64,000 bases of DNA from Saprospiraceae bacterium. Lineage in GTDB: Bacteria; Bacteroidota; Bacteroidia; Chitinophagales; Saprospiraceae. A model generated the notes under the pieces. The model searched no databases. It had not been told where the DNA came from and saw only the letters and a program-made list of their open reading frames with translations. Positions 1-64,000 of the stretch are shown here, in pieces. Within the stretch, counting starts at the first letter, position 1. Each line of letters opens with the position of its first letter. The stretch is taken from the NCBI GenBank assembly GCA_020629255.1, contig JAHDDR010000002.1, positions 1 through 64,000 of the forward strand, in the 5' to 3' direction. The position numbers and the translations under genes are program-made.

Positions 1-61
1 TTTTTATCTAAATATAAATGGAGTAAAACAACTTAAAAATAAATCGAATTTTTTATATTCG

Positions 62-2116
62 TTGAAAAAAGTAATGAAAGAAAAAACAATATACGCTCTT
101 TTAATCGGAATTAATGATTATGCAATCAAACCTCTATACGGTTGTATCAATGATGTATTAGGCATGAAAAAATATCTGGATGAACTTCAAATAAGACAAG
201 ACGAAATTGGAAAGATAGAATATAAATTCCTTCTAGCGCCCCATACAGATTCTGCATCCAACAACATAAAAGAAATGAAAAAAGAAGGAATCGACGAAAA
301 TAATTATTCCTTGCCGACCAGAAATAATATTATTAATGCCTTCGATTTTTTTAATGACGCAACTCAAGAAGATATTTGTATATTATATTTTTCCGGACAT
401 GGTTCTTTTCAGGAAGTGGATGCTCCTTTTCAATATTTAGGAGGTACGGGGCAGTATCAAACTATTGTTGCTCATGATAGTAGGAAAGGGGAAGGGACAA
501 AAGATATCGTGGATAAAGAATTGTCCTACTTGATATGGAAAGTTAAAAAAGACAAACCCAATTTACATTTTGTAAGCATTATGGATTGTTGTTTTGCTGG
601 GACAAATACGATGGATGTAAATCAACCTATACAAAAATGGAGCAATGAAAATGAAAATAAAATTCATTATTCAAAATTTGTAGGTTTTCCTAATGATGGG
701 AATTCTAATGATTTTTATTTTATTAAAAAAAATGATGATGGAAAAATAATTAAAATAGATACGGACATCCCAAGACATATAGCACTGAGTGCTTCCCAAG
801 AAATGAAATCTTCGGAAGAAAGACAATTTCCTTCAGGAAGCCAAGGTTTGTTTACTTATGTTTTATTGGATGCCTTAAATAAAAATGTTGGAAATATTTC
901 TTATGATGATTTGGTAAAAAGGGTTGCTTTTAGATTAAAAAATAATTTTAATGCAAGCCATATCCCTAACCTTTGGAGTTCACCGAATGAAAGTAAGAAA
1001 ATAAATTTTTTAAATTTAGGAAAAATATCAGATAGCAAAGTTTATCCCATAGAAAAAAATAAAGAAAACGGAAATTGGATGTTGTTGGCAGGAGAAATTG
1101 ATTTGATAGTATCTTCAAGAGTGAATCCTACTACCATACAAGTAAAAGGGTTGGATGAAAACGATAATATCATATTTTCAGGCATAGCAAAAATAAAAGA
1201 AATTTATTCTACAGAATCCGTTTTGGAATGGGAACAGAATCCCCCAGAAGAAGAAGGGCTAAGATACAAAGGTGTTATTATAGAAATGAATGCTCCAAAA
1301 GTAGGAATGTCAATAAAAGTCGGATTGTCGAAGAAAGAAATTTTAATATTAAAAACACTATCTTTCGATATCCAATTTTACAAAATATCAGATGTTGATT
1401 CTGATTATACTATAAAGAAAGAAACCGGTTTATTCTTTTTGGTACAAGGAGGAAAGGAATTATTTAATGGAATATCAGAAATAGAAAACTTTAAAAAAGC
1501 ACTCAATGCCTTTGGTAAATGGCATGCCGTTCTGAATTTGAAACCTCATGAAAAAAATAATATTTTTAGAGAAAATATTTCGGTTATTACGAATATAATA
1601 GAAGGAGAAGAAATGGATCTTCAGACCATTCAAAAGGGGACATACCCGATAAGCCGTAATTTAGAAAACCCCAAGCAGCTTCAATTGGGATATCAACCAT
1701 TAAAAAATAATCCCAATAAAAAGGAAAGACCTTTATTACAAATTAAAATGAAAAGCAAAGTAGATCAACAATACATAACTTCCATATTATTGATGTCAGA
1801 AAAGTATGATATCCGAAATTGTTTCGAAGCGAATCGAATCTTTGGTCAAGAAGAAACCTTGATAAAATACGATAGTAAAAAATATGGCCTTGTCCATTAT
1901 CTCCCCTTTGCTTTACCCGAAAATAAAGAAGGAAACCTCGAAATTTATTATCTTAAATTTTTCATCATGAAAAAAGATAATTTTTTCGAATTAGAACATT
2001 TGCAGCAAGAAGCAATAGACAATATGCTAGTGTCGACCATGAATATCGTAACAAGATCCAAAAGAAAGAAAGCCGATTGGATGACTTTTACCATCAAAAT
2101 CGAAGTTTCCCGTTGA
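62..2116 (+). CDS. Caspase-like (peptidase C14/metacaspase-type) protease with C-terminal beta-rich extension
   Basis: N-terminal ALLIGINDY...L.GC.NDV.GM motif; catalytic His in ILYFSGHG (codon 113, nt 398-400); catalytic Cys in VSIMDCCFAG (nt 587-592). TTG at 62 or ATG at 74 could be the start. Confidence 0.9.
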   Translation: MKKVMKEKTIYALLIGINDYAIKPLYGCINDVLGMKKYLDELQIRQDEIGKIEYKFLLAPHTDSASNNIKEMKKEGIDENNYSLPTRNNIINAFDFFNDATQEDICILYFSGHGSFQEVDAPFQYLGGTGQYQTIVAHDSRKGEGTKDIVDKELSYLIWKVKKDKPNLHFVSIMDCCFAGTNTMDVNQPIQKWSNENENKIHYSKFVGFPNDGNSNDFYFIKKNDDGKIIKIDTDIPRHIALSASQEMKSSEERQFPSGSQGLFTYVLLDALNKNVGNISYDDLVKRVAFRLKNNFNASHIPNLWSSPNESKKINFLNLGKISDSKVYPIEKNKENGNWMLLAGEIDLIVSSRVNPTTIQVKGLDENDNIIFSGIAKIKEIYSTESVLEWEQNPPEEEGLRYKGVIIEMNAPKVGMSIKVGLSKKEILILKTLSFDIQFYKISDVDSDYTIKKETGLFFLVQGGKELFNGISEIENFKKALNAFGKWHAVLNLKPHEKNNIFRENISVITNIIEGEEMDLQTIQKGTYPISRNLENPKQLQLGYQPLKNNPNKKERPLLQIKMKSKVDQQYITSILLMSEKYDIRNCFEANRIFGQEETLIKYDSKKYGLVHYLPFALPENKEGNLEIYYLKFFIMKKDNFFELEHLQQEAIDNMLVSTMNIVTRSKRKKADWMTFTIKIEVSR

Positions 2117-2175
2117 AAGAATAGTAGAATTGGAATAATTTTTTAATTTCACTTTAAAATTGCACTAAAAAACCA

Positions 2176-3951
2176 ATGGGAGATGATGAATTTGGAATAG
2201 AAGAAAAACAAGGGAATTGTTACCTTTTCATGGTAGCCATAAATGATTATTCTCAGTTTCAGCCCAAGCATGGGCAAACAAAACCTATGCCCTTATACAA
2301 TGCTGTAGGGAGTAGTATACATATCCTATACGAGCTAACTAAATATTACACCTATCAACCTCCCCATCATTTTCCTGAATTTACTGAAATAGATATTCCG
2401 GATGTAAGGAAGTATCTTGCTGAAAAATATATACATACAGACATCGATCCGACTCGTTTTGATGATCCCGCCTATAAAAATGAAATCCAACCAAAATTAC
2501 AGACCTATACTTTGTTCGATGAACAAGCAACAGTAGCTAATTTTGAACAACACTTGGATTTTTTATTCGGAATAAATGGGAAACCCTTTTTGGAAAAAGA
2601 AGATAGTTTGTTGCTTTATATCACCTGTCATGGACTTTTCAATCCTAACACTTCTGCCCTGAATTTGATGTTATACGATCAGAGTTATCTGGCCAGTCAA
2701 TTAATAGATATATTCGAACCCAAATTCATCAATGGAAAATTTAAGGAAAAAATAAAAGATGTATTGTTGGTAATGGATTGTTGTAATGCAAGAGGAATAT
2801 CATTAAGCCAAACAGGAATTGGTGATTCACACCTGACGCGAAGATTCATCGCCTCGTCCTCACATGATGGAAAAGCCATAGATAGGAGAGGGACGGAAAA
2901 AATCACGCCTTTTGCCCAATCTTTTTTATCTGCTTTAGGCCAGTATAATAATACGGATGATGAATCTTTATTCCAGAATATAAAAGAGAAATTAAAAGAT
3001 CTGGATATTTCTAATGAACAACAGACAGCTACCAATGGATATATTCCTTGCTCTTCTATAGGAGGAGATTTTTTTTCTTTGAATTTAAAAAATAATTTCT
3101 CTCCTCCTAAAAAGTTAAAAAAGCATCTAAAAGAATTAAATTATACGGTAGAAAAAAGTGAGGTAGAATTAAAAGAATCTGAAAATAAAAATATTGACAG
3201 GTTGTTGTTCTTTACTTGCTATGGTGATTCTTGGGGAACTCATAATTTTGTATATAAATTACTCTTGGATACATATAAGTTCGAACTAGAAGGTTTTTAT
3301 GAAGGGACAAGAATGAAGGGCAAATTCAAAAGAATTGTAATCCCCTTAGGAGATTATTCAGGAAGTATAGGAATAGTTCCATTGCCTTTTAATACTAAAA
3401 TCAGAGGGCAGTTACATTTTTCCAAAGAAGTAAGTGATGAAAAAGTATTCGAAAATATTTATGGGAAATTATTAGAACATAATGTAGTTCTTTTTTGTGA
3501 TTTTGATAAAAGTAGCCTAGAATATTATGAAAGACAAATAAAGGAAATCAAAACATTTATGGATGGTTTTTCAACTTTCGTCCATACTAAAGATAATACA
3601 TTAACAGATACCGTATTTGTATTATTTGTCAGATTTCAGGCCATTAAAACTCCTGTAGGTGGAATCGATTTGTTTGATGAAGATCATTTTTCGAATTTTA
3701 AGGAATTAGAATTGGGGGAAGGGAAATACAATTATTTATCTATTTCCCCAATTGGGGAAATAGAGAGAAGTGATTTGAGAGTTTGGGGGAGAAAAATTGG
3801 TTTCAGTGATACTTATGGCCAGGAATTGGGAGTGAATTCATTATTTACCAAATCACAAACACTGGAAAACACAGTCGGTATTTTGGTCGAAATATTAAAA
3901 TATGATGATGATGCTCAAATGGAATTAAACGATCTTGTTTTTGAAATTTAA
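2176..3951 (+). CDS. Caspase-like protease fused to a C-terminal degenerate P-loop/iSTAND-like region
   Basis: MVAINDY N-terminus; LLLYITCHG (His, nt 2629-2631) and LLVMDCCNARG (Cys, nt 2779-2784). The C-terminal half has RLLFFTCYGDSWGTHNFVYKLL and VVLFCDFDKS, which resemble degenerate Walker A/B. Confidence 0.8.
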   Translation: MGDDEFGIEEKQGNCYLFMVAINDYSQFQPKHGQTKPMPLYNAVGSSIHILYELTKYYTYQPPHHFPEFTEIDIPDVRKYLAEKYIHTDIDPTRFDDPAYKNEIQPKLQTYTLFDEQATVANFEQHLDFLFGINGKPFLEKEDSLLLYITCHGLFNPNTSALNLMLYDQSYLASQLIDIFEPKFINGKFKEKIKDVLLVMDCCNARGISLSQTGIGDSHLTRRFIASSSHDGKAIDRRGTEKITPFAQSFLSALGQYNNTDDESLFQNIKEKLKDLDISNEQQTATNGYIPCSSIGGDFFSLNLKNNFSPPKKLKKHLKELNYTVEKSEVELKESENKNIDRLLFFTCYGDSWGTHNFVYKLLLDTYKFELEGFYEGTRMKGKFKRIVIPLGDYSGSIGIVPLPFNTKIRGQLHFSKEVSDEKVFENIYGKLLEHNVVLFCDFDKSSLEYYERQIKEIKTFMDGFSTFVHTKDNTLTDTVFVLFVRFQAIKTPVGGIDLFDEDHFSNFKELELGEGKYNYLSISPIGEIERSDLRVWGRKIGFSDTYGQELGVNSLFTKSQTLENTVGILVEILKYDDDAQMELNDLVFEI

Positions 3952-3955
3952 TGTT

Positions 3956-5023
3956 ATGAATAAAAAATACAAACCCTATTATAAGGAAAATGGAAAATTA
4001 ATTTCCAAATTCAGGAAAAATGAAAATGATGACACCCTAGTACCCAAAGTAGGGAAGGCACCTTATGTCGCCTCCGATGAAATGGTGGAAATAGTCAGAT
4101 TAGCACAAATACTGAATCGACCCATTTTAATAAAAGGTGAACCGGGGTGTGGAAAAACCATGCTCGCAAAATCCATTGCCATGGAATGGTATGCCCAAGA
4201 ATCTGATGATGAAGAAAAACAAAAAGAAGCATGGAATACCTATAAAAATTATTTTTTCGAATGGCATATTAAATCGACTTCTAAGGTTTCTGATGGGATT
4301 TATGAAGTAGATCATGTAAAAAGATTATACGATGCCAACCGAGAAAACCGAAGCCTTAAACCCATAGATGAATATATCAACAAAGGACCTATGGCATTGG
4401 CGTTGGATAAATCCACTGAAGATAATCCAACCATTTTATTAATTGATGAAATTGATAAGGCAGACATAGATTTTCCTAACGACTTATTACTAGAGTTGGA
4501 TGAAAGCCGTTATGAAATTCCAACAGAAAATGATGAGGGTGAGGTTGTTCAGAAACCCGTTGAAGCGAAACATCCCCCATTGGTTGTTATTACCAGTAAT
4601 GATGAAAGGGAATTGCCCGCCGCTTTTTTAAGAAGGTGTTTGTTTCTATGGGTCGAGTTTCCAAAACCAGAAGTTTTAGGACAAATTATCCAGGCTCATA
4701 TGCCAAAATTTCATAAAGAGCATACAGACTTTGTAAAGAAAGCAATTTCTGTATTTAATAAAGTAAAGGAAAACATCAAAACACAAACCAATGAAGAAAA
4801 AAATATTTCTACGTCAGAATTAATACAATGGCTGCAATGCTTTGAATGGCTCAATGATTCTACAGACAAATTTAAAGGAAATACGGATAAATTAATTGAT
4901 CACATTTATGGTGAAAGTGGAGAACTGAGATATTATTCTACCTTATTTAAAACATATGTTTCTTATAAAAAACGCATTGAATTAAGTAAAATAAAAAAGG
5001 ATGAGGGAAAAAAATCATCCTAG
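3956..5023 (+). CDS. MoxR-type AAA+ ATPase
   Basis: Walker A GEPGCGKTMLAKSIA, Walker B ILLIDEIDKAD, sensor VVITSNDERELPAAFLRRC. The ATG at 3956 is preferred over the TTG at 3935 inside the upstream ORF. Confidence 0.9.
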   Translation: MNKKYKPYYKENGKLISKFRKNENDDTLVPKVGKAPYVASDEMVEIVRLAQILNRPILIKGEPGCGKTMLAKSIAMEWYAQESDDEEKQKEAWNTYKNYFFEWHIKSTSKVSDGIYEVDHVKRLYDANRENRSLKPIDEYINKGPMALALDKSTEDNPTILLIDEIDKADIDFPNDLLLELDESRYEIPTENDEGEVVQKPVEAKHPPLVVITSNDERELPAAFLRRCLFLWVEFPKPEVLGQIIQAHMPKFHKEHTDFVKKAISVFNKVKENIKTQTNEEKNISTSELIQWLQCFEWLNDSTDKFKGNTDKLIDHIYGESGELRYYSTLFKTYVSYKKRIELSKIKKDEGKKSS

Positions 5024-6197
5024 GCATATTATCTTTCCCCATTGGGTACAATGGATGAAGTCAAGAATGGGCTATGATGTCGATTTGGATACATACAAGT
5101 TATTTATCAAAGCTATTCTTGATGGCTCCATACCTACCCATAATTTTGATGCATTTGTCCGACATTGTAAATATATGTTTTTACAACAAAATAATCATGC
5201 TGGAAAATTTTCTTTTTTATTGGAAGATATGTTGGAAGAAGAATTCAATCAATTGATAAAATTGTTGGAAATAGAAAATGATGCACCCTTCAACAAAATG
5301 CAAAACGGAGAAAAAAAAGTTCCTTTGGTTGATTCCGGAAAATCAAATAAAAGAAAAAACAAGAATAAAGATTCTGAAAAAAGAAAGCAAGAAAAAGATG
5401 ATTTGAAATTCACAACAGAATTAATTGATGTCGAAACAGAAGAAATTGTTCCTAAATATATCGAGCTAAATCAGATACTTCCTTATATCGACGAAACCAT
5501 AGAAATTGAAGAAGAAAATTTTGTTTATTCGGATGAATATTTTCCGGTGTCCAGAAAACATATGGTGAAGAATTGGAGATATGTTCGGGAAAAAGAACAA
5601 TATGGTTATTCAGATTTAATTGACGTAAAAGCTACTGTAAAGGAAATTGCAAAAATTAATTTTTTTCTGAAACCCATCTTCCAAAAAGGAAAAAGAAATA
5701 AATCCCAATTACTAACAATTTTTGCAGATGTACGAGGAAGCATGTTGGCCTTTGAAAAATGGATAGAACGATTTGTGGAAACGGCTAAAGCAGGGGGTGG
5801 TTTGAAAGGCACAAAAGCCTATTATTTTCAAAATGTTCCTGATGAATATGTTTACGAAAAAATACATATTTCGGAACCAAGGAAATTCCAAGAAGTATTA
5901 GAACAAAAAAAGAATAAAAATTCGGTGGCGGTAGTGATTAGCGATGCGGGAGCAGTAAAAGGCAGGGCATCAGAAGACAAAATAAAATCAGTATTGCGAT
6001 TTTGGAATCAGTTGAATCAACATTATGCTTATGTGGTTTGGCTTAATCCTATGCCTATCCATCGATGGAAAAATACATCCTGTGCAATTATTGCAGAAAA
6101 CATAGAAAGAATGTATCCCTTGATGGACATCGAAATTACCTATTTGCAAAGCGTAATAAAATCATTAATCAATCGGAAAAATGTGGATCTTAGATGA
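5001..6197 (+). CDS. vWA-domain protein (CoxE/SAV_2336-like) partner of MoxR
   Basis: QLLTIFADVRGSM (MIDAS-like), VAVVISDAG, VVWLNPMPIHRW; starts inside the 3' end of the MoxR ORF (23-nt overlap). Confidence 0.8.
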   Translation: MREKNHPRHIIFPHWVQWMKSRMGYDVDLDTYKLFIKAILDGSIPTHNFDAFVRHCKYMFLQQNNHAGKFSFLLEDMLEEEFNQLIKLLEIENDAPFNKMQNGEKKVPLVDSGKSNKRKNKNKDSEKRKQEKDDLKFTTELIDVETEEIVPKYIELNQILPYIDETIEIEEENFVYSDEYFPVSRKHMVKNWRYVREKEQYGYSDLIDVKATVKEIAKINFFLKPIFQKGKRNKSQLLTIFADVRGSMLAFEKWIERFVETAKAGGGLKGTKAYYFQNVPDEYVYEKIHISEPRKFQEVLEQKKNKNSVAVVISDAGAVKGRASEDKIKSVLRFWNQLNQHYAYVVWLNPMPIHRWKNTSCAIIAENIERMYPLMDIEITYLQSVIKSLINRKNVDLR

Positions 6198-9100
6198 GTC
6201 GAAGTGATTTAAATATCAATTACTCGAATTTAGGTTTTGCCAATAAGAACCGTCTAAGAAAATTCATCAAAGAATTTACCCAAACTTATTTTGATGAATA
6301 TACAATAGGCCATTTAGTTATGGCCGCATATGCTTCTATCCCTACTTTTATTTATCCCGATTTGTTATACAAATTCCATGCAAATTTTGGAATGTATCAA
6401 TGGGGAGGCAAAAAATATAAAATTCATTTGGTAGCCATTTCAGATGTAATCCAATCCTCTTTTTTGAAAGATGTGGGTTATAATCTATTTGTGATGGACC
6501 CCGAAATAAAAAAAGTATTATCCGAATGGTTGTCGAATGAATTAAAAGCCGGAAACGAAAAAAAATTATATTCATTTGAAACCATTGCCCAGTTCGTAAA
6601 ATCTGATTTGAAATATCAAAGTGCAGACATTGAATTTTGGGGAGGTGATGCTTTTGTGCAAGCCCAAGAATTTGGAGCCAATAAAATCGTGGACACGAAT
6701 ACGGCCTTTAAAAAAATTGTTCGACAAATTCAATTAGCAGATGCTCCGATGGAACAATTGGTTGCATCGAATAAATTAAAAGAAATTCTTGCCCAAGAAA
6801 ATATTACGACCGATCTTTCTCAATTTTATTTGGATACGGAAACAGAAGAAAGTATCGAATTATTAATTACGGAAACCATACAGAAAAAGGCAAATGCTAG
6901 AGTGCCCAAAACTCTTGTAAAAGGAATTTTTATTGCAGTAGATGATCAAAATTTGGGATCTAATATTGCCGAACAGGTTCCAACTAAATTTGCTCCCTCA
7001 GGGTTTAACCCCTTAGGAAATAGCTTCAAGGCAAGGCAATTAATGAAAGCCATTGAAGGAGATGAAATTCTAAATCATAAAAATTATTTTGAGTTTAAAG
7101 AGTTTTTTAATAAGACTGCATCAGATAGGAAAATTTTACAAGAATTAGATGCATGGCAAGATTTAGAAGAGGACGACGTGGCGGTTTTTTATTTTTCAGG
7201 AAAAGTAGAACCCAATTCGTTAGAAAATAATACAGGAGAATTAATGGTGTTGTCTTTGCCTGAATTATCAATAAATATTCAACAAATTCCTGATGGAAAA
7301 ATATTATTATCTCAAGGTCTTGTAGAACAAAAAATATATGAAATCATAAAAAATAAGAAGATTCATATTGTTATGATTTATGATTTCGATTATAGTGATT
7401 ATAATACAGAACCAAGAATATTTAATGTAAATGAAAAATCATTAAGAAATGATTCGGAAATGGAAGGTTCTGCTGTTGTTTTTTATTTGGGAACTCATAA
7501 TAATGACATTAAGCGGCAAGGAGGACTTACGGGTGTATTAGAGAAAATATTTTTACAAGGGGGCTTGTCGAAAACATATAAAGATCTTGGATTCGAAATT
7601 AAAAATGAAATTAATAAATCCAATAAAGGAACAAATAATATAGCGTTAGAGCCCATTCTCGCATTTCCGAAAAATACAGAACATTTTCGTTTTCTAAACA
7701 ATAAAACCAGCCAGTTCGATCATTTAGAATTATTTTTTAATGAAAAAAGAAAAGGTTGGTATTTGAATGCGGGATCGAATTTAGGACTTAATCCTTCCCT
7801 GGGTTTTATGCACACCTTAATCGAAGTGGAATTGCCGGAAGGAAACCAGCTGATTCCTTTAAAACGAATTGGAACCAAAAATTCTTTTTTTTCCGATTTT
7901 AATTATGAAGGATCTGGAAAGAAATTCAAAGCAAAACTTATTCAAAACAGCTTGAATAAAGTTCGATTTTATTTAGATAAATCCTTAGGAAGAAAAGAAC
8001 GGAATGAATTGGAAGATGCACTTCGTGAAAATCAAATTCAACTGATAGAATTATCAAATAATAAATTTGAAACCCATTATATAATTGCTCAAAATGAAGA
8101 ATTTGGATATTTTGCTTATGATCCTTTACTAGGAGAAAGTACGCCGATGGTTCATCTGGAAAATAATTTTTCCCAATTCTTGATTTATTTGGAATACCTC
8201 GCCCAATGGGAAGGCTTGATTCGATATTCCAACCTCAATTCAAAATATAATTATGCTGAAATTTCATATTCTCTTCAATTAACTTTAGATACTGAGTATG
8301 AATTTTATAATCCGGAATATTTCAACATTACCATACAGAATTATTATGATGAAGAATTTATTATTACAATAGAGGTAAGGTCGAAAAATAGAAATGGCGA
8401 ATATGTTTCCGAAACGATAACCCATCGGCAAAAAGGATTTACATTGCCAGAGTTGGATGTGATTCTACATACATCATACCAAGATTTACATTTAACGCCA
8501 TTTTTGTTGGATAATAATATGGCGATCCAAATGTTGCAAGCCGTACCATCCGAAAATCAGCCCGTGCCAGAAAATGATTTTTCGTATGATTTATATCCTT
8601 ATAGTTTTGATTTGTTCAATCAAAGAATGGGAGACAATAATTCTTTTTATTTAAAATTATTTCTGACCGACAAAGCCGTTAATTTCAAGCCCTTCGAGCA
8701 AGAAGGAGTTCAAGAAGGTGTAATTTCAAAAGGGTTGGATTTTTACAGGGGTGAAGAATTTAATTTCCAAAATGCCAATTGGATTTCTTTTACCTTGCCT
8801 ATCCAAATCAAATATGAATTAATGGATGAGTTGCCGGATGACGGAATAGATAGTATTCCTATAGAAAATAATCCTAATTTTACATCAAGCGATGTAAGTA
8901 AAGGAGTAGATGTTAATTTTGAGAAATTAGAGACTCAAGAAGAGTTTGAAAATAAATTAAGTGAAATTTATGGGTCTCTTGAACATTTCGAACTAAAGAA
9001 TGCGTCTTCTCATATGAGAACATTGTTATTGTCTCTAAATTATTCTGATGAAAATGAAATTTGGAAAACATATAATAATCTTGATCGGGAAATCAGTATA

Positions 9101-9502
9101 ATTGATAATTTGCAAGAAGAGGGGAGGATGAACACAAAGGAATATATGAAAGCTTTTTTTGATTTTGAGAAAGAAATAAAGAATCTATTGGATGAAGTGA
9201 AAAAAGAAGATGTTCTTGATTTAGAAAACGAAACAAAAGCAACTTATTTTGCCGAAATAAGAAAACTCCTTGCCGAAAATAAAATGAAGGAACTATTTAA
9301 TGAGTTAGAAAAAATAGCAAAGAGTAATAGTTCATATGGAAACCAACTCATTTTATTACAGTCCCGATACAATAGCCTTCAAAAAAGTATTTTGAATTAT
9401 ACCATTTCTACTGAGCAATCTAATATTTCTATGAATCAAATTAGAGCAGCTATTTTATCTCTTATCAACGATCTAGAAAACGACAAAGACATCCAATTTT
9501 AA
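6194..9502 (+). CDS. VMAP-like adaptor: novel N-terminal region, catalytically dead caspase-like domain, C-terminal EAD11-like module(s)
   Basis: ATGA overlap with the vWA stop (6194-6197); VAVFYFSGKVE (His to Lys) and IHIVMIYDFDYSD (DCC to DFD); C-terminal LLAENKMKELFNELEKIAKSN...NQLILLQSRYNSLQK...ISTEQSNISMNQIRAAILSLINDL matches the EAD11 pattern. Confidence 0.7.
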   Translation: MSRSDLNINYSNLGFANKNRLRKFIKEFTQTYFDEYTIGHLVMAAYASIPTFIYPDLLYKFHANFGMYQWGGKKYKIHLVAISDVIQSSFLKDVGYNLFVMDPEIKKVLSEWLSNELKAGNEKKLYSFETIAQFVKSDLKYQSADIEFWGGDAFVQAQEFGANKIVDTNTAFKKIVRQIQLADAPMEQLVASNKLKEILAQENITTDLSQFYLDTETEESIELLITETIQKKANARVPKTLVKGIFIAVDDQNLGSNIAEQVPTKFAPSGFNPLGNSFKARQLMKAIEGDEILNHKNYFEFKEFFNKTASDRKILQELDAWQDLEEDDVAVFYFSGKVEPNSLENNTGELMVLSLPELSINIQQIPDGKILLSQGLVEQKIYEIIKNKKIHIVMIYDFDYSDYNTEPRIFNVNEKSLRNDSEMEGSAVVFYLGTHNNDIKRQGGLTGVLEKIFLQGGLSKTYKDLGFEIKNEINKSNKGTNNIALEPILAFPKNTEHFRFLNNKTSQFDHLELFFNEKRKGWYLNAGSNLGLNPSLGFMHTLIEVELPEGNQLIPLKRIGTKNSFFSDFNYEGSGKKFKAKLIQNSLNKVRFYLDKSLGRKERNELEDALRENQIQLIELSNNKFETHYIIAQNEEFGYFAYDPLLGESTPMVHLENNFSQFLIYLEYLAQWEGLIRYSNLNSKYNYAEISYSLQLTLDTEYEFYNPEYFNITIQNYYDEEFIITIEVRSKNRNGEYVSETITHRQKGFTLPELDVILHTSYQDLHLTPFLLDNNMAIQMLQAVPSENQPVPENDFSYDLYPYSFDLFNQRMGDNNSFYLKLFLTDKAVNFKPFEQEGVQEGVISKGLDFYRGEEFNFQNANWISFTLPIQIKYELMDELPDDGIDSIPIENNPNFTSSDVSKGVDVNFEKLETQEEFENKLSEIYGSLEHFELKNASSHMRTLLLSLNYSDENEIWKTYNNLDREISIIDNLQEEGRMNTKEYMKAFFDFEKEIKNLLDEVKKEDVLDLENETKATYFAEIRKLLAENKMKELFNELEKIAKSNSSYGNQLILLQSRYNSLQKSILNYTISTEQSNISMNQIRAAILSLINDLENDKDIQF

Positions 9503-12500
9503 TAATCATAACCACCACCATAACCTCCTCTATATGTATTCACCCTGCGCCGCTTTTTGTAAAGGACCGCTTCCGTAGCATCCTTTTCAAATTTGTTCAT
9601 TTCTTTGGCATCATCAAAATCCATTTCTGTGTATTTTGATTTTGAATAACTGCTTTTATATTGGATAGGTTTTTCCTTGTCCAATTTATAAGCAATGTAC
9701 TGTATGCCCCATTCTTCAGATTTATTTTCATTACCCGAATACCCATAACCATCATCTTTTTTCTTGCTTTTGAAAAAATAGATAATGTATTCATCTTCTT
9801 CATCTATTAAGACACTGTCTTTTAAAAATACGATACTATCAATAGAAGGATAAGTGGTATAATCATATAAATAAGCCTCTGCAATGGCTTGTTGGTTTTT
9901 GTAAGCTTTCGGAAATTTATCCAGTTGTTTTAATTTTTTTAATTGTCGATATAAATCCAAGCGGGTCTTTGGATTTTCCGCCAACTTCGTCATGATTCTT
10001 GGATCGACATAAGAATTGTGTTTGGCCAATTGTGCCAATAAAATAGTTTTTGTATAAGGGTTTTCTAAAGTTTTTATTTTATTGAACAATTCACTTACCG
10101 CCTCTTCCTTGTGGAAGGGTGCCAACAAAGAAATATATTCATCCAAAAGAGAAGGAGAAGAATTATAACTGCTCCCATAATATCGATCCGATTTTTTATT
10201 CAGCTCGCTGGCTTTTTTCCTTTTATATTCAATTTTCATTTCATTCAATAAAAGCCCTTTGTATTTTTTTAGGATTTTAGTTTTTAAATGACCTTTATCT
10301 TTTAAATGGGCTGCCAATTGGTACACCCAATTTTTATATTCAGGAATAGAAGAATAATCCATTAATTCAGGAAATAAAATATTGCCATATTTTACGGCGG
10401 TCGAATCCATTAATGGACGAAACGTTTCATAAATGTTTCTTTCTGTAGAAAGAGGAATATCTGTCTTTAATAAAGTCAAAATTGATTTGAAATTATTTTC
10501 ACTGGGATTTTTTGCTAAGGCATTGATGACCTCCAATTGTATTAAACTATTGTCTTCGGATTGGATATACTTATTTTTAAGATAAGGAAAAACACGAGGG
10601 TCTTCTATGTTTCCTAATTCTTCCAATAGTCCGATTTTTATTTTCATTTCTTTTTCTTCGAACTCGTAATTTTCGATGGTTTCGATTAAGGGTTGTACAT
10701 CTTTTTTATCAAAAACAATATATTCATACGCCTTTAATGTATTGGCGCGGGTAAGGCTATCGGAACTATGTATATTGTCGAAAAAAATACTCGATTTTTT
10801 ATGAAAAGGACTTCTTCCAATCAATGTATCTGCCAAAATGAAGGTTTGGAAAAAAGTATCTATAAAAGTAGAAAGAGGTTCGTCAGAATAATGATCGTAT
10901 TGTAATAAATACATCACACCATGATTTAAGACATAATAGTTGTGAATGGATTTAGTGCTATTTTTCCGACTTAATTCCATAGCATAAAAAGGCTGGCCTT
11001 TTTTAAGTGTCCCTTTTTCTTTTTTGCTAATGATGTGATCATCTTCCTCCCATTTTCTTTCAATTCTATTCCATATCGAATCTAGATGTTCTACTTCATA
11101 AAAACTATGATACTTATTGTATGAAATATGGATGACTTCCTTGTAAGGTGTTTTAAAACTAGCACTTTGGTATTTGGACGAAAGTGTATCTTTGCTTTGA
11201 CGCATACCGTAAAAATCAAAGTACGGAGGCGATTCTACAGAAGAAATAACTTCGAAAAATAAACTCGTATCAATTTGTAATTCATATTTTTCATCTTTAT
11301 GGAGATAAGGTTTGAACTGGAACGAATCGAAATATTTTTTACTGGAAATACTATCCACTCCCACGGTTCCCATCATATAATAACGAGGTCCTTTTTTTAT
11401 CGAAAATAAATCCATCCTATCCCCATCTTTAGTCGTAGAGGTCGAATAAGAATGAGGGAAAGGGAAATCATCTCTTTGTGCATAAGAATGTATGGATTGT
11501 GCAGAAGTGTCAATTTGGTCATACCATATTTTATGCAAATATTCAAGCTCGAATTTGTCACTTTCCAAATATCTATAATCGTGATAAACCAAAGCTTGTG
11601 CAAAATAAAAACCTCCATCTTTACCCATGCTTTGGATCATCAAAGGACTGCCTTCCGAAGCATAAAGATGGTTGCCGTCCATAATAGGACTACCTGGAAT
11701 TTCTATTTCGAAATCACCATAAAAAGGTTGAACGGTTTTTGAAACATTTTCTTCTTTTTTCAATTTTAGGCTATTAAAATATTTGCTTCCATATTGCAAA
11801 GCATAATCCTTTTTTCCTCCCAATTTGAAAACTATGATTTCCAAAGGGGTTTCAACAATTAAATATTTTTGATGTTCGCCACTCTTTGTTTTATTTTTAA
11901 TTTCTATTGCCGGATATCCTTGGAAATTAATTCTATTTTGTTGTTCTATTTTTCCAGGAATATTTTCATACAGCATATCCTCAATTTCATCCAATCCGAA
12001 TTTATCCTTGTTCAATTTAGAAAAAGTAGGGGTTCTGAAAGAAAGAAAGTATGCACCGTTCGTTATGTCAAGAGAAAGTCCGACTTGTAAACCGTTATAA
12101 CTGAACTCATATAACTGTTCAGGTAAGTCAACCGAATAAAAATTATCAGAAGAAAAATATGTTTGATGCGGTCTATTTAAGAAATTCGTTTCAAAATTAT
12201 CTTTAATGTTTATTCCTTTTGGAGTCAAGTCTCCTTCGATAGCCGTAACCGAATAACCCTCCTCTCTCAAATATTCTATCACGCCTTTTTTTCCCGGTAA
12301 ATGGGCGGCACCAATGCCAACAAAGACTGTTCCCTTCTGCATAACGCTATCCATAGCCTCTACAATATTCCTGTTTCGTTCATAGAGCATATATTCATTA
12401 TACAATTCGGGATAATAATCTTCATTCAAGGAATCAATCAAATCCAGATTTTTATCCCGGTAAGCATCTTCTGTTAATTCTACAATTCCTTTTTTCTGTA

Positions 12501-13113
12501 ATTTCTTTTTCAACCACGGAGAAAATTCCTTTTTATCGTCGTAAGCATTTAATGCCGCTTTTTTTGTAAGCTGATCCGCTTCTTCGATATCTTCTAGGGC
12601 AAGCACCGGTTTTTTCTGTTTGCTCCCTGCCTGAAAAATAAACATATCCAAATAGGTCTCTTCTTGGAAATTTTGTTGGGCATCGCTATTGCGGTATAAA
12701 ATGCCATTCACCAACTCGTTATTTTGTTTTAGGATATATTGGAAATTCTTCTCGTCGGGGAAATGAGGGGCAAAAGAAGAATAAAGTTCATTGTCCATAC
12801 CATACCCACCACCACTGACTTGATCCAACATCAGATCCATCCAATCTTCAGGATTGGTTTCCAATGCCACTTGATCCACTTCTTGCAAGGCCTGATAAAA
12901 TTCATCATTCAAATGATAGGCGATTTTATAACTCACATGCATTGTGCCATACAAATAGGAAGGTTTCTCCATGCCCTTGCCCTCTATTTTCCAGAACAGG
13001 CTTTGGTATTTTTGAACATTCTCCTCCTCTTGGGCTTGTAATGGAAAAAAGCCAGAGGCAAACAATAAGATAAAGAAATAGGATAAATAAGTACGATTGG
13101 ATAAGTATGCCAT
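9499..13113 (-). CDS. TraB/PrgY/GumN-family protein with signal peptide and long HEAT-like C-terminal extension
   Basis: Signal peptide MAYLSNRTYLSYFFILLFASGFFPLQAQ; LFWKIEGKGMEKPSYLYGTMHVSYK and GTVFVGIGAAHLPGKKGVIEYLREEGY are GumN hallmarks. Confidence 0.85.
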   Translation of the reverse strand: MAYLSNRTYLSYFFILLFASGFFPLQAQEEENVQKYQSLFWKIEGKGMEKPSYLYGTMHVSYKIAYHLNDEFYQALQEVDQVALETNPEDWMDLMLDQVSGGGYGMDNELYSSFAPHFPDEKNFQYILKQNNELVNGILYRNSDAQQNFQEETYLDMFIFQAGSKQKKPVLALEDIEEADQLTKKAALNAYDDKKEFSPWLKKKLQKKGIVELTEDAYRDKNLDLIDSLNEDYYPELYNEYMLYERNRNIVEAMDSVMQKGTVFVGIGAAHLPGKKGVIEYLREEGYSVTAIEGDLTPKGINIKDNFETNFLNRPHQTYFSSDNFYSVDLPEQLYEFSYNGLQVGLSLDITNGAYFLSFRTPTFSKLNKDKFGLDEIEDMLYENIPGKIEQQNRINFQGYPAIEIKNKTKSGEHQKYLIVETPLEIIVFKLGGKKDYALQYGSKYFNSLKLKKEENVSKTVQPFYGDFEIEIPGSPIMDGNHLYASEGSPLMIQSMGKDGGFYFAQALVYHDYRYLESDKFELEYLHKIWYDQIDTSAQSIHSYAQRDDFPFPHSYSTSTTKDGDRMDLFSIKKGPRYYMMGTVGVDSISSKKYFDSFQFKPYLHKDEKYELQIDTSLFFEVISSVESPPYFDFYGMRQSKDTLSSKYQSASFKTPYKEVIHISYNKYHSFYEVEHLDSIWNRIERKWEEDDHIISKKEKGTLKKGQPFYAMELSRKNSTKSIHNYYVLNHGVMYLLQYDHYSDEPLSTFIDTFFQTFILADTLIGRSPFHKKSSIFFDNIHSSDSLTRANTLKAYEYIVFDKKDVQPLIETIENYEFEEKEMKIKIGLLEELGNIEDPRVFPYLKNKYIQSEDNSLIQLEVINALAKNPSENNFKSILTLLKTDIPLSTERNIYETFRPLMDSTAVKYGNILFPELMDYSSIPEYKNWVYQLAAHLKDKGHLKTKILKKYKGLLLNEMKIEYKRKKASELNKKSDRYYGSSYNSSPSLLDEYISLLAPFHKEEAVSELFNKIKTLENPYTKTILLAQLAKHNSYVDPRIMTKLAENPKTRLDLYRQLKKLKQLDKFPKAYKNQQAIAEAYLYDYTTYPSIDSIVFLKDSVLIDEEDEYIIYFFKSKKKDDGYGYSGNENKSEEWGIQYIAYKLDKEKPIQYKSSYSKSKYTEMDFDDAKEMNKFEKDATEAVLYKKRRRVNTYRGGYGGGYDY

Positions 13114-13323
13114 TCTCTAATAATAATTTAAAATAATTGGGAGTTACCCTGATAATTTCAGGAAGGGCAAAATACAATTAATTCTTATTAGTCGCCTGTA
13201 TCCCCACATTAAATTACGAAAATTAATCTTGTCCTTTCAAAAGTGTTGTGGATTCTACATTTTTGATTAATTTTCCGATTCTTTTGGAATTGATCCTTGG
13301 CAGACTCAATAAAGCACAGATTC

Positions 13324-16300
13324 ATGAGCCAGATTTCGATGGATGTGCCGGTCATTGTACGGCAGGTAAAATTGGAAGGGAAACTGAATTATCAGATTCG
13401 CCCATTGTTCTTTTCTTACCCATCCGTAACCCATCGTCGTTATGAAAAAGCTGAATCCACATTCAAGAATGAACTTAAATTTTATTTCCAGAATTATGTC
13501 CTGAGCCGTCCCGCCTTACCGAATTACTTGTGGTTCCGTTTCCATCCCGATGTCCAATACCAAATCGAACATTTCGAATTCAATTTGGGCAAACAATACG
13601 TGAAAGGAAATTTCGCCTATGCGGTATTCAACATGCAAAATGATAAATATGCCTTTCTTCCCAATATGAATAATTTCATGTTCATGTTGAAAACCAATGA
13701 AAAAGGAAAATATGACATCAAAGAAGGAGTAGGGCAAGTCATAGAATATCTTCTAAAAACATATCGGAAGAATTTAGGTAACTCCCATTTGGAAATAGAG
13801 CCTTATACATCCAACAAAAGCGAATTCAAATCTTCCATAAAATGCAATGTCAAGGTAGACGAGCAACCCTATCCCTTCGAAAATGATTTTGCTTCGATGT
13901 TTTTTGCCGGTTTCGGACAACAATCGGATTTTAACGGGAGTGTTGAAATTTATAAGGTAGGACATGATTTAAATGATAAATTTCCAAGCGACTTGCTAAC
14001 CGCTTGGTATCGGGAAAAAGAAATTTCAAGAATTGGTGAAGCTCTGTTTTCCAAAGAGAATACACCCATCGTACTAGTAGGAAAAGAAGGAGTAGGGAGG
14101 AAAAGTATTCTTCACGAAGTGTTGTATCGTTACCTCAGAGAGAGGGAAGGAACAGAAGATGAACTTCTCAAGAAAGTATGGCACATCGACCCGACTCGGA
14201 TCATAGCTGGTATGAGTATAGTGGGGATGTGGCAGAAACGCTTCGAATCCATTTTGAAATACATTCAGACTCGAAGGAAGAATGTCAAGAAAACCAATGA
14301 TCGTTCATCCGATATTCTATTCTTTGATAATCCCGTCGCTTTACTAAGAATCGGAAAGTCGTCCCAAAACGACATGACACTCAGTGATGTCATGAAACCA
14401 TATTTGGAAAAAAGACTTTTGCAAACCATCATTGTCGCTACGCCAGAAGAATGGAAGGTCGTACAAGAAAAGGATAGAAGATTTTCCGACTTGTTCAGTG
14501 TAGTACGAATGGATGAACCCGATCAGGTGACGGCAGTAAAAATGGTGTTGCAACGTAGAAAGTTATTGGAAGTCGAATACAGTTGCAAAATTTCGGCTCA
14601 TGCCATCTATAAACTGTTTGCCATCCATCGAAACTATTTTAAGAGAAGAGCCTTGCCCGGTGGCGTGATGCAACTCCTCAACCAAATGGCAGTCAAATAC
14701 AAATTCCATTCCATTGATGTAAATGAAATAGAACAGGAATTCGAAGATTATAGCGGCTTGTCTCCTATCCTTACGGATGATACCATCACCTTTGCCGAAA
14801 ACGATGTGAGAAACGAATTGGCACTTCAGCTCGTAGGGCAATCCGATGCCGTTGATGCATTGGCCGATTCTATCCATTCCATCAAAGCGAAACTGGTTAA
14901 CCCGAATAAACCCAAGGCATCTTTTATGTTTATTGGTCCTACAGGAGTCGGGAAAACCCAAGCAGCGAAAGTATTGGCAGAATACATGCTAGGAGGCGAA
15001 CAACAACTCATGCGTTTCGATATGAACGAATATATCGACGCTTCTGCCATTACCCGGCTAATAGGCGATCAAAACAATCCGGAAGGACAATTAACGGGAA
15101 AAGTAAGGTACAATCCTTTTGGAATTGTCTTGTTGGATGAAATCGAAAAAGCACATTCCAAAGTACATGATTTATTATTACAAGTGTTGGATGATGGCCG
15201 CCTGACTGATAGTTTGGGAAGAACCGTTGACTTTTCGAATACCGTCATCATCATGACATCCAATATCGGAGCGGATCAAGTGTATTCCAGAGTGGGTTTC
15301 GAACCCAACCAAAGTGAAATTGATGCGGTATACCGCAAAGCAGTCGAAAACCGCTTCCGTCCGGAATTCATCAATCGAATTGATAAAATCGTCATTTTCC
15401 AACCCTTAAAGCAGAAGCATATTTTGGGCATCGCCCGATTGCAAATCAATGAGCTGCTCAAACGGGATGGTTTTGTAAGGAGAACGACCATACTTAATAT
15501 TTCTGAGGATGCCCTAGCATGGGTCTCTAGCCGTGGCTTCGATGAAAAAATGGGAGGACGTGCCCTGAAACGTCAAATAGAAAAAGACTTGACTGCCCTT
15601 TCTGCCGAACAACTTTTAGAAGCGGATAGCGATACACCGGTCATCATGGATATTTTCCTTAAAAATAATCGACTCTTACCTCGCATCACCCCCTTGGATT
15701 TTACACCCACTGGAGACAGTTCCTGGTTGCCTTCTTTACCCGAAGAGAAAAAAGGAAAGAAATTTTATGGCCATTTATTGAGAACCATAGAACGGGTGGA
15801 AAAAAGCATTCAACGGTACGAAGAAAAACAAAAAGGCAATGATGAAATCATTGTGATTGGTGCGCACAATGAAGATTTGGATTGGCAATACTATGATTTC
15901 AAAGATCGCTTGGTGAATGTCAAAGAGAAGGTCAAGGAAACCATGCTGGGTTTTAGGGATAGTTATTTCAAAGGAGGCCCGGCACTTCCCCTTCGCTTGA
16001 AAGGCGGTGGTTTGGGGAGTTATATCCAGAAAAGCCAAGCCTCCACGAAGGGCTATCGCCAATTATTGAAGGATAAATTATTCCAAAAACAAGCCCTGGC
16101 AGAACTCAACGAATTCTATCGGCTGGCATCGGATCAATTTGATAGTCTGAATACCGAGTTTTTGGACAATTATTTGGATGCCGCATTTTTGAGTTTGCAA
16201 TCCAAGGGCTTCCTGAAGGAACAATCGGATGAGGTAACCTTGGAGTACAGTTCTTGCATCGATGGCAAAGGCAAAAAAGAACTGGATTTCCTAATGGATC

Positions 16301-16653
16301 TGCACAAATCTTATTTTGATGATGCAGAAATCCAATACGAAGAATTTCGAAAGGCAAGAAAAATAGTAGCAGACTCCCATTCATTATATGAATTGATCAA
16401 AGGAGAGAGAGGCATACATTTGTTCTATCGAACACACCAAACACCCTTGCCCTTGCGGGTAGAAATAAAATGCACCGACTATCCTGAAGAAACATCCATC
16501 ATGCGAGTTTTGAGATTATATGATCTCAAAGCAACATTAACGGATTTGAGAACCGGCTTCTCCAATGATGTCAGCATCACACCCAAAGAATTCAAATTGA
16601 TATTATATGCTGGTTTGGATGAAAAAACCAGAAACGAAATTATGAGGGTATAA
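13324..16653 (+). CDS. ClpC/ClpA-like double AAA+ ATPase with unusual N-terminus and release-factor-like C-terminal domain
   Basis: D1 GKEGVGRKS and ILFFDN (degenerate); D2 GPTGVGKTQ, IVLLDEIEKAH, TSNIGADQVYSRVGF, RFRPEFINRIDKIVIF; C-terminus ELIKGERGIHLFYR...RLYDLKATLTDLRTGFS. ATG at 13324 preferred over TTG at 13297. Confidence 0.85.
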   Translation: MSQISMDVPVIVRQVKLEGKLNYQIRPLFFSYPSVTHRRYEKAESTFKNELKFYFQNYVLSRPALPNYLWFRFHPDVQYQIEHFEFNLGKQYVKGNFAYAVFNMQNDKYAFLPNMNNFMFMLKTNEKGKYDIKEGVGQVIEYLLKTYRKNLGNSHLEIEPYTSNKSEFKSSIKCNVKVDEQPYPFENDFASMFFAGFGQQSDFNGSVEIYKVGHDLNDKFPSDLLTAWYREKEISRIGEALFSKENTPIVLVGKEGVGRKSILHEVLYRYLREREGTEDELLKKVWHIDPTRIIAGMSIVGMWQKRFESILKYIQTRRKNVKKTNDRSSDILFFDNPVALLRIGKSSQNDMTLSDVMKPYLEKRLLQTIIVATPEEWKVVQEKDRRFSDLFSVVRMDEPDQVTAVKMVLQRRKLLEVEYSCKISAHAIYKLFAIHRNYFKRRALPGGVMQLLNQMAVKYKFHSIDVNEIEQEFEDYSGLSPILTDDTITFAENDVRNELALQLVGQSDAVDALADSIHSIKAKLVNPNKPKASFMFIGPTGVGKTQAAKVLAEYMLGGEQQLMRFDMNEYIDASAITRLIGDQNNPEGQLTGKVRYNPFGIVLLDEIEKAHSKVHDLLLQVLDDGRLTDSLGRTVDFSNTVIIMTSNIGADQVYSRVGFEPNQSEIDAVYRKAVENRFRPEFINRIDKIVIFQPLKQKHILGIARLQINELLKRDGFVRRTTILNISEDALAWVSSRGFDEKMGGRALKRQIEKDLTALSAEQLLEADSDTPVIMDIFLKNNRLLPRITPLDFTPTGDSSWLPSLPEEKKGKKFYGHLLRTIERVEKSIQRYEEKQKGNDEIIVIGAHNEDLDWQYYDFKDRLVNVKEKVKETMLGFRDSYFKGGPALPLRLKGGGLGSYIQKSQASTKGYRQLLKDKLFQKQALAELNEFYRLASDQFDSLNTEFLDNYLDAAFLSLQSKGFLKEQSDEVTLEYSSCIDGKGKKELDFLMDLHKSYFDDAEIQYEEFRKARKIVADSHSLYELIKGERGIHLFYRTHQTPLPLRVEIKCTDYPEETSIMRVLRLYDLKATLTDLRTGFSNDVSITPKEFKLILYAGLDEKTRNEIMRV

Positions 16654-16693
16654 TAGAAGATGATTGATGTAAGGAGCAATCATGAAAATCCCA

Positions 16694-17458
16694 TCAAATA
16701 TCCCCTTTCAGCCAATACACAAAAATGCCTACCCATTCCTTGATGAGTGCTTCCCATTTCCATAATATTTTTCCACTCGGTAAGAAAATGCTTCTAGGGC
16801 GGTTCGGTGTCTCTGAAATGAAATCGGTGGGATAAGGAGTAACATCAATGCCTTGATTTTTAAAAAGAGCCCTCGCCCTCCTCATGTGGAAGGCAGATGT
16901 CACTAACAAACATTTTGCATCAGGCAGAATCTGGTTCAAAAGCCGCTTGGTGAATAGGGCATTCTCATACGTATTCCTAGAATCGGGTTCAAGCAAAATA
17001 TCCATTTCAGAAATACCCATTTCAAGAAGAAATCCTTTTGTAAGAATAGCCTCGCTAGGTGTTTTTTCCCAAATATTCCCAGAACCACCACTCATCAGGA
17101 TTTTTTTACCTTTTCTGGCTCGATAAAGCTGTAAAGTAGCAATCAACCGGTTTCCCCTTTCATTGGAGATGTATTGATGACCCAATTGCTTGTTATAACT
17201 AGAGAATCCACCCAATAAAATGATATAATCATAATGGTTCTCCATCGAATCAACTGTTACCATCTTTCCCTCCCAGCCCTTGCATACAATATTGAAAACA
17301 AAAGGGTTGGAAAAGAGAACCAGTATGGATATTCCAAGAGGAATACAATATTTCCGCCATGCCTTTTTCCTGAAAATAAAATACAGGGCAAAACAAAGCA
17401 ATACCCAATTAATAGGAGCCAAAAAGAAATAAATAGCCTTGGATAAATAAAACATCAT
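16694..17458 (-). CDS. YdcF/SanA/ElyC-type DUF218 membrane protein
   Basis: YIILLGGF..., LYRARKGKKILMSGGSG, SRNTYENA, LVTSAFHMRRARALF motifs; N-terminal TM helices. Confidence 0.9.
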   Translation of the reverse strand: MMFYLSKAIYFFLAPINWVLLCFALYFIFRKKAWRKYCIPLGISILVLFSNPFVFNIVCKGWEGKMVTVDSMENHYDYIILLGGFSSYNKQLGHQYISNERGNRLIATLQLYRARKGKKILMSGGSGNIWEKTPSEAILTKGFLLEMGISEMDILLEPDSRNTYENALFTKRLLNQILPDAKCLLVTSAFHMRRARALFKNQGIDVTPYPTDFISETPNRPRSIFLPSGKILWKWEALIKEWVGIFVYWLKGDI

Positions 17459-17604
17459 TTCGTTAAAGGGTAAGATTCATGACAAAATTATTAGCATAAA
17501 AATTCATGTCACATTACGGATTTACTATATTTACATGGTTTTCCAAACATAGACACAACATGATTCAGTCTAATATTAAGCAATTCATATCGTTTTCATA
17601 TCAG

Positions 17605-20600
17605 ATGAAGCTACTAAAAATTCTATTGGTTTTTATTGCAGTATTCCTTTTTTCTATGAATGCTGATGCTCAAAAAAGACTTCGCTTAATCATCACGCAA
17701 GTTTGTGTGGATGGTGATAACGATTGTGATGGAGGGCTATTTTCATCAGATAATGACCATTATTGGTCATGGGAGGGTGGTTCAGTAAGTAATGAGTGTG
17801 TAGGATATGACAATACGGCACCGGATTATTGTAGGGCACCCAATAGAACCATTTATGATGAAGAATTTAATTGCCCTTCAGATTGGCCAACGGGTAATTT
17901 GGGTTTCACTTGGTATGTTTCTGAATGTGACGCATGCGGATGTTTGGCAGGTACACTAACGGGCTCAGATGCTAGCATGGGAATTTCTTTCCCTTATCCA
18001 GCTAGTAATGTAGGGGGAGGAAGCACGAATAATACGACGTATACCATTTTTAATGCTCCAGGTTGTTTTGATAATCCAGGTAATTACACCTTTACCATGG
18101 AGTGGGTGGTTTCTGGTTCATATCCGGGAACGGGCAATGATATGTGTGTAGATGCTATAAACTTAGGAACACTGGGTTCTGGAGCAACAATAGGAAATGC
18201 AGGTTTGAGCAATTACAATAATTTTTGTGCCACATCTACTGGAGATCCAGGAGCCTCTTGGTCTAATGAACAAGGGGTCTGGTTTACCTTTACTACATCG
18301 GCTACACCCGGTTCCATCATTACCATAGATGGTTATAATGACCCCCAAAGTTTGGGAGATCAAATAGACATGCAATTGGCTTTATTCGAATCATCTGGTG
18401 GATGTGCCGGGCCTTTTACTCTAATAGAATCCGATTTCGATCCTCTGTTTTATAGTGAGACAATGGAAGTTAATTGCCTTAAGCCCAATACGACTTATTA
18501 TATCTTAGTAGATGGTGATAGTAACCTTGCTAATGCTTTTAATGGTCAAGAAGGTTACTTTGGCATGACTGTGGCAGACAATGGAATTCCTGCTGCTACC
18601 AACGACTTGGTTTGTGATGCTATAGACATGGGAATCCTTCCATTCGGAGGTACTTTAGGTAATTCATCAGTAAGTTCTTACAATAATATCTGCGGTTCCA
18701 ATACGTCAGATCCGAATCCAGCCAATTGGGACAACGAACAAGGCGTATGGTTTTCGTTCACCACTGGAGCACAAGTTGGAACAACAGCAGAAATAGTAGG
18801 AGAAAATGACCCTTCCGGATTAGGTGACAACATGTCGATAGAATTCTCTTTATATGCATCAAGTAATGGTACATGCAGTGGTACATTGACCGAAATTTCA
18901 GATGCGGTAGATATCATCGATTTAGGCTTTGGCGAAAGCATGACAGTTGAATGTCTAGAACCCAACACCACCTATTATTTATTGGTAGATGGTTTCGACG
19001 ATCCCTTTACCGACTTTTTGATAGAAGGGTATTTCGGTTTGAGTATTGAGGACGATGGTACCGTACAAGCAGCAGATTATATTTGCGATGCAGAAGATCT
19101 TGGAGCCGTACCTGATGGAGGTTCAGTGACAACCAATTTCCCAAATCAGTCTAATATTTGTGCTACACCTGCTATAGACGGTATGGGAGGTTTGGATCCC
19201 GTTCCTGGGCAATGGCAATTGGATGACCCCACAGACCAACAAGGGGTTTGGTTTGAATTCACAGCACCTCCAAGTGGTTCTGCCGGAATTTTTATCAATT
19301 CGACTGCGGATTTAAATTTCTTAGACTTAAATGAGAGTATAGATATATATGTGGCTTTGTATCAAACAAATGATAATACCTGTTCAGGTACACTAGATTT
19401 GGTAGAAGAACAACATTCATCTACTTCTCCCTGTGGTTTGGATTTTTCTCCTTCCGATTTATTTGATGAGCAGTTGGATGCCTATTGTCTTAATCCGGGA
19501 CAAAATTACTGGGTCATGGTACAAGGGGATCCCAATTTGCTTTTAACAGATATTGATGGAAGTGTAGATGGAACACAAGGGTATTTTACCATAGATGTAA
19601 CCGATTTAGGCTTCCCTTCCACCCACTATTCTTTAGGAGGTAATGATGATGTTTGCTTTGCAACACCATTAGGTGCTCCAACCGTAGGGGGTGGCCCCAT
19701 TACCTTGACCGACCAAAGCAATCATTGTGCATCAGCAGAGGTTGAACCCAATAACTTTGGTTTTACCAATGAAAGCGGAGTTTGGTATTCTTTTATCGCT
19801 CCTACGTCTGGTATTGTTCAGATTTGGGCATTGAACCAAGAACCATTGGATGGAGTGACTTTATGCCCTCCTCCTGTTCCCTTATATCAAGATGCCATAC
19901 AAATTGAATTAGCTGTTTTTGAAGCGGTAAATGGTATAACTTGTGGAGGTAGCCCTACACAAAACCAAAATGATATCAATTTGGGTAATCCGATTGCTTG
20001 GGATAGCGAAGTCGATCTATTGGATTTCTTGATTTCCAATGATGTTTTAGATGGAGGGATTTCAATAAACGATGCGGCTAATGATGAGTACATGGTTGCA
20101 GAATGTTTGACCCCCGGCCAAACGTACTATATCATGGTGGATGGTAATCCGAATGTATCAAGTGTCCTTCAAAACCAAGATTTGATTGAAGGTATATTTA
20201 CGATTACAATCGAGGCGATAGACCAACCACCACCAACAGGCAATGACCTACCTTGTGATGCCATTGCCTTAGGGCAACCACCCGCCGGAATTGGAGGAAG
20301 CATCGGTGGCACAACCGTTTATAATAACTATTGTGCCACACCGGATAATGAACCTCCTGTTGATGCGTTTGATCCGGATTCTACCGTATGGTTTACATTC
20401 GAAGCTCCGGCAACAGGAAGTGTTATGATAGAAGCCGTTTCTCAAGGTGGTCTATTGGATGATGAAAGTATCAATCTCCAAATGGCCGTTTTCCAATCGG
20501 ATTATGACCCAGCGACCCAACAACCCTGCGAAGGCTCATTTTATGAATTAGTAGGGCAGGATGATAACCTTTCCTTAGATGTGGATATAGAAGAAATTCA

Positions 20601-23600
20601 TTGCTTGGAAGAAGGTGAAACCTATTTCATCTTAATTGATGGTGAACCGGATGGAGTGAACATCACGACTCAAGAAATTGGTGAATTTACCATTGAAATT
20701 ACAACCATCGCTCCCATTCCCACTCAGTCCAACGACTTGATATGTAATGCGGTGGATATGATGACATATGGCGATCCATTTGCTGGAGGTTCTTCATTAC
20801 CCACACAAGAACATAATATCTGTGCGAATGACATAAATGACCCGGGCACTTGCTTCAATACAGACTATACTGTTTGGTATACTTTTGAAACGCCGGCTGC
20901 AGTACCCCCTGGTATGGCATATGCCGTAGACATTACTGTGACCAGTGATTATTTCGATCTCTTTGGGCCTTATGACATGATCATTCCCCAAGTCGCTGTT
21001 TTTGAATCGGATAACAATACTTGTACAGGAGGTTTAACCGAAATGGCCTGCTCAGGTGGAGATATCATTCCAGATGATATTGGAATATTCCCTCCTACTT
21101 TTACATATATCACAGAGTTAGAAGTTCAATGTCTTTTACCCAATCAGACTTATTATGTTATGATAGATGGTCTAACCACCTTCGCGGGTGATATTGGTTT
21201 TGGACAAGGGTATTTTGATTTGGATATCGTTCAAACGGCAGCGAATCCAGCTGCTCAGAACGATGAAATTTGTGACTTCATAGATTTGGGTACAGTTCCT
21301 GTTGGTGGTACGATACCTGCTGGAACCGATTATTATAATTTCTGTGCAGAAACCTCTCCTGGAGAACCTGATCCAGATGCGTTTGGTATCGACCAAACCG
21401 TTTGGTTTACCTTTACAGCTCCGAATACACCCGGACCCAATGCTTCTTCTAGCATTACCATTAATTTAACCAGTGATCCAAATAGTATAGGCGATGAAAC
21501 AGACCTGCAAGTTGCCGTATATGAATCTTCTGATGGTACTTGTAATGGTTCCCTTACAGAAATAGATAGTGAATATGAAGGTCTTGGACTCGTTTACGAT
21601 GAAACAATGTCGTTAACTTGCTTGAATCCGGGACAAACCTATTACATGCAAATCGATGGTGCGGATAATCTCATAGGAGGAATCGAAGGATACTTCCATA
21701 TAGAAATTGTTGATGATGGGGGAGGAGTATTCCCAATCAATGATGATATTTGTTCTCCCATTAGTTTAGGTACAGTACCAGAAACATCAGGAACCATTGG
21801 AGGAAATTATTCGAATCTTTGTGCCACGATTCAGGATGATGAACCCGATCCTGGATTTGGTTTGGGTCTAGATACCATTAATAATACTGTATGGTTTACC
21901 TTTACACCACCTACCTCAGGTAATGTATTTATTGATGCCAACAGCCTTGCGGATAATGTCGATTTACAATTGGCGGTTTATTACTCTGCGGATGGAACCT
22001 GCGATCCGAATCAAATGGTCCCCATCAATCATGAATGGGATGGACTCGGTACGGCTTGGGATGAAGATTTATATGTGACTTGTTTGGATCCGACCCAAAC
22101 CTATTATCTACAAGTCGATGGAGCTACGGGGGCATTGATACCAGAAGCTTTGGCAACGGGAGATTTCTCTTTAGCATTATCCGATGACGGAGGATCAACA
22201 ACTGTACCTCCTAACAACGATGTATGTGATGCCACCGTATTCACCAATTTTCCCACTACGGCATCAGAAACCTTGGCGAACCAAACCAATGAATGTGCCG
22301 ATGTAGAATTAGGGGAACCCGGAATTTTTGATTATGCCCAACATACCGTTTGGTATGAATTTGTAGCGCCACCTTCGGGACACATATCCATAGAAGTGGA
22401 TCCCTCCGGAATATTGGACATCTTACCTGAAATTTATCTGTTTGGTAATCCAAGTGGAACAGGTTGTACCTATTCGGATTTACAGTTAGTGGATTCAGAT
22501 GTGTTCCCGAATACTTCTTTGGACTTCGTATTGGAAACATCTTGTGTCGAACCGGGGCAAACATATTACATCCAAGTAGATGGCCAATTGATCAATCCGG
22601 TAGGAGAATTTGATATCATCCTTACTGATTTATACCCGAATTATGCTGCGACCATCGAGCCGCCGAACAATGATTGTATTGATGCTACTCCATTAACTGT
22701 ACAAAGTGAATCTTGTTTTGTCGGGGATGGAACTTGGTCGAATGAAAATTATGGCCATCCTACCATTTCATTGAATGATGGAATTGTTCAGGGCTGTAAT
22801 TCGAATGGTAATTGTGGTGATACATGGTATTGCTTTACGATGCCGCCGACAGGTGCCGCATTAATAGAAGGGAATGATGATAATGGTCTTTTTGGAGATA
22901 ATGATTTAACGATTATAGCTTACACTGGTGATTGTAATGGTCTCACTCCTGTAGAAACCATTTTGAATACGACTCCAGAAACTGCTTGTGAATTTGGACC
23001 CGAAATTGCTTTCGAAATTGGTCTCGATCCAGGTACGAAAGTATATCTACAAGTATTTGATGGAGCTGGAGATTTCCACGATAATCCATTCGATATTTGT
23101 GTGTCGGAGCAGTGTGGTGCTGATAATTGTTTGAATGCCATAGTCATGGAACCCAATGTGCCCTATTGTTGGAATACCGCTTCTGCAACAGGAGAAACTC
23201 TTGGGGTTAACCCCGGATATCCCGAATGTGGTACAGGTACAGCAGGTACAGACATCAATCCGGAACATTCATTGTATTTTACATTTACATCAGATTGTGC
23301 AGGAGGTACTATTGTCATTGATATTCTGAATGTACTGTATGATGAAAATGATCCGAATTATGCTCCTTGTGGTACTTTAGGAGCATCAACAGATGGGTTT
23401 GCCTTCTCTGTTTATGCTGATAACACAGATATTTGTGATGGTATCTATGATGATCAAGTGATATGTGATTACTACGGTGGTTGCCAAGAAGGAGGGGATC
23501 AGAGCTATCAATATACATTGAATGGTTTGAACCCGAATACCCAATATATCATCATGATAGATGGTGGGGCTTATTATCTCGGTGATGAAGTAGGAGGAAA

Positions 23601-24111
23601 TGTCCAAGGAGAAATCATGATTACGCAATTGTCCAGCCCGGATATAGATTCGATGGTCGTGGTTGATTCTATTGCTTGTTTCGGAGAGACTGGAACAGTA
23701 ACAGCCGAGGTGTCGGGTGGTGTACCTCCTTATTTATTCAATTGGGATGATGTGAGTTCTGATTCTATCTATACCAATGTTAGTCCGGGATGGCATTACC
23801 TAACAGTAACTTCTGGAGCGAATGGGTGTTTTGAAGTGGATTCAATCTTCTTACCAGAACCGCCAGAATTAACGGCTACTATGAATTTTGATCCGGATCA
23901 AATCTGTTATGGTCAGGATGTCGAAGCGGCACCGATTGTTGTGGGGGGAACCCCGGTTTATTCCTATGAATGGAGCAATGGGGAATTAGATTCCCTAGCA
24001 ACAATGCTCGGTGCCGGATTACATACAGTAACGGTTACCGATGATAATGGTTGTACCACAACCGTTGAAGTAGACGTACCCGCAGGGTTCCTTCAATTTA
24101 TCAGAAATTAG
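17605..24111 (+). CDS. Giant secreted repeat protein (about 11 Cys-containing ~150-170 aa repeats plus 2 C-terminal SprB-like domains)
   Basis: Signal peptide MKLLKILLVFIAVFLFSMNADAQ at the ATG at 17605; recurrent NDxxCDAxxLG...CATxxxxP...VWFTFTAP...CLxPGQTYYxxVDG...GYFxI; terminal SIACFGETGTVTAEVSGGVPPYLFNW. Confidence 0.9.
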   Translation: MKLLKILLVFIAVFLFSMNADAQKRLRLIITQVCVDGDNDCDGGLFSSDNDHYWSWEGGSVSNECVGYDNTAPDYCRAPNRTIYDEEFNCPSDWPTGNLGFTWYVSECDACGCLAGTLTGSDASMGISFPYPASNVGGGSTNNTTYTIFNAPGCFDNPGNYTFTMEWVVSGSYPGTGNDMCVDAINLGTLGSGATIGNAGLSNYNNFCATSTGDPGASWSNEQGVWFTFTTSATPGSIITIDGYNDPQSLGDQIDMQLALFESSGGCAGPFTLIESDFDPLFYSETMEVNCLKPNTTYYILVDGDSNLANAFNGQEGYFGMTVADNGIPAATNDLVCDAIDMGILPFGGTLGNSSVSSYNNICGSNTSDPNPANWDNEQGVWFSFTTGAQVGTTAEIVGENDPSGLGDNMSIEFSLYASSNGTCSGTLTEISDAVDIIDLGFGESMTVECLEPNTTYYLLVDGFDDPFTDFLIEGYFGLSIEDDGTVQAADYICDAEDLGAVPDGGSVTTNFPNQSNICATPAIDGMGGLDPVPGQWQLDDPTDQQGVWFEFTAPPSGSAGIFINSTADLNFLDLNESIDIYVALYQTNDNTCSGTLDLVEEQHSSTSPCGLDFSPSDLFDEQLDAYCLNPGQNYWVMVQGDPNLLLTDIDGSVDGTQGYFTIDVTDLGFPSTHYSLGGNDDVCFATPLGAPTVGGGPITLTDQSNHCASAEVEPNNFGFTNESGVWYSFIAPTSGIVQIWALNQEPLDGVTLCPPPVPLYQDAIQIELAVFEAVNGITCGGSPTQNQNDINLGNPIAWDSEVDLLDFLISNDVLDGGISINDAANDEYMVAECLTPGQTYYIMVDGNPNVSSVLQNQDLIEGIFTITIEAIDQPPPTGNDLPCDAIALGQPPAGIGGSIGGTTVYNNYCATPDNEPPVDAFDPDSTVWFTFEAPATGSVMIEAVSQGGLLDDESINLQMAVFQSDYDPATQQPCEGSFYELVGQDDNLSLDVDIEEIHCLEEGETYFILIDGEPDGVNITTQEIGEFTIEITTIAPIPTQSNDLICNAVDMMTYGDPFAGGSSLPTQEHNICANDINDPGTCFNTDYTVWYTFETPAAVPPGMAYAVDITVTSDYFDLFGPYDMIIPQVAVFESDNNTCTGGLTEMACSGGDIIPDDIGIFPPTFTYITELEVQCLLPNQTYYVMIDGLTTFAGDIGFGQGYFDLDIVQTAANPAAQNDEICDFIDLGTVPVGGTIPAGTDYYNFCAETSPGEPDPDAFGIDQTVWFTFTAPNTPGPNASSSITINLTSDPNSIGDETDLQVAVYESSDGTCNGSLTEIDSEYEGLGLVYDETMSLTCLNPGQTYYMQIDGADNLIGGIEGYFHIEIVDDGGGVFPINDDICSPISLGTVPETSGTIGGNYSNLCATIQDDEPDPGFGLGLDTINNTVWFTFTPPTSGNVFIDANSLADNVDLQLAVYYSADGTCDPNQMVPINHEWDGLGTAWDEDLYVTCLDPTQTYYLQVDGATGALIPEALATGDFSLALSDDGGSTTVPPNNDVCDATVFTNFPTTASETLANQTNECADVELGEPGIFDYAQHTVWYEFVAPPSGHISIEVDPSGILDILPEIYLFGNPSGTGCTYSDLQLVDSDVFPNTSLDFVLETSCVEPGQTYYIQVDGQLINPVGEFDIILTDLYPNYAATIEPPNNDCIDATPLTVQSESCFVGDGTWSNENYGHPTISLNDGIVQGCNSNGNCGDTWYCFTMPPTGAALIEGNDDNGLFGDNDLTIIAYTGDCNGLTPVETILNTTPETACEFGPEIAFEIGLDPGTKVYLQVFDGAGDFHDNPFDICVSEQCGADNCLNAIVMEPNVPYCWNTASATGETLGVNPGYPECGTGTAGTDINPEHSLYFTFTSDCAGGTIVIDILNVLYDENDPNYAPCGTLGASTDGFAFSVYADNTDICDGIYDDQVICDYYGGCQEGGDQSYQYTLNGLNPNTQYIIMIDGGAYYLGDEVGGNVQGEIMITQLSSPDIDSMVVVDSIACFGETGTVTAEVSGGVPPYLFNWDDVSSDSIYTNVSPGWHYLTVTSGANGCFEVDSIFLPEPPELTATMNFDPDQICYGQDVEAAPIVVGGTPVYSYEWSNGELDSLATMLGAGLHTVTVTDDNGCTTTVEVDVPAGFLQFIRN

Positions 24112-24136
24112 TCTAATATTTAAATCTGATTTTTTA

Positions 24137-24168
24137 GAAGGGGTTGAGCCATTTGGCTCAACCCCTTC
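24137..24168 (+). terminator. Hairpin terminator of the giant repeat protein gene
   Basis: GAAGGGGTTGAGCC-ATTT-GGCTCAACCCCTTC, perfect 14-bp stem 26 nt after the stop. Confidence 0.85.
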
Positions 24169-24195
24169 TCTTTATATTCATCAAAATCAACAATG

Positions 24196-24227
24196 TTTGG
24201 CATAAACCAATAAAAACCGTATCTTTG
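24196..24227 (+). promoter_or_regulatory. Bacteroidota-type promoter for rpsA
   Basis: TTTG at 24196-24199 (-33-like) and TATCTTTG at 24220-24227 (TAnnTTTG -7 box). Confidence 0.7.
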
Positions 24228-24313
24228 CACCTCGAAATAAGGAAGGGGTGCTAGGAAAACGGTTTAAGCCTACCATTTCTTTCATTTTTTAACCAAAACT
24301 AAAATTGAACCAT

Positions 24314-26746
24314 ATGATGTTAGATGACGAAAAAAATGTTAACGAAGAAGTTAACGAAACTCCTCAAAATGAAGAGGTGAAAGAAACAGGTGCTAAGGAC
24401 GATTATTTAGAAATTAGTGCTTACCAAGGACACGATCGTGTCGAATCAGATCCGGATTTCTGTGCTTTTGAAGTGGATGGCGATTTTTATTTCGCTATGT
24501 TGGATGCCAATGGCAACGTATTGCTACGTTCCGAAGGTTATTCTTCTGCCAAATCAAGAGATAACGGAATCAAATCCGTAACGAAGAATCGTGAAGTAGA
24601 AAAACGTTATTCTATTTTAAATGAGAATGATCAATACTTTGTTATTCTTAAAGCGGGGAATCACCAAGAAATTGGTAGAAGTGGAGCTTATGCTAAACTA
24701 GAAGATGCTACGGCTAGCCAAAATGCCTGGAAAAAAGAGGAAACTCCTGTAGTAGAGGCAAAAAAAGAAGCTGCTCCGGCAGAAGAAGTAGTAGAAGCTG
24801 AAATCGAAGAAAAAGAAGGTATTGTTCTAATGCAAACCGACGAACCTGAAGAGGAAGTGGTGGAAGAAGTGGTGGAAGAAGATACACCCGATGAAATCGA
24901 GGAAGAAACTCAGATTGTAGTAGATAGAGGGCCTCATGACGACTTTGATTGGTCTTTAGGCAAAAGGAATACAATCACGTATAATGACAGTGATAAAGAA
25001 TCCCTTTTAAAAGATTATAGTGCTTCCTTGAATTCTGTAATAGAGAATGAGGTGGTGAAAGGTCGTGTAAGCGATATTACTAGTGGTGATGTTGTTTTGG
25101 ACATCAATGCTAAATCTGATGGCCTTGTTTCCTTGTCCGAATTCAGGGATATGCCTGATTTGAAAGTAGGAGATATGGTCGACGTATACGTCGAACAACA
25201 AGAAGATGCGAAGGGTCAATTGATTCTTTCTCGAAGAAAAGCCAAATTACTAACGGCTTGGGAAAGTTTAGTAGAATCTTACAACGAAGGTACGATTATT
25301 CAAGGTCTTGTGGTTTCCAAAACAAAAGGTGGTCTTATTGTAGATTGCAATGGTTTGGAAACATTCTTACCCGGTTCTCAAATCGATATCAAACCTATTA
25401 TTGATTATGATTCCTATGTAGGAAAAACAATGGACTTCAAGGTTGTGAAAATCAACGAAGCTATCAAGAATGCTGTTGTTTCTCATAAAGCTCTTATCGA
25501 AAGTGATTTGGCCGACCAAAGAGAACAAATCATCAGTGGCTTGGAGAAAGGTCAGGTACTTGAAGGTTTGGTGAAAAACATTACAGACTTCGGTGCATTC
25601 TTAGATTTAGGAGGTGTAGACGGTCTATTGTATATCACAGATATTTCTTGGGGTCGTATTTCACATCCAAGAGAAGTATTGGAACTGAACCAGAAAATCA
25701 ACGTAGTTGTATTGGATTTTGATGAAAACAAAAAACGTATTTCATTGGGTCTGAAACAACTTCAACCACACCCTTGGGAAGTCTTGGGCGAAGATGTGAA
25801 AGAAGGTTCTGTTGTGAAAGGTAAGATCGTAAATATCGAAGATTATGGTGCATTCCTTGAAATCACTCCAGGTGTAGAAGGTTTGATTCACGTATCTGAG
25901 GTAACTTGGAGCAACCAACCGGTTAATGCAAGGGATTACTTCAAGGTAGGACAAGAATACGATGCGAAAATTGTTACCATTGATAGAGAAGATCGCAAGA
26001 TGTCTCTTTCATTGAAACAAATGAGCAAAGATCCTTGGAGCGATATCGCTGAAAGATACCCGAACGAGAGCCGTCATTCTGGTGAAGTGAAAAACTTGAC
26101 TCCTTATGGTGTATTCGTTGAGTTGGAAGAGGGAATAGGAGGTATGATTCATATTTCTGATTTGTCTTGGACTAAGCGTTATGCCCACCCATCCGAATTT
26201 ACAAAAGTGGGAGACACCATTGAAATTATGGTATTGGATGTTAATCCGGATACTCGTAAAATGTCTCTAGGACACAAGCAATTGGAAGAAAATCCATGGG
26301 ATACATTCGAAACGGTATTCCCTGTAGGTTCTTTCCATGAAGCAACGATTGTAAGAAGAGATGATAAAGGAGCCATCGTATTATTGCCTTATGGTTTGGA
26401 AGCATATGCACCATTGCGTCATGTGAAAAAAGAAGATGGTAATTATGCAAATCCGGATGAGATTTTAATGTTCAAAGTTTTGGAATTCAATAGGGATGAC
26501 AAGCGTATTTTGGTTTCCCATTCACGTTATACTGAGCAAATCCAAAGAGATGCGGATGATGAAGTGAAGAAGGAGCGCCAAAAAGAACAGAAGAAAGTTC
26601 GTAATGTTATCAAGAAAACACAAAAGAACATCGAACTTACTACATTAGGTGATTTGGATGTCTTCTCTGACTTGAAATCTCAATTACAGGATTCTGACAA
26701 AAAAGAGGATGACAAAAAAGAAGATGATAAGAAAGATGATAAATAA
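24314..26746 (+). CDS. rpsA: 30S ribosomal protein S1 with N-terminal YegP/DUF1508-like domain and acidic linker
   Basis: Repeated S1 modules (G.V..I..FGAFL.L.GVDGLLY.TDISW... RISLG.KQL); N-terminal FYFAMLDANGNVLLRSEGYSSAKSRDNGIKSVTKN. ATG at 24314. Confidence 0.93.
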   Translation: MMLDDEKNVNEEVNETPQNEEVKETGAKDDYLEISAYQGHDRVESDPDFCAFEVDGDFYFAMLDANGNVLLRSEGYSSAKSRDNGIKSVTKNREVEKRYSILNENDQYFVILKAGNHQEIGRSGAYAKLEDATASQNAWKKEETPVVEAKKEAAPAEEVVEAEIEEKEGIVLMQTDEPEEEVVEEVVEEDTPDEIEEETQIVVDRGPHDDFDWSLGKRNTITYNDSDKESLLKDYSASLNSVIENEVVKGRVSDITSGDVVLDINAKSDGLVSLSEFRDMPDLKVGDMVDVYVEQQEDAKGQLILSRRKAKLLTAWESLVESYNEGTIIQGLVVSKTKGGLIVDCNGLETFLPGSQIDIKPIIDYDSYVGKTMDFKVVKINEAIKNAVVSHKALIESDLADQREQIISGLEKGQVLEGLVKNITDFGAFLDLGGVDGLLYITDISWGRISHPREVLELNQKINVVVLDFDENKKRISLGLKQLQPHPWEVLGEDVKEGSVVKGKIVNIEDYGAFLEITPGVEGLIHVSEVTWSNQPVNARDYFKVGQEYDAKIVTIDREDRKMSLSLKQMSKDPWSDIAERYPNESRHSGEVKNLTPYGVFVELEEGIGGMIHISDLSWTKRYAHPSEFTKVGDTIEIMVLDVNPDTRKMSLGHKQLEENPWDTFETVFPVGSFHEATIVRRDDKGAIVLLPYGLEAYAPLRHVKKEDGNYANPDEILMFKVLEFNRDDKRILVSHSRYTEQIQRDADDEVKKERQKEQKKVRNVIKKTQKNIELTTLGDLDVFSDLKSQLQDSDKKEDDKKEDDKKDDK

Positions 26747-26775
26747 TCAGTAGATTATCTTCTTTGAGAATAAAT

Positions 26776-26806
26776 AACGGCTGTTCCGAATTTCGGAGCA
26801 GCCGTT
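26776..26806 (+). terminator. rpsA terminator hairpin
   Basis: AACGGCTGTTCCGAATTTCGGAGCAGCCGTT followed by TTGTTTT. Confidence 0.85.
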
Positions 26807-26839
26807 TTGTTTTGGAAAAGGTGTATTATATAAGTTAGT

Positions 26840-28891
26840 TTATTCTGTAATTCCCATTAAATCCAACATGAACGCATACTGCATAGCGGTTTCTTTATAA
26901 GGAGCAAAACGACCGGAAGCACCTCCATGTCCCGATTCCATATTGCAATAAAAGAGTAGGGGATTATGGTCTGTTTTTTTATCCCTGAGTTTCGCCACCC
27001 ACTTGGCAGGCTCCCAATATTGGACTTGCGAATCGTGATAACCTGTAGTGACAAGAGTAGCGGGATAATCTTTTTCTTCTACATTTTGATATGGACAATA
27101 GGAGTGTATGTAATGGAAGTATTTTTCTTCCTTCGGGTTGCCCCATTCATCAAATTCGCCGGTAGTGAGTGGAATACTCTCATCCAACATGGTATTAATG
27201 ACATCCACAAAAGGAACGGCGGCCAGTACCCCTTTCCAAAGTTCGGGCCTCATATTCATAACAGCTCCCATTAATAAACCGCCGGCAGATCCCCCCATGG
27301 CGAACAACGAATTTTTAGAAGTATAATTTTCTTGTTGCAAAAATTCGGCACAAGAAATAAAATCCTCGAACGTATTTTTTTTATTCAGCATTTTACCATT
27401 TTCATACCATTGCCTTCCCATTTCTTCACCCCCTCGAATATGGGCGATGGCAAAAGCAAATCCCCGATCCAACAAACTCAAACGAACAGAACTGAAATAC
27501 GGATCCATGCTATATCCGTAGCTTCCGTAGGCATATAGTAAGAGTGGTGCTTTTCCATTTTTTTCAAACCCTTTTTTATATACCATCGAAATCGGAATTT
27601 TGACACCGTCTTTTGCCGTTGCCCAAATTCTTTCGGATAAATAATCATCTGCTTTAAAAGTATCAGAAATGACCTCCTGTTGTTTCAATAATTTTTTTTC
27701 CTTTTCATCCATATCATAATCATAGATAGAATTAGGAGTGGTCATGGAAGTGTAACCAAATCTTAAAACAGAAGTATTGAATTCTAAATTAGTAGAAGAA
27801 TAAATTAAATGACTTTTTTCAGAAAAGGAAATATAATGTTCTTCCCCTTCTTTGGGAATAATCCGAATTTCAGTAATTCCATTTATCCGTTCATTCAGCA
27901 CCAAATGGTTTTCGAAAATTTCAATACCTTCTAATAAAACATTTTCTCTATGTGCAATTTTTTCTTTCCAATTTTCTTTTTCGGGTTGTGATACCAAGGT
28001 TTCCATCAATCGAAAATTCTTTGCATCATAATTCGTATGGATAAAAAAACGATCCTTATAATGTTCTACTGAATATTCGTGATCCCTTTCTCTTTCATGT
28101 ATGATTTTGAAATATTCCTTTGGTGTATCAGTATCTAAAAAACGATATTCCGTCATGACAGAATGATAACTGGCAACCATGATAAAACGCCCCGACTTTG
28201 TACGATAAACAACAGTATTAAAAGTCTCGTCTTTTTCGTGGAAAATTTCAACATCGTTTTTAGGGTCGGTTCCTAACTCATGCCGCATGATTTTATAACT
28301 ACGCAGAGTTTTTTCGTCTTTTAGCGTATAAAATAATGTGGTATTGTCATTTGCCCAAGCAACGCTTCCTGTGGTGTTTGGAATTTCATAAGAATAAAAT
28401 TCTCCGGTTTCCAAATTTATGAAACGTATATTATATATCCTCCGACTAAGTGTGTCTTCTCCGAATGCCAAGATTTTGTTATTCGGGCTTACAATTAACC
28501 GAGAGGTGGCATAATAAGATTTTCCTTCAGCTAGTTTATTCTCGTCCAAAAGAATTTCTTCTTGTTCTGTATTTATTTTTTTTCTGCAATAAATGGCGTA
28601 TTCTTTTCCTTCTTCAAAACGATGGTAATACGTATATCCGTTTTTTTGATAAGGCACAGACATGTCTGTTTTTTTAATTCTTCCTTTTATTTCTTCGAAT
28701 AATTTTTTTTGTAAATCATTCGTGTGTTCCAACATTTTATCCTTGTAGTCATTTTCTGCATTCAAGTATTCTAGAACACCTTTGTGATCCCGTTCACGCA
28801 TCCAGAAATAATTGTCTGTCAGAGTAACGCCATGTATGGATTTTTGAGTTTTTATCTTTTTAGCAACGGGTGTAGATATATTTTTTTTCAT
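26840..28891 (-). CDS. ptrB: Oligopeptidase B (S9 prolyl oligopeptidase family)
   Basis: DNYFWMRERD, YYHRFEEGKEYAIYCRKK, catalytic Ser in FAMGGSAGGLLMG, HIRGGEEMGRQWYENGKMLNKKNTF. Confidence 0.93.
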   Translation of the reverse strand: MKKNISTPVAKKIKTQKSIHGVTLTDNYFWMRERDHKGVLEYLNAENDYKDKMLEHTNDLQKKLFEEIKGRIKKTDMSVPYQKNGYTYYHRFEEGKEYAIYCRKKINTEQEEILLDENKLAEGKSYYATSRLIVSPNNKILAFGEDTLSRRIYNIRFINLETGEFYSYEIPNTTGSVAWANDNTTLFYTLKDEKTLRSYKIMRHELGTDPKNDVEIFHEKDETFNTVVYRTKSGRFIMVASYHSVMTEYRFLDTDTPKEYFKIIHERERDHEYSVEHYKDRFFIHTNYDAKNFRLMETLVSQPEKENWKEKIAHRENVLLEGIEIFENHLVLNERINGITEIRIIPKEGEEHYISFSEKSHLIYSSTNLEFNTSVLRFGYTSMTTPNSIYDYDMDEKEKKLLKQQEVISDTFKADDYLSERIWATAKDGVKIPISMVYKKGFEKNGKAPLLLYAYGSYGYSMDPYFSSVRLSLLDRGFAFAIAHIRGGEEMGRQWYENGKMLNKKNTFEDFISCAEFLQQENYTSKNSLFAMGGSAGGLLMGAVMNMRPELWKGVLAAVPFVDVINTMLDESIPLTTGEFDEWGNPKEEKYFHYIHSYCPYQNVEEKDYPATLVTTGYHDSQVQYWEPAKWVAKLRDKKTDHNPLLFYCNMESGHGGASGRFAPYKETAMQYAFMLDLMGITE

Positions 28892-28897
28892 TCTGAT

Positions 28898-29560
28898 TTA
28901 TTTATATGTTTTCATAGATATTTTGGCACTCACTTCTTGAGGTGATTTTTGATTTCCGCCAAAATAAAAATTAATAAAGGCATTGAGTTTCTTTTTATGG
29001 GTGAATGGCATTTCGTGGGTTACCACATTTTTGCCAACCCTCATTAACCAAATATATTTTTTAGAGATTCTATCAATTTCGAGTTCAAGAAATAATTCAT
29101 CGCCCCGATTTAAGGAAAGCATAGGTCTGAACCAATCCGTGCTGCCCGAAATGTGGTAATACGGAGCTATATCAATTTTATCTTTTATCGGGTCATATTT
29201 CCATCCCATCATGGCTGTATTTTTCCTTGTATTGAACATGTTGTAAAAAACACCACATAACTTATTCCAATCTTTTTGATCAGAATGTATTTCTCCTTTT
29301 TCGTCTTTCATGATATAATTACAATCCTCATTGAAAATTACTCGCCATTGAATTTTTTTTAATTTCCATCCAATTTTAAAAACCCTTGGAAAGGAAAAGT
29401 GTTTTCCTTTTTTTACAGTATAAGTTTTATATGGTATCATGATTTTCTCTTTTTGGATTGACTCAAGTTTTGATGACGGATAGAAAGAATAAAATAAAAA
29501 TATCAACGAAAAAGTTCCGAGAATGAATATTTTATTCTGATGAAATTTTCTGGAATGCAT
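28898..29560 (-). CDS. Conserved hypothetical membrane-anchored protein
   Basis: N-terminal hydrophobic segment; 29-nt overlap with the nnr 3' end, 6 nt upstream of ptrB; same operon orientation. Confidence 0.65.
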   Translation of the reverse strand: MHSRKFHQNKIFILGTFSLIFLFYSFYPSSKLESIQKEKIMIPYKTYTVKKGKHFSFPRVFKIGWKLKKIQWRVIFNEDCNYIMKDEKGEIHSDQKDWNKLCGVFYNMFNTRKNTAMMGWKYDPIKDKIDIAPYYHISGSTDWFRPMLSLNRGDELFLELEIDRISKKYIWLMRVGKNVVTHEMPFTHKKKLNAFINFYFGGNQKSPQEVSAKISMKTYK

Positions 29561-31031
29561 GCTTTAAGTTATCAATAATATCGGAAGCAATCAAACTTTG
29601 TTCCCCTTGTATTTCTTTTGCAAAATCTCCAGCCAATCCATGTACATAAACGCCAATGAAGGATGCAATTGAAGGTGAATGTTTTTGGGCCATTAAACCC
29701 GTAAGAATTCCGGTAAGAACATCCCCGCTTCCAGCCGTTGCCATGCCCGGATTGCCCGTCGAATTAAAATAACATTCTCCATTGGGTAGAGCAATACAGG
29801 TATGTGCTCCTTTTAAAATAATTATCACATTTAATTCTTGAGCTTTTTCTTGGCAAGTATTGAATCTATCCCAATCATGATTGCTATTGCCAAATAATCT
29901 GTCAAATTCTTTTGGATGGGGTGTTAAAATACTATGAGGTGGGATTTTGCCAAAATAGGATTTATTTTCGGATAAAATATTTAGAGCATCTGCATCTATG
30001 ACCATAGGGTCTTTATAAATTTCCAATAAATGAAAAAGAGCCTTCTTCGTTTCTTCGTTTTTTCCAATACCGGGACCGATGCCAATAATATCAAAATTTT
30101 TTAATTCTGGTATTCCACTAAAGTATTTGTCGTTGTTGTCAGAATTGCACATAGCTTCAGGAACGGATGTTTGCATAACATCATTTCCTTTTTTTGGAAC
30201 ATGCGTCGTCAATAAACCACATCCGGAACGGAGTGTAGCTTTTGCGGCCAAAATAGCAGCGCCCATTTTTCCATAGGAACCTGCGATTAGTAAAGCATGT
30301 CCGTAAGTTCCTTTATGAGAAAATTTATTTCTCTTTTTTATCAAATCCGAAATAAATTTATCATGTAACAAATGATTGGAACAAGGCGTTTTTTTTTGAT
30401 ATTCCTGGCTTAAATTAATACTCCGATAAATTAGTTTTCCAACGAATTTGTCATTTTTAGGAATCAAAAAAGCCAATTTTGGAATTTCAAAACTGAAGGT
30501 ATAATCGGCTTGGAAACACTCTTCTTCGGTTCGTTTATCAATAAATAAACCGGACGGAACATCAATAGAAATTTTTACATTTTCTAAAGTATTTAAATAG
30601 GAAATTAATACAATGGAATTATAATCTAATGACCGACTTAAACCTGTTCCAAAAATACCATCAATAATAATATCTTTTTTTTCAAATTTCGGTAGTTGTT
30701 CAAGCTTGATATCGTGAATATTAATTTCTTTGGGTAGCCGTTTTACATTTGCATTGAAATCAGTACTTCCATTTTTATTAAATCTATAAATAAAGACTTC
30801 GACATTGTAGAACTTCCGATATAATAAACGGGCTATTGCCAAACCATCGCCGCCATTGTTTCCAACGCCACAAATTATTTTTATTTTCTGATGGACATGC
30901 GGAAACTGTTCAACAAACCATTCGGTAAAAATATTGGATGCCCTTTCCATTAAATTCAAGGAAGAGATAGGTTCGTTTGCGATCGTATAAGCATCCCATT
31001 CTCTGATTTGCGATGCGGAAAATATTTTCAT
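29532..31031 (-). CDS. nnr: Bifunctional NAD(P)H-hydrate epimerase/dehydratase
   Basis: N-terminal YjeF_N (CGVGNNGGDGLAIARLL); C-terminal YjeF_C (GSYGKMGAAILAA, LTPHPKEFDRLFG, GNPGMATAGSGDVLTGILTGLMAQ). Confidence 0.95.
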   Translation of the reverse strand: MKIFSASQIREWDAYTIANEPISSLNLMERASNIFTEWFVEQFPHVHQKIKIICGVGNNGGDGLAIARLLYRKFYNVEVFIYRFNKNGSTDFNANVKRLPKEINIHDIKLEQLPKFEKKDIIIDGIFGTGLSRSLDYNSIVLISYLNTLENVKISIDVPSGLFIDKRTEEECFQADYTFSFEIPKLAFLIPKNDKFVGKLIYRSINLSQEYQKKTPCSNHLLHDKFISDLIKKRNKFSHKGTYGHALLIAGSYGKMGAAILAAKATLRSGCGLLTTHVPKKGNDVMQTSVPEAMCNSDNNDKYFSGIPELKNFDIIGIGPGIGKNEETKKALFHLLEIYKDPMVIDADALNILSENKSYFGKIPPHSILTPHPKEFDRLFGNSNHDWDRFNTCQEKAQELNVIIILKGAHTCIALPNGECYFNSTGNPGMATAGSGDVLTGILTGLMAQKHSPSIASFIGVYVHGLAGDFAKEIQGEQSLIASDIIDNLKHAFQKISSE

Positions 31032-31057
31032 GGTATAGAAATTATGGAAAAGAAAAA

Positions 31058-31813
31058 CTATTGGACGATTTCCATTCGACCCTCAATTTCTGCATCAATA
31101 TTTTTTTCCATTCGAGTCAAATCCTTTACCCGATTAATAAATGCATCGCGAAATAAAATACCAGTTTGGGTTTGTGGCTGCCCTTTGAAAAAAGAACACT
31201 TATCACCACCGTTGGCGACATAATCCGAAATACCGATTTGGTAGGTTTTTTCCATGTCAATAGGATTTCCGTTAATGGTAACGGATCTCAATTCTCCGCC
31301 TTCAGTAAATGAACAGCGAACAGAACTACTTACAGGCCATCCTCCTCGTGCAGCAATACTTTCAAATAATTGTTGGACAATATCTCCCTTTACATTTAAA
31401 ATAACCAACATATTATCGAACGGCATCAATTCGAAAATTTTACCGGTGGTAATATCTCCCTGGGGTAAGGTAGGGATTCGGATGCCTCCCTGATTTACAA
31501 CTGCAAAGTCGATGGGTTTTTTGAATAATTTATTGCATTCTGTGTGGATGGCATCACTAGCCCAATTTCCCAAAGTACATTCGGGAAGTTCCTTCACCAA
31601 TTCTTTTTCTGCATATCCGATGACTTGATTCATCTTGGCATCCAATTCCTTTTTATAAGGAGCAATCATTTCCTCGATTTCATCATCACTTTCGAATTCC
31701 GAAGAAGATGTCATGTCGTATTTTTTAGGCAAGGTATCGACATGGTGGAATACTTTGTTGCAAGATGACAAGACAAAGAAGCAAGGAATAAAAAGGAGGA
31801 TGAATCGTTTCAT
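31058..31813 (-). CDS. Lipoprotein consisting of a 5'-nucleotidase C-terminal domain only
   Basis: Lipobox VLSSC; LGNWASDAI, DFAVVNQGGIR, GDITTGKIFELMPFDNMLVILNVKG, YQIGISDYVANGGD. Confidence 0.85.
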   Translation of the reverse strand: MKRFILLFIPCFFVLSSCNKVFHHVDTLPKKYDMTSSSEFESDDEIEEMIAPYKKELDAKMNQVIGYAEKELVKELPECTLGNWASDAIHTECNKLFKKPIDFAVVNQGGIRIPTLPQGDITTGKIFELMPFDNMLVILNVKGDIVQQLFESIAARGGWPVSSSVRCSFTEGGELRSVTINGNPIDMEKTYQIGISDYVANGGDKCSFFKGQPQTQTGILFRDAFINRVKDLTRMEKNIDAEIEGRMEIVQ

Positions 31814-31825
31814 ATCAAATCGGAT

Positions 31826-32359
31826 TTACAAAAAAGTACTGGCTTCTTGGGAAATGGCAGAACGAGCAGTATCCAAAGAAGTGTTTTTTACTTCATTCAG
31901 ATAATTGAAAATGGATTTGCTAAGTTCAAGGCTCGAAGCATTTTCATCTACCGTTTTTGATACCAGATTAATGATATTGATGGTATCATTCTTGGCAAAC
32001 ATAATGATTTTCCATAAATCCTCAGAAACATACACTTGCTGAGAAATATTATGTTCATATTCTTGTTGGATGGCAACCATCATGGCTAACTTCAAATCTG
32101 CAGCAGACATTTTTTCATCCCGGATGCGAAGCATCAAGTTACTAAGCGAAATCCTCTCGCAGAAAAGGGCGAGCCTTTCATAGGCTTGCATCTTGAAAGG
32201 AAAAGACATACTCTTGTTTTCCTTCCTCATTTGAATGGCATTCTTACGTTGTTCGTTTTCCATATAGGTTTTGAACATGTAAAAAACGGTTAAGAAAACA
32301 ATGAGAGCCGGCAGTGTAACCTTGATGATTTCTAGAAAAACTTCTAATGCGGTAACCAT
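31826..32359 (-). CDS. Conserved Bacteroidota membrane-anchored hypothetical protein
   Basis: N-terminal TM helix then cytosolic helical domain; single intact ORF in the operon. Confidence 0.7.
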   Translation of the reverse strand: MVTALEVFLEIIKVTLPALIVFLTVFYMFKTYMENEQRKNAIQMRKENKSMSFPFKMQAYERLALFCERISLSNLMLRIRDEKMSAADLKLAMMVAIQQEYEHNISQQVYVSEDLWKIIMFAKNDTINIINLVSKTVDENASSLELSKSIFNYLNEVKNTSLDTARSAISQEASTFL

Positions 32360-32472
32360 AGTGATGAATAATTTAGTGACAAAAATACGATTTCAATTCT
32401 TTTAAATAATGCTAAAGTGAATAAAAAGCCACATTTTCGAAACTTCAATTGCTTTGATGGCGTTATTATTCT

Positions 32473-32480
32473 TAAATTTG
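32473..32480 (+). promoter_or_regulatory. -7 element of the A-type Fe-S carrier gene
   Basis: TAAATTTG matches TAnnTTTG, 26 nt upstream of the ATG. Confidence 0.55.
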
Positions 32481-32505
32481 CCCTAATACTTAAATCCATA
32501 ATATC

Positions 32506-32859
32506 ATGGGAGATAATAAGAATGTGATACAAGATCCGATTACGCTGACCAATGGAGCCGTAGAGCAGTTGAACCGTCTGATGAAAGAAAAAGATGTACC
32601 GGAAGGTCATTTTTTGAGAGTGGGCGTCAAAGGGGGAGGATGCGCCGGGTTTTCCTACATCTTAGGTTTTGATGTACCTAAAGAAAATGATCAAAAATTC
32701 GAAATCAATGGTATTGATGTAGTCATGGATAAGGCACATGCAATTTACCTCATTGGTATCGAAATAGATTTTGTACAAGGTTTGAATAATCGTGGCTTTA
32801 CATTTAATAATCCGAATGCCAAAGAATCCTGTGGATGCGGGACTTCTTTTTCTGCATAG
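32506..32859 (+). CDS. A-type iron-sulfur cluster carrier (HesB/IscA/ErpA/SufA family)
   Basis: LRVGVKGGGCAGFSY...GFTFNNPNAKESCGCGTSFSA. Confidence 0.95.
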   Translation: MGDNKNVIQDPITLTNGAVEQLNRLMKEKDVPEGHFLRVGVKGGGCAGFSYILGFDVPKENDQKFEINGIDVVMDKAHAIYLIGIEIDFVQGLNNRGFTFNNPNAKESCGCGTSFSA

Positions 32860-32883
32860 AGATTGTTTCTAATATATCGTTGA

Positions 32884-32917
32884 TTGACCCTGATGGCAGT
32901 ACTGCCATCAGGGTCAA
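32884..32917 (+). terminator. Terminator palindrome
   Basis: TTGACCCTGATGGCAGTACTGCCATCAGGGTCAA, perfect 34-nt palindrome followed by TTTTG. Confidence 0.8.
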
Positions 32918-33032
32918 TTTTGTTAAAACAGAAGGTTGGAAGCCTTTCATTAACTATCTATTGGGATTGACTTTGTTAAAGTCAGTTAAATAAGTTTACT
33001 TTAGCACTTCATTAGAGTCTAAATAAAGGAAA

Positions 33033-33548
33033 ATGAGCGTTATTGCGTTAGAAGGAATGCGTTTTTTTGCCCATCATGGCGTGTATGATGAAGAACGGAT
33101 TCTTGGAGGTGAATATTTGGTGGATGTCTTAATAGAAGCCGATATTGATGGAGCGGCAGAGGAAGATGATATCAACCAAACCGTAAATTATGAGATGGTT
33201 TATACCGTTTGTGAAATCGAAATGAGTAAACCATCCGATTTGATAGAAACTGTCCTACAGCGGATAGTATGGAGAATCAAGGAAAATTCTAGGATGATTC
33301 AGGAAATTACCATCAAGGTAACGAAACTGGAACCTCCTTTGGGAGGCAGAGTGAAATCCGCCTCGATAGAATCTTCTTTTGATTTTACAACACAATGTGG
33401 GCGTTGTGGAAGAGGAATGGTCTGTTATGGGGATGTAACCTGTTGGTGTACTGAAGCCAAAACAGTTCATCCTAGAACGGCAGAATTGGTACAGCAGGAA
33501 CACGGTTCTTGTGTTTGTGCCAATTGCTTGAATTATTATGCTGGATAA
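33033..33548 (+). CDS. folB: Dihydroneopterin aldolase fused to a C-terminal Cys-rich (CWC-type) domain
   Basis: MRFFAHHGVYDEERILGGEYLVDV...NYEMVY...TKLEPPLGG (FolB); C-terminal CGRCGRGMVCYGDVTCWCTEA...GSCVCANCL. Confidence 0.9.
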   Translation: MSVIALEGMRFFAHHGVYDEERILGGEYLVDVLIEADIDGAAEEDDINQTVNYEMVYTVCEIEMSKPSDLIETVLQRIVWRIKENSRMIQEITIKVTKLEPPLGGRVKSASIESSFDFTTQCGRCGRGMVCYGDVTCWCTEAKTVHPRTAELVQQEHGSCVCANCLNYYAG

Positions 33549-33580
33549 AACTTTATTTACTATAATCTAAATGTATAATC

Positions 33581-34303
33581 ATGGTAAGGAAATTTGGAAT
33601 CATCTTGATGCTATTTGCTAGCCTTTCATTTTATTCTTGTGCTGAATTGGCGGGTATTGCCGGTTCTGTATTAGGAGGAGACGGAGCTTTGACTTCGGCT
33701 CAAATAGGACAAGGACTCAAACAAGCCTTGGAAATAGGAATTACTCAAGGTGCCAATAAGCTCTCGTTAAAGGATGGATATTATAAGAGTATCTATAAAA
33801 TCTTACTCCCCGAAGAGGCGAGAAAAGTAACCGATAGATTGAAAATAATCCCAGGTTTTGACAAAGCAGAAGAAGTGCTGCTCGAAAAAATCAATAGGGG
33901 AGCAGAAGATGCTGCCAAAAAAGCGGCTCCGATATTTAAGACAGCTATTACGAGCATGACATTTTCGGATGCCACCAATATTTTGATGGGATCGGATAAT
34001 GCGGCTACCAATTACTTGGAAGGAGCAACAAAAAGTAAGCTTTACAACGAGTTCAATCCGGTAATTGTAAATTCTTTGAACAAGTTCGGAGCCATCGAAT
34101 ATTGGGAAAAGGCCGTAACGAAATACAACTCCATTCCTTTGGTGAAAAAGGTAAATCCTCGTTTGGATGACTATATCACCCAACAAGCTTTAACTGGGCT
34201 TTTTAACATGGTAGAAAAGAAAGAAAAAGGTATTCGTACTAATATTAGCGAAAGAACTACCGATTTGTTGAAACAGGTATTTGCTAAGCAAGATAATAGA
34301 TAA
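33581..34303 (+). CDS. DUF4197 lipoprotein
   Basis: Lipobox LSFYSC; GLKQALEIGITQGANKLSLKDGYYKS...ILLPEEARKV pattern. Confidence 0.85.
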   Translation: MVRKFGIILMLFASLSFYSCAELAGIAGSVLGGDGALTSAQIGQGLKQALEIGITQGANKLSLKDGYYKSIYKILLPEEARKVTDRLKIIPGFDKAEEVLLEKINRGAEDAAKKAAPIFKTAITSMTFSDATNILMGSDNAATNYLEGATKSKLYNEFNPVIVNSLNKFGAIEYWEKAVTKYNSIPLVKKVNPRLDDYITQQALTGLFNMVEKKEKGIRTNISERTTDLLKQVFAKQDNR

Positions 34304-34330
34304 TCATCATTATATTTGATAAATAGCCTG

Positions 34331-34360
34331 TGGCCGGATCTTTAATATAAGATACGGCCA
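34331..34360 (+). terminator. Terminator hairpin after the DUF4197 gene
   Basis: TGGCCGgATCTTTAATATAAGATaCGGCCA followed by TTTTT. Confidence 0.75.
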
Positions 34361-34401
34361 TTTTTAACAGTTCATTTATATACCCAATGCATAAACTACG
34401 T

Positions 34402-34409
34402 TAAATTTG
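34402..34409 (+). promoter_or_regulatory. -7 element of the TlpA-like gene
   Basis: TAAATTTG matches TAnnTTTG. Confidence 0.5.
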
Positions 34410-34451
34410 TAGTAGGGAACCAAGTCAGACAGAAAGACAAAAATTAACTGT

Positions 34452-35885
34452 ATGTATAAGAAAATATTCTACCTTTTCATCATAAGTTTTATTAGCATTC
34501 ATTTTGTTCAAGCAGAAAAAACAGCTTACAAAATAGACTTGGATATCAAGAATTTTTCTGGAGATGAAGTAATCTTGGCTTCTTACTATGGAAATAGTAA
34601 CACCATTGTAGACACATTTCCACGATCTCCCAAGGGTAAATTCTTACTAAAAGGAGACGAACAGTTGGAAGGTGGGGTCTACTTGGTCATTATGCCGCCC
34701 GCCAATAATTTTTTCGAATTAATCATTGATAAGGAACAAATTTTTACAGTTACCTGCGATACAGTAGATTTTGTAAAAACAATGGAGATCAATGGTTCTG
34801 AGGAAAACAAGATTTTTTACGATTATTTACGTTTCATAGGGCAGAAAAGAAAAGAGGCAGAAGCGCTCAATAAAGAACTGGAGACAGCTAAAGAAAAAGA
34901 CAAGGAAAAAATACAAAAAAAGAGAGATGTTCTGGATGATGAAGTAACTGCTTATTTCAATAAGATTACAGAGAATTACCCAAGAAGTTTGAATACTAAT
35001 ATCATCAAGGCGGCACAACCCGTCAAAATGCCGGATGAACTCCAAAAACCGGATGCGGATGATGGGGAACGATACAAATACTATAAGCAACATTATTTTG
35101 ATAATTTGGATTTATCGGATGATCGAATGTTGAGAACCAACTTCCTTTTTAAGAGGATAGAATATTACATGAACAAACTTACCCCCCAAATACCCGATTC
35201 TATCAATCTCTCTATTGATAGGATTTTGACGCCCATGCGTAAGGATGGTGATATGTTTAAATATTATCTGGTTCACTTCTTGAATCATTATGCCAAGTCT
35301 AAGGTTGTAGGGATGGATGCTGTTTATGTCCATATTGTGAAAAAATACTACGAACAAGGATTGGCTCCTTGGACGGATGAAAAGACATACAAGAAAATTA
35401 TAGATAATGCCAAGTCGTTAGAACCAATATTAATTGGAAAGATTGCCCCCGACTTCAGAATGAAAAAGAGAGATGGAACACCCATTACATTAAGTGAAAT
35501 CGAAGCGGATTACATCTTACTCTATTTTTGGGATGCCGATTGTGGTCACTGTAAAAAGGCATCTCCACAAATGAAGGAATTCTACAAGAAATATAAGGAC
35601 AAAATTCAGATGTTGGCGATTTGTACCGAAGTAGGGGAAGAAGTTAAAAAATGTTGGGAAACCATTGACGAAAGAGAATATGAATGGATGAACATCGTTG
35701 ATCCTTTCCTCCAATCTCGTTATAAGCAGAATTATTACATTAAATCCACACCTCAAATTTTTATCTTGGATAAGGATAAGAAAATCATCATGAAACGTAT
35801 CGGGGCAGAACAATTGTCCGATGTGATGGATAAAATCATCGAACGGGATCAAAAAAAATGGGAAGAGAAGAATAAAGAAAACTAG
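34452..35885 (+). CDS. Secreted thioredoxin-fold (TlpA/AhpC-TSA-like) protein with DUF4369-like N-terminus
   Basis: Signal peptide; YFWDADCGHCKKASPQMKEFYKKYK redox motif CGHC; STPQIFILDKDKKII. Confidence 0.9.
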   Translation: MYKKIFYLFIISFISIHFVQAEKTAYKIDLDIKNFSGDEVILASYYGNSNTIVDTFPRSPKGKFLLKGDEQLEGGVYLVIMPPANNFFELIIDKEQIFTVTCDTVDFVKTMEINGSEENKIFYDYLRFIGQKRKEAEALNKELETAKEKDKEKIQKKRDVLDDEVTAYFNKITENYPRSLNTNIIKAAQPVKMPDELQKPDADDGERYKYYKQHYFDNLDLSDDRMLRTNFLFKRIEYYMNKLTPQIPDSINLSIDRILTPMRKDGDMFKYYLVHFLNHYAKSKVVGMDAVYVHIVKKYYEQGLAPWTDEKTYKKIIDNAKSLEPILIGKIAPDFRMKKRDGTPITLSEIEADYILLYFWDADCGHCKKASPQMKEFYKKYKDKIQMLAICTEVGEEVKKCWETIDEREYEWMNIVDPFLQSRYKQNYYIKSTPQIFILDKDKKIIMKRIGAEQLSDVMDKIIERDQKKWEEKNKEN

Positions 35886-35954
35886 ATTTTCATTTTCTTC
35901 TTTTCATGCATGTTTCTCATGAACCTTTCTTAATGCCTTGCCGTTTCTTTAATA

Positions 35955-37076
35955 ATGATTGGATGGCGATTTTCAGAATATAAAGCTAGGAACGAAGGGA
36001 AAACACCCTTCGAACAATTGTTGGATTTATTCCAGCAACTACTTCTCCATACCTCCGGCGATGTAGACGAAGCCTTGAGTTGGCTTACCGAATTGGATAA
36101 AGAACATAATATCACAAGTGAAGATTATGGTATTGCGGACTTTATCAAAGATTTGGAAGATAAGGGATATATACAACCCAGAAATCGAAGGGAAGGAGAA
36201 GGTTCCGGATTTACGCCTACCGCAAAAATGGAAATCCAACTACGGCAAAATGCATTGAAAGATATTTTCGGAGACATCAAAAAATCTAAAAGGGGAAACC
36301 ATAATACGAAGCATGGCGGTTTGGGCGATGAGCAAACCTCCGAAATCCGACCCTACCAATTTGGAGATAGATTGGATCACATTGCTTTATCAGAATCTAT
36401 AAAGAATGCACAAATTAATCATGGCATCGATCAATTCAAATTGACCCAAGATGATTTGGAAATCAGGGAAACCTTTTATCAAAGCCAGATGAGTACCGTT
36501 TTGATGATCGATATTTCCCATTCCATGATTCTTTATGGCGAAGATCGCATCACTCCGGCAAAGAAAGTGGCGATGGCGCTATCGGAATATATCACCACCC
36601 AATTTCCAAAAGATACCTTAGACATTATTGTTTTTGGCAATGATAGTTGGCGGATTGAAATCAAAGATTTGCCTTATCTGCAAGTAGGACCTTACCATAC
36701 GAATACCGTTGCTGGTCTTGAACTCGCCATGGACATTCTACGGAAAAGAAGAAATCCCAATAAGCAGATTTTCATGATAACGGACGGGAAACCCACTTGT
36801 ATCAAAAGAGGAAAAAAATACTATAAGAATTCTTGGGGCTTGGATAAGAAAATCATTAATCGGACATTGAATCTTGCCATGCGTTGCAAGAAATTGAATA
36901 TTCCTATCACTACATTCATGATTGCCCAAGACCCATATCTAGTTCAATTTGTTGAGCAATTTACCGCAGCCAATAACGGCAAGGCTTTTTATTCGAGTTT
37001 ACGAGGATTGGGTGAGTTTGTTTTTAGGGACTATAAGCAAAATAAATCCAATCGGCGTCGAAGAGGAAACCGCTAA
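35955..37076 (+). CDS. vWA-domain protein (Mg-chelatase ChlD-like vWA, stand-alone)
   Basis: VLMIDISHSM (intact DxSxS MIDAS), QIFMITDGKPTC; FGDRLDHIALSES. Confidence 0.88.
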   Translation: MIGWRFSEYKARNEGKTPFEQLLDLFQQLLLHTSGDVDEALSWLTELDKEHNITSEDYGIADFIKDLEDKGYIQPRNRREGEGSGFTPTAKMEIQLRQNALKDIFGDIKKSKRGNHNTKHGGLGDEQTSEIRPYQFGDRLDHIALSESIKNAQINHGIDQFKLTQDDLEIRETFYQSQMSTVLMIDISHSMILYGEDRITPAKKVAMALSEYITTQFPKDTLDIIVFGNDSWRIEIKDLPYLQVGPYHTNTVAGLELAMDILRKRRNPNKQIFMITDGKPTCIKRGKKYYKNSWGLDKKIINRTLNLAMRCKKLNIPITTFMIAQDPYLVQFVEQFTAANNGKAFYSSLRGLGEFVFRDYKQNKSNRRRRGNR

Positions 37077-37143
37077 TCTGCCTTGATATTGAACTTGTTT
37101 AGCACTACATAAATTGCTTTTGTTTTAGTCACTAGGAGTTTCT

Positions 37144-37151
37144 TATATTTG
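37144..37151 (+). promoter_or_regulatory. -7 element of the CotH-family gene
   Basis: TATATTTG (TAnnTTTG) ending 5 nt before the ATG at 37157. Confidence 0.5.
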
Positions 37152-37156
37152 TAGTG

Positions 37157-39532
37157 ATGGATCATTGGAGGGATAAATCAAAAAATGTAACGTTGTTACA
37201 AAAAATAATAAAATGGAATCTGGTAGCAGTACTACTTTTTTTCCCGTTTATCTTATTTTCCCAATCTCAACTTTTGCACCCACAAGAAGTTGTTTTCGAA
37301 CCTCAAGGCGGTTTTTATGAAGGGAAAATAGAAGTCGTACTTTCGCATTCGGAAGAAAATACAGAAATATATTATTCATTGGATGGCTCCGAACCCAACA
37401 CATCTTCTATCCGATATAAATCTCCTTTATCTTTTGATACCACAACGTTGATACGAGCAGTCGTGTATCATCCTGGAAAAAAGGAATATTCCAGAATAGA
37501 ATCTTCGACCTATTTTATCAACGAACCGCATACCGATTGGATGGTGGTTTCTTTGGCCATCGAACCCAAAATGTTATTTGATACCATTTACGGACTTTTC
37601 GAAAAAGGGGTGAACAATGATTTACGGGGGATTGCTAATTATGGTGCCAATTTTTGGGATCGGAGGGAACATTTCATGAACGTCGAACTTTTCGAATCGG
37701 ATAGTACAACGGTGTATCGGAGTCCATGTGGTTTCCGTTTGTTTGGTGGTATGAGCCGTACGTTCCCTCAAAAATCCATGTTGATGATTTCCCGTTTGCG
37801 ATATGGGGAAAAAAGATTCAAGCATCGTTTTTTTGAACAAACCAAATTAAAAAAATTCAAATATCTGATTCTTAGAAATGCGGGAAGTGATTGGGGTAGG
37901 GCACATGGTCGAGATGCCATTATCAATGGAATGGTCGATGATTGGAAAATAGACAAACAAGCCTATCGGCCTTGTCATGTATATTTGAATGGAAAATATT
38001 TTGGTGTTTATTATTTGAGGGAAAAAATCAATTCTTATTTTGTTGCATCCCATCATCGGGCAGTGGATCCGGATACCTTGGATTTAATTGAACACAGACA
38101 TGCCTTGCGAAAAGGGAGCAAAAGTGGCTACCTCAAAATGATTCAATTTTTGGAAGAGGAAGATATGTCCTTGAAAAAAAATTATGACTTCCTCAAAAAA
38201 TTAATGAATGTCGAAAATTATGCAGATTATAAATTGCTGCAAATTTTTATTGATAATTCGGATGCCGGAGGGAACATCAAATTTTGGAGAACGGATAGTT
38301 ATGACAAGGGTCGTTGGCAATGGATTTTATACGATACAGATTGGGGATTCGGTTTAATGAAAACCAAAGCTTATTTACATAATAGTTTGGAATTCCATAC
38401 CAAAGAAGATGGTCCCGATTGGCCCAATCCACCTTGGAGTACTCTCATCCTTCGGAAATTATTAGAAAATAAAGAATTCGAACATCTTTTTCTCAATCGT
38501 TTTTGCGATCGTTTAAATACGACTTTTTTATCGGATACGATGGTGGCACAAATAACAGCCCATCAAGAAATGTTAGACCCGGAAATGCCCCGCCAGTTTC
38601 AACGTTGGAACCATAGCAAGCGGGTTTGGAATATCCATTATAATAGAATGAGAAAGTTTGCCAAGGAACGTCCGGCTATCATGTGGAAACATTTAATGGA
38701 TAAATTTGATACAGGCAAAAAAGTAAAAGTAGAATTAACGGCAACCGGAAGGGGAAGGGTCTGGATGAATGAAAATATAAAGGTGAGTTATGTAAAACCA
38801 CTTACCGGTTATTATTTTGAAAAAATTCCCATAACGTTACATGCACAACCCCGTTTGGGTTTTAAATTTTCTCATTGGGAAGGTTTAGAGTCGACAAAAC
38901 CATTTGTTTCTGTGAAATTAAAAGGGAAGGAAATCGAAAAAATAAAAGCGGTTTTTGTTCCGGTTACCACTTCATTACAAGATTCGATTGTATTTAATGA
39001 AGTGAGTTGCTACAACAAACAATCCGGTGATTGGGTTGAAATCCATAATTTGACAAAATCGAATATCAATGTTTCGAATTGGATCGTCAAGAATAAAAAA
39101 AAGGAATATAAATTACCTGATTTTTGGCTCAGCCCGGATGGCTATGTTGTGATTGCAAGAGATACGGCAAAATTCAAGCAGGCATTTCCTCAATATAGCA
39201 ATCGGGTACTTGGAGATTTTGATTTTGGATTGGACAAAAAAGCGGATAAATTAGAACTTTATACTTATAAAGGAGCTATGGTCGATACTTTTTCCTATGA
39301 GATTTCTACACCGGGAACAGCATTTACCATTGATTTAAAATCACCGGGAATAGATAATGGAAATCGGGATAATTGGGAAGTGAAATATGGTGTTGGAACA
39401 CCGGCTGAACACAACCCTTCCTATTTGGCGGTATTGGCACATAAAGCCCAAATGCATTGGCTCACCATCGGAATGATTTTCGGAATCATTATGGTTTCTA
39501 TTTTTATTTATTTGGCGAATAGGAGTGGATGA
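37157..39532 (+). CDS. CotH-kinase family protein with chitobiase-type and lamin-tail-like domains and C-terminal TM helix
   Basis: YYSLDGSEPNTSS; KYLILRNAGSDWGRAHGRDAIINGMV; GKYFGVYYLREKIN; WQWILYDTDWGFG; FNEVSCYNKQSGDWVEIHNLT. Confidence 0.9.
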   Translation: MDHWRDKSKNVTLLQKIIKWNLVAVLLFFPFILFSQSQLLHPQEVVFEPQGGFYEGKIEVVLSHSEENTEIYYSLDGSEPNTSSIRYKSPLSFDTTTLIRAVVYHPGKKEYSRIESSTYFINEPHTDWMVVSLAIEPKMLFDTIYGLFEKGVNNDLRGIANYGANFWDRREHFMNVELFESDSTTVYRSPCGFRLFGGMSRTFPQKSMLMISRLRYGEKRFKHRFFEQTKLKKFKYLILRNAGSDWGRAHGRDAIINGMVDDWKIDKQAYRPCHVYLNGKYFGVYYLREKINSYFVASHHRAVDPDTLDLIEHRHALRKGSKSGYLKMIQFLEEEDMSLKKNYDFLKKLMNVENYADYKLLQIFIDNSDAGGNIKFWRTDSYDKGRWQWILYDTDWGFGLMKTKAYLHNSLEFHTKEDGPDWPNPPWSTLILRKLLENKEFEHLFLNRFCDRLNTTFLSDTMVAQITAHQEMLDPEMPRQFQRWNHSKRVWNIHYNRMRKFAKERPAIMWKHLMDKFDTGKKVKVELTATGRGRVWMNENIKVSYVKPLTGYYFEKIPITLHAQPRLGFKFSHWEGLESTKPFVSVKLKGKEIEKIKAVFVPVTTSLQDSIVFNEVSCYNKQSGDWVEIHNLTKSNINVSNWIVKNKKKEYKLPDFWLSPDGYVVIARDTAKFKQAFPQYSNRVLGDFDFGLDKKADKLELYTYKGAMVDTFSYEISTPGTAFTIDLKSPGIDNGNRDNWEVKYGVGTPAEHNPSYLAVLAHKAQMHWLTIGMIFGIIMVSIFIYLANRSG

Positions 39533-39760
39533 GGTCACAAATTTACTTGTTTTTTCAAAAAGCCTTTCGTCGTTAGAAGATTTGATTTGACAGCGAGAAA
39601 TAATTTTAACCGTCTAATAATGATGTTTTAAAGACTTCATTCGGCATTTCACCTGCAAGAACAAAAAAACATTGTGCTATATATCGGTTTTGATATAAGG
39701 ATTTAAGGGTTAATATGTTTTTTTGTTCTGTTACAGATTTATCCTCGCCTATTTTTTTCG

Positions 39761-39774
39761 TTGACCTACATCAA
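39761..39774 (+). promoter_or_regulatory. Putative Crp/Fnr-family (FNR/DNR-like) box upstream of the STAS gene
   Basis: TTGACCTACATCAA, one mismatch from the consensus TTGATnnnnATCAA, 84 nt before the start codon. Confidence 0.5.
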
Positions 39775-39857
39775 AATCCATTTAATATAATTTTTCTAAT
39801 TGCCTCCCATTATTTCTAGAACTTGTAGATATAATCATTTACAAAATTAATGAGGTT

Positions 39858-40217
39858 ATGGAAAATTTGAAATTGAATTCGCAGTTAATTGTTCAAGGAA
39901 CGTTTACTAAAAAGATTTATTCTTTTAAAGGAGCCATGAAATCTACATCAGCATTGTTGATGAAAAAAAATATTCAGAATTGGTTTGATACAAGTGTGTC
40001 AGAATGTGTTCTGAATTTGAAAAATATAAATGAATTGGATATCGTTGGCATTAATTTGTTGGTTCAGTTAAAAATGATTGCCCGTCGTCATGGAATACGA
40101 TTTATGATTCAAGCGTCTTATAAAAAAGAAATTGTTGAAACGTTCAACGATACAGGCATGAAAGAAATTCTAGGCGTAACCTATAGGATAGAAAATGTGG
40201 CAAGAAAAGTGGCTTGA
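39858..40217 (+). CDS. STAS-domain (anti-sigma-factor antagonist-like) protein
   Basis: VLNLKNINELDIVGINLLVQLKMIARRHGIRFMI...ETFNDTGMKEILGV. Confidence 0.75.
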   Translation: MENLKLNSQLIVQGTFTKKIYSFKGAMKSTSALLMKKNIQNWFDTSVSECVLNLKNINELDIVGINLLVQLKMIARRHGIRFMIQASYKKEIVETFNDTGMKEILGVTYRIENVARKVA

Positions 40218-40250
40218 AATATAAAGTGTAAACTAGGAAATTATGGATAA

Positions 40251-40286
40251 AAAAATCGCAAGACTTAATTAAGTCTTGCGATTTTT
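40251..40286. terminator. Bidirectional terminator between the STAS and glycosyltransferase genes
   Basis: AAAAATCGCAAGACTTAATTAAGTCTTGCGATTTTTT with A/T tracts on both sides. Confidence 0.85.
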
Positions 40287-40308
40287 TTTTATGTATGGTA
40301 AAATGTTT

Positions 40309-41517
40309 TCAAGCAGATACAATAATTTTAGCATTCGTATTCAGCTGTCCACAAATTGAAGCAAAATGCAAATAATACCAATCGGCCATTTCTGACATGG
40401 GAAGAGAAGTGGCGGCTAAATAATTTTGTTTTCCTAAGTGGGCTCTATATTCATCGTCCATGATTACTTTTTCAATGGCTTCAGACATACTTTCGGCATT
40501 GCCGGGTTCGAAAAATGCACCTTCGTAACCTTCTTCTTCAATCAATTTTTCTAAATCTCCAATATTGGGCAGAACAACGGCTTTTCCATAACTTCCTGCC
40601 TGATGAAGAATGCCGGAGCTGCCGGTAGTGCCGGTATAAGGGAAAACAGCAACCGTGCTATTGTAGAATAAATCTGGAATATCTTCTTCGGCTACATAAC
40701 CTGTAAAATGAACGTTAGGTATATGAGCATATTCTTTTTTTACTCTTTCCAAATATCCTTTGTTGTTGGGATTGTCTGATCCAGCAATGACAATCTTGAT
40801 TTCTTTGTCCGTTCTTTTTCTTACCATATCTACAGCTTCAATCATGGGCTCTACTTTTTTGTAGGTTCCGAATTTTCCGAATGCCATAACAGAGTAGGGT
40901 AGTTTCGTTTTTGAAAAATCGGGCATAGGAGGAATTTCAAAGCTACCATGAGGAACTAGGGCGATATTTTCTTTCTGATATTTTTTCTTCAAAACATCCA
41001 CATACTTCGATATCGTTACTGTTAGTAAATTCGATTTTAATAAACAGGATGTAAGGAATGTTCCTATAAGATTAAATAAATAATTCAAAATTTTAATATT
41101 AGATATGCCGGCACTATCTAGGTCAACTTCTTCCAAAATATTGTGGAGCAGAACGACAGAAGGAATTTTTTTCCACCTTAAAAACATGGGAAGCATAAGC
41201 CCTAATGCAGCAGGAATTTTTTTATCTCCGAAAGAGAGAAATTGTATATTGAAGAAAACAACATCCGGTTGTAATTCTTTAATTTTTTTATAAATGTTCC
41301 TGAAATTCGAATACGAATTAAAGTCCCAACAAGGATGGAAATTAACTTTTTCACCGAGTTCTCCCAAAGGGTATTTTTCACCATCAGGTAGGTGATCGGT
41401 TATTAAATCAATACGAGAAAATTCTTCCTTGTCTTTAAAATGATTAACCAAGTGAAAATTATACTCATTAAGAGTTCCTTTACTAGGTGGATATGCCGAT
41501 ACGATAGCTACTTTCAT
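40309..41517 (-). CDS. Glycosyltransferase family 4 (GT-B)
   Basis: MAFGKFGTYKKVEPMIEAVDMV...VHFTGYVAEEDIPDLFYNSTVAVFPYTGTTGSSGILHQAGSYGKAVVLPNIG. Confidence 0.9.
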   Translation of the reverse strand: MKVAIVSAYPPSKGTLNEYNFHLVNHFKDKEEFSRIDLITDHLPDGEKYPLGELGEKVNFHPCWDFNSYSNFRNIYKKIKELQPDVVFFNIQFLSFGDKKIPAALGLMLPMFLRWKKIPSVVLLHNILEEVDLDSAGISNIKILNYLFNLIGTFLTSCLLKSNLLTVTISKYVDVLKKKYQKENIALVPHGSFEIPPMPDFSKTKLPYSVMAFGKFGTYKKVEPMIEAVDMVRKRTDKEIKIVIAGSDNPNNKGYLERVKKEYAHIPNVHFTGYVAEEDIPDLFYNSTVAVFPYTGTTGSSGILHQAGSYGKAVVLPNIGDLEKLIEEEGYEGAFFEPGNAESMSEAIEKVIMDDEYRAHLGKQNYLAATSLPMSEMADWYYLHFASICGQLNTNAKIIVSA

Positions 41518-41552
41518 ATTTGATGTATTTATATACTGAGAGGTGTATTTTT

Positions 41553-43256
41553 TTACGATGTTTTTTGTGAAAAGATTCTTTTTATTATCTTAAATAAAAT
41601 GCTCATTGATAAAAGTATTAAAAGGCATGTGAAATAGAATGGTTTTCTAAAAGATTCAAAAATGAGATTTTTTGTGGCGATATGCTTTTCAGGGTCAATC
41701 AAAATTTTTGCCGAAGGTTTTAATGTTCCTTCTAGGTTTATTATTCCGTAATTTTTTTGAGGTCTTTTTCTCCAAGGCAATGGACTGAAAATTTCATTTG
41801 GAATATCTTCGAAATCGTATAGGGTCCAAGCTAAGAAATGGGTGCCTTGATAATGGTTCAAAGTATTTAATATGTCAGAAAAATATTTTTCTTGTTCTTT
41901 TCCAGTTTTTGAAAAAGGGAACCAAAATGAATTATATGTACTTTGACCAAATTCTCCCAGCATAATGACTTTGTTGGGATGATGTTTTCTTATCTGTTCT
42001 ATTCCTTTTTTCAAAGTTTCAGTATCTTTATAATGATGGAAAGAAATAAAATCCAAATGTTCTCCGAGTAAGTCTGCAACATTCGTACTGCTCCATCCAA
42101 TGGTAATAAGATGATTCGGATCATATTTTTTTGTTCGTTCAATCATGAATTCCAACCAAGCTAATACATCTTTCTTTTTATGATTTTCAAAATCGAGGTC
42201 GGGTTCGTTTTTTATGTCCCATGCTAAAATTTGAGGGTGATTTTTGTATCGGTTTAAAAGATGTTCCAATTGTCTGTCCGAGGCAGCCCAATTAGATAAA
42301 TGGTAGTTGTGAATAAAATCAAATAGGGTAGGAATAACGTATAGATTGTTCTCCTGTGCAATTTGTAATAATGAATCGAGTTGTTGTAGGTGATATTCTT
42401 CCGTATGCCCTTTACCGAATTCATGGAAAGGAACGAAAATTCGAACCGTATTTAAACCCAAAGAACGGATTAATTTAAAATCTTTTTGAAGAGTATCAGT
42501 AGAAAATTTTTTCCACATATCCCAAGAAGCATGTTGAGGATAATAATTTATTCCTTTGGATTTAAATGGAATTCCATTTGAAACGAATTCCCCTTTTTTA
42601 TTAATACTAAATATTTTTTTTGTTTTATTTTTTTGAGTTTGTTCTTTTTTTATTTTCCTGGGCACAACATGTTTGATTTGCCAGGATTCGTCTTTATAAA
42701 TCATCACAACATCTTGTGTGATTCTATATTTTCTTACGAAGGATAATTGATTATTTTCATCCCTGATCTTTTCAATAACCAATGCGGCTGTATCTGTAAA
42801 TGAAACGATTTGTCCATCTAATGAGTATAAGTGAAAATCTAAATTATGTTCAATATCTATTCGTTCAATTTTTCTTTTTTTATCTTCATTTATTTTTTCA
42901 AATTTTTTAAAGTATTTAATTTTATCATTTGCAAAAAACATTTCACTGTTTTCTAAATGTCCCTGATCGTGAAATAAATTATGGTAATACCAAGCATTGG
43001 CATAATCAGAAGAAATTCTTTGCTTGGCATAGTCTTCAACTTTTCTGCCTTCGTTGCCATTATCTATCCAACGGAAAATAGGTGTGTGATCTGAAATTCC
43101 CTTTTCGGCTTCTAATAAAATATCTTTTTTACTAGCACCAGTGTTAAAATAGGCAAAAGCAGTAGAAAACAATCCAAGAGAAAATACATAAAGAATCAGA
43201 GTTCCTATTGCAAGAAGAATTAAAAGGTTTTTATGTTCTTTTTTTTCGGGGTTCAT
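41553..43256 (-). CDS. Membrane-anchored GH5/clan GH-A-like glycoside hydrolase
   Basis: SKGINYYPQHASW; LRSLGLNTVRIFVPFHEF-like; ILAWDIKNEPDLD (acid/base Glu); VIMLGEFGQST (nucleophile Glu); TM segments at both ends. Confidence 0.88.
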   Translation of the reverse strand: MNPEKKEHKNLLILLAIGTLILYVFSLGLFSTAFAYFNTGASKKDILLEAEKGISDHTPIFRWIDNGNEGRKVEDYAKQRISSDYANAWYYHNLFHDQGHLENSEMFFANDKIKYFKKFEKINEDKKRKIERIDIEHNLDFHLYSLDGQIVSFTDTAALVIEKIRDENNQLSFVRKYRITQDVVMIYKDESWQIKHVVPRKIKKEQTQKNKTKKIFSINKKGEFVSNGIPFKSKGINYYPQHASWDMWKKFSTDTLQKDFKLIRSLGLNTVRIFVPFHEFGKGHTEEYHLQQLDSLLQIAQENNLYVIPTLFDFIHNYHLSNWAASDRQLEHLLNRYKNHPQILAWDIKNEPDLDFENHKKKDVLAWLEFMIERTKKYDPNHLITIGWSSTNVADLLGEHLDFISFHHYKDTETLKKGIEQIRKHHPNKVIMLGEFGQSTYNSFWFPFSKTGKEQEKYFSDILNTLNHYQGTHFLAWTLYDFEDIPNEIFSPLPWRKRPQKNYGIINLEGTLKPSAKILIDPEKHIATKNLIFESFRKPFYFTCLLILLSMSILFKIIKRIFSQKTS

Positions 43257-44497
43257 AAGGTTATTTTTTTCACTATGGTTTTATCCGAATATCTGGCAAG
43301 GACTTCGAATTCTTGACTTGAAATAAATAATTCTTTCAGGGGGATAAATGCCATACCATCCTTAAGTATAGCCTTCATGTTTTTTTCTTTTTTATTTTCT
43401 TCTTTTATTCGGAATAATACCTCGTGTCCATCGGGTACGTATTGACCTAAATATGTGGTGATAGGACCCACGATTATTTTTTGTTGTTCAGGTATGTAAG
43501 CGATTTCAAAGTTATTAATGATGCTTTTGAATATCATTCGAATGGTATTGCTCTTTGCATTTCCACTAAGGGCTTGGATTTTATAAATTTCTGAAACAAT
43601 TGGATTTTTAAATTGGATTTTTGCAACACCCTCTACGGTGACGCCTGTGTATTGGCTTATTTTATTTTTATTATTGATGATTGAAAACGTAACGATGGTT
43701 CCATCCATTACAAGGTTTCCAATTTTATCTTTTATCGGATTTGTTTTTATCGTTGTGAAATGATTCCCATCTGATAAATTTGAAAAAGAAGGATTGTCTA
43801 TTTTAATTTCATGGGGCCAACCTGGTTCTTCGTCAACATATTTTTCTTTAGAAATAGATTGGTCGCATTGTATGGCACAAAGTGTTTTTCCTGTTTTTTC
43901 TTGCGAATAAAAAGTATGGTGAGAAATTAAATGATTTATTTTTATTTCATGATGTTCGATAGATTTGTTAGGGCGTATTAATTTATAATAATTTGGTGTG
44001 TTTTCTTCAGGAGGATTCTTGAACTCGTCGGTAGGCATAGCGATGAGCATAGCCGGTTCGGATGTTGTAGTTATGATGGATTTCGGACCAATGTATGATT
44101 GCATTTTATCAACAGCCTTTCCAGGACGAATCGTTATTTCTTTTTCGAAAAGTAATTGATCCTCTTGATATAATTCAAGAAAAAGGATGCCTGATTTCTG
44201 CGTGATTATTGAGTCTAGAGTTATCTTCTTTTTTTTGATTTCTAGAATGTCACTACCCACCATCGATGTTGAAACGAGTAATAAATTTTCAGGTATTTTT
44301 TCACTCGATAAATTTAGATGTAACGTTAATATTTCTCCGGCAATTAAAGTATTGGGAGATGAAAAATCAAGTGACTCTATTTTGGTATATTCTTTTGTTT
44401 CTTCTTGTTTCTTTTGGCAAGAAGAAACAAATATTAAAGATGTTATCAAAAATAGAATTGAATGATATAGGATACTATGTTTTTTAGATACTCTCAT
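43253..44497 (-). CDS. Secreted lipoprotein, Ig-like, unknown function
   Basis: Lipobox FVSSC; beta-rich; ATGA overlap with the downstream GH gene. Confidence 0.7.
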   Translation of the reverse strand: MRVSKKHSILYHSILFLITSLIFVSSCQKKQEETKEYTKIESLDFSSPNTLIAGEILTLHLNLSSEKIPENLLLVSTSMVGSDILEIKKKKITLDSIITQKSGILFLELYQEDQLLFEKEITIRPGKAVDKMQSYIGPKSIITTTSEPAMLIAMPTDEFKNPPEENTPNYYKLIRPNKSIEHHEIKINHLISHHTFYSQEKTGKTLCAIQCDQSISKEKYVDEEPGWPHEIKIDNPSFSNLSDGNHFTTIKTNPIKDKIGNLVMDGTIVTFSIINNKNKISQYTGVTVEGVAKIQFKNPIVSEIYKIQALSGNAKSNTIRMIFKSIINNFEIAYIPEQQKIIVGPITTYLGQYVPDGHEVLFRIKEENKKEKNMKAILKDGMAFIPLKELFISSQEFEVLARYSDKTIVKKITL

Positions 44498-47400
44498 TAG
44501 AATAATGAAGGGATTCCGACAAAAGAATTGACCCCTAATTTTATTTTATAATCTTTATTTTGAATAAATAAATCATTGCAAGATTCAATTCCTCTGCCCT
44601 TGAGGAAAACACTTTGTTGCAGGCCGTTGACATATCGATCCTCTTGTTCGATTTCATCTATGATAATAATTTCATCTAATTCTTGGAGAGAATGAGAGAA
44701 GGACGTGTTTCTTTGTGGGCGAACCGATTTTGTAACGAATTGATGTTCCACCCAAATCACTTCACAATTGTCATTATGGTACGAAACAATTAATTCGGGA
44801 ATCGTGATTTCATCGACGCCTGTATTTACGATAGAACCATCAATAGATGTTTCTTTTGTTTGTTCATTGAAATGATATTGATCAATTTGACCATACTTAA
44901 AAATATAATTATTTTCTGCCACTGCTTTTGTAAATAGTTTACAAGTTATTTTATCAGATTCAAAAATGAAAGGATGGAATTCGTCCGGATTTAAAATGTC
45001 GGGTTTCTTTTCATGATCTTCTCTCCAGGAAAGTTTTTCAAATTCTATATTGAAAGCCGTTTTTTCTTTGGGTAATAATTTGTGTTGAACTCCGAATTTT
45101 GAATTATAAGAAATAATCTTTTCTCCTTTTTCATCAAATATTTCTGCCGTAATTGTAATGTGAGCTGGAAGGTTATCTGTGTTTTGAATTTCTCCTACTA
45201 CATAAATCAAACTATCTTTTCTGACAACCTTTGCACTATGTATATATAATTCAGGGCGATCTACCACATCTTCGGGAACGGTGGACAGCGTTGATACCCT
45301 TCTTTTTCCTTGTTTGAAAAATCTTACTTCCGGTTGACTGATAAATTGATCTGGAGGAAGAGAGATGTCAAATTTTTTAGCTTTGATATACCATTTGTTT
45401 TTTATTTTTTCTAAAAAAAAGATATCTTCTTTTTCAAATTTTTCCAAAGGTGTAATCCAATGGGTAATGGTTTTTATTTCTGCAGTATTTTCAGTTTGTT
45501 GGATTACTTCTTGTTGAATCCCGTCCATTTTTCCATATGAACTGAAAATGCCATCATCTACAGAAACTTCCAGAATATATTGTTCATAACTTAAACTGTC
45601 GTTGGGATTAAAATAAGAGTGAGCCTCTTTAAATCTTTTGAAATCCAAAGCATCATAATAGGATTCTATTGTTTTTTCTGGAGTGACTTGAAATTTTTTG
45701 AAAAATACATCCTGTCCCGACCACCATATCATTATGATGGGTACGATAAGGATGGCAGGGATAAGTCCTAAAAATGGTTTTGATGTTTTCGAAATATTTA
45801 TTTTTGAGGTATAGGAGGGGTCGTTATGTTTTCCTTTTATTCTGAAAATCCAAATTCTCAAATAAAAATTAATGAGTATGGCAATAAATAAACACAATAA
45901 GGGTAATACACCCCACATAATTCTTTGGTATAAGGGAATTTGTTTCATGGGTAATCGGGGCGGAAGATTTTTTACATCTTGTTTTTCCCAAACCATAATC
46001 CCGTTTTCCAATCGTTGAACCCGATGCCAACCGGCATAATGTAAAAGAGGATCATAGAATTTATCATTCGAAAAAATAAATTTCAAATGATATTTTTCTG
46101 GAACCGTTAAAAATTGTTGAAGGGAACCCAAACCTTCCAAACCATTGAATTTACTATTCTCCAACCGTTCGACGGCCCTTGAAGTTAGTTCGGGAACTCT
46201 CCGGGCAGAATGATAATTTCCATCTATGGATTTGGCTTCAGTATTAGCAGAAAGCCAAGCCACCTGATCGCCAAAACCCAATGTGAGGTATCGCCATTTA
46301 TAATGTTCGTCCCGTTCTAAAAATGAAACAATAGGTGATACATCTATGCTTGCAGGTTGTAAAGGGCGGAGTTGATGTAAATTGACAATTAAAATAGTTT
46401 GAATGATAAAATAAGAGAAAATCAACATTTGTACACCCAACTTAGCAAGCCGTCCTACTTTTTGTTCTAATGCCCAATCATAGTCTCCGGAAAATAAGCG
46501 GAGGAAAAATTGTCCAACAAAAGGAATTGCCATGACCGATGCCCAAAATGTAAAACGATCCAGTGTTAGGATATTGAAAGCGGTTTCTCCTAATAATAAT
46601 TTAGGTAAAGGAGTAGTGCCTCCGGTTCCTAGTAATACTAGTAATGCAAAAGACATTCCTATAAAAAAATTCCGACCCGTAAAAAATTGTTTAAATAAAT
46701 AAGGTAAAAGGGGAAGTGCTATTCCCCAAGGGATGATAAAAAAGACAATACCACTGCTTTTTACTTGTAAAAAATTATCTCTTGAACCATGTGGTATGGG
46801 TATTTGATTAATGGGATCTGTTTTAGACCAATACCAATAAGGGAACATCACGAATATCAAAAGGAATAAAAACGCAGCACCAAAAAGAATAAATTTGTAA
46901 CGATATTTCCAAATCTCCAATAAGAATTTCTTTATCGGTTCCCATCTGAATTCTACTTTTTCGATTCCACAGCGATCCATGAGTGCGGTAAGGATAACCG
47001 GAGCTACAAAAAATATCATTCCGAAAATGGTCGTGACATGATGTGCTGCTACTGTCACTGCAAAGAGTGAAAGTGCAGAAATTAAATAAAATCTTTTATT
47101 GTATCGTATCCATTTATAGACTTCGGTGGTTCCATGTAATAAAAAACCGATTCCGGCAATGGTGGGTAATTGCCCAAATACATGAATGGCCTCGACGATG
47201 GAAGGAGCAAGAATAGCAAATGATGCTGCGACTAAAGCTGATTTTTCGTCGACCCATATTTTGGAATAGCGATAAATGGCCATCACAAAATTGCAAATGA
47301 CCAAAATCCAAACCAGCATCATCGCTGTTTTTAATCCTATGATTTTAGAAAACAAAGCACCTAATTGATGAACCAAGGGTGGATAAGAAGTGGTCGTAAA

Positions 47401-47601
47401 ACCGGTGTACCAACGAAACTCCCAAGGTTCGAACCAAGATCTTCTATAATGATCGGCAAAAAAGGTATGTACGAAATTGTCGTAGGTATTGGGAAAGGAG
47501 TAAACAATCATGTTCCCATGTAGGATAAACGTCAAAAAAACGATACCCATGAGAATAGCATTGCTCGAAATTTGTCTTCTATATGTTGTTGTAAGTTCCA
47601 A
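44497..47601 (-). CDS. Polytopic membrane protein of the PTPS-related/GT-C-like type with C-terminal extracytoplasmic domains
   Basis: Many TM helices; YDNFVHTFFADHYRRSWFEPWEFRWYTGFTTTSYPPLVHQLGALFSK; 1-nt (TAATG) overlap with the downstream lipoprotein gene. Confidence 0.8.
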   Translation of the reverse strand: MELTTTYRRQISSNAILMGIVFLTFILHGNMIVYSFPNTYDNFVHTFFADHYRRSWFEPWEFRWYTGFTTTSYPPLVHQLGALFSKIIGLKTAMMLVWILVICNFVMAIYRYSKIWVDEKSALVAASFAILAPSIVEAIHVFGQLPTIAGIGFLLHGTTEVYKWIRYNKRFYLISALSLFAVTVAAHHVTTIFGMIFFVAPVILTALMDRCGIEKVEFRWEPIKKFLLEIWKYRYKFILFGAAFLFLLIFVMFPYWYWSKTDPINQIPIPHGSRDNFLQVKSSGIVFFIIPWGIALPLLPYLFKQFFTGRNFFIGMSFALLVLLGTGGTTPLPKLLLGETAFNILTLDRFTFWASVMAIPFVGQFFLRLFSGDYDWALEQKVGRLAKLGVQMLIFSYFIIQTILIVNLHQLRPLQPASIDVSPIVSFLERDEHYKWRYLTLGFGDQVAWLSANTEAKSIDGNYHSARRVPELTSRAVERLENSKFNGLEGLGSLQQFLTVPEKYHLKFIFSNDKFYDPLLHYAGWHRVQRLENGIMVWEKQDVKNLPPRLPMKQIPLYQRIMWGVLPLLCLFIAILINFYLRIWIFRIKGKHNDPSYTSKINISKTSKPFLGLIPAILIVPIIMIWWSGQDVFFKKFQVTPEKTIESYYDALDFKRFKEAHSYFNPNDSLSYEQYILEVSVDDGIFSSYGKMDGIQQEVIQQTENTAEIKTITHWITPLEKFEKEDIFFLEKIKNKWYIKAKKFDISLPPDQFISQPEVRFFKQGKRRVSTLSTVPEDVVDRPELYIHSAKVVRKDSLIYVVGEIQNTDNLPAHITITAEIFDEKGEKIISYNSKFGVQHKLLPKEKTAFNIEFEKLSWREDHEKKPDILNPDEFHPFIFESDKITCKLFTKAVAENNYIFKYGQIDQYHFNEQTKETSIDGSIVNTGVDEITIPELIVSYHNDNCEVIWVEHQFVTKSVRPQRNTSFSHSLQELDEIIIIDEIEQEDRYVNGLQQSVFLKGRGIESCNDLFIQNKDYKIKLGVNSFVGIPSLF

Positions 47602-47892
47602 TTTTTATGGTGATATCTTTATTTACATCCATATGTATGCCACAATCTCCTAACTTTTTAAATATTTATTTATTTCCCTCGATAGTTGTACGACTCAAAC
47701 CTTCTAAAGGTTGATTTCTGCAGATAAAAGTTGTTTTTACAAGGTTTTTGTGACTAAAGCTCTTTTTAATTCATTCACCGATACATCGAACCATTTCACC
47801 GACATAAAGTATAGATGTCACCTTTTCTTTGGTACGGGATTCAGGAAAAGGGCACAAATTGAGGTCATCAATCAACCATAAACATTGGCGAT

Positions 47893-48726
47893 ATGAAAAG
47901 TTTTAATACTGTAGGTCTTGTAATTCCCTGTTATAATGAAGCGGAACGTTTAGATGTTGGAAAGTTCATTTCGTTCCTTTCCGGACAGGATGATATCCAT
48001 ATCATTTTTGTAAATGATGGAAGTAAGGATCATACAATAGATGTATTGAAAAATATTGAAAACGTGGTTCCGAACCAAGCTTCAGTTGTTGATATGGAAC
48101 AAAATGGAGGAAAAGCGGAAGCAGTGAGACAAGGGGTGTTATATGCTTTGAACCATCTTCCGGTACATCATATCGGTTTCTTGGATGCTGACTTAGCAAC
48201 GACTCTAGAAGAGATGGAGCAAATGGTTGAATTCGCCCAACGAAATTCTTACTACCAAGTAGTAATGGGCTCTAGAATGACTCGAATTGGTGCAAATATC
48301 ACTCGAAAATTTTCTAGAAAAGTGTTTTCTGCAGTAGTGGGAATGATGATCCAGACGGTATCTCAACTACCAGTAAATGATACACAATGTGGGGCGAAAT
48401 TGTTCTCTAGGGAAATTGCTGAGCAAATCTTTGCAGATTCATTCAAATCAGATTGGTTGTTCGATGTGGAATTGTTAGTCAGAATTCGTCAGACATACGG
48501 AAAAAATTATGCCACCCAACGAATCTATGAATATCCATTGATGCAATGGATTAATGCGGATGGTTCTAAAGTGGGATTGAAAGAAATTTATAGGACACCC
48601 ATTATGATTGCTAAAATCGGTTTGTTATATCATTTACCGATAGAAACGATGATCGAGGGGATGGGCAGTTATTTTGCAATGATGAGCCAAAGCTTATCGG
48701 GTGTCGAAATGGTAGAAGCTTTATAG
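47893..48726 (+). CDS. Glycosyltransferase family 2 (dolichyl-phosphate-sugar synthase-like)
   Basis: LVIPCYNEAERLD...IIFVNDGSKDHT...GGKAEAVRQGV...GFLDADLATT...MGSRMTRIGANITRKFSRK...DTQCGAKLF. Confidence 0.93.
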   Translation: MKSFNTVGLVIPCYNEAERLDVGKFISFLSGQDDIHIIFVNDGSKDHTIDVLKNIENVVPNQASVVDMEQNGGKAEAVRQGVLYALNHLPVHHIGFLDADLATTLEEMEQMVEFAQRNSYYQVVMGSRMTRIGANITRKFSRKVFSAVVGMMIQTVSQLPVNDTQCGAKLFSREIAEQIFADSFKSDWLFDVELLVRIRQTYGKNYATQRIYEYPLMQWINADGSKVGLKEIYRTPIMIAKIGLLYHLPIETMIEGMGSYFAMMSQSLSGVEMVEAL

Positions 48727-48761
48727 ACTTGAAAGGATAATTACTAGGTGCTTTTCATATG

Positions 48762-48785
48762 GGGGATGTTTGGAGGGACATCCCC
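48762..48785 (+). terminator. Terminator of the GT2 gene
   Basis: GGGGATGT-TTGGAGGG-ACATCCCC followed by TTTTTTT. Confidence 0.85.
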
Positions 48786-48790
48786 TTTTT

Positions 48791-51700
48791 TTATCCGACG
48801 ATTTTTAAACGACTAAAACCATTTCCTTTTTGTTGTACTTGTATTTGGACATGGATTCTTTCTTTGAGGGGCTCTACGTGGGAAATGACCCCAATCGTTT
48901 TTCCGGTATTTTGTAAACGTTCTAAAGTTTGGAGTGCCATTTCTAAGGTGTCAGGATCTAAAGTACCGAAACCTTCGTCGATAAACAGGGAGTTGATTTT
49001 TGTTTTTCTTCCTGCCAAATCGGAAAGTCCCAATGCCAATGCCAAACTGACAAGAAAACTTTCACCACCGGACAATGTATTGACCGAACGGGCGTGGTTG
49101 GCTTGATAGGTGTCTATGATTTCAAGTTCCAAATCTACGGTTAACGGCTTGTGTATGATGTATCTGTCATTCAGTGTTTGTAAATGACGATTGGCGAGCA
49201 GGGTAAGTCGTTTTAATGTAAGCCCTTGAGCAAAAACCCGGAATTTTTTACCATCAGCCTGACCAATTAAATCGTTTAATTTAGACCATCTCAAACATTC
49301 TTTCTCTTGTTTTTTCTCAGCTTGGGTCAAGGTTTTGCTATTCTTTTTCCTTTCGTTATTTTTTTCGATTCTTTCTTTTAAACGCCCAATGGTTTCCTTC
49401 GATTCATCATGTTGGATATCCAATGAATTTTGCTGTTCTTTTAGTTCTTCTAAGTCCCATTCTTCGTCAATCTCTGATTCTATTTTTTCGAGTTCTTCTA
49501 TTTTTGTTTTTTCCGCCTGTTGGATTTGGGTGAAAGCAGTGTCCAAATCCTTTTTGTCTTTTTCGATTTTTGATAATTCCTTTTCGGATAGAATACTAGA
49601 GGTTAATTTTTCGAAAGAATCTATTTTATTTTCTTTTATAAACTGATTCAATAATTTTTCGGTCGCATCCAATTTTAATAATAAAGAGTTTCGTTGTTTT
49701 TCTTTTTCCTGAATAGATGCTTCTGTATTTATTTTTTCTTTTTGTGTTTTTTCTAACAAACTTCGTTGCTGCTCGAATAAATGTTCTAATGATTTTAATT
49801 CTTGATGGAAATTTTCACGTTCTTGTTCCGGATTTTTTTCTGCAGGAAGAATGTCATTTCTTTTGTTAGTTAATTCTTGAACGAGTTCCCTTTCTTCAAT
49901 AATTTTTTCTTTTAATTCATCCAAACGTTCCTTCATGTCTTTTTCATCTTCCAACATGTTTTTAATTTCATTTTCCAAGACTAATATTTGATTGTCGTAT
50001 TCTTCTTTCGCCTTGATTTTGGATTGGTAGTTCTTTTCTCTTTGCTGGAGAGTGGAAAAAAGTTGGGGATCGAAAATATCTGTTTTTATTTGGTATTTTT
50101 TTAAGTATTTTTGAATACCCTTTGTTTCATTTTTTATTTCATTTTCGATATCGTTTATTTCGGATGAAATTCTTTTTTTATTCATTTCTTCTTGTAGGAG
50201 GGTCAACTCGAGTTCACGAATATTTTGTTCCAAAGTTTGGGTGTCTTCTTTGGATCGGTTGATTTTTTGAGCCAATTTCATGACCTTCTCCAACGTGTTT
50301 TTCTTAAACTTTATCTGCTGGGATAAATCCCTCATTTGTTCATGAATCACGCCGGTATCCAAAAGCTCCTGACCTTTCGCCGATAATTTTTTAAGGATAC
50401 CAGATATTTTCGATTCATAGTCCAACATTTTTTGAGTTGTTTTGTTGATTTCCCCCAATATTTGCTGTCCATTCCCTACCAGGAATTCCTTTCTTTCCTT
50501 GATACGTTCTAGTGCATTTTTTTCTTTGTCGTATAATTTTTGATATTGTTCAAGTTGTCGTTCAACCCGTTCCAATTCTTCTTGGGCAAGGTCGGGTCTA
50601 GGATTGAAATGGTGACTTTCTAGCTGGTGTTCGGTAGAAAAACACAAGGGGCAAGGTTCTCCTTTTTTTAATTCGAAACGTTTGACCTCCATAATTTTCA
50701 AGGCTTTTTGTTGCTCATAAATGCCTTGTTTATATTGGTGTAATTCTTTGATGGAATGGAGCTCGTCTTCCCTGCTGAATAAATCCTTGATTCGGGCAAA
50801 TTCTTCCCGATCCAGATTTTCTTTTTCCTCGTCATAGTCATCCATTTCCTGGATGGCTTTTTTATATTCCCGATTCAAATCGGATAATTGTTGGAGATCC
50901 CTTAAAGATTCGTTGTGATCCTCAATATCTTTTTGGAGCTGGTTAGAAATATGATGCCCTTGGTAACTATTGTCATCTGGATCGAAATTAATATATTCCT
51001 CAATTAATTTTTTTGTATTTTTATTTTTTTCTTGAAAAGTTTTTTGGGAGGTTTCCAGTTTCTTTTTTTTACCGTCTAGACTTTGATTTAATATGTGTAA
51101 TCCTTTTTGCTTCTCCTGTATTTTTGTATTGGATTTTACAATAATGGATAATGGGATTTCTATTTTGGGTAAATCTCCGGTAAGGGATTCGTCTGTGATA
51201 TGAGTAGTAATATAATCCTGTAAATCTTGTATGTGGGATTTTATTTCTTTTAATTCTTTTTCTGTATTAATTCTTTTTTCTTCTTCTTTTTTTCTTTTTT
51301 CTTCTAATGTTTTCCATTCTATTTTTTTTGGATTCAATGATTGGTTTCTAGTATTGATTTCCGTATCAAACTCTGTAACAGTTTGCAATTGTTTGAAAAA
51401 ATCCTTTTGATTATCTTTTTTTAATTCAAATTCTTTTTGTGTTGATTTGAAATTAATCTGAATCTCCTTTTCTTGTAGTTGCGTTGATTTTAAATTTGAT
51501 TTTTGCTGAATGATTTCATCTAATAATTGAGTGGAATGTGTATCCAGATGATTCCGTTCTGAAATCTGAGTATGAACCGGGCGAGTCTGGGTATGGAATT
51601 CTAAACGAGCCAAATCAACTTGGGCCTTTTCTTTTTTGACAGACCATTCTGCCATTTCATTTTGGATGACCGATAATTGTTTTTCGAAGAGTTGTTGTTG

Positions 51701-52447
51701 TTCGAGTAATGAAATTTGTTTCCTTTTTTCTTGAAGGGAAGAAAACAAATTTTCAGTTTCAACCTGAAGTTCTTCCTTCTCTTTTTTTAATTCGGATAAT
51801 TCTTCATCCGTTAAAATTTCAAGGCTTTTTAATCGAAATTGAATTTGTTCCAGAGCCGCTTCTTCTTCCTTGAATTTTTGAAAAGCTGAAGAAGAAATCC
51901 GACTATAAATTTCTGTACCGGTAATTCGTTCCAATAATAAACTCCGATCTTTTTCTCCCGATTGTAGAAAAGCGGCAAAGTCTCCTTGCGATAATAATAC
52001 CGATCGACAAAACCGACTAAAATCCAGCCCGGTGATGTTGTCAATTTGCTCGTCGACCTCCCTTATCTTTTCGGCGATGATATCATATTCGCCTTTTTCA
52101 TTTTTTTTGGCAAGTTCTCTTTTCGGCCCTTGTAGTTTACCGTCGGATTTTTCTCGGGCCCGCCAGACCGTCCATTTAGCTCTATATTGTTCCCCTGAAG
52201 TTTCAAATTCTACTTCGGCAAAAGCATGTACCGAACCGTAGGTCATTACTTCGAATACATTTTTATTACGGTGTATGCGACCATATAAAGCCAGTGTAAT
52301 GGCATCCAAAATAGTAGACTTGCCGGCTCCTGTTTTTCCGATAATGGCAAAGAGCCCCACATCAGCAATCGGACTGCTTTCGAAGTCAATAAAATTTTCC
52401 CCTTCGAGCGAATTGAGATTCCTTAATTTTACATTGAGGATTTTCAT
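48791..52447 (-). CDS. sbcC: SbcC/Rad50-like exonuclease ATPase
   Basis: MKILNVKLRNLNSLEGE..., GKTGAGKSTILDAITLALYG, zinc hook GEPCPLCFSTEHQ, NTLSGGESFLVSLALALGLSDL, LFIDEGFGTLD. Confidence 0.95.
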   Translation of the reverse strand: MKILNVKLRNLNSLEGENFIDFESSPIADVGLFAIIGKTGAGKSTILDAITLALYGRIHRNKNVFEVMTYGSVHAFAEVEFETSGEQYRAKWTVWRAREKSDGKLQGPKRELAKKNEKGEYDIIAEKIREVDEQIDNITGLDFSRFCRSVLLSQGDFAAFLQSGEKDRSLLLERITGTEIYSRISSSAFQKFKEEEAALEQIQFRLKSLEILTDEELSELKKEKEELQVETENLFSSLQEKRKQISLLEQQQLFEKQLSVIQNEMAEWSVKKEKAQVDLARLEFHTQTRPVHTQISERNHLDTHSTQLLDEIIQQKSNLKSTQLQEKEIQINFKSTQKEFELKKDNQKDFFKQLQTVTEFDTEINTRNQSLNPKKIEWKTLEEKRKKEEEKRINTEKELKEIKSHIQDLQDYITTHITDESLTGDLPKIEIPLSIIVKSNTKIQEKQKGLHILNQSLDGKKKKLETSQKTFQEKNKNTKKLIEEYINFDPDDNSYQGHHISNQLQKDIEDHNESLRDLQQLSDLNREYKKAIQEMDDYDEEKENLDREEFARIKDLFSREDELHSIKELHQYKQGIYEQQKALKIMEVKRFELKKGEPCPLCFSTEHQLESHHFNPRPDLAQEELERVERQLEQYQKLYDKEKNALERIKERKEFLVGNGQQILGEINKTTQKMLDYESKISGILKKLSAKGQELLDTGVIHEQMRDLSQQIKFKKNTLEKVMKLAQKINRSKEDTQTLEQNIRELELTLLQEEMNKKRISSEINDIENEIKNETKGIQKYLKKYQIKTDIFDPQLFSTLQQREKNYQSKIKAKEEYDNQILVLENEIKNMLEDEKDMKERLDELKEKIIEERELVQELTNKRNDILPAEKNPEQERENFHQELKSLEHLFEQQRSLLEKTQKEKINTEASIQEKEKQRNSLLLKLDATEKLLNQFIKENKIDSFEKLTSSILSEKELSKIEKDKKDLDTAFTQIQQAEKTKIEELEKIESEIDEEWDLEELKEQQNSLDIQHDESKETIGRLKERIEKNNERKKNSKTLTQAEKKQEKECLRWSKLNDLIGQADGKKFRVFAQGLTLKRLTLLANRHLQTLNDRYIIHKPLTVDLELEIIDTYQANHARSVNTLSGGESFLVSLALALGLSDLAGRKTKINSLFIDEGFGTLDPDTLEMALQTLERLQNTGKTIGVISHVEPLKERIHVQIQVQQKGNGFSRLKIVG

Positions 52448-52534
52448 ATATACAAACCTAACGAAAAGAAGCAGAATAGAAAAGTCTGCCTATGAATTTG
52501 CATCATCAAAATAAGAATAATCCATAATATGATT

Positions 52535-54259
52535 TTATAAGCCCTCGGCATGATCCTCTCCTCTATTGTCCGCAACACCTTCTAATCGACCATCGGGTAA
52601 AACCATAATAGCATCCACTCGCCCAATCGGTTTTCGAACTTCTACTACATGACCCATCCCTTCTAATTCTTTTATGACGTTTTCTGTAAGTGATCCTTCC
52701 TCAATAAAAATCTTATCGGGCAACCATTGCGAATGAAACCGTTTGCGGTGAACAGCATCTTTTAGTCCCATACCGAACTCAGCCACATTGCAAAAGGTTT
52801 GGAAAACTGAAGTAATAATGGTGCTTCCCCCTGGGGTTCCCAACACCATGAATAATTCATCATTTTTAGTAATGATGGTCGGAGTCATCGAACTCAACAT
52901 TCTTTTTTCTGGTTCTATGGCATTGGCTTCGTTGCCCACCAATCCAAATTGGTTCGGTACACCAGGTTTGGCAGAAAAATCATCCATTTCATTATTCAGG
53001 AAAAAACCGGCATCGCCTACTACAACTTTAGAGCCATAGTTCGAATTAATAGTCGTTGTTACGGAAACCGCATTTCCTTCAGGATCAACAATCGAAAAAT
53101 GAGTGGTTTCTTCACTTTCTGGAGGGGCAATATTTCCGGCTTGGATAGAATCGCTGGGCGTGGCTTTGTTGGGATCGAAATTTTCCATTCTTTGGGCAAG
53201 GTAAGCTTCATCCAATAATTGTTTTCGAGGAACCGTCCAGAAATCACTATCGCCCAAATGGGTAGCCCGGTCGGCATACACCCTGCGTTCGGCTTCTGTT
53301 ACCAAATGAACATGCTCCTTTGATTGGAATTCCATATCAGAAATCGAAAAAGCTTCAACAGTGTTCATGATTTGGCACAAGGCAATACCTCCACTAGAAG
53401 GCGGTGGCATGGAAATGATTTCATATTCCCGATAGGGTTCCTGGAATGGTTTTCTCCAAACGGCATCGTATTGTTTCAAATCTTTGTGGGTAATGATACC
53501 ATTATTTCTTTTCATTTCTTGAATAATGAGATCCGCTGTTTTTCCTTCATAAAATCCCGCTTTACCCTCTTTCATGATTCTTTCAAGAACTTCTGCCAAA
53601 TCATTTTGGATGAGTGGGTCTCCTTTTTTAAAACCTGTTTCATTGGTGAATACATTTTTTTGGGTATTCAATGTTTGAAAATCTTCTTGGAATTTATTGT
53701 AATGTTCGGCTTCACCTTGTGTGATGAGGATGCCTTCTTTGGCCATTTTATATGCAGGGGCAACCAAATCGGCAAAAGGCAATTTTCCATATTTCTGATG
53801 AGCTTTCACCATACCATCTACAACACCCGGTACACCGACCGAAAGGTGTCCGTCTTTGCTCAACCCATCAACGACATTTCCAAGGGAATCCAAGTACATA
53901 TCCCGATGGGCAGCAAGGGGCGCTTTTTCACGAAAATCCAAGGCGGCAATATCTCCATCCTTGCCTCTATAAATCAAAAAACCACCTCCGCCAATATTTC
54001 CGGCTCTCGGATAAACCACCGCCAATGCGAATTTTACCGCAACGGCAGCATCAATGGCATTTCCTCCTTTTTTAAAAACTTCCAAGCCCGCTTGTGTTGC
54101 CAGAGGATGAGCCGTTACGACCATTGCTTTATCAGAAATGCTCTGTTTTTGAATCGGGTAGACCGCTGGATCAGTTCCTGACTGACAAGAAAAAATCGTA
54201 ATACACAAAAGGGTCATTAAGAGGCTGTGATAAATTATGTTTTTTTTCATGTTTGGCAC
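52535..54259 (-). CDS. ggt: Gamma-glutamyltransferase (lipoprotein)
   Basis: MVVTAHPLATQAGLEVFKKGGNAIDAAVA...GNIGGGGFLIYR...ESEETTHFSIVDPEGNAVSVTTTIN...GTPGGSTIITSVFQ; lipobox FSC. Confidence 0.95.
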   Translation of the reverse strand: MPNMKKNIIYHSLLMTLLCITIFSCQSGTDPAVYPIQKQSISDKAMVVTAHPLATQAGLEVFKKGGNAIDAAVAVKFALAVVYPRAGNIGGGGFLIYRGKDGDIAALDFREKAPLAAHRDMYLDSLGNVVDGLSKDGHLSVGVPGVVDGMVKAHQKYGKLPFADLVAPAYKMAKEGILITQGEAEHYNKFQEDFQTLNTQKNVFTNETGFKKGDPLIQNDLAEVLERIMKEGKAGFYEGKTADLIIQEMKRNNGIITHKDLKQYDAVWRKPFQEPYREYEIISMPPPSSGGIALCQIMNTVEAFSISDMEFQSKEHVHLVTEAERRVYADRATHLGDSDFWTVPRKQLLDEAYLAQRMENFDPNKATPSDSIQAGNIAPPESEETTHFSIVDPEGNAVSVTTTINSNYGSKVVVGDAGFFLNNEMDDFSAKPGVPNQFGLVGNEANAIEPEKRMLSSMTPTIITKNDELFMVLGTPGGSTIITSVFQTFCNVAEFGMGLKDAVHRKRFHSQWLPDKIFIEEGSLTENVIKELEGMGHVVEVRKPIGRVDAIMVLPDGRLEGVADNRGEDHAEGL

Positions 54260-54350
54260 AGAATTGGTATTTATCGTTATAGCATTGCATGGTTTTGAAT
54301 CTGCAATGATGTTTTTTATAAGTTGCGTTTTTCATACACACACACATACT

Positions 54351-54464
54351 ATGAGAAATTTTTATGTTACACTAAAGAAGTTGAAAAACTTCAGAATTGC
54401 CCTAATTGTTATTCTCATGTCTTTGGTTTTTGTTTATACGATAACTACGGGGCTTCATCCTTGA
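54351..54464 (+). CDS. Possible 37-aa single-TM small protein
   Basis: MRNFYVTLKKLKNFRIALIVILMSLVFVYTITTGLHP; basic N-terminus plus one hydrophobic helix; followed by a hairpin with a T-tract on the + strand at 54596-54630. Confidence 0.35.
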   Translation: MRNFYVTLKKLKNFRIALIVILMSLVFVYTITTGLHP

Positions 54465-54595
54465 AATAGTCAATTTATTAAAAAATATATGTTTAAAAAT
54501 CTGTAAATGATGTTTTTGGCATGTATTTTGCAAATAAAATTATAGAGAAACAAAAGATTGATTCGGTTAATATTTCATGGTTATGTTGTTTTTAT

Positions 54596-54622
54596 AACCG
54601 GACCCATTAAATGGGTCCGGTT
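54596..54622. terminator. Terminator hairpin upstream-adjacent to the cyclase gene end
   Basis: AACCGGACCC-ATTAAAT-GGGTCCGGTTT followed by ATTTTTT on +. Confidence 0.75.
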
Positions 54623-56553
54623 TATTTTTTTCTAAGAACTCTATACGTTTTTATCGTGTTTTTCTTTCCTTTTAAAAATACTTCTTCCAAAGGTTCTATT
54701 TCAACAATAGCAGAAACTTTATTATAAATCCGTTCACTAATAATGATGGAATTGGGCATGTTTTTGGTCAAGCCTTCCACCCGTTTAGCTGTATTGACCG
54801 TATCACCAGAAACGGAGTAGCCCATTTTTTCTTCTGATCCCAAATTTCCCGCCACTACTTGACCAGCATTCATTCCTATTCCGATTTGAATGGGTCTTTT
54901 GAAACGAGCTTGATATTTATCATTCAGAAACTGAACTTTTTCTACCATTTCGAGGCTGGCAAGAACAGCTCTTTGTTCATTATTGGTTGTTGAGAGTGGA
55001 GCACCAAAAACGGCAAATATTTCATCTCCAATAAATTGATTGACGGAACCACCATATTTTTTTATCACAATCGTCATGATGGAATAAAAATCATTGAGGA
55101 AAGAAACCACTTCTTGGGGGCCTAATTCTTCACTGATAGTGGTAAATCCTCTAACATCGCAAAACATGGCTGTTACATATCGAATTTCACCATCGAACAT
55201 ACTTTCTTCGGATTTGTTCAAGGCTTTGGCTACAACAGGTTCTGGAACATATCTCATAAAAAGCCGAAGGGTTTTTTCTTGTTCATTGACCTTCTTCCTT
55301 AGTTGGGTAACGAGATCTTCATTCTGTTTTTGTAATTCGAAAACCAAATTGGCATCACGTCGAGTCTTGAATCCCAATCCCATCGAGAATAAAATAATTT
55401 GCCCGATAACTCCCACTTGAATAAGATGCTCCGCCCAAGAAAGATCGAACACCCCAATTAATCCAAAGATGGTGAATAGAGCCATAATGGCCAAAAAGAA
55501 TGAACCAATGGCAAAGTAATAAGCGACCTTATCTTTTTTGAACAATAAAACAATGCAGATGAGAAATAATAATCCGAAATCGAAAAGAAAAACATAATTG
55601 AGAAGAGTATCGCCTTGTAAGTATTTGGTATTGGCATAAATGAGTATGGGTAATAATAGCGTTTTGAGGACGATCCACCAAGTAGTGATTGTATTGAGTA
55701 CTGGGATTAATTTTTTAGTGTTCAGCAACTTTTGCATGAACAAGAAATAAAGGATAATGGATACTTGTGCGGTAGCAATCTCCAAGAAGTGCATGTGTAT
55801 CGGATATTCTGCTAAGAAAGTAAGTACATGATAATGGATTTGATCATGTAAAAAGAAAGCAAAAGATAAAATAGACATATACAAGGCATAATAAAGGTAT
55901 GCCCGATCCTGAATCGATATCCATAAAAATAAGGTATAGAATATCATCATCCAAATAGCAGCGTGGAACAAGGCTTGGATGCCCAATCGCTTGAATAACA
56001 TTTCGTATTGATAATGTTCTGCCTCTTGGACAAATAAATTAATCCGTGGAGGGAAATTTGTCACATTCCGTATTTTGACAAATACAGTTGCTTCTTCATT
56101 TTTCTCAAATCTTATTTTTGCAGACTTGGATATATGTTTTACATCAGATTGCGATCGAGGGGTAAATTCTCCTATTTTTTTTTGTTGGATAGAACCATCC
56201 TGGCGTATTACATAGACAGAAATATATTCTCCTTTCCCGAAATAGAAATAATAATCACCAGGGAATTTGCATTTGAAATGATACTTCGCCCAATAATCAG
56301 TTTTGTGTTGTAAGGTTTTTTTTGATAGGGTAGAATAAGGTTGGAATTTGGTCTCAATAATTTCTTGTATCCCTCTTCCCTGTAGGTCCTCTAGTACTTC
56401 AATACTTTCAGATTTATTGAAAATGATTTTGTCTTTTTCTAAAATTACAGTTTTGGGATGGGCAGATAAGGAAATACCAAAAATAAGGAATAGTCCAATC
56501 AGGATATTCCTAAGTAGATAGGTACAGCTTGGTTTTTCTTGTTTTCTCATCAA
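54622..56553 (-). CDS. 7TMR-DISM receptor-type class III adenylate/guanylate cyclase
   Basis: Extracellular DISM2-like N-terminus, 7 TM helices, coiled coil, catalytic YVTAMFCDVRGFTTISEELGPQEVVSFLNDFYSIM...GGSVNQFIGDEIFAVFGAP. Confidence 0.92.
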   Translation of the reverse strand: MMRKQEKPSCTYLLRNILIGLFLIFGISLSAHPKTVILEKDKIIFNKSESIEVLEDLQGRGIQEIIETKFQPYSTLSKKTLQHKTDYWAKYHFKCKFPGDYYFYFGKGEYISVYVIRQDGSIQQKKIGEFTPRSQSDVKHISKSAKIRFEKNEEATVFVKIRNVTNFPPRINLFVQEAEHYQYEMLFKRLGIQALFHAAIWMMIFYTLFLWISIQDRAYLYYALYMSILSFAFFLHDQIHYHVLTFLAEYPIHMHFLEIATAQVSIILYFLFMQKLLNTKKLIPVLNTITTWWIVLKTLLLPILIYANTKYLQGDTLLNYVFLFDFGLLFLICIVLLFKKDKVAYYFAIGSFFLAIMALFTIFGLIGVFDLSWAEHLIQVGVIGQIILFSMGLGFKTRRDANLVFELQKQNEDLVTQLRKKVNEQEKTLRLFMRYVPEPVVAKALNKSEESMFDGEIRYVTAMFCDVRGFTTISEELGPQEVVSFLNDFYSIMTIVIKKYGGSVNQFIGDEIFAVFGAPLSTTNNEQRAVLASLEMVEKVQFLNDKYQARFKRPIQIGIGMNAGQVVAGNLGSEEKMGYSVSGDTVNTAKRVEGLTKNMPNSIIISERIYNKVSAIVEIEPLEEVFLKGKKNTIKTYRVLRKK

Positions 56554-56736
56554 TTTTTAATAGCCTCTATGAAAGTAGTAAAATTTGATTTCTTTTTGAA
56601 ATGACGAGTCATTCAATTTAATTCACTTCTATAAATAACCTTATATTATGATATTATTTTACTCATTTTAAATTTTCTTTAAAATAAAATGCCTCGTTTA
56701 ATTTCAAATCACATTTCTTTTTAAGACATTTGGATA

Positions 56737-58137
56737 ATGTCTCAACTATTTGCCATAGTAGATCTAGAAACCACTGGAGGAAGAGCCGATAGAGAACGAA
56801 TTATCGAAGTGGCGATCGCATTGCACGATGGCAAAAAAGTAATAGATGAATTCGAAAGCCTTATCTATCCCGAAAGGACAATTCCCTATAACATAACTCG
56901 TATTACAGGAATCACCAACGAAATGGTAAAAGATGCTCCCAAATTTTTTGAGGTAGCCAAACGAGTTGTAGAAATTACGGAAGGAGCCGTATTTGTAGCC
57001 CATAATGTCCGCTTCGATTATTCCTTTCTAAGACATGAATTCCAACAATTGGGATTCACATATACCCGCAAGCAGCTTTGTACTGTAAAAATGAGCCGGA
57101 AGGCTTTCCCTCAATTAGAAGGAGGGTATAGTTTAGGCAATCTCATCAAGCAATTCGAAATTGAAGTGGGGGCTCGTCACCGGGCAATGGCCGATGTGAA
57201 AGCAACCGTAGATGTATTTGATCGCATTATTCGGATGAATGGCAGTACCGATTTTACAGAAATGATGAAAAAGGGTATCAAAGAAGCCATTTTACCGCCG
57301 GGTTTGGAACGCGAAAAATTAGAACAACTCCCTAATAAAACCGGGGTATATTATTTTCATAATGAAGACGGGGACATCGTATATGTGGGAAAGAGTATCC
57401 ATATCAAAAGAAGGGTATTCGAGCATTTCCGGAATAAGAATCACAAGGGAGCAAAAATGGAACGCTATGTACGTGATGTCTCCTGCGAATTAACTGGAAG
57501 TGAACTGGTGGCTCTTCTAAAAGAATCCCACGAAATTCGAGAATATAATCCTGTTATTAATAAATCACAAAAAGGAAAAGGAAAGAAAACTGGTATTTTA
57601 ACCTATCATAACCAAGAGGGATATATTTGTTTCAACCAAGTGAAAATTGGAGAGCGGAACAAAAATCATCCTAGTATTATTGCCCAATATGATAAGGCAA
57701 GTTTTGCTGCGATGGCTTCTTATCGGGTTAAAGTAGATTTCGAATTGTGTGATTGCCTGATGAATGGAAAAACCGGTGAGAATTCCTGTATGTACCAGCA
57801 AATCGGGCAATGCATTGGAGCGGGTGTAAAGAAAGAATTGCCTGAAGAATACAACGAAAGGGCACAAGAGGCAATCGATAAAATCCAACTAGCTTATGAT
57901 TTTGATTGCTTGATTTTAGATGAAGGAAGAAATGAAAATGAATGTGCCATTGTTCTAATCGAAGATGGTATGTACCAGGGATATGGTTATTTTGATGGCG
58001 AAATAGAGCAAGCAAATATTGAAGATTTAAAAAATTGCATCAAAAATTATCCAAATAATTCGAATATTCCGAGTATTATCAGAACATTCATATCTTCGAA
58101 CCCGAATATAGAAATCATTAAATTAGACGAAGAATGA
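56737..58137 (+). CDS. DnaQ-like 3'-5' exonuclease fused to a GIY-YIG (UvrC/Cho-like) nuclease domain
   Basis: FAIVDLETTGGRADRERIIEVAI...HNVRFDYSFLRHEF...ARHRAMADVKAT; NKTGVYYFHNEDGDIVYVGKSIHIKRRVFEHF. Confidence 0.93.
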   Translation: MSQLFAIVDLETTGGRADRERIIEVAIALHDGKKVIDEFESLIYPERTIPYNITRITGITNEMVKDAPKFFEVAKRVVEITEGAVFVAHNVRFDYSFLRHEFQQLGFTYTRKQLCTVKMSRKAFPQLEGGYSLGNLIKQFEIEVGARHRAMADVKATVDVFDRIIRMNGSTDFTEMMKKGIKEAILPPGLEREKLEQLPNKTGVYYFHNEDGDIVYVGKSIHIKRRVFEHFRNKNHKGAKMERYVRDVSCELTGSELVALLKESHEIREYNPVINKSQKGKGKKTGILTYHNQEGYICFNQVKIGERNKNHPSIIAQYDKASFAAMASYRVKVDFELCDCLMNGKTGENSCMYQQIGQCIGAGVKKELPEEYNERAQEAIDKIQLAYDFDCLILDEGRNENECAIVLIEDGMYQGYGYFDGEIEQANIEDLKNCIKNYPNNSNIPSIIRTFISSNPNIEIIKLDEE

Positions 58138-59174
58138 AATATGCCTATTTAGGTAAAACCGATATCAAGGTGAGTAAGATTTGTTTAGGAACCATGACTT
58201 TCGGTGAACAGAATACAGAAGCAGAAGGTCATGAACAAATGTCTTATGCCCATGAACAGGGTGTCAATTTTTTTGATACTGCCGAAATGTATGCTGTACC
58301 CGGAAGGAAAGAAACACAAGGAGATTCGGAACGAGTAATAGGTACTTGGTTGAAAAAAACGAAACTGAGGGATAAGATCATTGTTGCCACAAAAATTTCA
58401 GGTCCATCTGCCGGATTAAAATATATTCGTAATCCCCTCAATTTTTCTAAGTCATCGATTAATGAAGCTGTAGAAGGATCGTTGAGACGACTCAAAACGG
58501 ACTATATTGATTTATATCAATTGCATTGGCCCGAACGGAATGTGAATTGTTTCGGACAATTGGATTATGTCCATGATGACAACGAAAAATGGACGGATAA
58601 TTTTCTAGAAATACTCCAAGCTTTTGATGAAAATATAAAAGCGGGGAAAATTAGAACCATCGGTATTTCGAATGAATCTCCTTGGGGCATGATGCGTTTT
58701 CATCATCTATCCAAACTACATAATTTGCCTAAAATGGTGACCATTCAAAATCCGTATAGTTTACTCAACCGTAGTTTTGAAGTCGGTAGGGCAGAAATTG
58801 CCATGCGAGAAAAAATAGGATTGATGGCTTATTCTCCTTTGGGTTTCGGTGTGCTTACCGGAAAGTATCTACTAAAAATGGATAAGGAACGGGACCGTTT
58901 GAACCGCTTCCCACAATTTGCCCGGTATAGTGGAAATACAAGTACCCAAGCCACTCAAAAATATTTGGACATTGCCACAAAAAATGGCTTGTCATTAACT
59001 CAAATGGCTTTAGCTTTTGTAACAGACAGACCATTTACGACAACCAATATTATTGGTGCAACGACCCTCGAACAACTCAAAGAAAATATTAATTCCGTAC
59101 ATTTGGATCTCAATGAAGATATCATCAAATCAATAAATGATGTACATCGTGAAATTTCAAATCCGGCACCATAG
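58134..59174 (+). CDS. Aldo/keto reductase (Tas-like)
   Basis: MKYAYLGKTDIKVSKICLGTMTFGEQNTEAEGHEQMSYAHEQGVNFFDTAEMY; ATGA overlap with the upstream gene. Confidence 0.93.
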   Translation: MKYAYLGKTDIKVSKICLGTMTFGEQNTEAEGHEQMSYAHEQGVNFFDTAEMYAVPGRKETQGDSERVIGTWLKKTKLRDKIIVATKISGPSAGLKYIRNPLNFSKSSINEAVEGSLRRLKTDYIDLYQLHWPERNVNCFGQLDYVHDDNEKWTDNFLEILQAFDENIKAGKIRTIGISNESPWGMMRFHHLSKLHNLPKMVTIQNPYSLLNRSFEVGRAEIAMREKIGLMAYSPLGFGVLTGKYLLKMDKERDRLNRFPQFARYSGNTSTQATQKYLDIATKNGLSLTQMALAFVTDRPFTTTNIIGATTLEQLKENINSVHLDLNEDIIKSINDVHREISNPAP

Positions 59175-59194
59175 AATGGATTTATAAGACTCAA

Positions 59195-59247
59195 AGATTT
59201 AGAGATATTTAGATTATAATTTTTCTAATCTAAATATCTCTAAATCT
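59195..59247. repeat. Perfect 22-bp inverted repeat (AT-rich hairpin, 9-nt loop)
   Basis: AGATTTAGAGATATTTAGATTA - TAATTTTTC - TAATCTAAATATCTCTAAATCT. Confidence 0.85.
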
Positions 59248-59278
59248 AATTTTCTAAGCATCTAAAAAAATATAAATC

Positions 59279-60019
59279 ATGATACGATTAAGTGAAATAC
59301 CTACGAAACCACCTAAAGGCTTAGATCGGGACAAAGCAGAAAAACAAACCAAAAAATGGGCAAAAAGAATTGGTGAATTACAAGAGTTAATTCATGCGGA
59401 AGGTAAACACTCCTTATTGGTCATCATGCAAGGAATGGATGGTTCCGGAAAGGATGGGGGAGTGAGAAAAGTTTTTAATTATTGCCATCACGGAGGGGTG
59501 AATGTTTATTCTTTCAAAAAGCCTACGGATGAAGAATTCGATCACGATTTTTTGTGGCGGGTACATAAATTGGCTCCAAGAAAAGGAATGATTCGGATTT
59601 TTAATCGTTCGCATTATGAAGATATTTTAATTCAACGAGTACATGGTTGGATTGATGAAGAACGGGTAGAAAAAAGAATGGCAGCCATCAATGCTTTTGA
59701 AGATTTATTACAATTCGATAATAATACTTTAATTCTAAAATTCTATTTGCATATTTCCCATGACCAGCAAAAATTAGAATTGCAAGAAAGAATCGACGAA
59801 CCGGATAAACACTGGAAACATAATGCCGGCGATTGGAAAGAACGGGAACATTGGGATAAATATATGGATTGTTATGAATACGCCATTAATAATTCAAAAT
59901 TGCCCTGGCACATTATTCCTGTAGATTCCCGATGGTATCGCGATTACGTGATGTCGAAAATTGTTGTGGATGAATTGGAAAAATTAAATATGAAATATCC
60001 CCCATTGGAAGAAGAATAA
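59279..60019 (+). CDS. ppk2: Polyphosphate kinase 2 family (polyP:nucleotide phosphotransferase)
   Basis: VIMQGMDGSGKDGGVRKVF...SFKKPTDEEFDHDFLWRVHKLAPRKGMIRIFNRSHYEDILIQRVHGW. Confidence 0.95.
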   Translation: MIRLSEIPTKPPKGLDRDKAEKQTKKWAKRIGELQELIHAEGKHSLLVIMQGMDGSGKDGGVRKVFNYCHHGGVNVYSFKKPTDEEFDHDFLWRVHKLAPRKGMIRIFNRSHYEDILIQRVHGWIDEERVEKRMAAINAFEDLLQFDNNTLILKFYLHISHDQQKLELQERIDEPDKHWKHNAGDWKEREHWDKYMDCYEYAINNSKLPWHIIPVDSRWYRDYVMSKIVVDELEKLNMKYPPLEEE

Positions 60020-60024
60020 AAAAC

Positions 60025-60058
60025 AAAAAAAGCGGAAAATTAATTTTCCGCTTTTTTT
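60025..60058. terminator. Bidirectional terminator between ppk2 and accD
   Basis: AAAAAAAGCGGAAAATTAATTTTCCGCTTTTTTT. Confidence 0.85.
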
Positions 60059-60080
60059 GTTTTATTCCGAAACGAATGAT

Positions 60081-60941
60081 TTATTCAGCTGCCGGAGGAT
60101 TGGAAAAATAATCTAATAAATCAGAAATTGTATTTTTTAAATCTTTTCTATCCACGATGAAATCCAAGAACCCATGCTCCAATAAAAATTCTGATGTTTG
60201 GAACCCTTCCGGTAAATCTTTCTTAATGGTTTCTTTGATGACCCTTGGTCCGGCAAACGCTATCAATGCTTCTGGCTCCGCAAAGTTAATATCACCCAAC
60301 ATGGCAAAAGAAGCCGTAACTCCTCCTGTGGTCGGATCGGTCAGTAGCGAAAAATAAGGAATACCAGCTTTAGCTAACCTCGTTAGCGTAGCAGAAGTTT
60401 TCGCCATTTGCATCAGAGAAAAAGCAGATTCCATCATTCGGGCGCCTCCGGATTTGGAAATCATCAAAAAAGGCGTTTGGGTTTCTAATGAACGTTCTAT
60501 GGCGAGTGTGATTTTTTCTCCGACCACAGAACCCATAGAACCACCAATGAATGAAAAATCCATAGCAGCGATAACCAGAGGCTTCTTGTTCACTTTTCCT
60601 TCGGCAACGGCGAGTGCATCTACCAAATCCGTTTTTTCTTTGGCACTCACTAATCGTTCATTATAAGGTTTCAGATCGGTGAATTCCAAGAAATCCTTAG
60701 AAGCCAAATCCTTATATAATTCAGTGTACTTGCCATTATCAAAAATCAGTTCGAAATAATCCTCCGAACCTATCCGAATATGATAATTACATTTAACACA
60801 CTTATAATTGTTTTCTTTGATTTCCTTAATCGTATTGGCATGTTTGCACGACTTGCACTTATGCCAAACACCATCAGGCACTTCTTTTTTATTCTTTGTA
60901 TTTGTTTGAATTCCTTCTCGAAGTCTTTTAAACCAACCCAT
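60081..60941 (-). CDS. accD: Acetyl-CoA carboxylase carboxyltransferase subunit beta
   Basis: Zinc ribbon CKSCKHANTIKEIKENNYKCVKC; SKSGGARMMESAFSLMQMAKTSATL...DPTTGGVTASFAMLGDINFAEPEALIAFAGPRVI. Confidence 0.97.
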   Translation of the reverse strand: MGWFKRLREGIQTNTKNKKEVPDGVWHKCKSCKHANTIKEIKENNYKCVKCNYHIRIGSEDYFELIFDNGKYTELYKDLASKDFLEFTDLKPYNERLVSAKEKTDLVDALAVAEGKVNKKPLVIAAMDFSFIGGSMGSVVGEKITLAIERSLETQTPFLMISKSGGARMMESAFSLMQMAKTSATLTRLAKAGIPYFSLLTDPTTGGVTASFAMLGDINFAEPEALIAFAGPRVIKETIKKDLPEGFQTSEFLLEHGFLDFIVDRKDLKNTISDLLDYFSNPPAAE

Positions 60942-60996
60942 AGTGTTGAGACATTTTCATTTCTCGCAAATGTACGAACCACAAATCTATAAAAAA

Positions 60997-61025
60997 AGGT
61001 TTCTACGAATCATTCGCAGAAACCT
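60997..61025 (-). terminator. ilvE terminator (minus strand)
   Basis: AGGTTTCTaCGAAtcaTTCGcAGAAACCT flanked by an A7 tract (U tract on the minus strand). Confidence 0.75.
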
Positions 61026-61060
61026 CTAAGATTGTTAGGTCTTCTAACCTAAACAAGGTG

Positions 61061-62140
61061 TCATAATTTCTTAATCCAACCGAAACGATCTTCTACAACA
61101 CCCGTTCTGATGTCATTCAATTCACGTTTCAGCATATTTCCAATCCTTCTTTCCTCTACTGGTGGGAGTACCATTTTGTACCCCTTGTGTGTCAATTCCG
61201 ATACATGAGATGCCACAGCAGCTGTTCCAGAACCAAAAATTTCCTTTAATTCTCCGGTTTTATAAGCTTCCACTATTTCATCAATGGTGATGTCTCTTTC
61301 TTCTACAGGAATGCCTTTGTCCTTTAGGATATCAATGAAACTCTTCCGAGTGATACCTTTCAAAATGGCTCCATTGATAGCGGGAGTGACAACTTTATCT
61401 CCAATAACGAAGAATAAATTCATGGTTCCCACTTCTTGGATATATTTGAATTCATTGGCATCCATCCACATTACTTGGTCATATCCCTTGTTATTGGCTT
61501 CCCTCATAGGGAGAAGGGATGCTGCATAATTTCCGGCAGCTTTGGCTTCTCCAACCCCTCCGACCACGGCTCTCACATATTTTTCAGCGGTAACCAAAGT
61601 AACCGGTTTTGGGTAATATGGTCCCACCGGACAAGTGAAAATAATGAATTTGAATGTTTGGGACGGTTTTACCCCCAAATAACCATCCGTTCCGATAAGG
61701 AAAGGGCGGATGTAAAGAGAAGCTCCTTCAAAGGTCGGAATCCAATTCCTGTCCAAGCTGATGATTTTTTCGATGGCTTCGCAAAATAGTTCTTCTGGAA
61801 CCTCAGCCATGCACAATCTTCTGGCAGAAGCATTGAACCGTTTGGCATGTTCCTCCAATCTGAAAAGAACAGGAGTTCCATCTTGGTATTTGAAGGCTTT
61901 CATCCCTTCAAAGATGGCTTGGCCATAATGAAGGACGTTGGATGCGGGGTGCATACTCAAATTTCCGAAAGGTTGGATTTCGCAATTCTGCCATTGGCCA
62001 TCTGCAAAATCTGCGGTGAACATATGGTCTGAGAAAACCCGACCAAAAACTAAAGAATTAAAATCAACTTCGTTAATCCTAGATTGGTTAACTTTGTTCA
62101 TCTTAATTTCATGCTGTGTTTTTACTTCTATCCTTTCCAT
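61061..62140 (-). CDS. ilvE: Branched-chain amino acid aminotransferase
   Basis: ASNVLHYGQAIFEGMKAFKYQDG...RPFLIGTDGYLGVKPS...GEAKAAGNYAASLLPMREA...VEERDITIDEIVEAYKTGELKEIFGSGTAAV. Confidence 0.96.
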   Translation of the reverse strand: MERIEVKTQHEIKMNKVNQSRINEVDFNSLVFGRVFSDHMFTADFADGQWQNCEIQPFGNLSMHPASNVLHYGQAIFEGMKAFKYQDGTPVLFRLEEHAKRFNASARRLCMAEVPEELFCEAIEKIISLDRNWIPTFEGASLYIRPFLIGTDGYLGVKPSQTFKFIIFTCPVGPYYPKPVTLVTAEKYVRAVVGGVGEAKAAGNYAASLLPMREANNKGYDQVMWMDANEFKYIQEVGTMNLFFVIGDKVVTPAINGAILKGITRKSFIDILKDKGIPVEERDITIDEIVEAYKTGELKEIFGSGTAAVASHVSELTHKGYKMVLPPVEERRIGNMLKRELNDIRTGVVEDRFGWIKKL

Positions 62141-62263
62141 TGGTGTGAAATTTTATACAAAAATAAGGGATTTTAGATTAATATTTTATGTTTCTTTGGT
62201 TTTTTTTGATATTATTTTGTTTTGTTCGGTGTATTAATTAAATACCAAATTATATTTTGATTT

Positions 62264-62686
62264 ATGATTCGGAACCATAACATCTATTCTTTGGTCGAAC
62301 CCAAGGAATTAACAAGCCTTACTAGGGGAAGCAACCAAAAAGGGGTTTTACTCGTCTATCATGTGGATGATAAAGATCATCTTGACTTTTTAGCTAAAAT
62401 CATATCTTCTATCCATTTAAAAATGGAAGAAGTGATGCTTCTAGAGTTGAAAGAATTCCAAGTGGCAAATCTCTCAACATTCATACAAGAAAACGAATTG
62501 ACTTCCATTATTATTTTTGGATTAGAATTAAAAAATCTTTGTCTGAATGTTGATGCCCTGAAATATGATGTTTTCAGAATAGGTGTATCCCAATATTTAT
62601 CAGCTGATTCCCTTTGGCAAGTTTCCCAATCTAAAGAAAAGAAAAAAAATCTATGGTTGGGATTGAAAGAAATCTTTGGAGTATAG
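62264..62686 (+). CDS. Conserved hypothetical protein
   Basis: Intact ORF directly upstream of the rdgB homologue; no confident family by eye. Confidence 0.65.
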   Translation: MIRNHNIYSLVEPKELTSLTRGSNQKGVLLVYHVDDKDHLDFLAKIISSIHLKMEEVMLLELKEFQVANLSTFIQENELTSIIIFGLELKNLCLNVDALKYDVFRIGVSQYLSADSLWQVSQSKEKKKNLWLGLKEIFGV

Positions 62687-62699
62687 TTATCTTAAAGGC

Positions 62700-63272
62700 A
62701 TGGAAATGCTTTTTGCTTCAAGTAACCAAAATAAGATTCGGGAGATTTCCGAAATGCTAGGGGACAGATTTCAATTGTTGGGATTGGAAGATGTGCAATG
62801 TTATGAAGAAATTCCAGAAACATCAGGAACGATAGAGGGCAATGCGATACAGAAAGCCATGTATGTATATGATAAATATGGCTTGGATTGTTTTGCAGAA
62901 GATACCGGATTAGAAGTAAAAGCTTTGGATATGAGACCGGGGGTTTATACGGCGCGATATGCCGGCGAAGCTAAAGATCCGGAAGCGAATATGGCTAAAG
63001 TATTGGCAGAATTATCCGGAAGGGGAGATAGAATGGCAAGATTTAGAACGGTTATTGCTTATGTAAAGAAAGGGGAAGTGATGACTTTCGAAGGCATAGT
63101 GGAGGGAAACATAGCTTTGGCGAAACAAGGGGAAAAAGGATTCGGTTATGATCCGATTTTTTTACCGGAACAGAACCAACGTTCCTTTGCACAAATGGAG
63201 CCTCATGAGAAAAATGCCATCAGCCATCGGGCAAGGGCATTCCGGAAATTCATGGAATTTTTGAAAATTTGA
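62700..63272 (+). CDS. rdgB: Non-canonical purine NTP pyrophosphatase (RdgB/HAM1)
   Basis: MLFASSNQNKIREISEMLG...ETSGTIEGNAIQKAMYVYDKYGLDCFAEDTGLEVKALDMRPGVYTARYAG...GFGYDPIFLPE. ATG at 62700 preferred. Confidence 0.95.
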   Translation: MEMLFASSNQNKIREISEMLGDRFQLLGLEDVQCYEEIPETSGTIEGNAIQKAMYVYDKYGLDCFAEDTGLEVKALDMRPGVYTARYAGEAKDPEANMAKVLAELSGRGDRMARFRTVIAYVKKGEVMTFEGIVEGNIALAKQGEKGFGYDPIFLPEQNQRSFAQMEPHEKNAISHRARAFRKFMEFLKI

Positions 63273-63346
63273 AAACTACATTCAGATTTATTTCTGAATC
63301 ATACTATAAAAAATACTAAGAGAAAACATTTAACCAATATTGTATA

Positions 63347-63904
63347 ATGGCAGAATTATCCTATAACAAAAGTTGGGTCTTAACCGACAATGTCATACAG
63401 GACTGTATAGCCGGTAATCGGACTAGCCAAGAACGATTGTACCGCTATTTCGCTCCAAGAATGTATGCCATATGCCTAAGATATGCCAATGATCGCCAAG
63501 GGGCTGAAGATATCCTCCAAGAGGGTTTCATTAAAGTCTTCAACAACTTGGATAAGTTTCGGGGAGATGGCTCTTTCGAGGGATGGATGAAACGGGTTTT
63601 CGTCAATACTTCGATAGAACATTATCGGAAATCTGTGGTGAACCAAAGATTTGTCGATATCGAATCGGCGTATCATGTTAGTTGCAAGACCGAAAGTGCA
63701 GTAGAAAAACTATCCAGAAAAGATTTACTGCGATTGGTTCAGCAATTACCCATAGGATATAGGACTGTATTCAATTTATATGCCATTGAGGGATTCACTC
63801 ATAGAGAAATCAGCGCACAATTGGGGATTTCGGAAGGAACGTCCAAATCCCAACTCGCAAGAGCCCGAGCTATGTTGCAAAAAATGTTAAAGAGTTTAAA
63901 ATGA
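63347..63904 (+). CDS. ECF-type RNA polymerase sigma-70 factor
   Basis: Region 2 YAICLRYANDRQGAEDILQEGFIKVFNNLDKFRGDGSFEGWMKRVFVN; region 4 LPIGYRTVFNLYAIEGFTHREISAQLGISEGTSKSQLARARAML. Confidence 0.95.
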   Translation: MAELSYNKSWVLTDNVIQDCIAGNRTSQERLYRYFAPRMYAICLRYANDRQGAEDILQEGFIKVFNNLDKFRGDGSFEGWMKRVFVNTSIEHYRKSVVNQRFVDIESAYHVSCKTESAVEKLSRKDLLRLVQQLPIGYRTVFNLYAIEGFTHREISAQLGISEGTSKSQLARARAMLQKMLKSLK

Positions 63905-64000
63905 GCAAAGAGAATAACCATATAGACGATCTGTTCAAAGATGCTTTCGACAATTGGGAAAATGAACCCCAAAAGGATTTTTGGTCGGATATAGCAGAAG
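63901..64000 (+). CDS. Start of a gene coupled to the ECF sigma factor (likely anti-sigma/membrane regulator), truncated by the window
   Basis: ATGA overlap with the sigma stop; reads MSKENNHIDDLFKDAFDNWENEPQKDFWSDIAE and runs off the edge. Confidence 0.6.
   Translation, partial: MSKENNHIDDLFKDAFDNWENEPQKDFWSDIAE

What the first reader, a model, noticed from the sequence alone, without database searches (positions are those of the whole stretch)
62..9502. Five-gene caspase/MoxR/vWA/pseudo-caspase-EAD operon: candidate variant of the VMAP-type ternary conflict system
Seen: five co-directional genes, with overlapping starts/stops from gene 3 onward. They encode two caspases with intact His/Cys, a MoxR AAA+ ATPase, a vWA protein and a large EAD-bearing protein. 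Known: MoxR-vWA-VMAP systems with effector-associated domains and caspase-like effectors were described computationally as NTP-dependent conflict systems (Kaur, Burroughs, Iyer and Aravind). Inference: this locus is an anti-invader or programmed-death module. A MoxR/vWA switch and the 1102-aa adaptor would license the caspases. Carrying two active caspases plus an inactive one in a single operon is unusual.
Basis: partly seen in the sequence, partly recalled or inferred. Interest (0 to 1): 0.9.

Follow-up and report, generated by a model that had tools for sequence, protein, structure and literature searches.

The report
Caspase-armed iSTAND-type bacterial conflict operon
A five-gene bacterial operon that looks like a known but untested kind of cell-suicide or antiviral switch, carrying two intact caspase-like proteases plus a dead caspase copy on its regulatory arm.

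Summary
In detail: five co-directional genes at 62-9502 encode two caspases with intact His/Cys, a MoxR ATPase, a CoxE-type vWA protein and a 1102-aa dead-caspase/EAD11 protein. The parent class (MoxR-vWA ternary conflict systems) is right, but the subsystem is not VMAP. Gene 2 is a caspase fused to a diverged inactive-STAND domain (profile comparison E 5e-6, rank 2 of 247; AAA+/STAND-like model). Gene 5 is not a VMAP-like third component. It is the detached vWA-linker effector arm: in Dyadobacter sp. CY261 the vWA, this linker, a dead CHAT and a dead caspase form one protein. The order iSTAND protein-MoxR-vWA-linker protein recurs in 19 of 21 related loci, including a Nostoc plasmid. Clan-CD protease domains on the iSTAND side keep the catalytic dyad (15 of 15); those on the vWA-linker side have all lost it (16 of 16 proteins). 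The host genome holds ten EAD11 places, including a second iSTAND-MoxR locus. Two caspases plus one dead copy is therefore common here. Best reading: a protease switch in which the iSTAND-linked caspase is the active arm and the dead caspase is a bait or regulator. New member of a known, experimentally untested kind.

The parts
62..2116 (+). Gene 1: stand-alone caspase (clan CD), intact H113 and C177, plus a C-terminal beta-rich region shared with other stand-alone caspases of such loci; 5' end uncertain (contig end)
   Evidence: C-terminal region hhalign 100% to a profile that includes it; 29% identity over 356 columns to the caspase of L009
2176..3951 (+). Gene 2: third component, caspase (intact H152, C203) fused to a diverged inactive-STAND domain
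3112..3840 (+). iSTAND-like domain of gene 2 (aa 313-555), P-loop degenerate (GDSWGTH)
   Evidence: hhalign 85.9%, E 5.2e-6, rank 2 of 247; model of aa 301-591 pLDDT 68, pTM 0.71, matches AAA+/STAND folds. PF19995 itself gives no hit
3935..5023 (+). Gene 3: MoxR-clade AAA+ ATPase, Walker A GEPGCGKT, Walker B LLIDEID, RRC
   Evidence: 38% identity over 337 columns to the MoxR of L009
5001..6197 (+). Gene 4: CoxE-type vWA protein, DVRGSM (aa 243) and SDAG (aa 314) metal-site motifs
6194..9502 (+). Gene 5: vWA-linker domain, dead caspase, beta-rich region, EAD11
6194..6769 (+). N-terminal linker domain (aa 1-192), equated here with the published vWA-L
   Evidence: Profile A8 hits; fused directly after vWA in L078 (leave-one-out E 7.7e-38)
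6896..7789 (+). Dead caspase domain (aa 235-532), His to Lys337, Cys site DFDYS
   Evidence: hhalign 93.7%, E 1.9e-7, rank 1 against 218 other proteins
9251..9478 (+). EAD11 domain, C-terminal
   Evidence: PF19964

Best explanation
The operon is an iSTAND-type MoxR-vWA ternary conflict system of a Bacteroidota bacterium. Gene 2 (caspase-iSTAND) is the third component, genes 3 and 4 are the ATPase/co-chaperone switch, gene 5 is a detached vWA-linker arm carrying a dead caspase and an EAD11 adaptor, and gene 1 is an extra active caspase. Proposed mechanism (inferred): at rest the MoxR-vWA pair holds the linker arm and the caspase-iSTAND protein in an inactive complex. An invader ligand, for instance a factor that binds caspases and is caught by the dead caspase, or nucleic acid sensed by the iSTAND domain, changes the complex. 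MoxR ATP hydrolysis remodels it, freeing or clustering the intact caspase of gene 2, which acts alone or through gene 1. EAD11 recruits other EAD11-tagged proteins of the same genome. Shown here by sequence: the component assignment, gene-order conservation, the intact-versus-dead protease split and the EAD11 repertoire. Inferred: complex formation, direction of signalling, target and outcome (cell death or growth arrest).
For: Gene order: third component-MoxR-vWA-linker protein in 19 of 21 comparison loci (18 order-level loci, L061, Nostoc plasmid L042, Dyadobacter L078), L055 with two genes inserted; L059 is cut by its contig end and L045 is an orphan. Gene 2 C-terminus matches 18 relatives' third-component C-termini; six of those 18 carry a PF19995 match over cut-off. 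Fold model matches ORC/Cdc6 (Z 10.0), the plant ZAR1 resistosome (9.3) and CED-4 (9.2). L078 fuses vWA, linker, dead CHAT and dead caspase. Clan-CD dyad intact in 15 of 15 third components that have such a domain and in the stand-alone clan-CD proteins with readable columns (15 of 15), lost in 16 of 16 linker-arm proteins (Fisher p 3e-9 for third components against linker arms, or 5e-8 after dropping two near-identical loci; loci are related, so p is nominal). EAD11: ten places in the genome on FGS, Roc-COR, putAbiC-like and iSTAND proteins.
Against: PF19995 gives no hit on gene 2 even at E 10; its nearest relative L044 scores only 16.7% against the iSTAND profile. The fold model rests on an alignment that assumes the homology; Foldseek TM-scores are 0.3-0.4 and Z near 10 is middling. 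A two-sequence model was useless (pLDDT 33). The N-domain was equated with vWA-L by architecture, since the published alignment was not read. No functional data exist. The idea that each dead domain mimics its own locus's protease was tested and failed (3 of 16 versus 1.1 expected).
Confidence: 0.72

Rival explanations
1. VMAP-type ternary system variant: the 1102-aa gene 5 protein is the VMAP-like adaptor that licenses the caspases.
For: The gene order 'third component-MoxR-vWA' is the same as in VMAP systems; Kaur et al. report paired caspase domains on both arms and ~70% dead caspases in the vWA effector position for VMAP systems (sections and passages read).
Against: No VMAP family matched; MoxR has no Trp in its first 62 residues, so the VMAP-specific motifs are absent; gene 2, not gene 5, sits at the third-component position and matches iSTAND relatives.
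Confidence: 0.05
2. A new subclass in which the dead-caspase protein (gene 5) is itself a novel third component and gene 2 is a plain caspase.
For: Linker plus dead clan-CD domain recurs in 16 of 22 loci; PF19995 misses gene 2.
Against: The linker domain is fused to vWA in L078 and carries FGS, receiver, GUN4 or EAD1 instead of a protease in other loci, as expected of an interchangeable effector arm; gene 2 matches the iSTAND profile.
Confidence: 0.1
3. Same iSTAND system but opposite direction: the iSTAND protein senses, its caspase cleaves gene 5, and the freed gene 5 fragment (dead caspase plus EAD11) is the effector, acting as a dominant-negative or scaffold (Kaur et al. model).
For: Published model for VMAP/iSTAND systems; EAD11 on gene 5 could recruit EAD11 effectors.
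Against: All 16 linker-arm clan-CD proteins are dead, so no catalytic output is released; other linker arms carry ligand-binding folds such as FGS or LRR, which suits sensing. Dore et al. argue for the reverse direction in DGR systems (passages).
Confidence: 0.35
4. A housekeeping CoxD/CoxE-like MoxR-vWA chaperone pair that lies next to unrelated caspase genes by chance.
For: A separate MoxR-vWA pair without caspases exists elsewhere in G190 (L010); VWA_CoxE is the vWA family hit.
Against: Conserved arrangement with fusions, short overlaps and sparse distribution (2 of 296 phylum genomes for gene 5; 2 of 325 class genomes for the linker profile; both counts include the window genome).
Confidence: 0.03

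Closest known systems
iSTAND MoxR-vWA ternary systems (Kaur et al. 2020, PMC7159879; sections read; PMC8195603 of 2021; passages read)
   Same: MoxR, CoxE-type vWA, iSTAND third component with an N-terminal protease, vWA-linker with effector as a separate gene (reported for a minority of iSTAND systems), EADs, Bacteroidota
   Different: The iSTAND domain is too diverged for PF19995; EAD11 sits on the linker arm; the effector-position protease is a dead caspase
VMAP ternary systems (PMC7159879)
   Same: Ternary logic; caspase on both arms with the vWA-side copy often dead
   Different: No VMAP-C, no VMAP-type MoxR N-terminus; separate linker gene
Nostoc carneum plasmid system (L042) and Anabaena, Tolypothrix and Nostoc ATCC 53789 plasmid systems (L081, L082, L084)
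   Same: MoxR-vWA-linker order; in L084 an EAD (EAD1) is annotated on the linker protein as EAD11 is here
   Different: EAD8 or EAD1 instead of EAD11; receiver, FGS or GUN4 effectors, no dead caspase seen
Dyadobacter sp. CY261 locus L078
   Same: CHAT-iSTAND, MoxR (44% identity), vWA, linker, dead clan-CD domains
   Different: vWA, linker, dead CHAT and dead caspase are one 1539-aa protein; no EAD11 match in it

Membership tests
iSTAND MoxR-vWA ternary system | MoxR-clade AAA+ ATPase next to a vWA gene, without the VMAP-type N-terminal extension | tested here: met
   Walker A/B and RRC present, no Trp in first 62 aa
iSTAND MoxR-vWA ternary system | Third component holding an inactive STAND domain | tested here: met
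   By position and profile comparison to 18 relatives (E 5.2e-6, rank 2 of 247) and a P-loop NTPase-like model. The Pfam model PF19995 misses it; that model passes its cut-off in 5 of the 16 relatives whose genomes searched
iSTAND MoxR-vWA ternary system | Peptidase, TIR or EAD fused to the N-terminus of the iSTAND protein | tested here: met
   Caspase in gene 2 with intact dyad
iSTAND MoxR-vWA ternary system | vWA-linker (vWA-L) carrying the effector, fused or as the next gene | tested here: met
   Linker profile hits gene 5; fusion in L078. Identity with the published vWA-L alignment could not be checked
iSTAND MoxR-vWA ternary system | Four-helix N-terminal domain of the CoxE-type vWA protein | not tested
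   Only the vWA part was matched
iSTAND MoxR-vWA ternary system | Protection against an invader | not testable with these tools
   Needs an experiment
VMAP ternary system | VMAP-C domain in the third component | tested here: not met
   No VMAP family at E 0.1 in any of the five proteins
VMAP ternary system | MoxR N-terminal motifs WxhapG and PsWRxa | tested here: not met
   No Trp in the first 62 residues (motifs)
Beta-propeller and FtsH ternary systems | bpMoxR-type ATPase, propeller or FtsH component | tested here: not met
   bpMoxR 17.7 bits against cut-off 27; no propeller or FtsH family in genes 1, 2, 4 or 5
EACC1-caspase system | Caspase of the EACC1-associated subfamily | tested here: not met
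   27.0 and 30.2 bits against a cut-off of 140
EAD principle (adaptor shared by core component and effectors) | Several proteins with the same EAD in one genome, one on a core component | tested here: met
   Ten EAD11 places in G000, nine over cut-off, on gene 5, an EAD11-iSTAND protein, FGS, Roc-COR and putAbiC-like proteins

The most novel reading that the evidence does not exclude
In these Bacteroidota systems the vWA arm is the sensor and the iSTAND arm the executioner: a catalytically dead caspase or CHAT is kept as bait for invader proteins that inhibit or mimic caspases, and its engagement, relayed by MoxR-vWA, unleashes the intact protease on the iSTAND protein. It would be a bacterial guard-decoy circuit built from one protease fold, with EAD11 wiring it to a genome-wide set of EAD11 effectors and to a second iSTAND system.
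Probability: 0.3. Interest if true: 0.75.

Novelty: new member of a known kind. Interest (0 to 1): 0.47.

Why it matters
MoxR-vWA ternary systems were predicted by comparative genomics; I found no experiment on one in the papers seen (searches). This locus is compact, complete from gene 2 to gene 5, and has clear catalytic residues on one arm and a clear loss on the other, so it makes the open question of signalling direction (which arm senses, which executes) directly testable by point mutants. The intact-versus-dead split extends to iSTAND/CHAT systems a trend reported for VMAP systems. The EAD11 set in one genome offers a concrete interaction network to test, with parallels to animal caspase and pseudo-caspase (cFLIP) regulation.

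Tried and rejected
Rejected: VMAP filing. Rejected: gene 5 as a new third component, my own first idea, after the L078 fusion and the gene-2 iSTAND match. Rejected: each dead domain is a decoy copy of its own locus's protease; the best match lay in the own locus in 3 of 16 testable dead domains against 1.1 expected (19 dead domains examined, three without an own-locus active partner). Only L078's CHAT and the L046/L047 pair fit.

Led nowhere: gene 5 against genome contigs, plasmids and phages gave no relative. The gene-2 C-terminus alone found only the window genome and G669 in 396 genomes. The linker profile found only G000 and G190 in 325 class genomes, so no large out-of-sample set for the intact/dead split could be made; the cyanobacterial plasmid loci gave gene order but no dead caspase. 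One of the four cyanobacterial plasmid hits opened, Nostoc sp. UHCC 0926 (L083), has no annotated MoxR or vWA gene beside the linker protein. The first structure job (two sequences) had pLDDT 33. VIA-align lists STAND proteins, but ORC/Cdc6 scores within 1 Z of them, so the model supports an AAA+/STAND P-loop fold and cannot single out STAND. No structure was predicted for gene 5.

Counts and drops: 60 of 396 genomes matched alignment A1; by matched range 19 of these touch the linker part and the rest match only the caspase part. I fetched all linker-range places except the window's own and G661's borderline one (E 2.2e-4). The weak CHAT hit in L057_05 (E 2.1e-6, both residues lost) was left out of the 16. 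Among stand-alone clan-CD proteins, L044_04 (partial hit, catalytic columns not covered) was left out of the 15. Catalytic columns of linker proteins that fell outside the aligned range (L043, L049, L051, L052, L053, L054, L061, and the caspase part of L044) and those of gene 5 were read by eye (and the alignment). PF19995 tallies are lower bounds: the C214 hit seen was missed under a stricter limit. In the family sample EAD11 occurs in 20 of 21 iSTAND-positive and 40 of 99 iSTAND-negative genomes (Fisher p 4e-6); genome size was not controlled.
Full report
What is there. The window is the first 64 kb of a 78.7-kb contig (C247) of a draft genome in 271 contigs, so nothing left of position 1 is known. 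Five co-directional ORFs occupy 62-9502. Pfam assigns caspase domains to genes 1 and 2, an AAA+ domain to gene 3, a CoxE-like vWA (26.1 bits, cut-off 26.4) to gene 4 and EAD11 to the end of gene 5. The dyads of genes 1 and 2 are intact (H113/C177 and H152/C203). A convergent TraB-family gene (9499-13113, minus strand) closes the operon.

Gene 5. Its first 190 residues define a linker domain found, by an initial two-sequence profile, in 19 of 396 genomes of the order (60 matched in all; the others match only the caspase part). Residues 235-532 are a caspase fold by profile comparison (93.7%, E 1.9e-7, rank 1 against 218 other proteins), although Pfam sees nothing; the relative in L009/L061 does match PF00656 (1.1e-6). 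Both catalytic positions are lost. The region after it aligns over 311 columns with the C-terminal half of gene-1-type caspases, but weakly (10.9%), so derivation of the whole middle of gene 5 from such a caspase is only a suggestion.

Relatives and gene order. I fetched 18 loci from 17 order-level genomes (L043-L060), one from G190 (L061), a Nostoc plasmid (L042) and a Dyadobacter contig (L078). In 19 of these 21 the order is third component, MoxR, vWA, linker protein; L055 has two unrelated genes before the linker gene, L043 a gap of about 570 bp between MoxR and vWA. L059 ends before the third component and L045 lacks MoxR and vWA. In L078 vWA (4-401), linker (447-612), dead CHAT (718-891) and dead caspase (936-1239) are one protein. 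This places gene 5 as the arm that hangs on the vWA protein, matching the vWA-L described in PMC8195603 (passages read). The match by name is architectural; I could not read their alignment.

Gene 2. The third components of the relatives carry CHAT, caspase, trypsin, TIR or EAD N-termini and a shared C-terminal region; PF19995 (iSTAND) is over cut-off in L042, L043, L046, L047, L053 and in L070 from the window's own genome. A profile of 18 such regions, without the window's, finds the window's gene-2 C-terminus with E 5.2e-6 and rank 2 among 247; the one higher, L057_05, lies in such a system itself. The closest relative of gene 2, L044, matches poorly (16.7%). A model of residues 301-591 from 19 sequences has pLDDT 68 and pTM 0.71 and resembles AAA+ and STAND NTPases, among them ORC/Cdc6 (Z 10.0), ZAR1 (9.3) and CED-4 (9.2), with low Foldseek TM-scores. 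Because its alignment assumes the relationship, this is support, not proof.

Live and dead proteases. Across the 22 loci (window included), clan-CD domains on third components have both residues in 15 of 15. Stand-alone clan-CD proteins in these loci have both in 15 of 15 with readable columns: nine caspases of gene-1 type, two further caspases and four CHAT proteins. Linker-arm proteins that hold such a domain lack at least one residue in 16 of 16. Nine loci have all three kinds, counting gene-1-type caspases: window, L043, L046, L047, L049, L050, L054, L058, L061. Kaur et al. report the same tendency for VMAP systems (about 70% of effector-position caspases dead, section read; caspase on both arms, passage). 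A statement of it for iSTAND or CHAT systems did not appear in the passages I read.

EAD11. The genome has ten EAD11 places, nine over cut-off. Besides gene 5 they include an EAD11-iSTAND protein followed by MoxR at C214, an FGS protein, a Roc-COR protein, a putAbiC-like protein and a protein with EGF-like repeats. EAD11 also lies on linker proteins of L055 (two copies), L057 and L045. In the Nostoc ATCC 53789 plasmid the linker protein is annotated with EAD1 (its linker match is weak, E 1.7e-4). So an EAD on this arm is a recurring design. In a sample of 120 family genomes EAD11 goes with iSTAND (20 of 21 versus 40 of 99).

How it may work. Kaur et al. propose that the third component's protease, once triggered, releases effectors from the vWA protein. 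Dore et al. (PMC10907252) propose for DGR systems that the vWA-side protein senses and the third component's protease executes (passages). A 2026 BREX paper (PMC12839542) describes the vWA component as fused to peptidase effectors awaiting activation (passage). The complete loss of catalysis on the linker arm found here argues against that last view for these loci and leans towards the second model, but does not decide between release of a non-enzymatic effector and bait-type sensing.

Verdict. A real, conserved, well-formed member of the iSTAND kind of MoxR-vWA ternary systems. It is neither a VMAP variant nor a new class. Host group: T9SS-associated and SprB-repeat domains in the window and the Dyadobacter match fit Bacteroidota.

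Noticed in passing
G000:C214:9000-21376 (L070): A second iSTAND locus in the same genome: EAD11-iSTAND protein (396 aa) followed by MoxR (312 aa) and a 1606-aa protein with a glucosaminidase domain.
   Followed up: partly
window 3739-3764: A perfect 26-bp palindrome (tctatttccccaattggggaaataga) inside gene 2, in the coding sequence; significance unknown.
   Followed up: no
window 13297-16653: A 1118-aa ClpB-like AAA protein with a PADLOC DolB hit (8.6e-25) and PDC-M37B hit (1e-28); probably generic AAA similarity.
   Followed up: no
L057 9443-13774: A linker-arm protein whose C-terminus itself matches the iSTAND profile (95.2%) and which bears two EAD11 copies: both arms' modules in one protein.
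   Followed up: partly
L055 7379-19118: TIR-iSTAND, MoxR, vWA and a linker-EAD11-EAD11 protein next to a Ras/Roc GTPase protein whose N-terminus looks EAD11-like by eye.
   Followed up: partly
L061 15585-19436 and L078 15529-17625: A GDSL-type lipase domain is fused to the L061 caspase, and the gene after the L078 system looks SGNH-like by eye, recalling the alpha/beta-hydrolase that Kaur et al. report beside caspases in VMAP systems.
   Followed up: no
L048 4339-7443 and L060 9127-12222: Linker proteins ending in FGS (FGE-sulfatase) domains, the fold that DGRs diversify; presence of a DGR was not checked.
   Followed up: no

Follow-up and report, generated by a model that had tools for sequence, protein, structure and literature searches.

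The operon at positions 62–9502 of contig JAHDDR010000002.1 from a Saprospiraceae bacterium (GCA_020629255.1) has the gene order ORF1, ORF2, MoxR, vWA (CoxE-like) and ORF5. The stretch analysed, referred to here as the window, is 64,000 nucleotides long and covers positions 1–64,000 of the contig on the forward strand. A sequence-only reading of this DNA had described ORF5 (6194–9502, 1102 residues in one open frame) as a VMAP-like protein with a catalytically dead caspase-like domain, encoded together with two active caspases. The locus raises two questions: whether the ORF5 segment is indeed a caspase that has lost its catalytic residues and, if so, what such a domain would do beside caspases that have kept theirs.

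Operon organization and system class

The features of the operon are collected in Table 1. As had been proposed, ORF1 and ORF2 are both apparently active caspases, judging by their intact His/Cys dyads. The MoxR ATPase and the CoxE-like vWA protein are encoded in adjacent genes, an arrangement conserved among relatives, as is the position of the MoxR gene, which matches Pfam bpMoxR under the cut-off (E 0.002). Pfam did not find iSTAND in ORF2 itself; comparison of ORF2-type C-termini with the iSTAND proteins of sister loci by hhalign gave a probability of 98.3 (E 1.4e-14), and 22/38 third-component proteins in the relatives' loci matched Pfam iSTAND. It is close to certain that the operon is a MoxR-vWA-iSTAND ternary system, with ORF2 as its caspase-iSTAND third component.

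Table 1. Coordinates of operon features in the window, with the evidence for each
Feature	Position	Strand	Evidence
ORF1 caspase domain	77..1018	+	Pfam Peptidase_C14 E 5.9e-21; ORF1 = 62-2116
ORF1 catalytic dyad, intact	His 398-400, Cys 590-592	+	coordinates read from sequence
ORF1 S1 Asp residues	152-154 and 584-586	+	coordinates read from sequence
ORF1 'W.L.AG' beta-rich domain, 3' of caspase	1028..1543	+	seed alignment member and profile match
ORF2 caspase domain	2212..3036	+	Pfam Peptidase_C14 E 2.5e-5; ORF2 = 2176-3951
ORF2 dyad, intact	His 2629-2631, Cys 2782-2784	+	coordinates read from sequence
ORF2 C-terminal inactive-STAND (iSTAND) domain, third component	3085..3948	+	hhalign
MoxR-type AAA+ ATPase	3935..5023	+	Pfam AAA E 1.6e-9, AAA_5 E 1.9e-8
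vWA protein, CoxE-like	5001..6197	+	Pfam VWA_CoxE E 6.8e-6, 26.1 bits (cut-off 26.4)
ORF5 N-terminal helical domain 'vWA-L', residues 1-240	6194..6913	+	position after vWA; AF2
ORF5 predicted pseudo-caspase domain, residues ~239-504	6908..7705	+	profiles, alignment, AF2, Foldseek
Ala280 at S1-pocket Asp position (TbMCA2 Asp95 equivalent)	7031..7033	+	alignment and TbMCA2 mapping
Lys337 replacing catalytic His	7202..7204	+	codon AAA, 35-sequence alignment
Asp397, second S1-pocket Asp (TbMCA2 Asp211 equivalent), retained	7382..7384	+	alignment and mapping
Asp399 replacing catalytic Cys	7388..7390	+	alignment
ORF5 'W.L.AG' beta-rich domain, residues 506-680	7709..8233	+	homologous to ORF1 343-514; confident AF2
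ORF5 C-terminal effector-associated domain EAD11, residues 1020-1095	9251..9478	+	Pfam EAD11 E 2.1e-18

The operon shares with described MoxR-vWA-iSTAND systems (Kaur et al. 2020; PMC8195603) the order third component, MoxR, vWA, vWA-L, and an iSTAND third component that begins with a caspase, TIR, CHAT or trypsin domain. It differs in that the iSTAND domain of ORF2 is too diverged for Pfam, and in that CHAT-iSTAND fusions are common here: CHAT was matched by 12/38 third components, and the fusions are frequent in Saprospiraceae (L067, L070, L073, L083 and others, upstream of MoxR). In G001, the gene upstream of the caspase-iSTAND (L021:137-1330) appears by eye to be alpha/beta-hydrolase-like, and its beginning looks, again by eye, like the end of the caspase protein of L024 (L024:1619-4330), which agrees with the pairing of caspase and alpha/beta-hydrolase that Kaur et al. 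noted.

vWA-L has its own gene beside vWA in a minority of iSTAND systems, and this gene carries the variable C-terminal domains (PMC8195603). Wherever a locus is complete enough for the comparison, vWA is directly followed by a helical domain like ORF5 1–240; such loci come from Saprospiraceae, one further family of the order and filamentous cyanobacteria. The AF2 model of this ORF5 domain is helical (pLDDT 89), and a fold search with it returned no PDB match below E 0.5. The domain fits vWA-L, assigned by position and helical character. The VMAP label had to be dropped, as the third-component slot is held by ORF2, ORF5 starts with the helical domain of the vWA-L position, and Pfam gives EAD11 as the sole match in ORF5. 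In sister loci, the slot taken by the ORF5 caspase-like segment holds LRR, TPR or NB-ARC domains (Pfam) or HEAT-like or sulfatase-modifying-like domains (by eye), and enzymes (caspase, CHAT, TIR, trypsin) are placed on the iSTAND side.

EAD11 is a predicted homotypic adaptor, and it has 10 matches in the source genome. Among the ten places in G000 (L221–L230), L225 encodes an EAD11 partner that has a membrane helix and a sulfatase-modifying-like domain, and L226 one that is a Roc-COR-like GTPase, both judged by eye. Beyond the operon, the window encodes a TraB/PrgY/gumN-family protein (9499–13113, minus strand) and a ClpB-like AAA protein (13297–16653, plus strand).

Sequence and predicted fold of the ORF5 caspase domain

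Translation of ORF5 places Lys337 at the end of the motif FSGK, and Asp397-Phe398-Asp399 (7382–7390) within YDFDYSD. When 35 caspase and caspase-like segments taken from related operons are aligned, these motifs fall in the SGHG and DCC columns, in agreement with the His to Lys and DCC to DFD replacements read from the sequence alone. Of the two C residues in DCC the second is catalytic, so the exact substitution is Cys to Asp399, with Phe398 standing for the first. Mapping onto TbMCA2 (PDB 4af8) likewise put Lys337 and Asp399 at the His and Cys columns.

Direct comparison of the segment with ORF1 by BLASTP was weak (E 0.002 over 23 residues), no caspase was called by Pfam in ORF5, and the Peptidase_C14 model missed E 0.01 on the segment, so an alignment by eye alone was insufficient. 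A profile of active caspases only scored the segment at 25.6 bits (best of 500 shuffles, 8.4), a profile of all relatives minus ORF5 itself at 40.8 bits (best shuffle, 8.2), and one from which its same-genus relative was also left out at 34.9 bits (best shuffles ~8). At the sequence level, these scores are decisive for a caspase relationship. The same-genus relative, in G001, aligns with the ORF5 domain at 29% identity (E 3e-16) and itself matches Peptidase_C14 with 51.5 bits.

The AF2 model of ORF5 residues 236–700 has caspase topology with the alternating strand-helix order (pLDDT 78, pTM 0.72); since the input alignment held true caspases, the model depends on the sequence evidence. The top PDB matches in Foldseek were caspase-9, GSU0716, a Candida metacaspase and MALT1, all with a probability of 1.00, which bears out the caspase-hemoglobinase fold claimed for the segment. 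By profile and model, then, residues ~239–504 are a caspase/metacaspase-fold domain and a pseudo-member of Peptidase_C14. The 7181–7399 interval given earlier covers its catalytic half, the whole domain being longer (Table 1). Upstream, the KGIFIAVDDQ and LGNSFKARQ segments are present as described; downstream, the W.L.AG segment is homologous to the region behind the ORF1 caspase, and by profile comparison the two-domain module of caspase and W.L.AG is common to ORF5 and ORF1.

With Lys337 and Asp399 in its place, the domain lacks the His/Cys dyad by which an active peptidase is recognized. As far as the sequence can tell, it is close to certain that it cannot use the His/Cys mechanism and is catalytically dead.

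Caspase domains at the vWA-L position in related loci

The His/Cys dyad was read in each caspase domain found among 113 vWA-L proteins (48 from Bacteroidota, 65 from cyanobacteria) and their loci. Relatives of the ORF5 domain are dead too rather than retaining His and Cys: directly behind vWA-L, the dyad is intact in 1/27 readable domains (L098, from Nostoc) and in 0/25 of those from Bacteroidota, of which 11 keep His and 2 keep Cys. Caspase domains farther along vWA-L proteins are intact in one case of 11 (L083). By contrast, the dyad is intact in 37/38 of the separate caspases encoded elsewhere in these loci (fused versus separate, nominal Fisher p 8e-18, with related sequences counted separately). 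The substitution pairs at the dyad include K/D, H/H, Y/G, T/C, L/S and others, all at one operon position. No matching in class was seen between the dead domain and the enzyme on the third component, as TIR-, CHAT- and caspase-iSTAND all co-occur with dead caspases. In the dyad table the Cys column of L078 is misaligned (LDCC by eye); L078 is dead anyway by His to Leu.

Domains in which Cys is replaced by His (DTH) keep the original His in 8 of 9 cases (L021, L057, L061, L067, L070, L073, L125 and L127), against 8/27 of the others; only five pairs are independent, and the association is not significant. As a sub-variant of the integrated-decoy reading given below, the idea that this recurrent His..Asp-Thr-His pseudo-site is a metal or ligand site is worth testing.

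Tandem dead copies occur in the vWA-L proteins L021, L023, L055–L057 and L086. In L023, L055, L056 and L057 (1431–2551 residues), two dead caspase domains lie one behind the other, and the distal copy reads SGLG and LDMG or LDTG; the distal domains of L023 and L056 are 92% identical though dS is ~1.0–1.4. In L063, L064, L072, L074, L080 and L081, CHAT-like domains stand behind vWA-L with the catalytic Cys missing by eye, the CHAT call being clear by Pfam only in L063. A second caspase-clan fold is apparently dead at the vWA-L position too.

The dead domains gave dN/dS values of 0.03–0.19 in four pairwise comparisons, all with dS close to or above 1; another two pairs were saturated. Values in this range indicate that they are maintained under purifying selection.

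The S1 pocket

In TbMCA2, Asp95 and Asp211 have a role in the S1 pocket (PMC4357240, PMC6426788). Their equivalents are kept by 24/26 and 26/27 of the proximal domains, respectively. Retention of the Asp pair where the dyad is lost suggests that the pocket, not cutting, is conserved. ORF5 is an exception, as it retains Asp397 and has Ala280 at the position of the other Asp, which nearly all relatives keep.

Bacterial pseudo-orthocaspases with acidic pockets were described in 2019, 10/1078 of them in Bacteroidetes (PMC6426788). Like these, the domains considered here have a caspase p20 fold, a substituted dyad and, usually, an acidic S1 pocket; most relatives keep both Asp residues, and ORF5 one. 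Unlike them, the published proteins are mainly alphaproteobacterial and cyanobacterial and of the YS, YN and FS types.

Phylogeny

About six switches between fused and separate caspases are implied by the tree, and activity changed four times or more; the Cys column changed 18 times and the His column 14 times. Independent fused/separate pairs on well-supported branches number four, too few for significance. The ORF5 domain has the longest branch (2.84) and is the most diverged of the set. It groups with the vWA-L-fused dead domains of L021, L059 and L061 (99/93), not with ORF1. An origin of the dead domain by direct duplication of ORF1 is unsupported by this grouping, though the two proteins have the two-domain module in common. 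The AU test, run on a set that included L090, rejected one common origin for all the fused proximal domains (p 3e-54). The dead domain of L090 (H/N) sits within the active caspases of ORF1 type (99/93), and from its place in the tree L090 plainly represents a separate recruitment of a dead caspase.

Possible roles of the dead domain

The most likely role is one in binding, since the fold, the pocket and selection have outlasted the catalytic mechanism. We propose, with a probability of roughly one half, that the ORF5 domain is a non-catalytic, caspase-mimicking binding module that serves as a decoy or sensor, a role more likely than the other binding roles considered. The support counted for this reading consists of the dead dyad within a caspase fold, the contrast in intactness (1/27 versus 37/38), selection, Asp retention, and co-occurrence: among Bacteroidota loci, a separate intact caspase is found in 17/23 with a fused caspase domain and in 4/13 of the rest (p 0.017, kinship ignored). 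A decoy or sensor is favoured among binding roles because recognition or scaffold domains occupy this slot in sister loci, with the enzymes on the iSTAND side. The published model with the vWA-side protein as sensor and the third component as effector (PMC10907252) favours it as well, as do the decoy roles proposed by Kaur et al. 2020. In such a mechanism, the dead domain would expose a surface like that of a caspase, to which an anti-caspase factor of an invader, or a caspase substrate, would bind. We infer that binding would then be passed on to the third component via vWA-L, vWA and the MoxR ATPase, so that the active caspases ORF1 and ORF2 would be released, and EAD11 of ORF5 may recruit other EAD11 proteins in the cell. 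Counting against this reading, no separate caspase was seen in the stretch examined for 6/23 loci with a fused caspase; the ORF5 copy, with Ala280 and the longest branch, may have lost the ability to bind a basic P1 residue; and the Fisher p-values take no account of kinship, the tree giving four independent pairs. In the literature, we found no experiment on an iSTAND ternary system.

The sequence-only reading had pictured a pseudo-protease that heterodimerizes with, scaffolds or inhibits the two active caspases. The pseudo-protease stands, and a scaffold or non-catalytic binder fits best; a cFLIP-like heterodimer or inhibition is unproven in the light of TbMCA2 and the tree. cFLIP, an animal pseudo-caspase, dimerizes with caspase-8 via the caspase-type interface. 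It resembles ORF5 in pairing a dead caspase domain with active relatives within a death pathway, and a dimer of this style is only an analogy for ORF5. Direct binding of the dead domain to the active caspase(s) of its operon in this manner, either to hold them off or to help activate them, is possible but doubtful. Two apparently active caspases are encoded in cis, the module of caspase and W.L.AG is common to the dead domain and ORF1, and fused domains co-occur with separate caspases. However, TbMCA2 is described as monomeric in a structural review (PMC4357240), so a caspase-type dimer interface is unexpected in this branch, and in the tree the dead domain of an operon does not pair with an active one from that operon. 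Moreover, the TIR-iSTAND loci L065 and L066 have a dead domain and no separate caspase in view.

It is rather unlikely that the domain captures peptides or substrates, its acidic S1 pocket holding a basic-residue peptide uncut, for example a cleaved product of ORF1 or ORF2, and positioning it for the MoxR-vWA chaperone pair. Most relatives have lost the dyad and kept both S1 Asp residues, as in the cyanobacterial pseudo-orthocaspases (PMC6426788), but ORF5 retains one of the two, with Ala280 in place of the other. A mere remnant, decaying and functionless in ORF5, is very improbable: the ORF5 copy is the most diverged of the set, but its frame is open through to a well-preserved C-terminal EAD11, the relatives' dead domains are under purifying selection, and AF2 still yields an ordered caspase core.

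Returning to the decoy or sensor, a more specific and tentative version is that the Saprospiraceae dead caspases are integrated decoys, protease mimics in the sensor slot of the MoxR-vWA-iSTAND machine, which would catch invader-made caspase inhibitors and thereby trigger the real caspases, as a bacterial counterpart of the decoy domains in plant NLRs.

Relation to known systems and implications

Inactive caspases at this position (2020) and pseudo-orthocaspases with retained pockets (2019) are already known. Kaur et al. 2020 (PMC7159879) reported ~70% of the caspase domains at the vWA effector position to be inactive, a figure that comes from VMAP systems with the caspase on the vWA protein itself, and proposed dominant-negative, decoy or peptide-binding roles for inactive enzymes. 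Those systems and the ORF5 operon share a MoxR-vWA core, an inactive caspase on the vWA side and an active protease on the third component. The ORF5 operon differs in its iSTAND type, its separate vWA-L gene, the 0/25 intact domains in Bacteroidota, the caspase and W.L.AG module, and EAD11. What is new is the ORF5 domain as a very diverged member and the almost total loss of the dyad directly behind vWA-L in Bacteroidota. Also new are the contrast with the intact caspases of the same loci, the pocket retention, the tandem dead copies, the recurrent His-His pseudo-site and the assignment of the operon to the iSTAND class.

Ternary conflict systems, which are rich in inactive enzymes, have been predicted to act as immune machines in multicellular bacteria. 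Here, one slot of such a machine is repeatedly filled by caspase folds that do not cut, with the pocket mostly kept, under selection and beside intact caspases. The dead vWA-L caspases offer a concrete, testable case for bacterial pseudoproteases as sensors, decoys or regulators, with parallels in cFLIP and in the decoy domains of plant immune receptors. These observations suggest that the vWA-L position uses caspase folds for binding rather than cutting.
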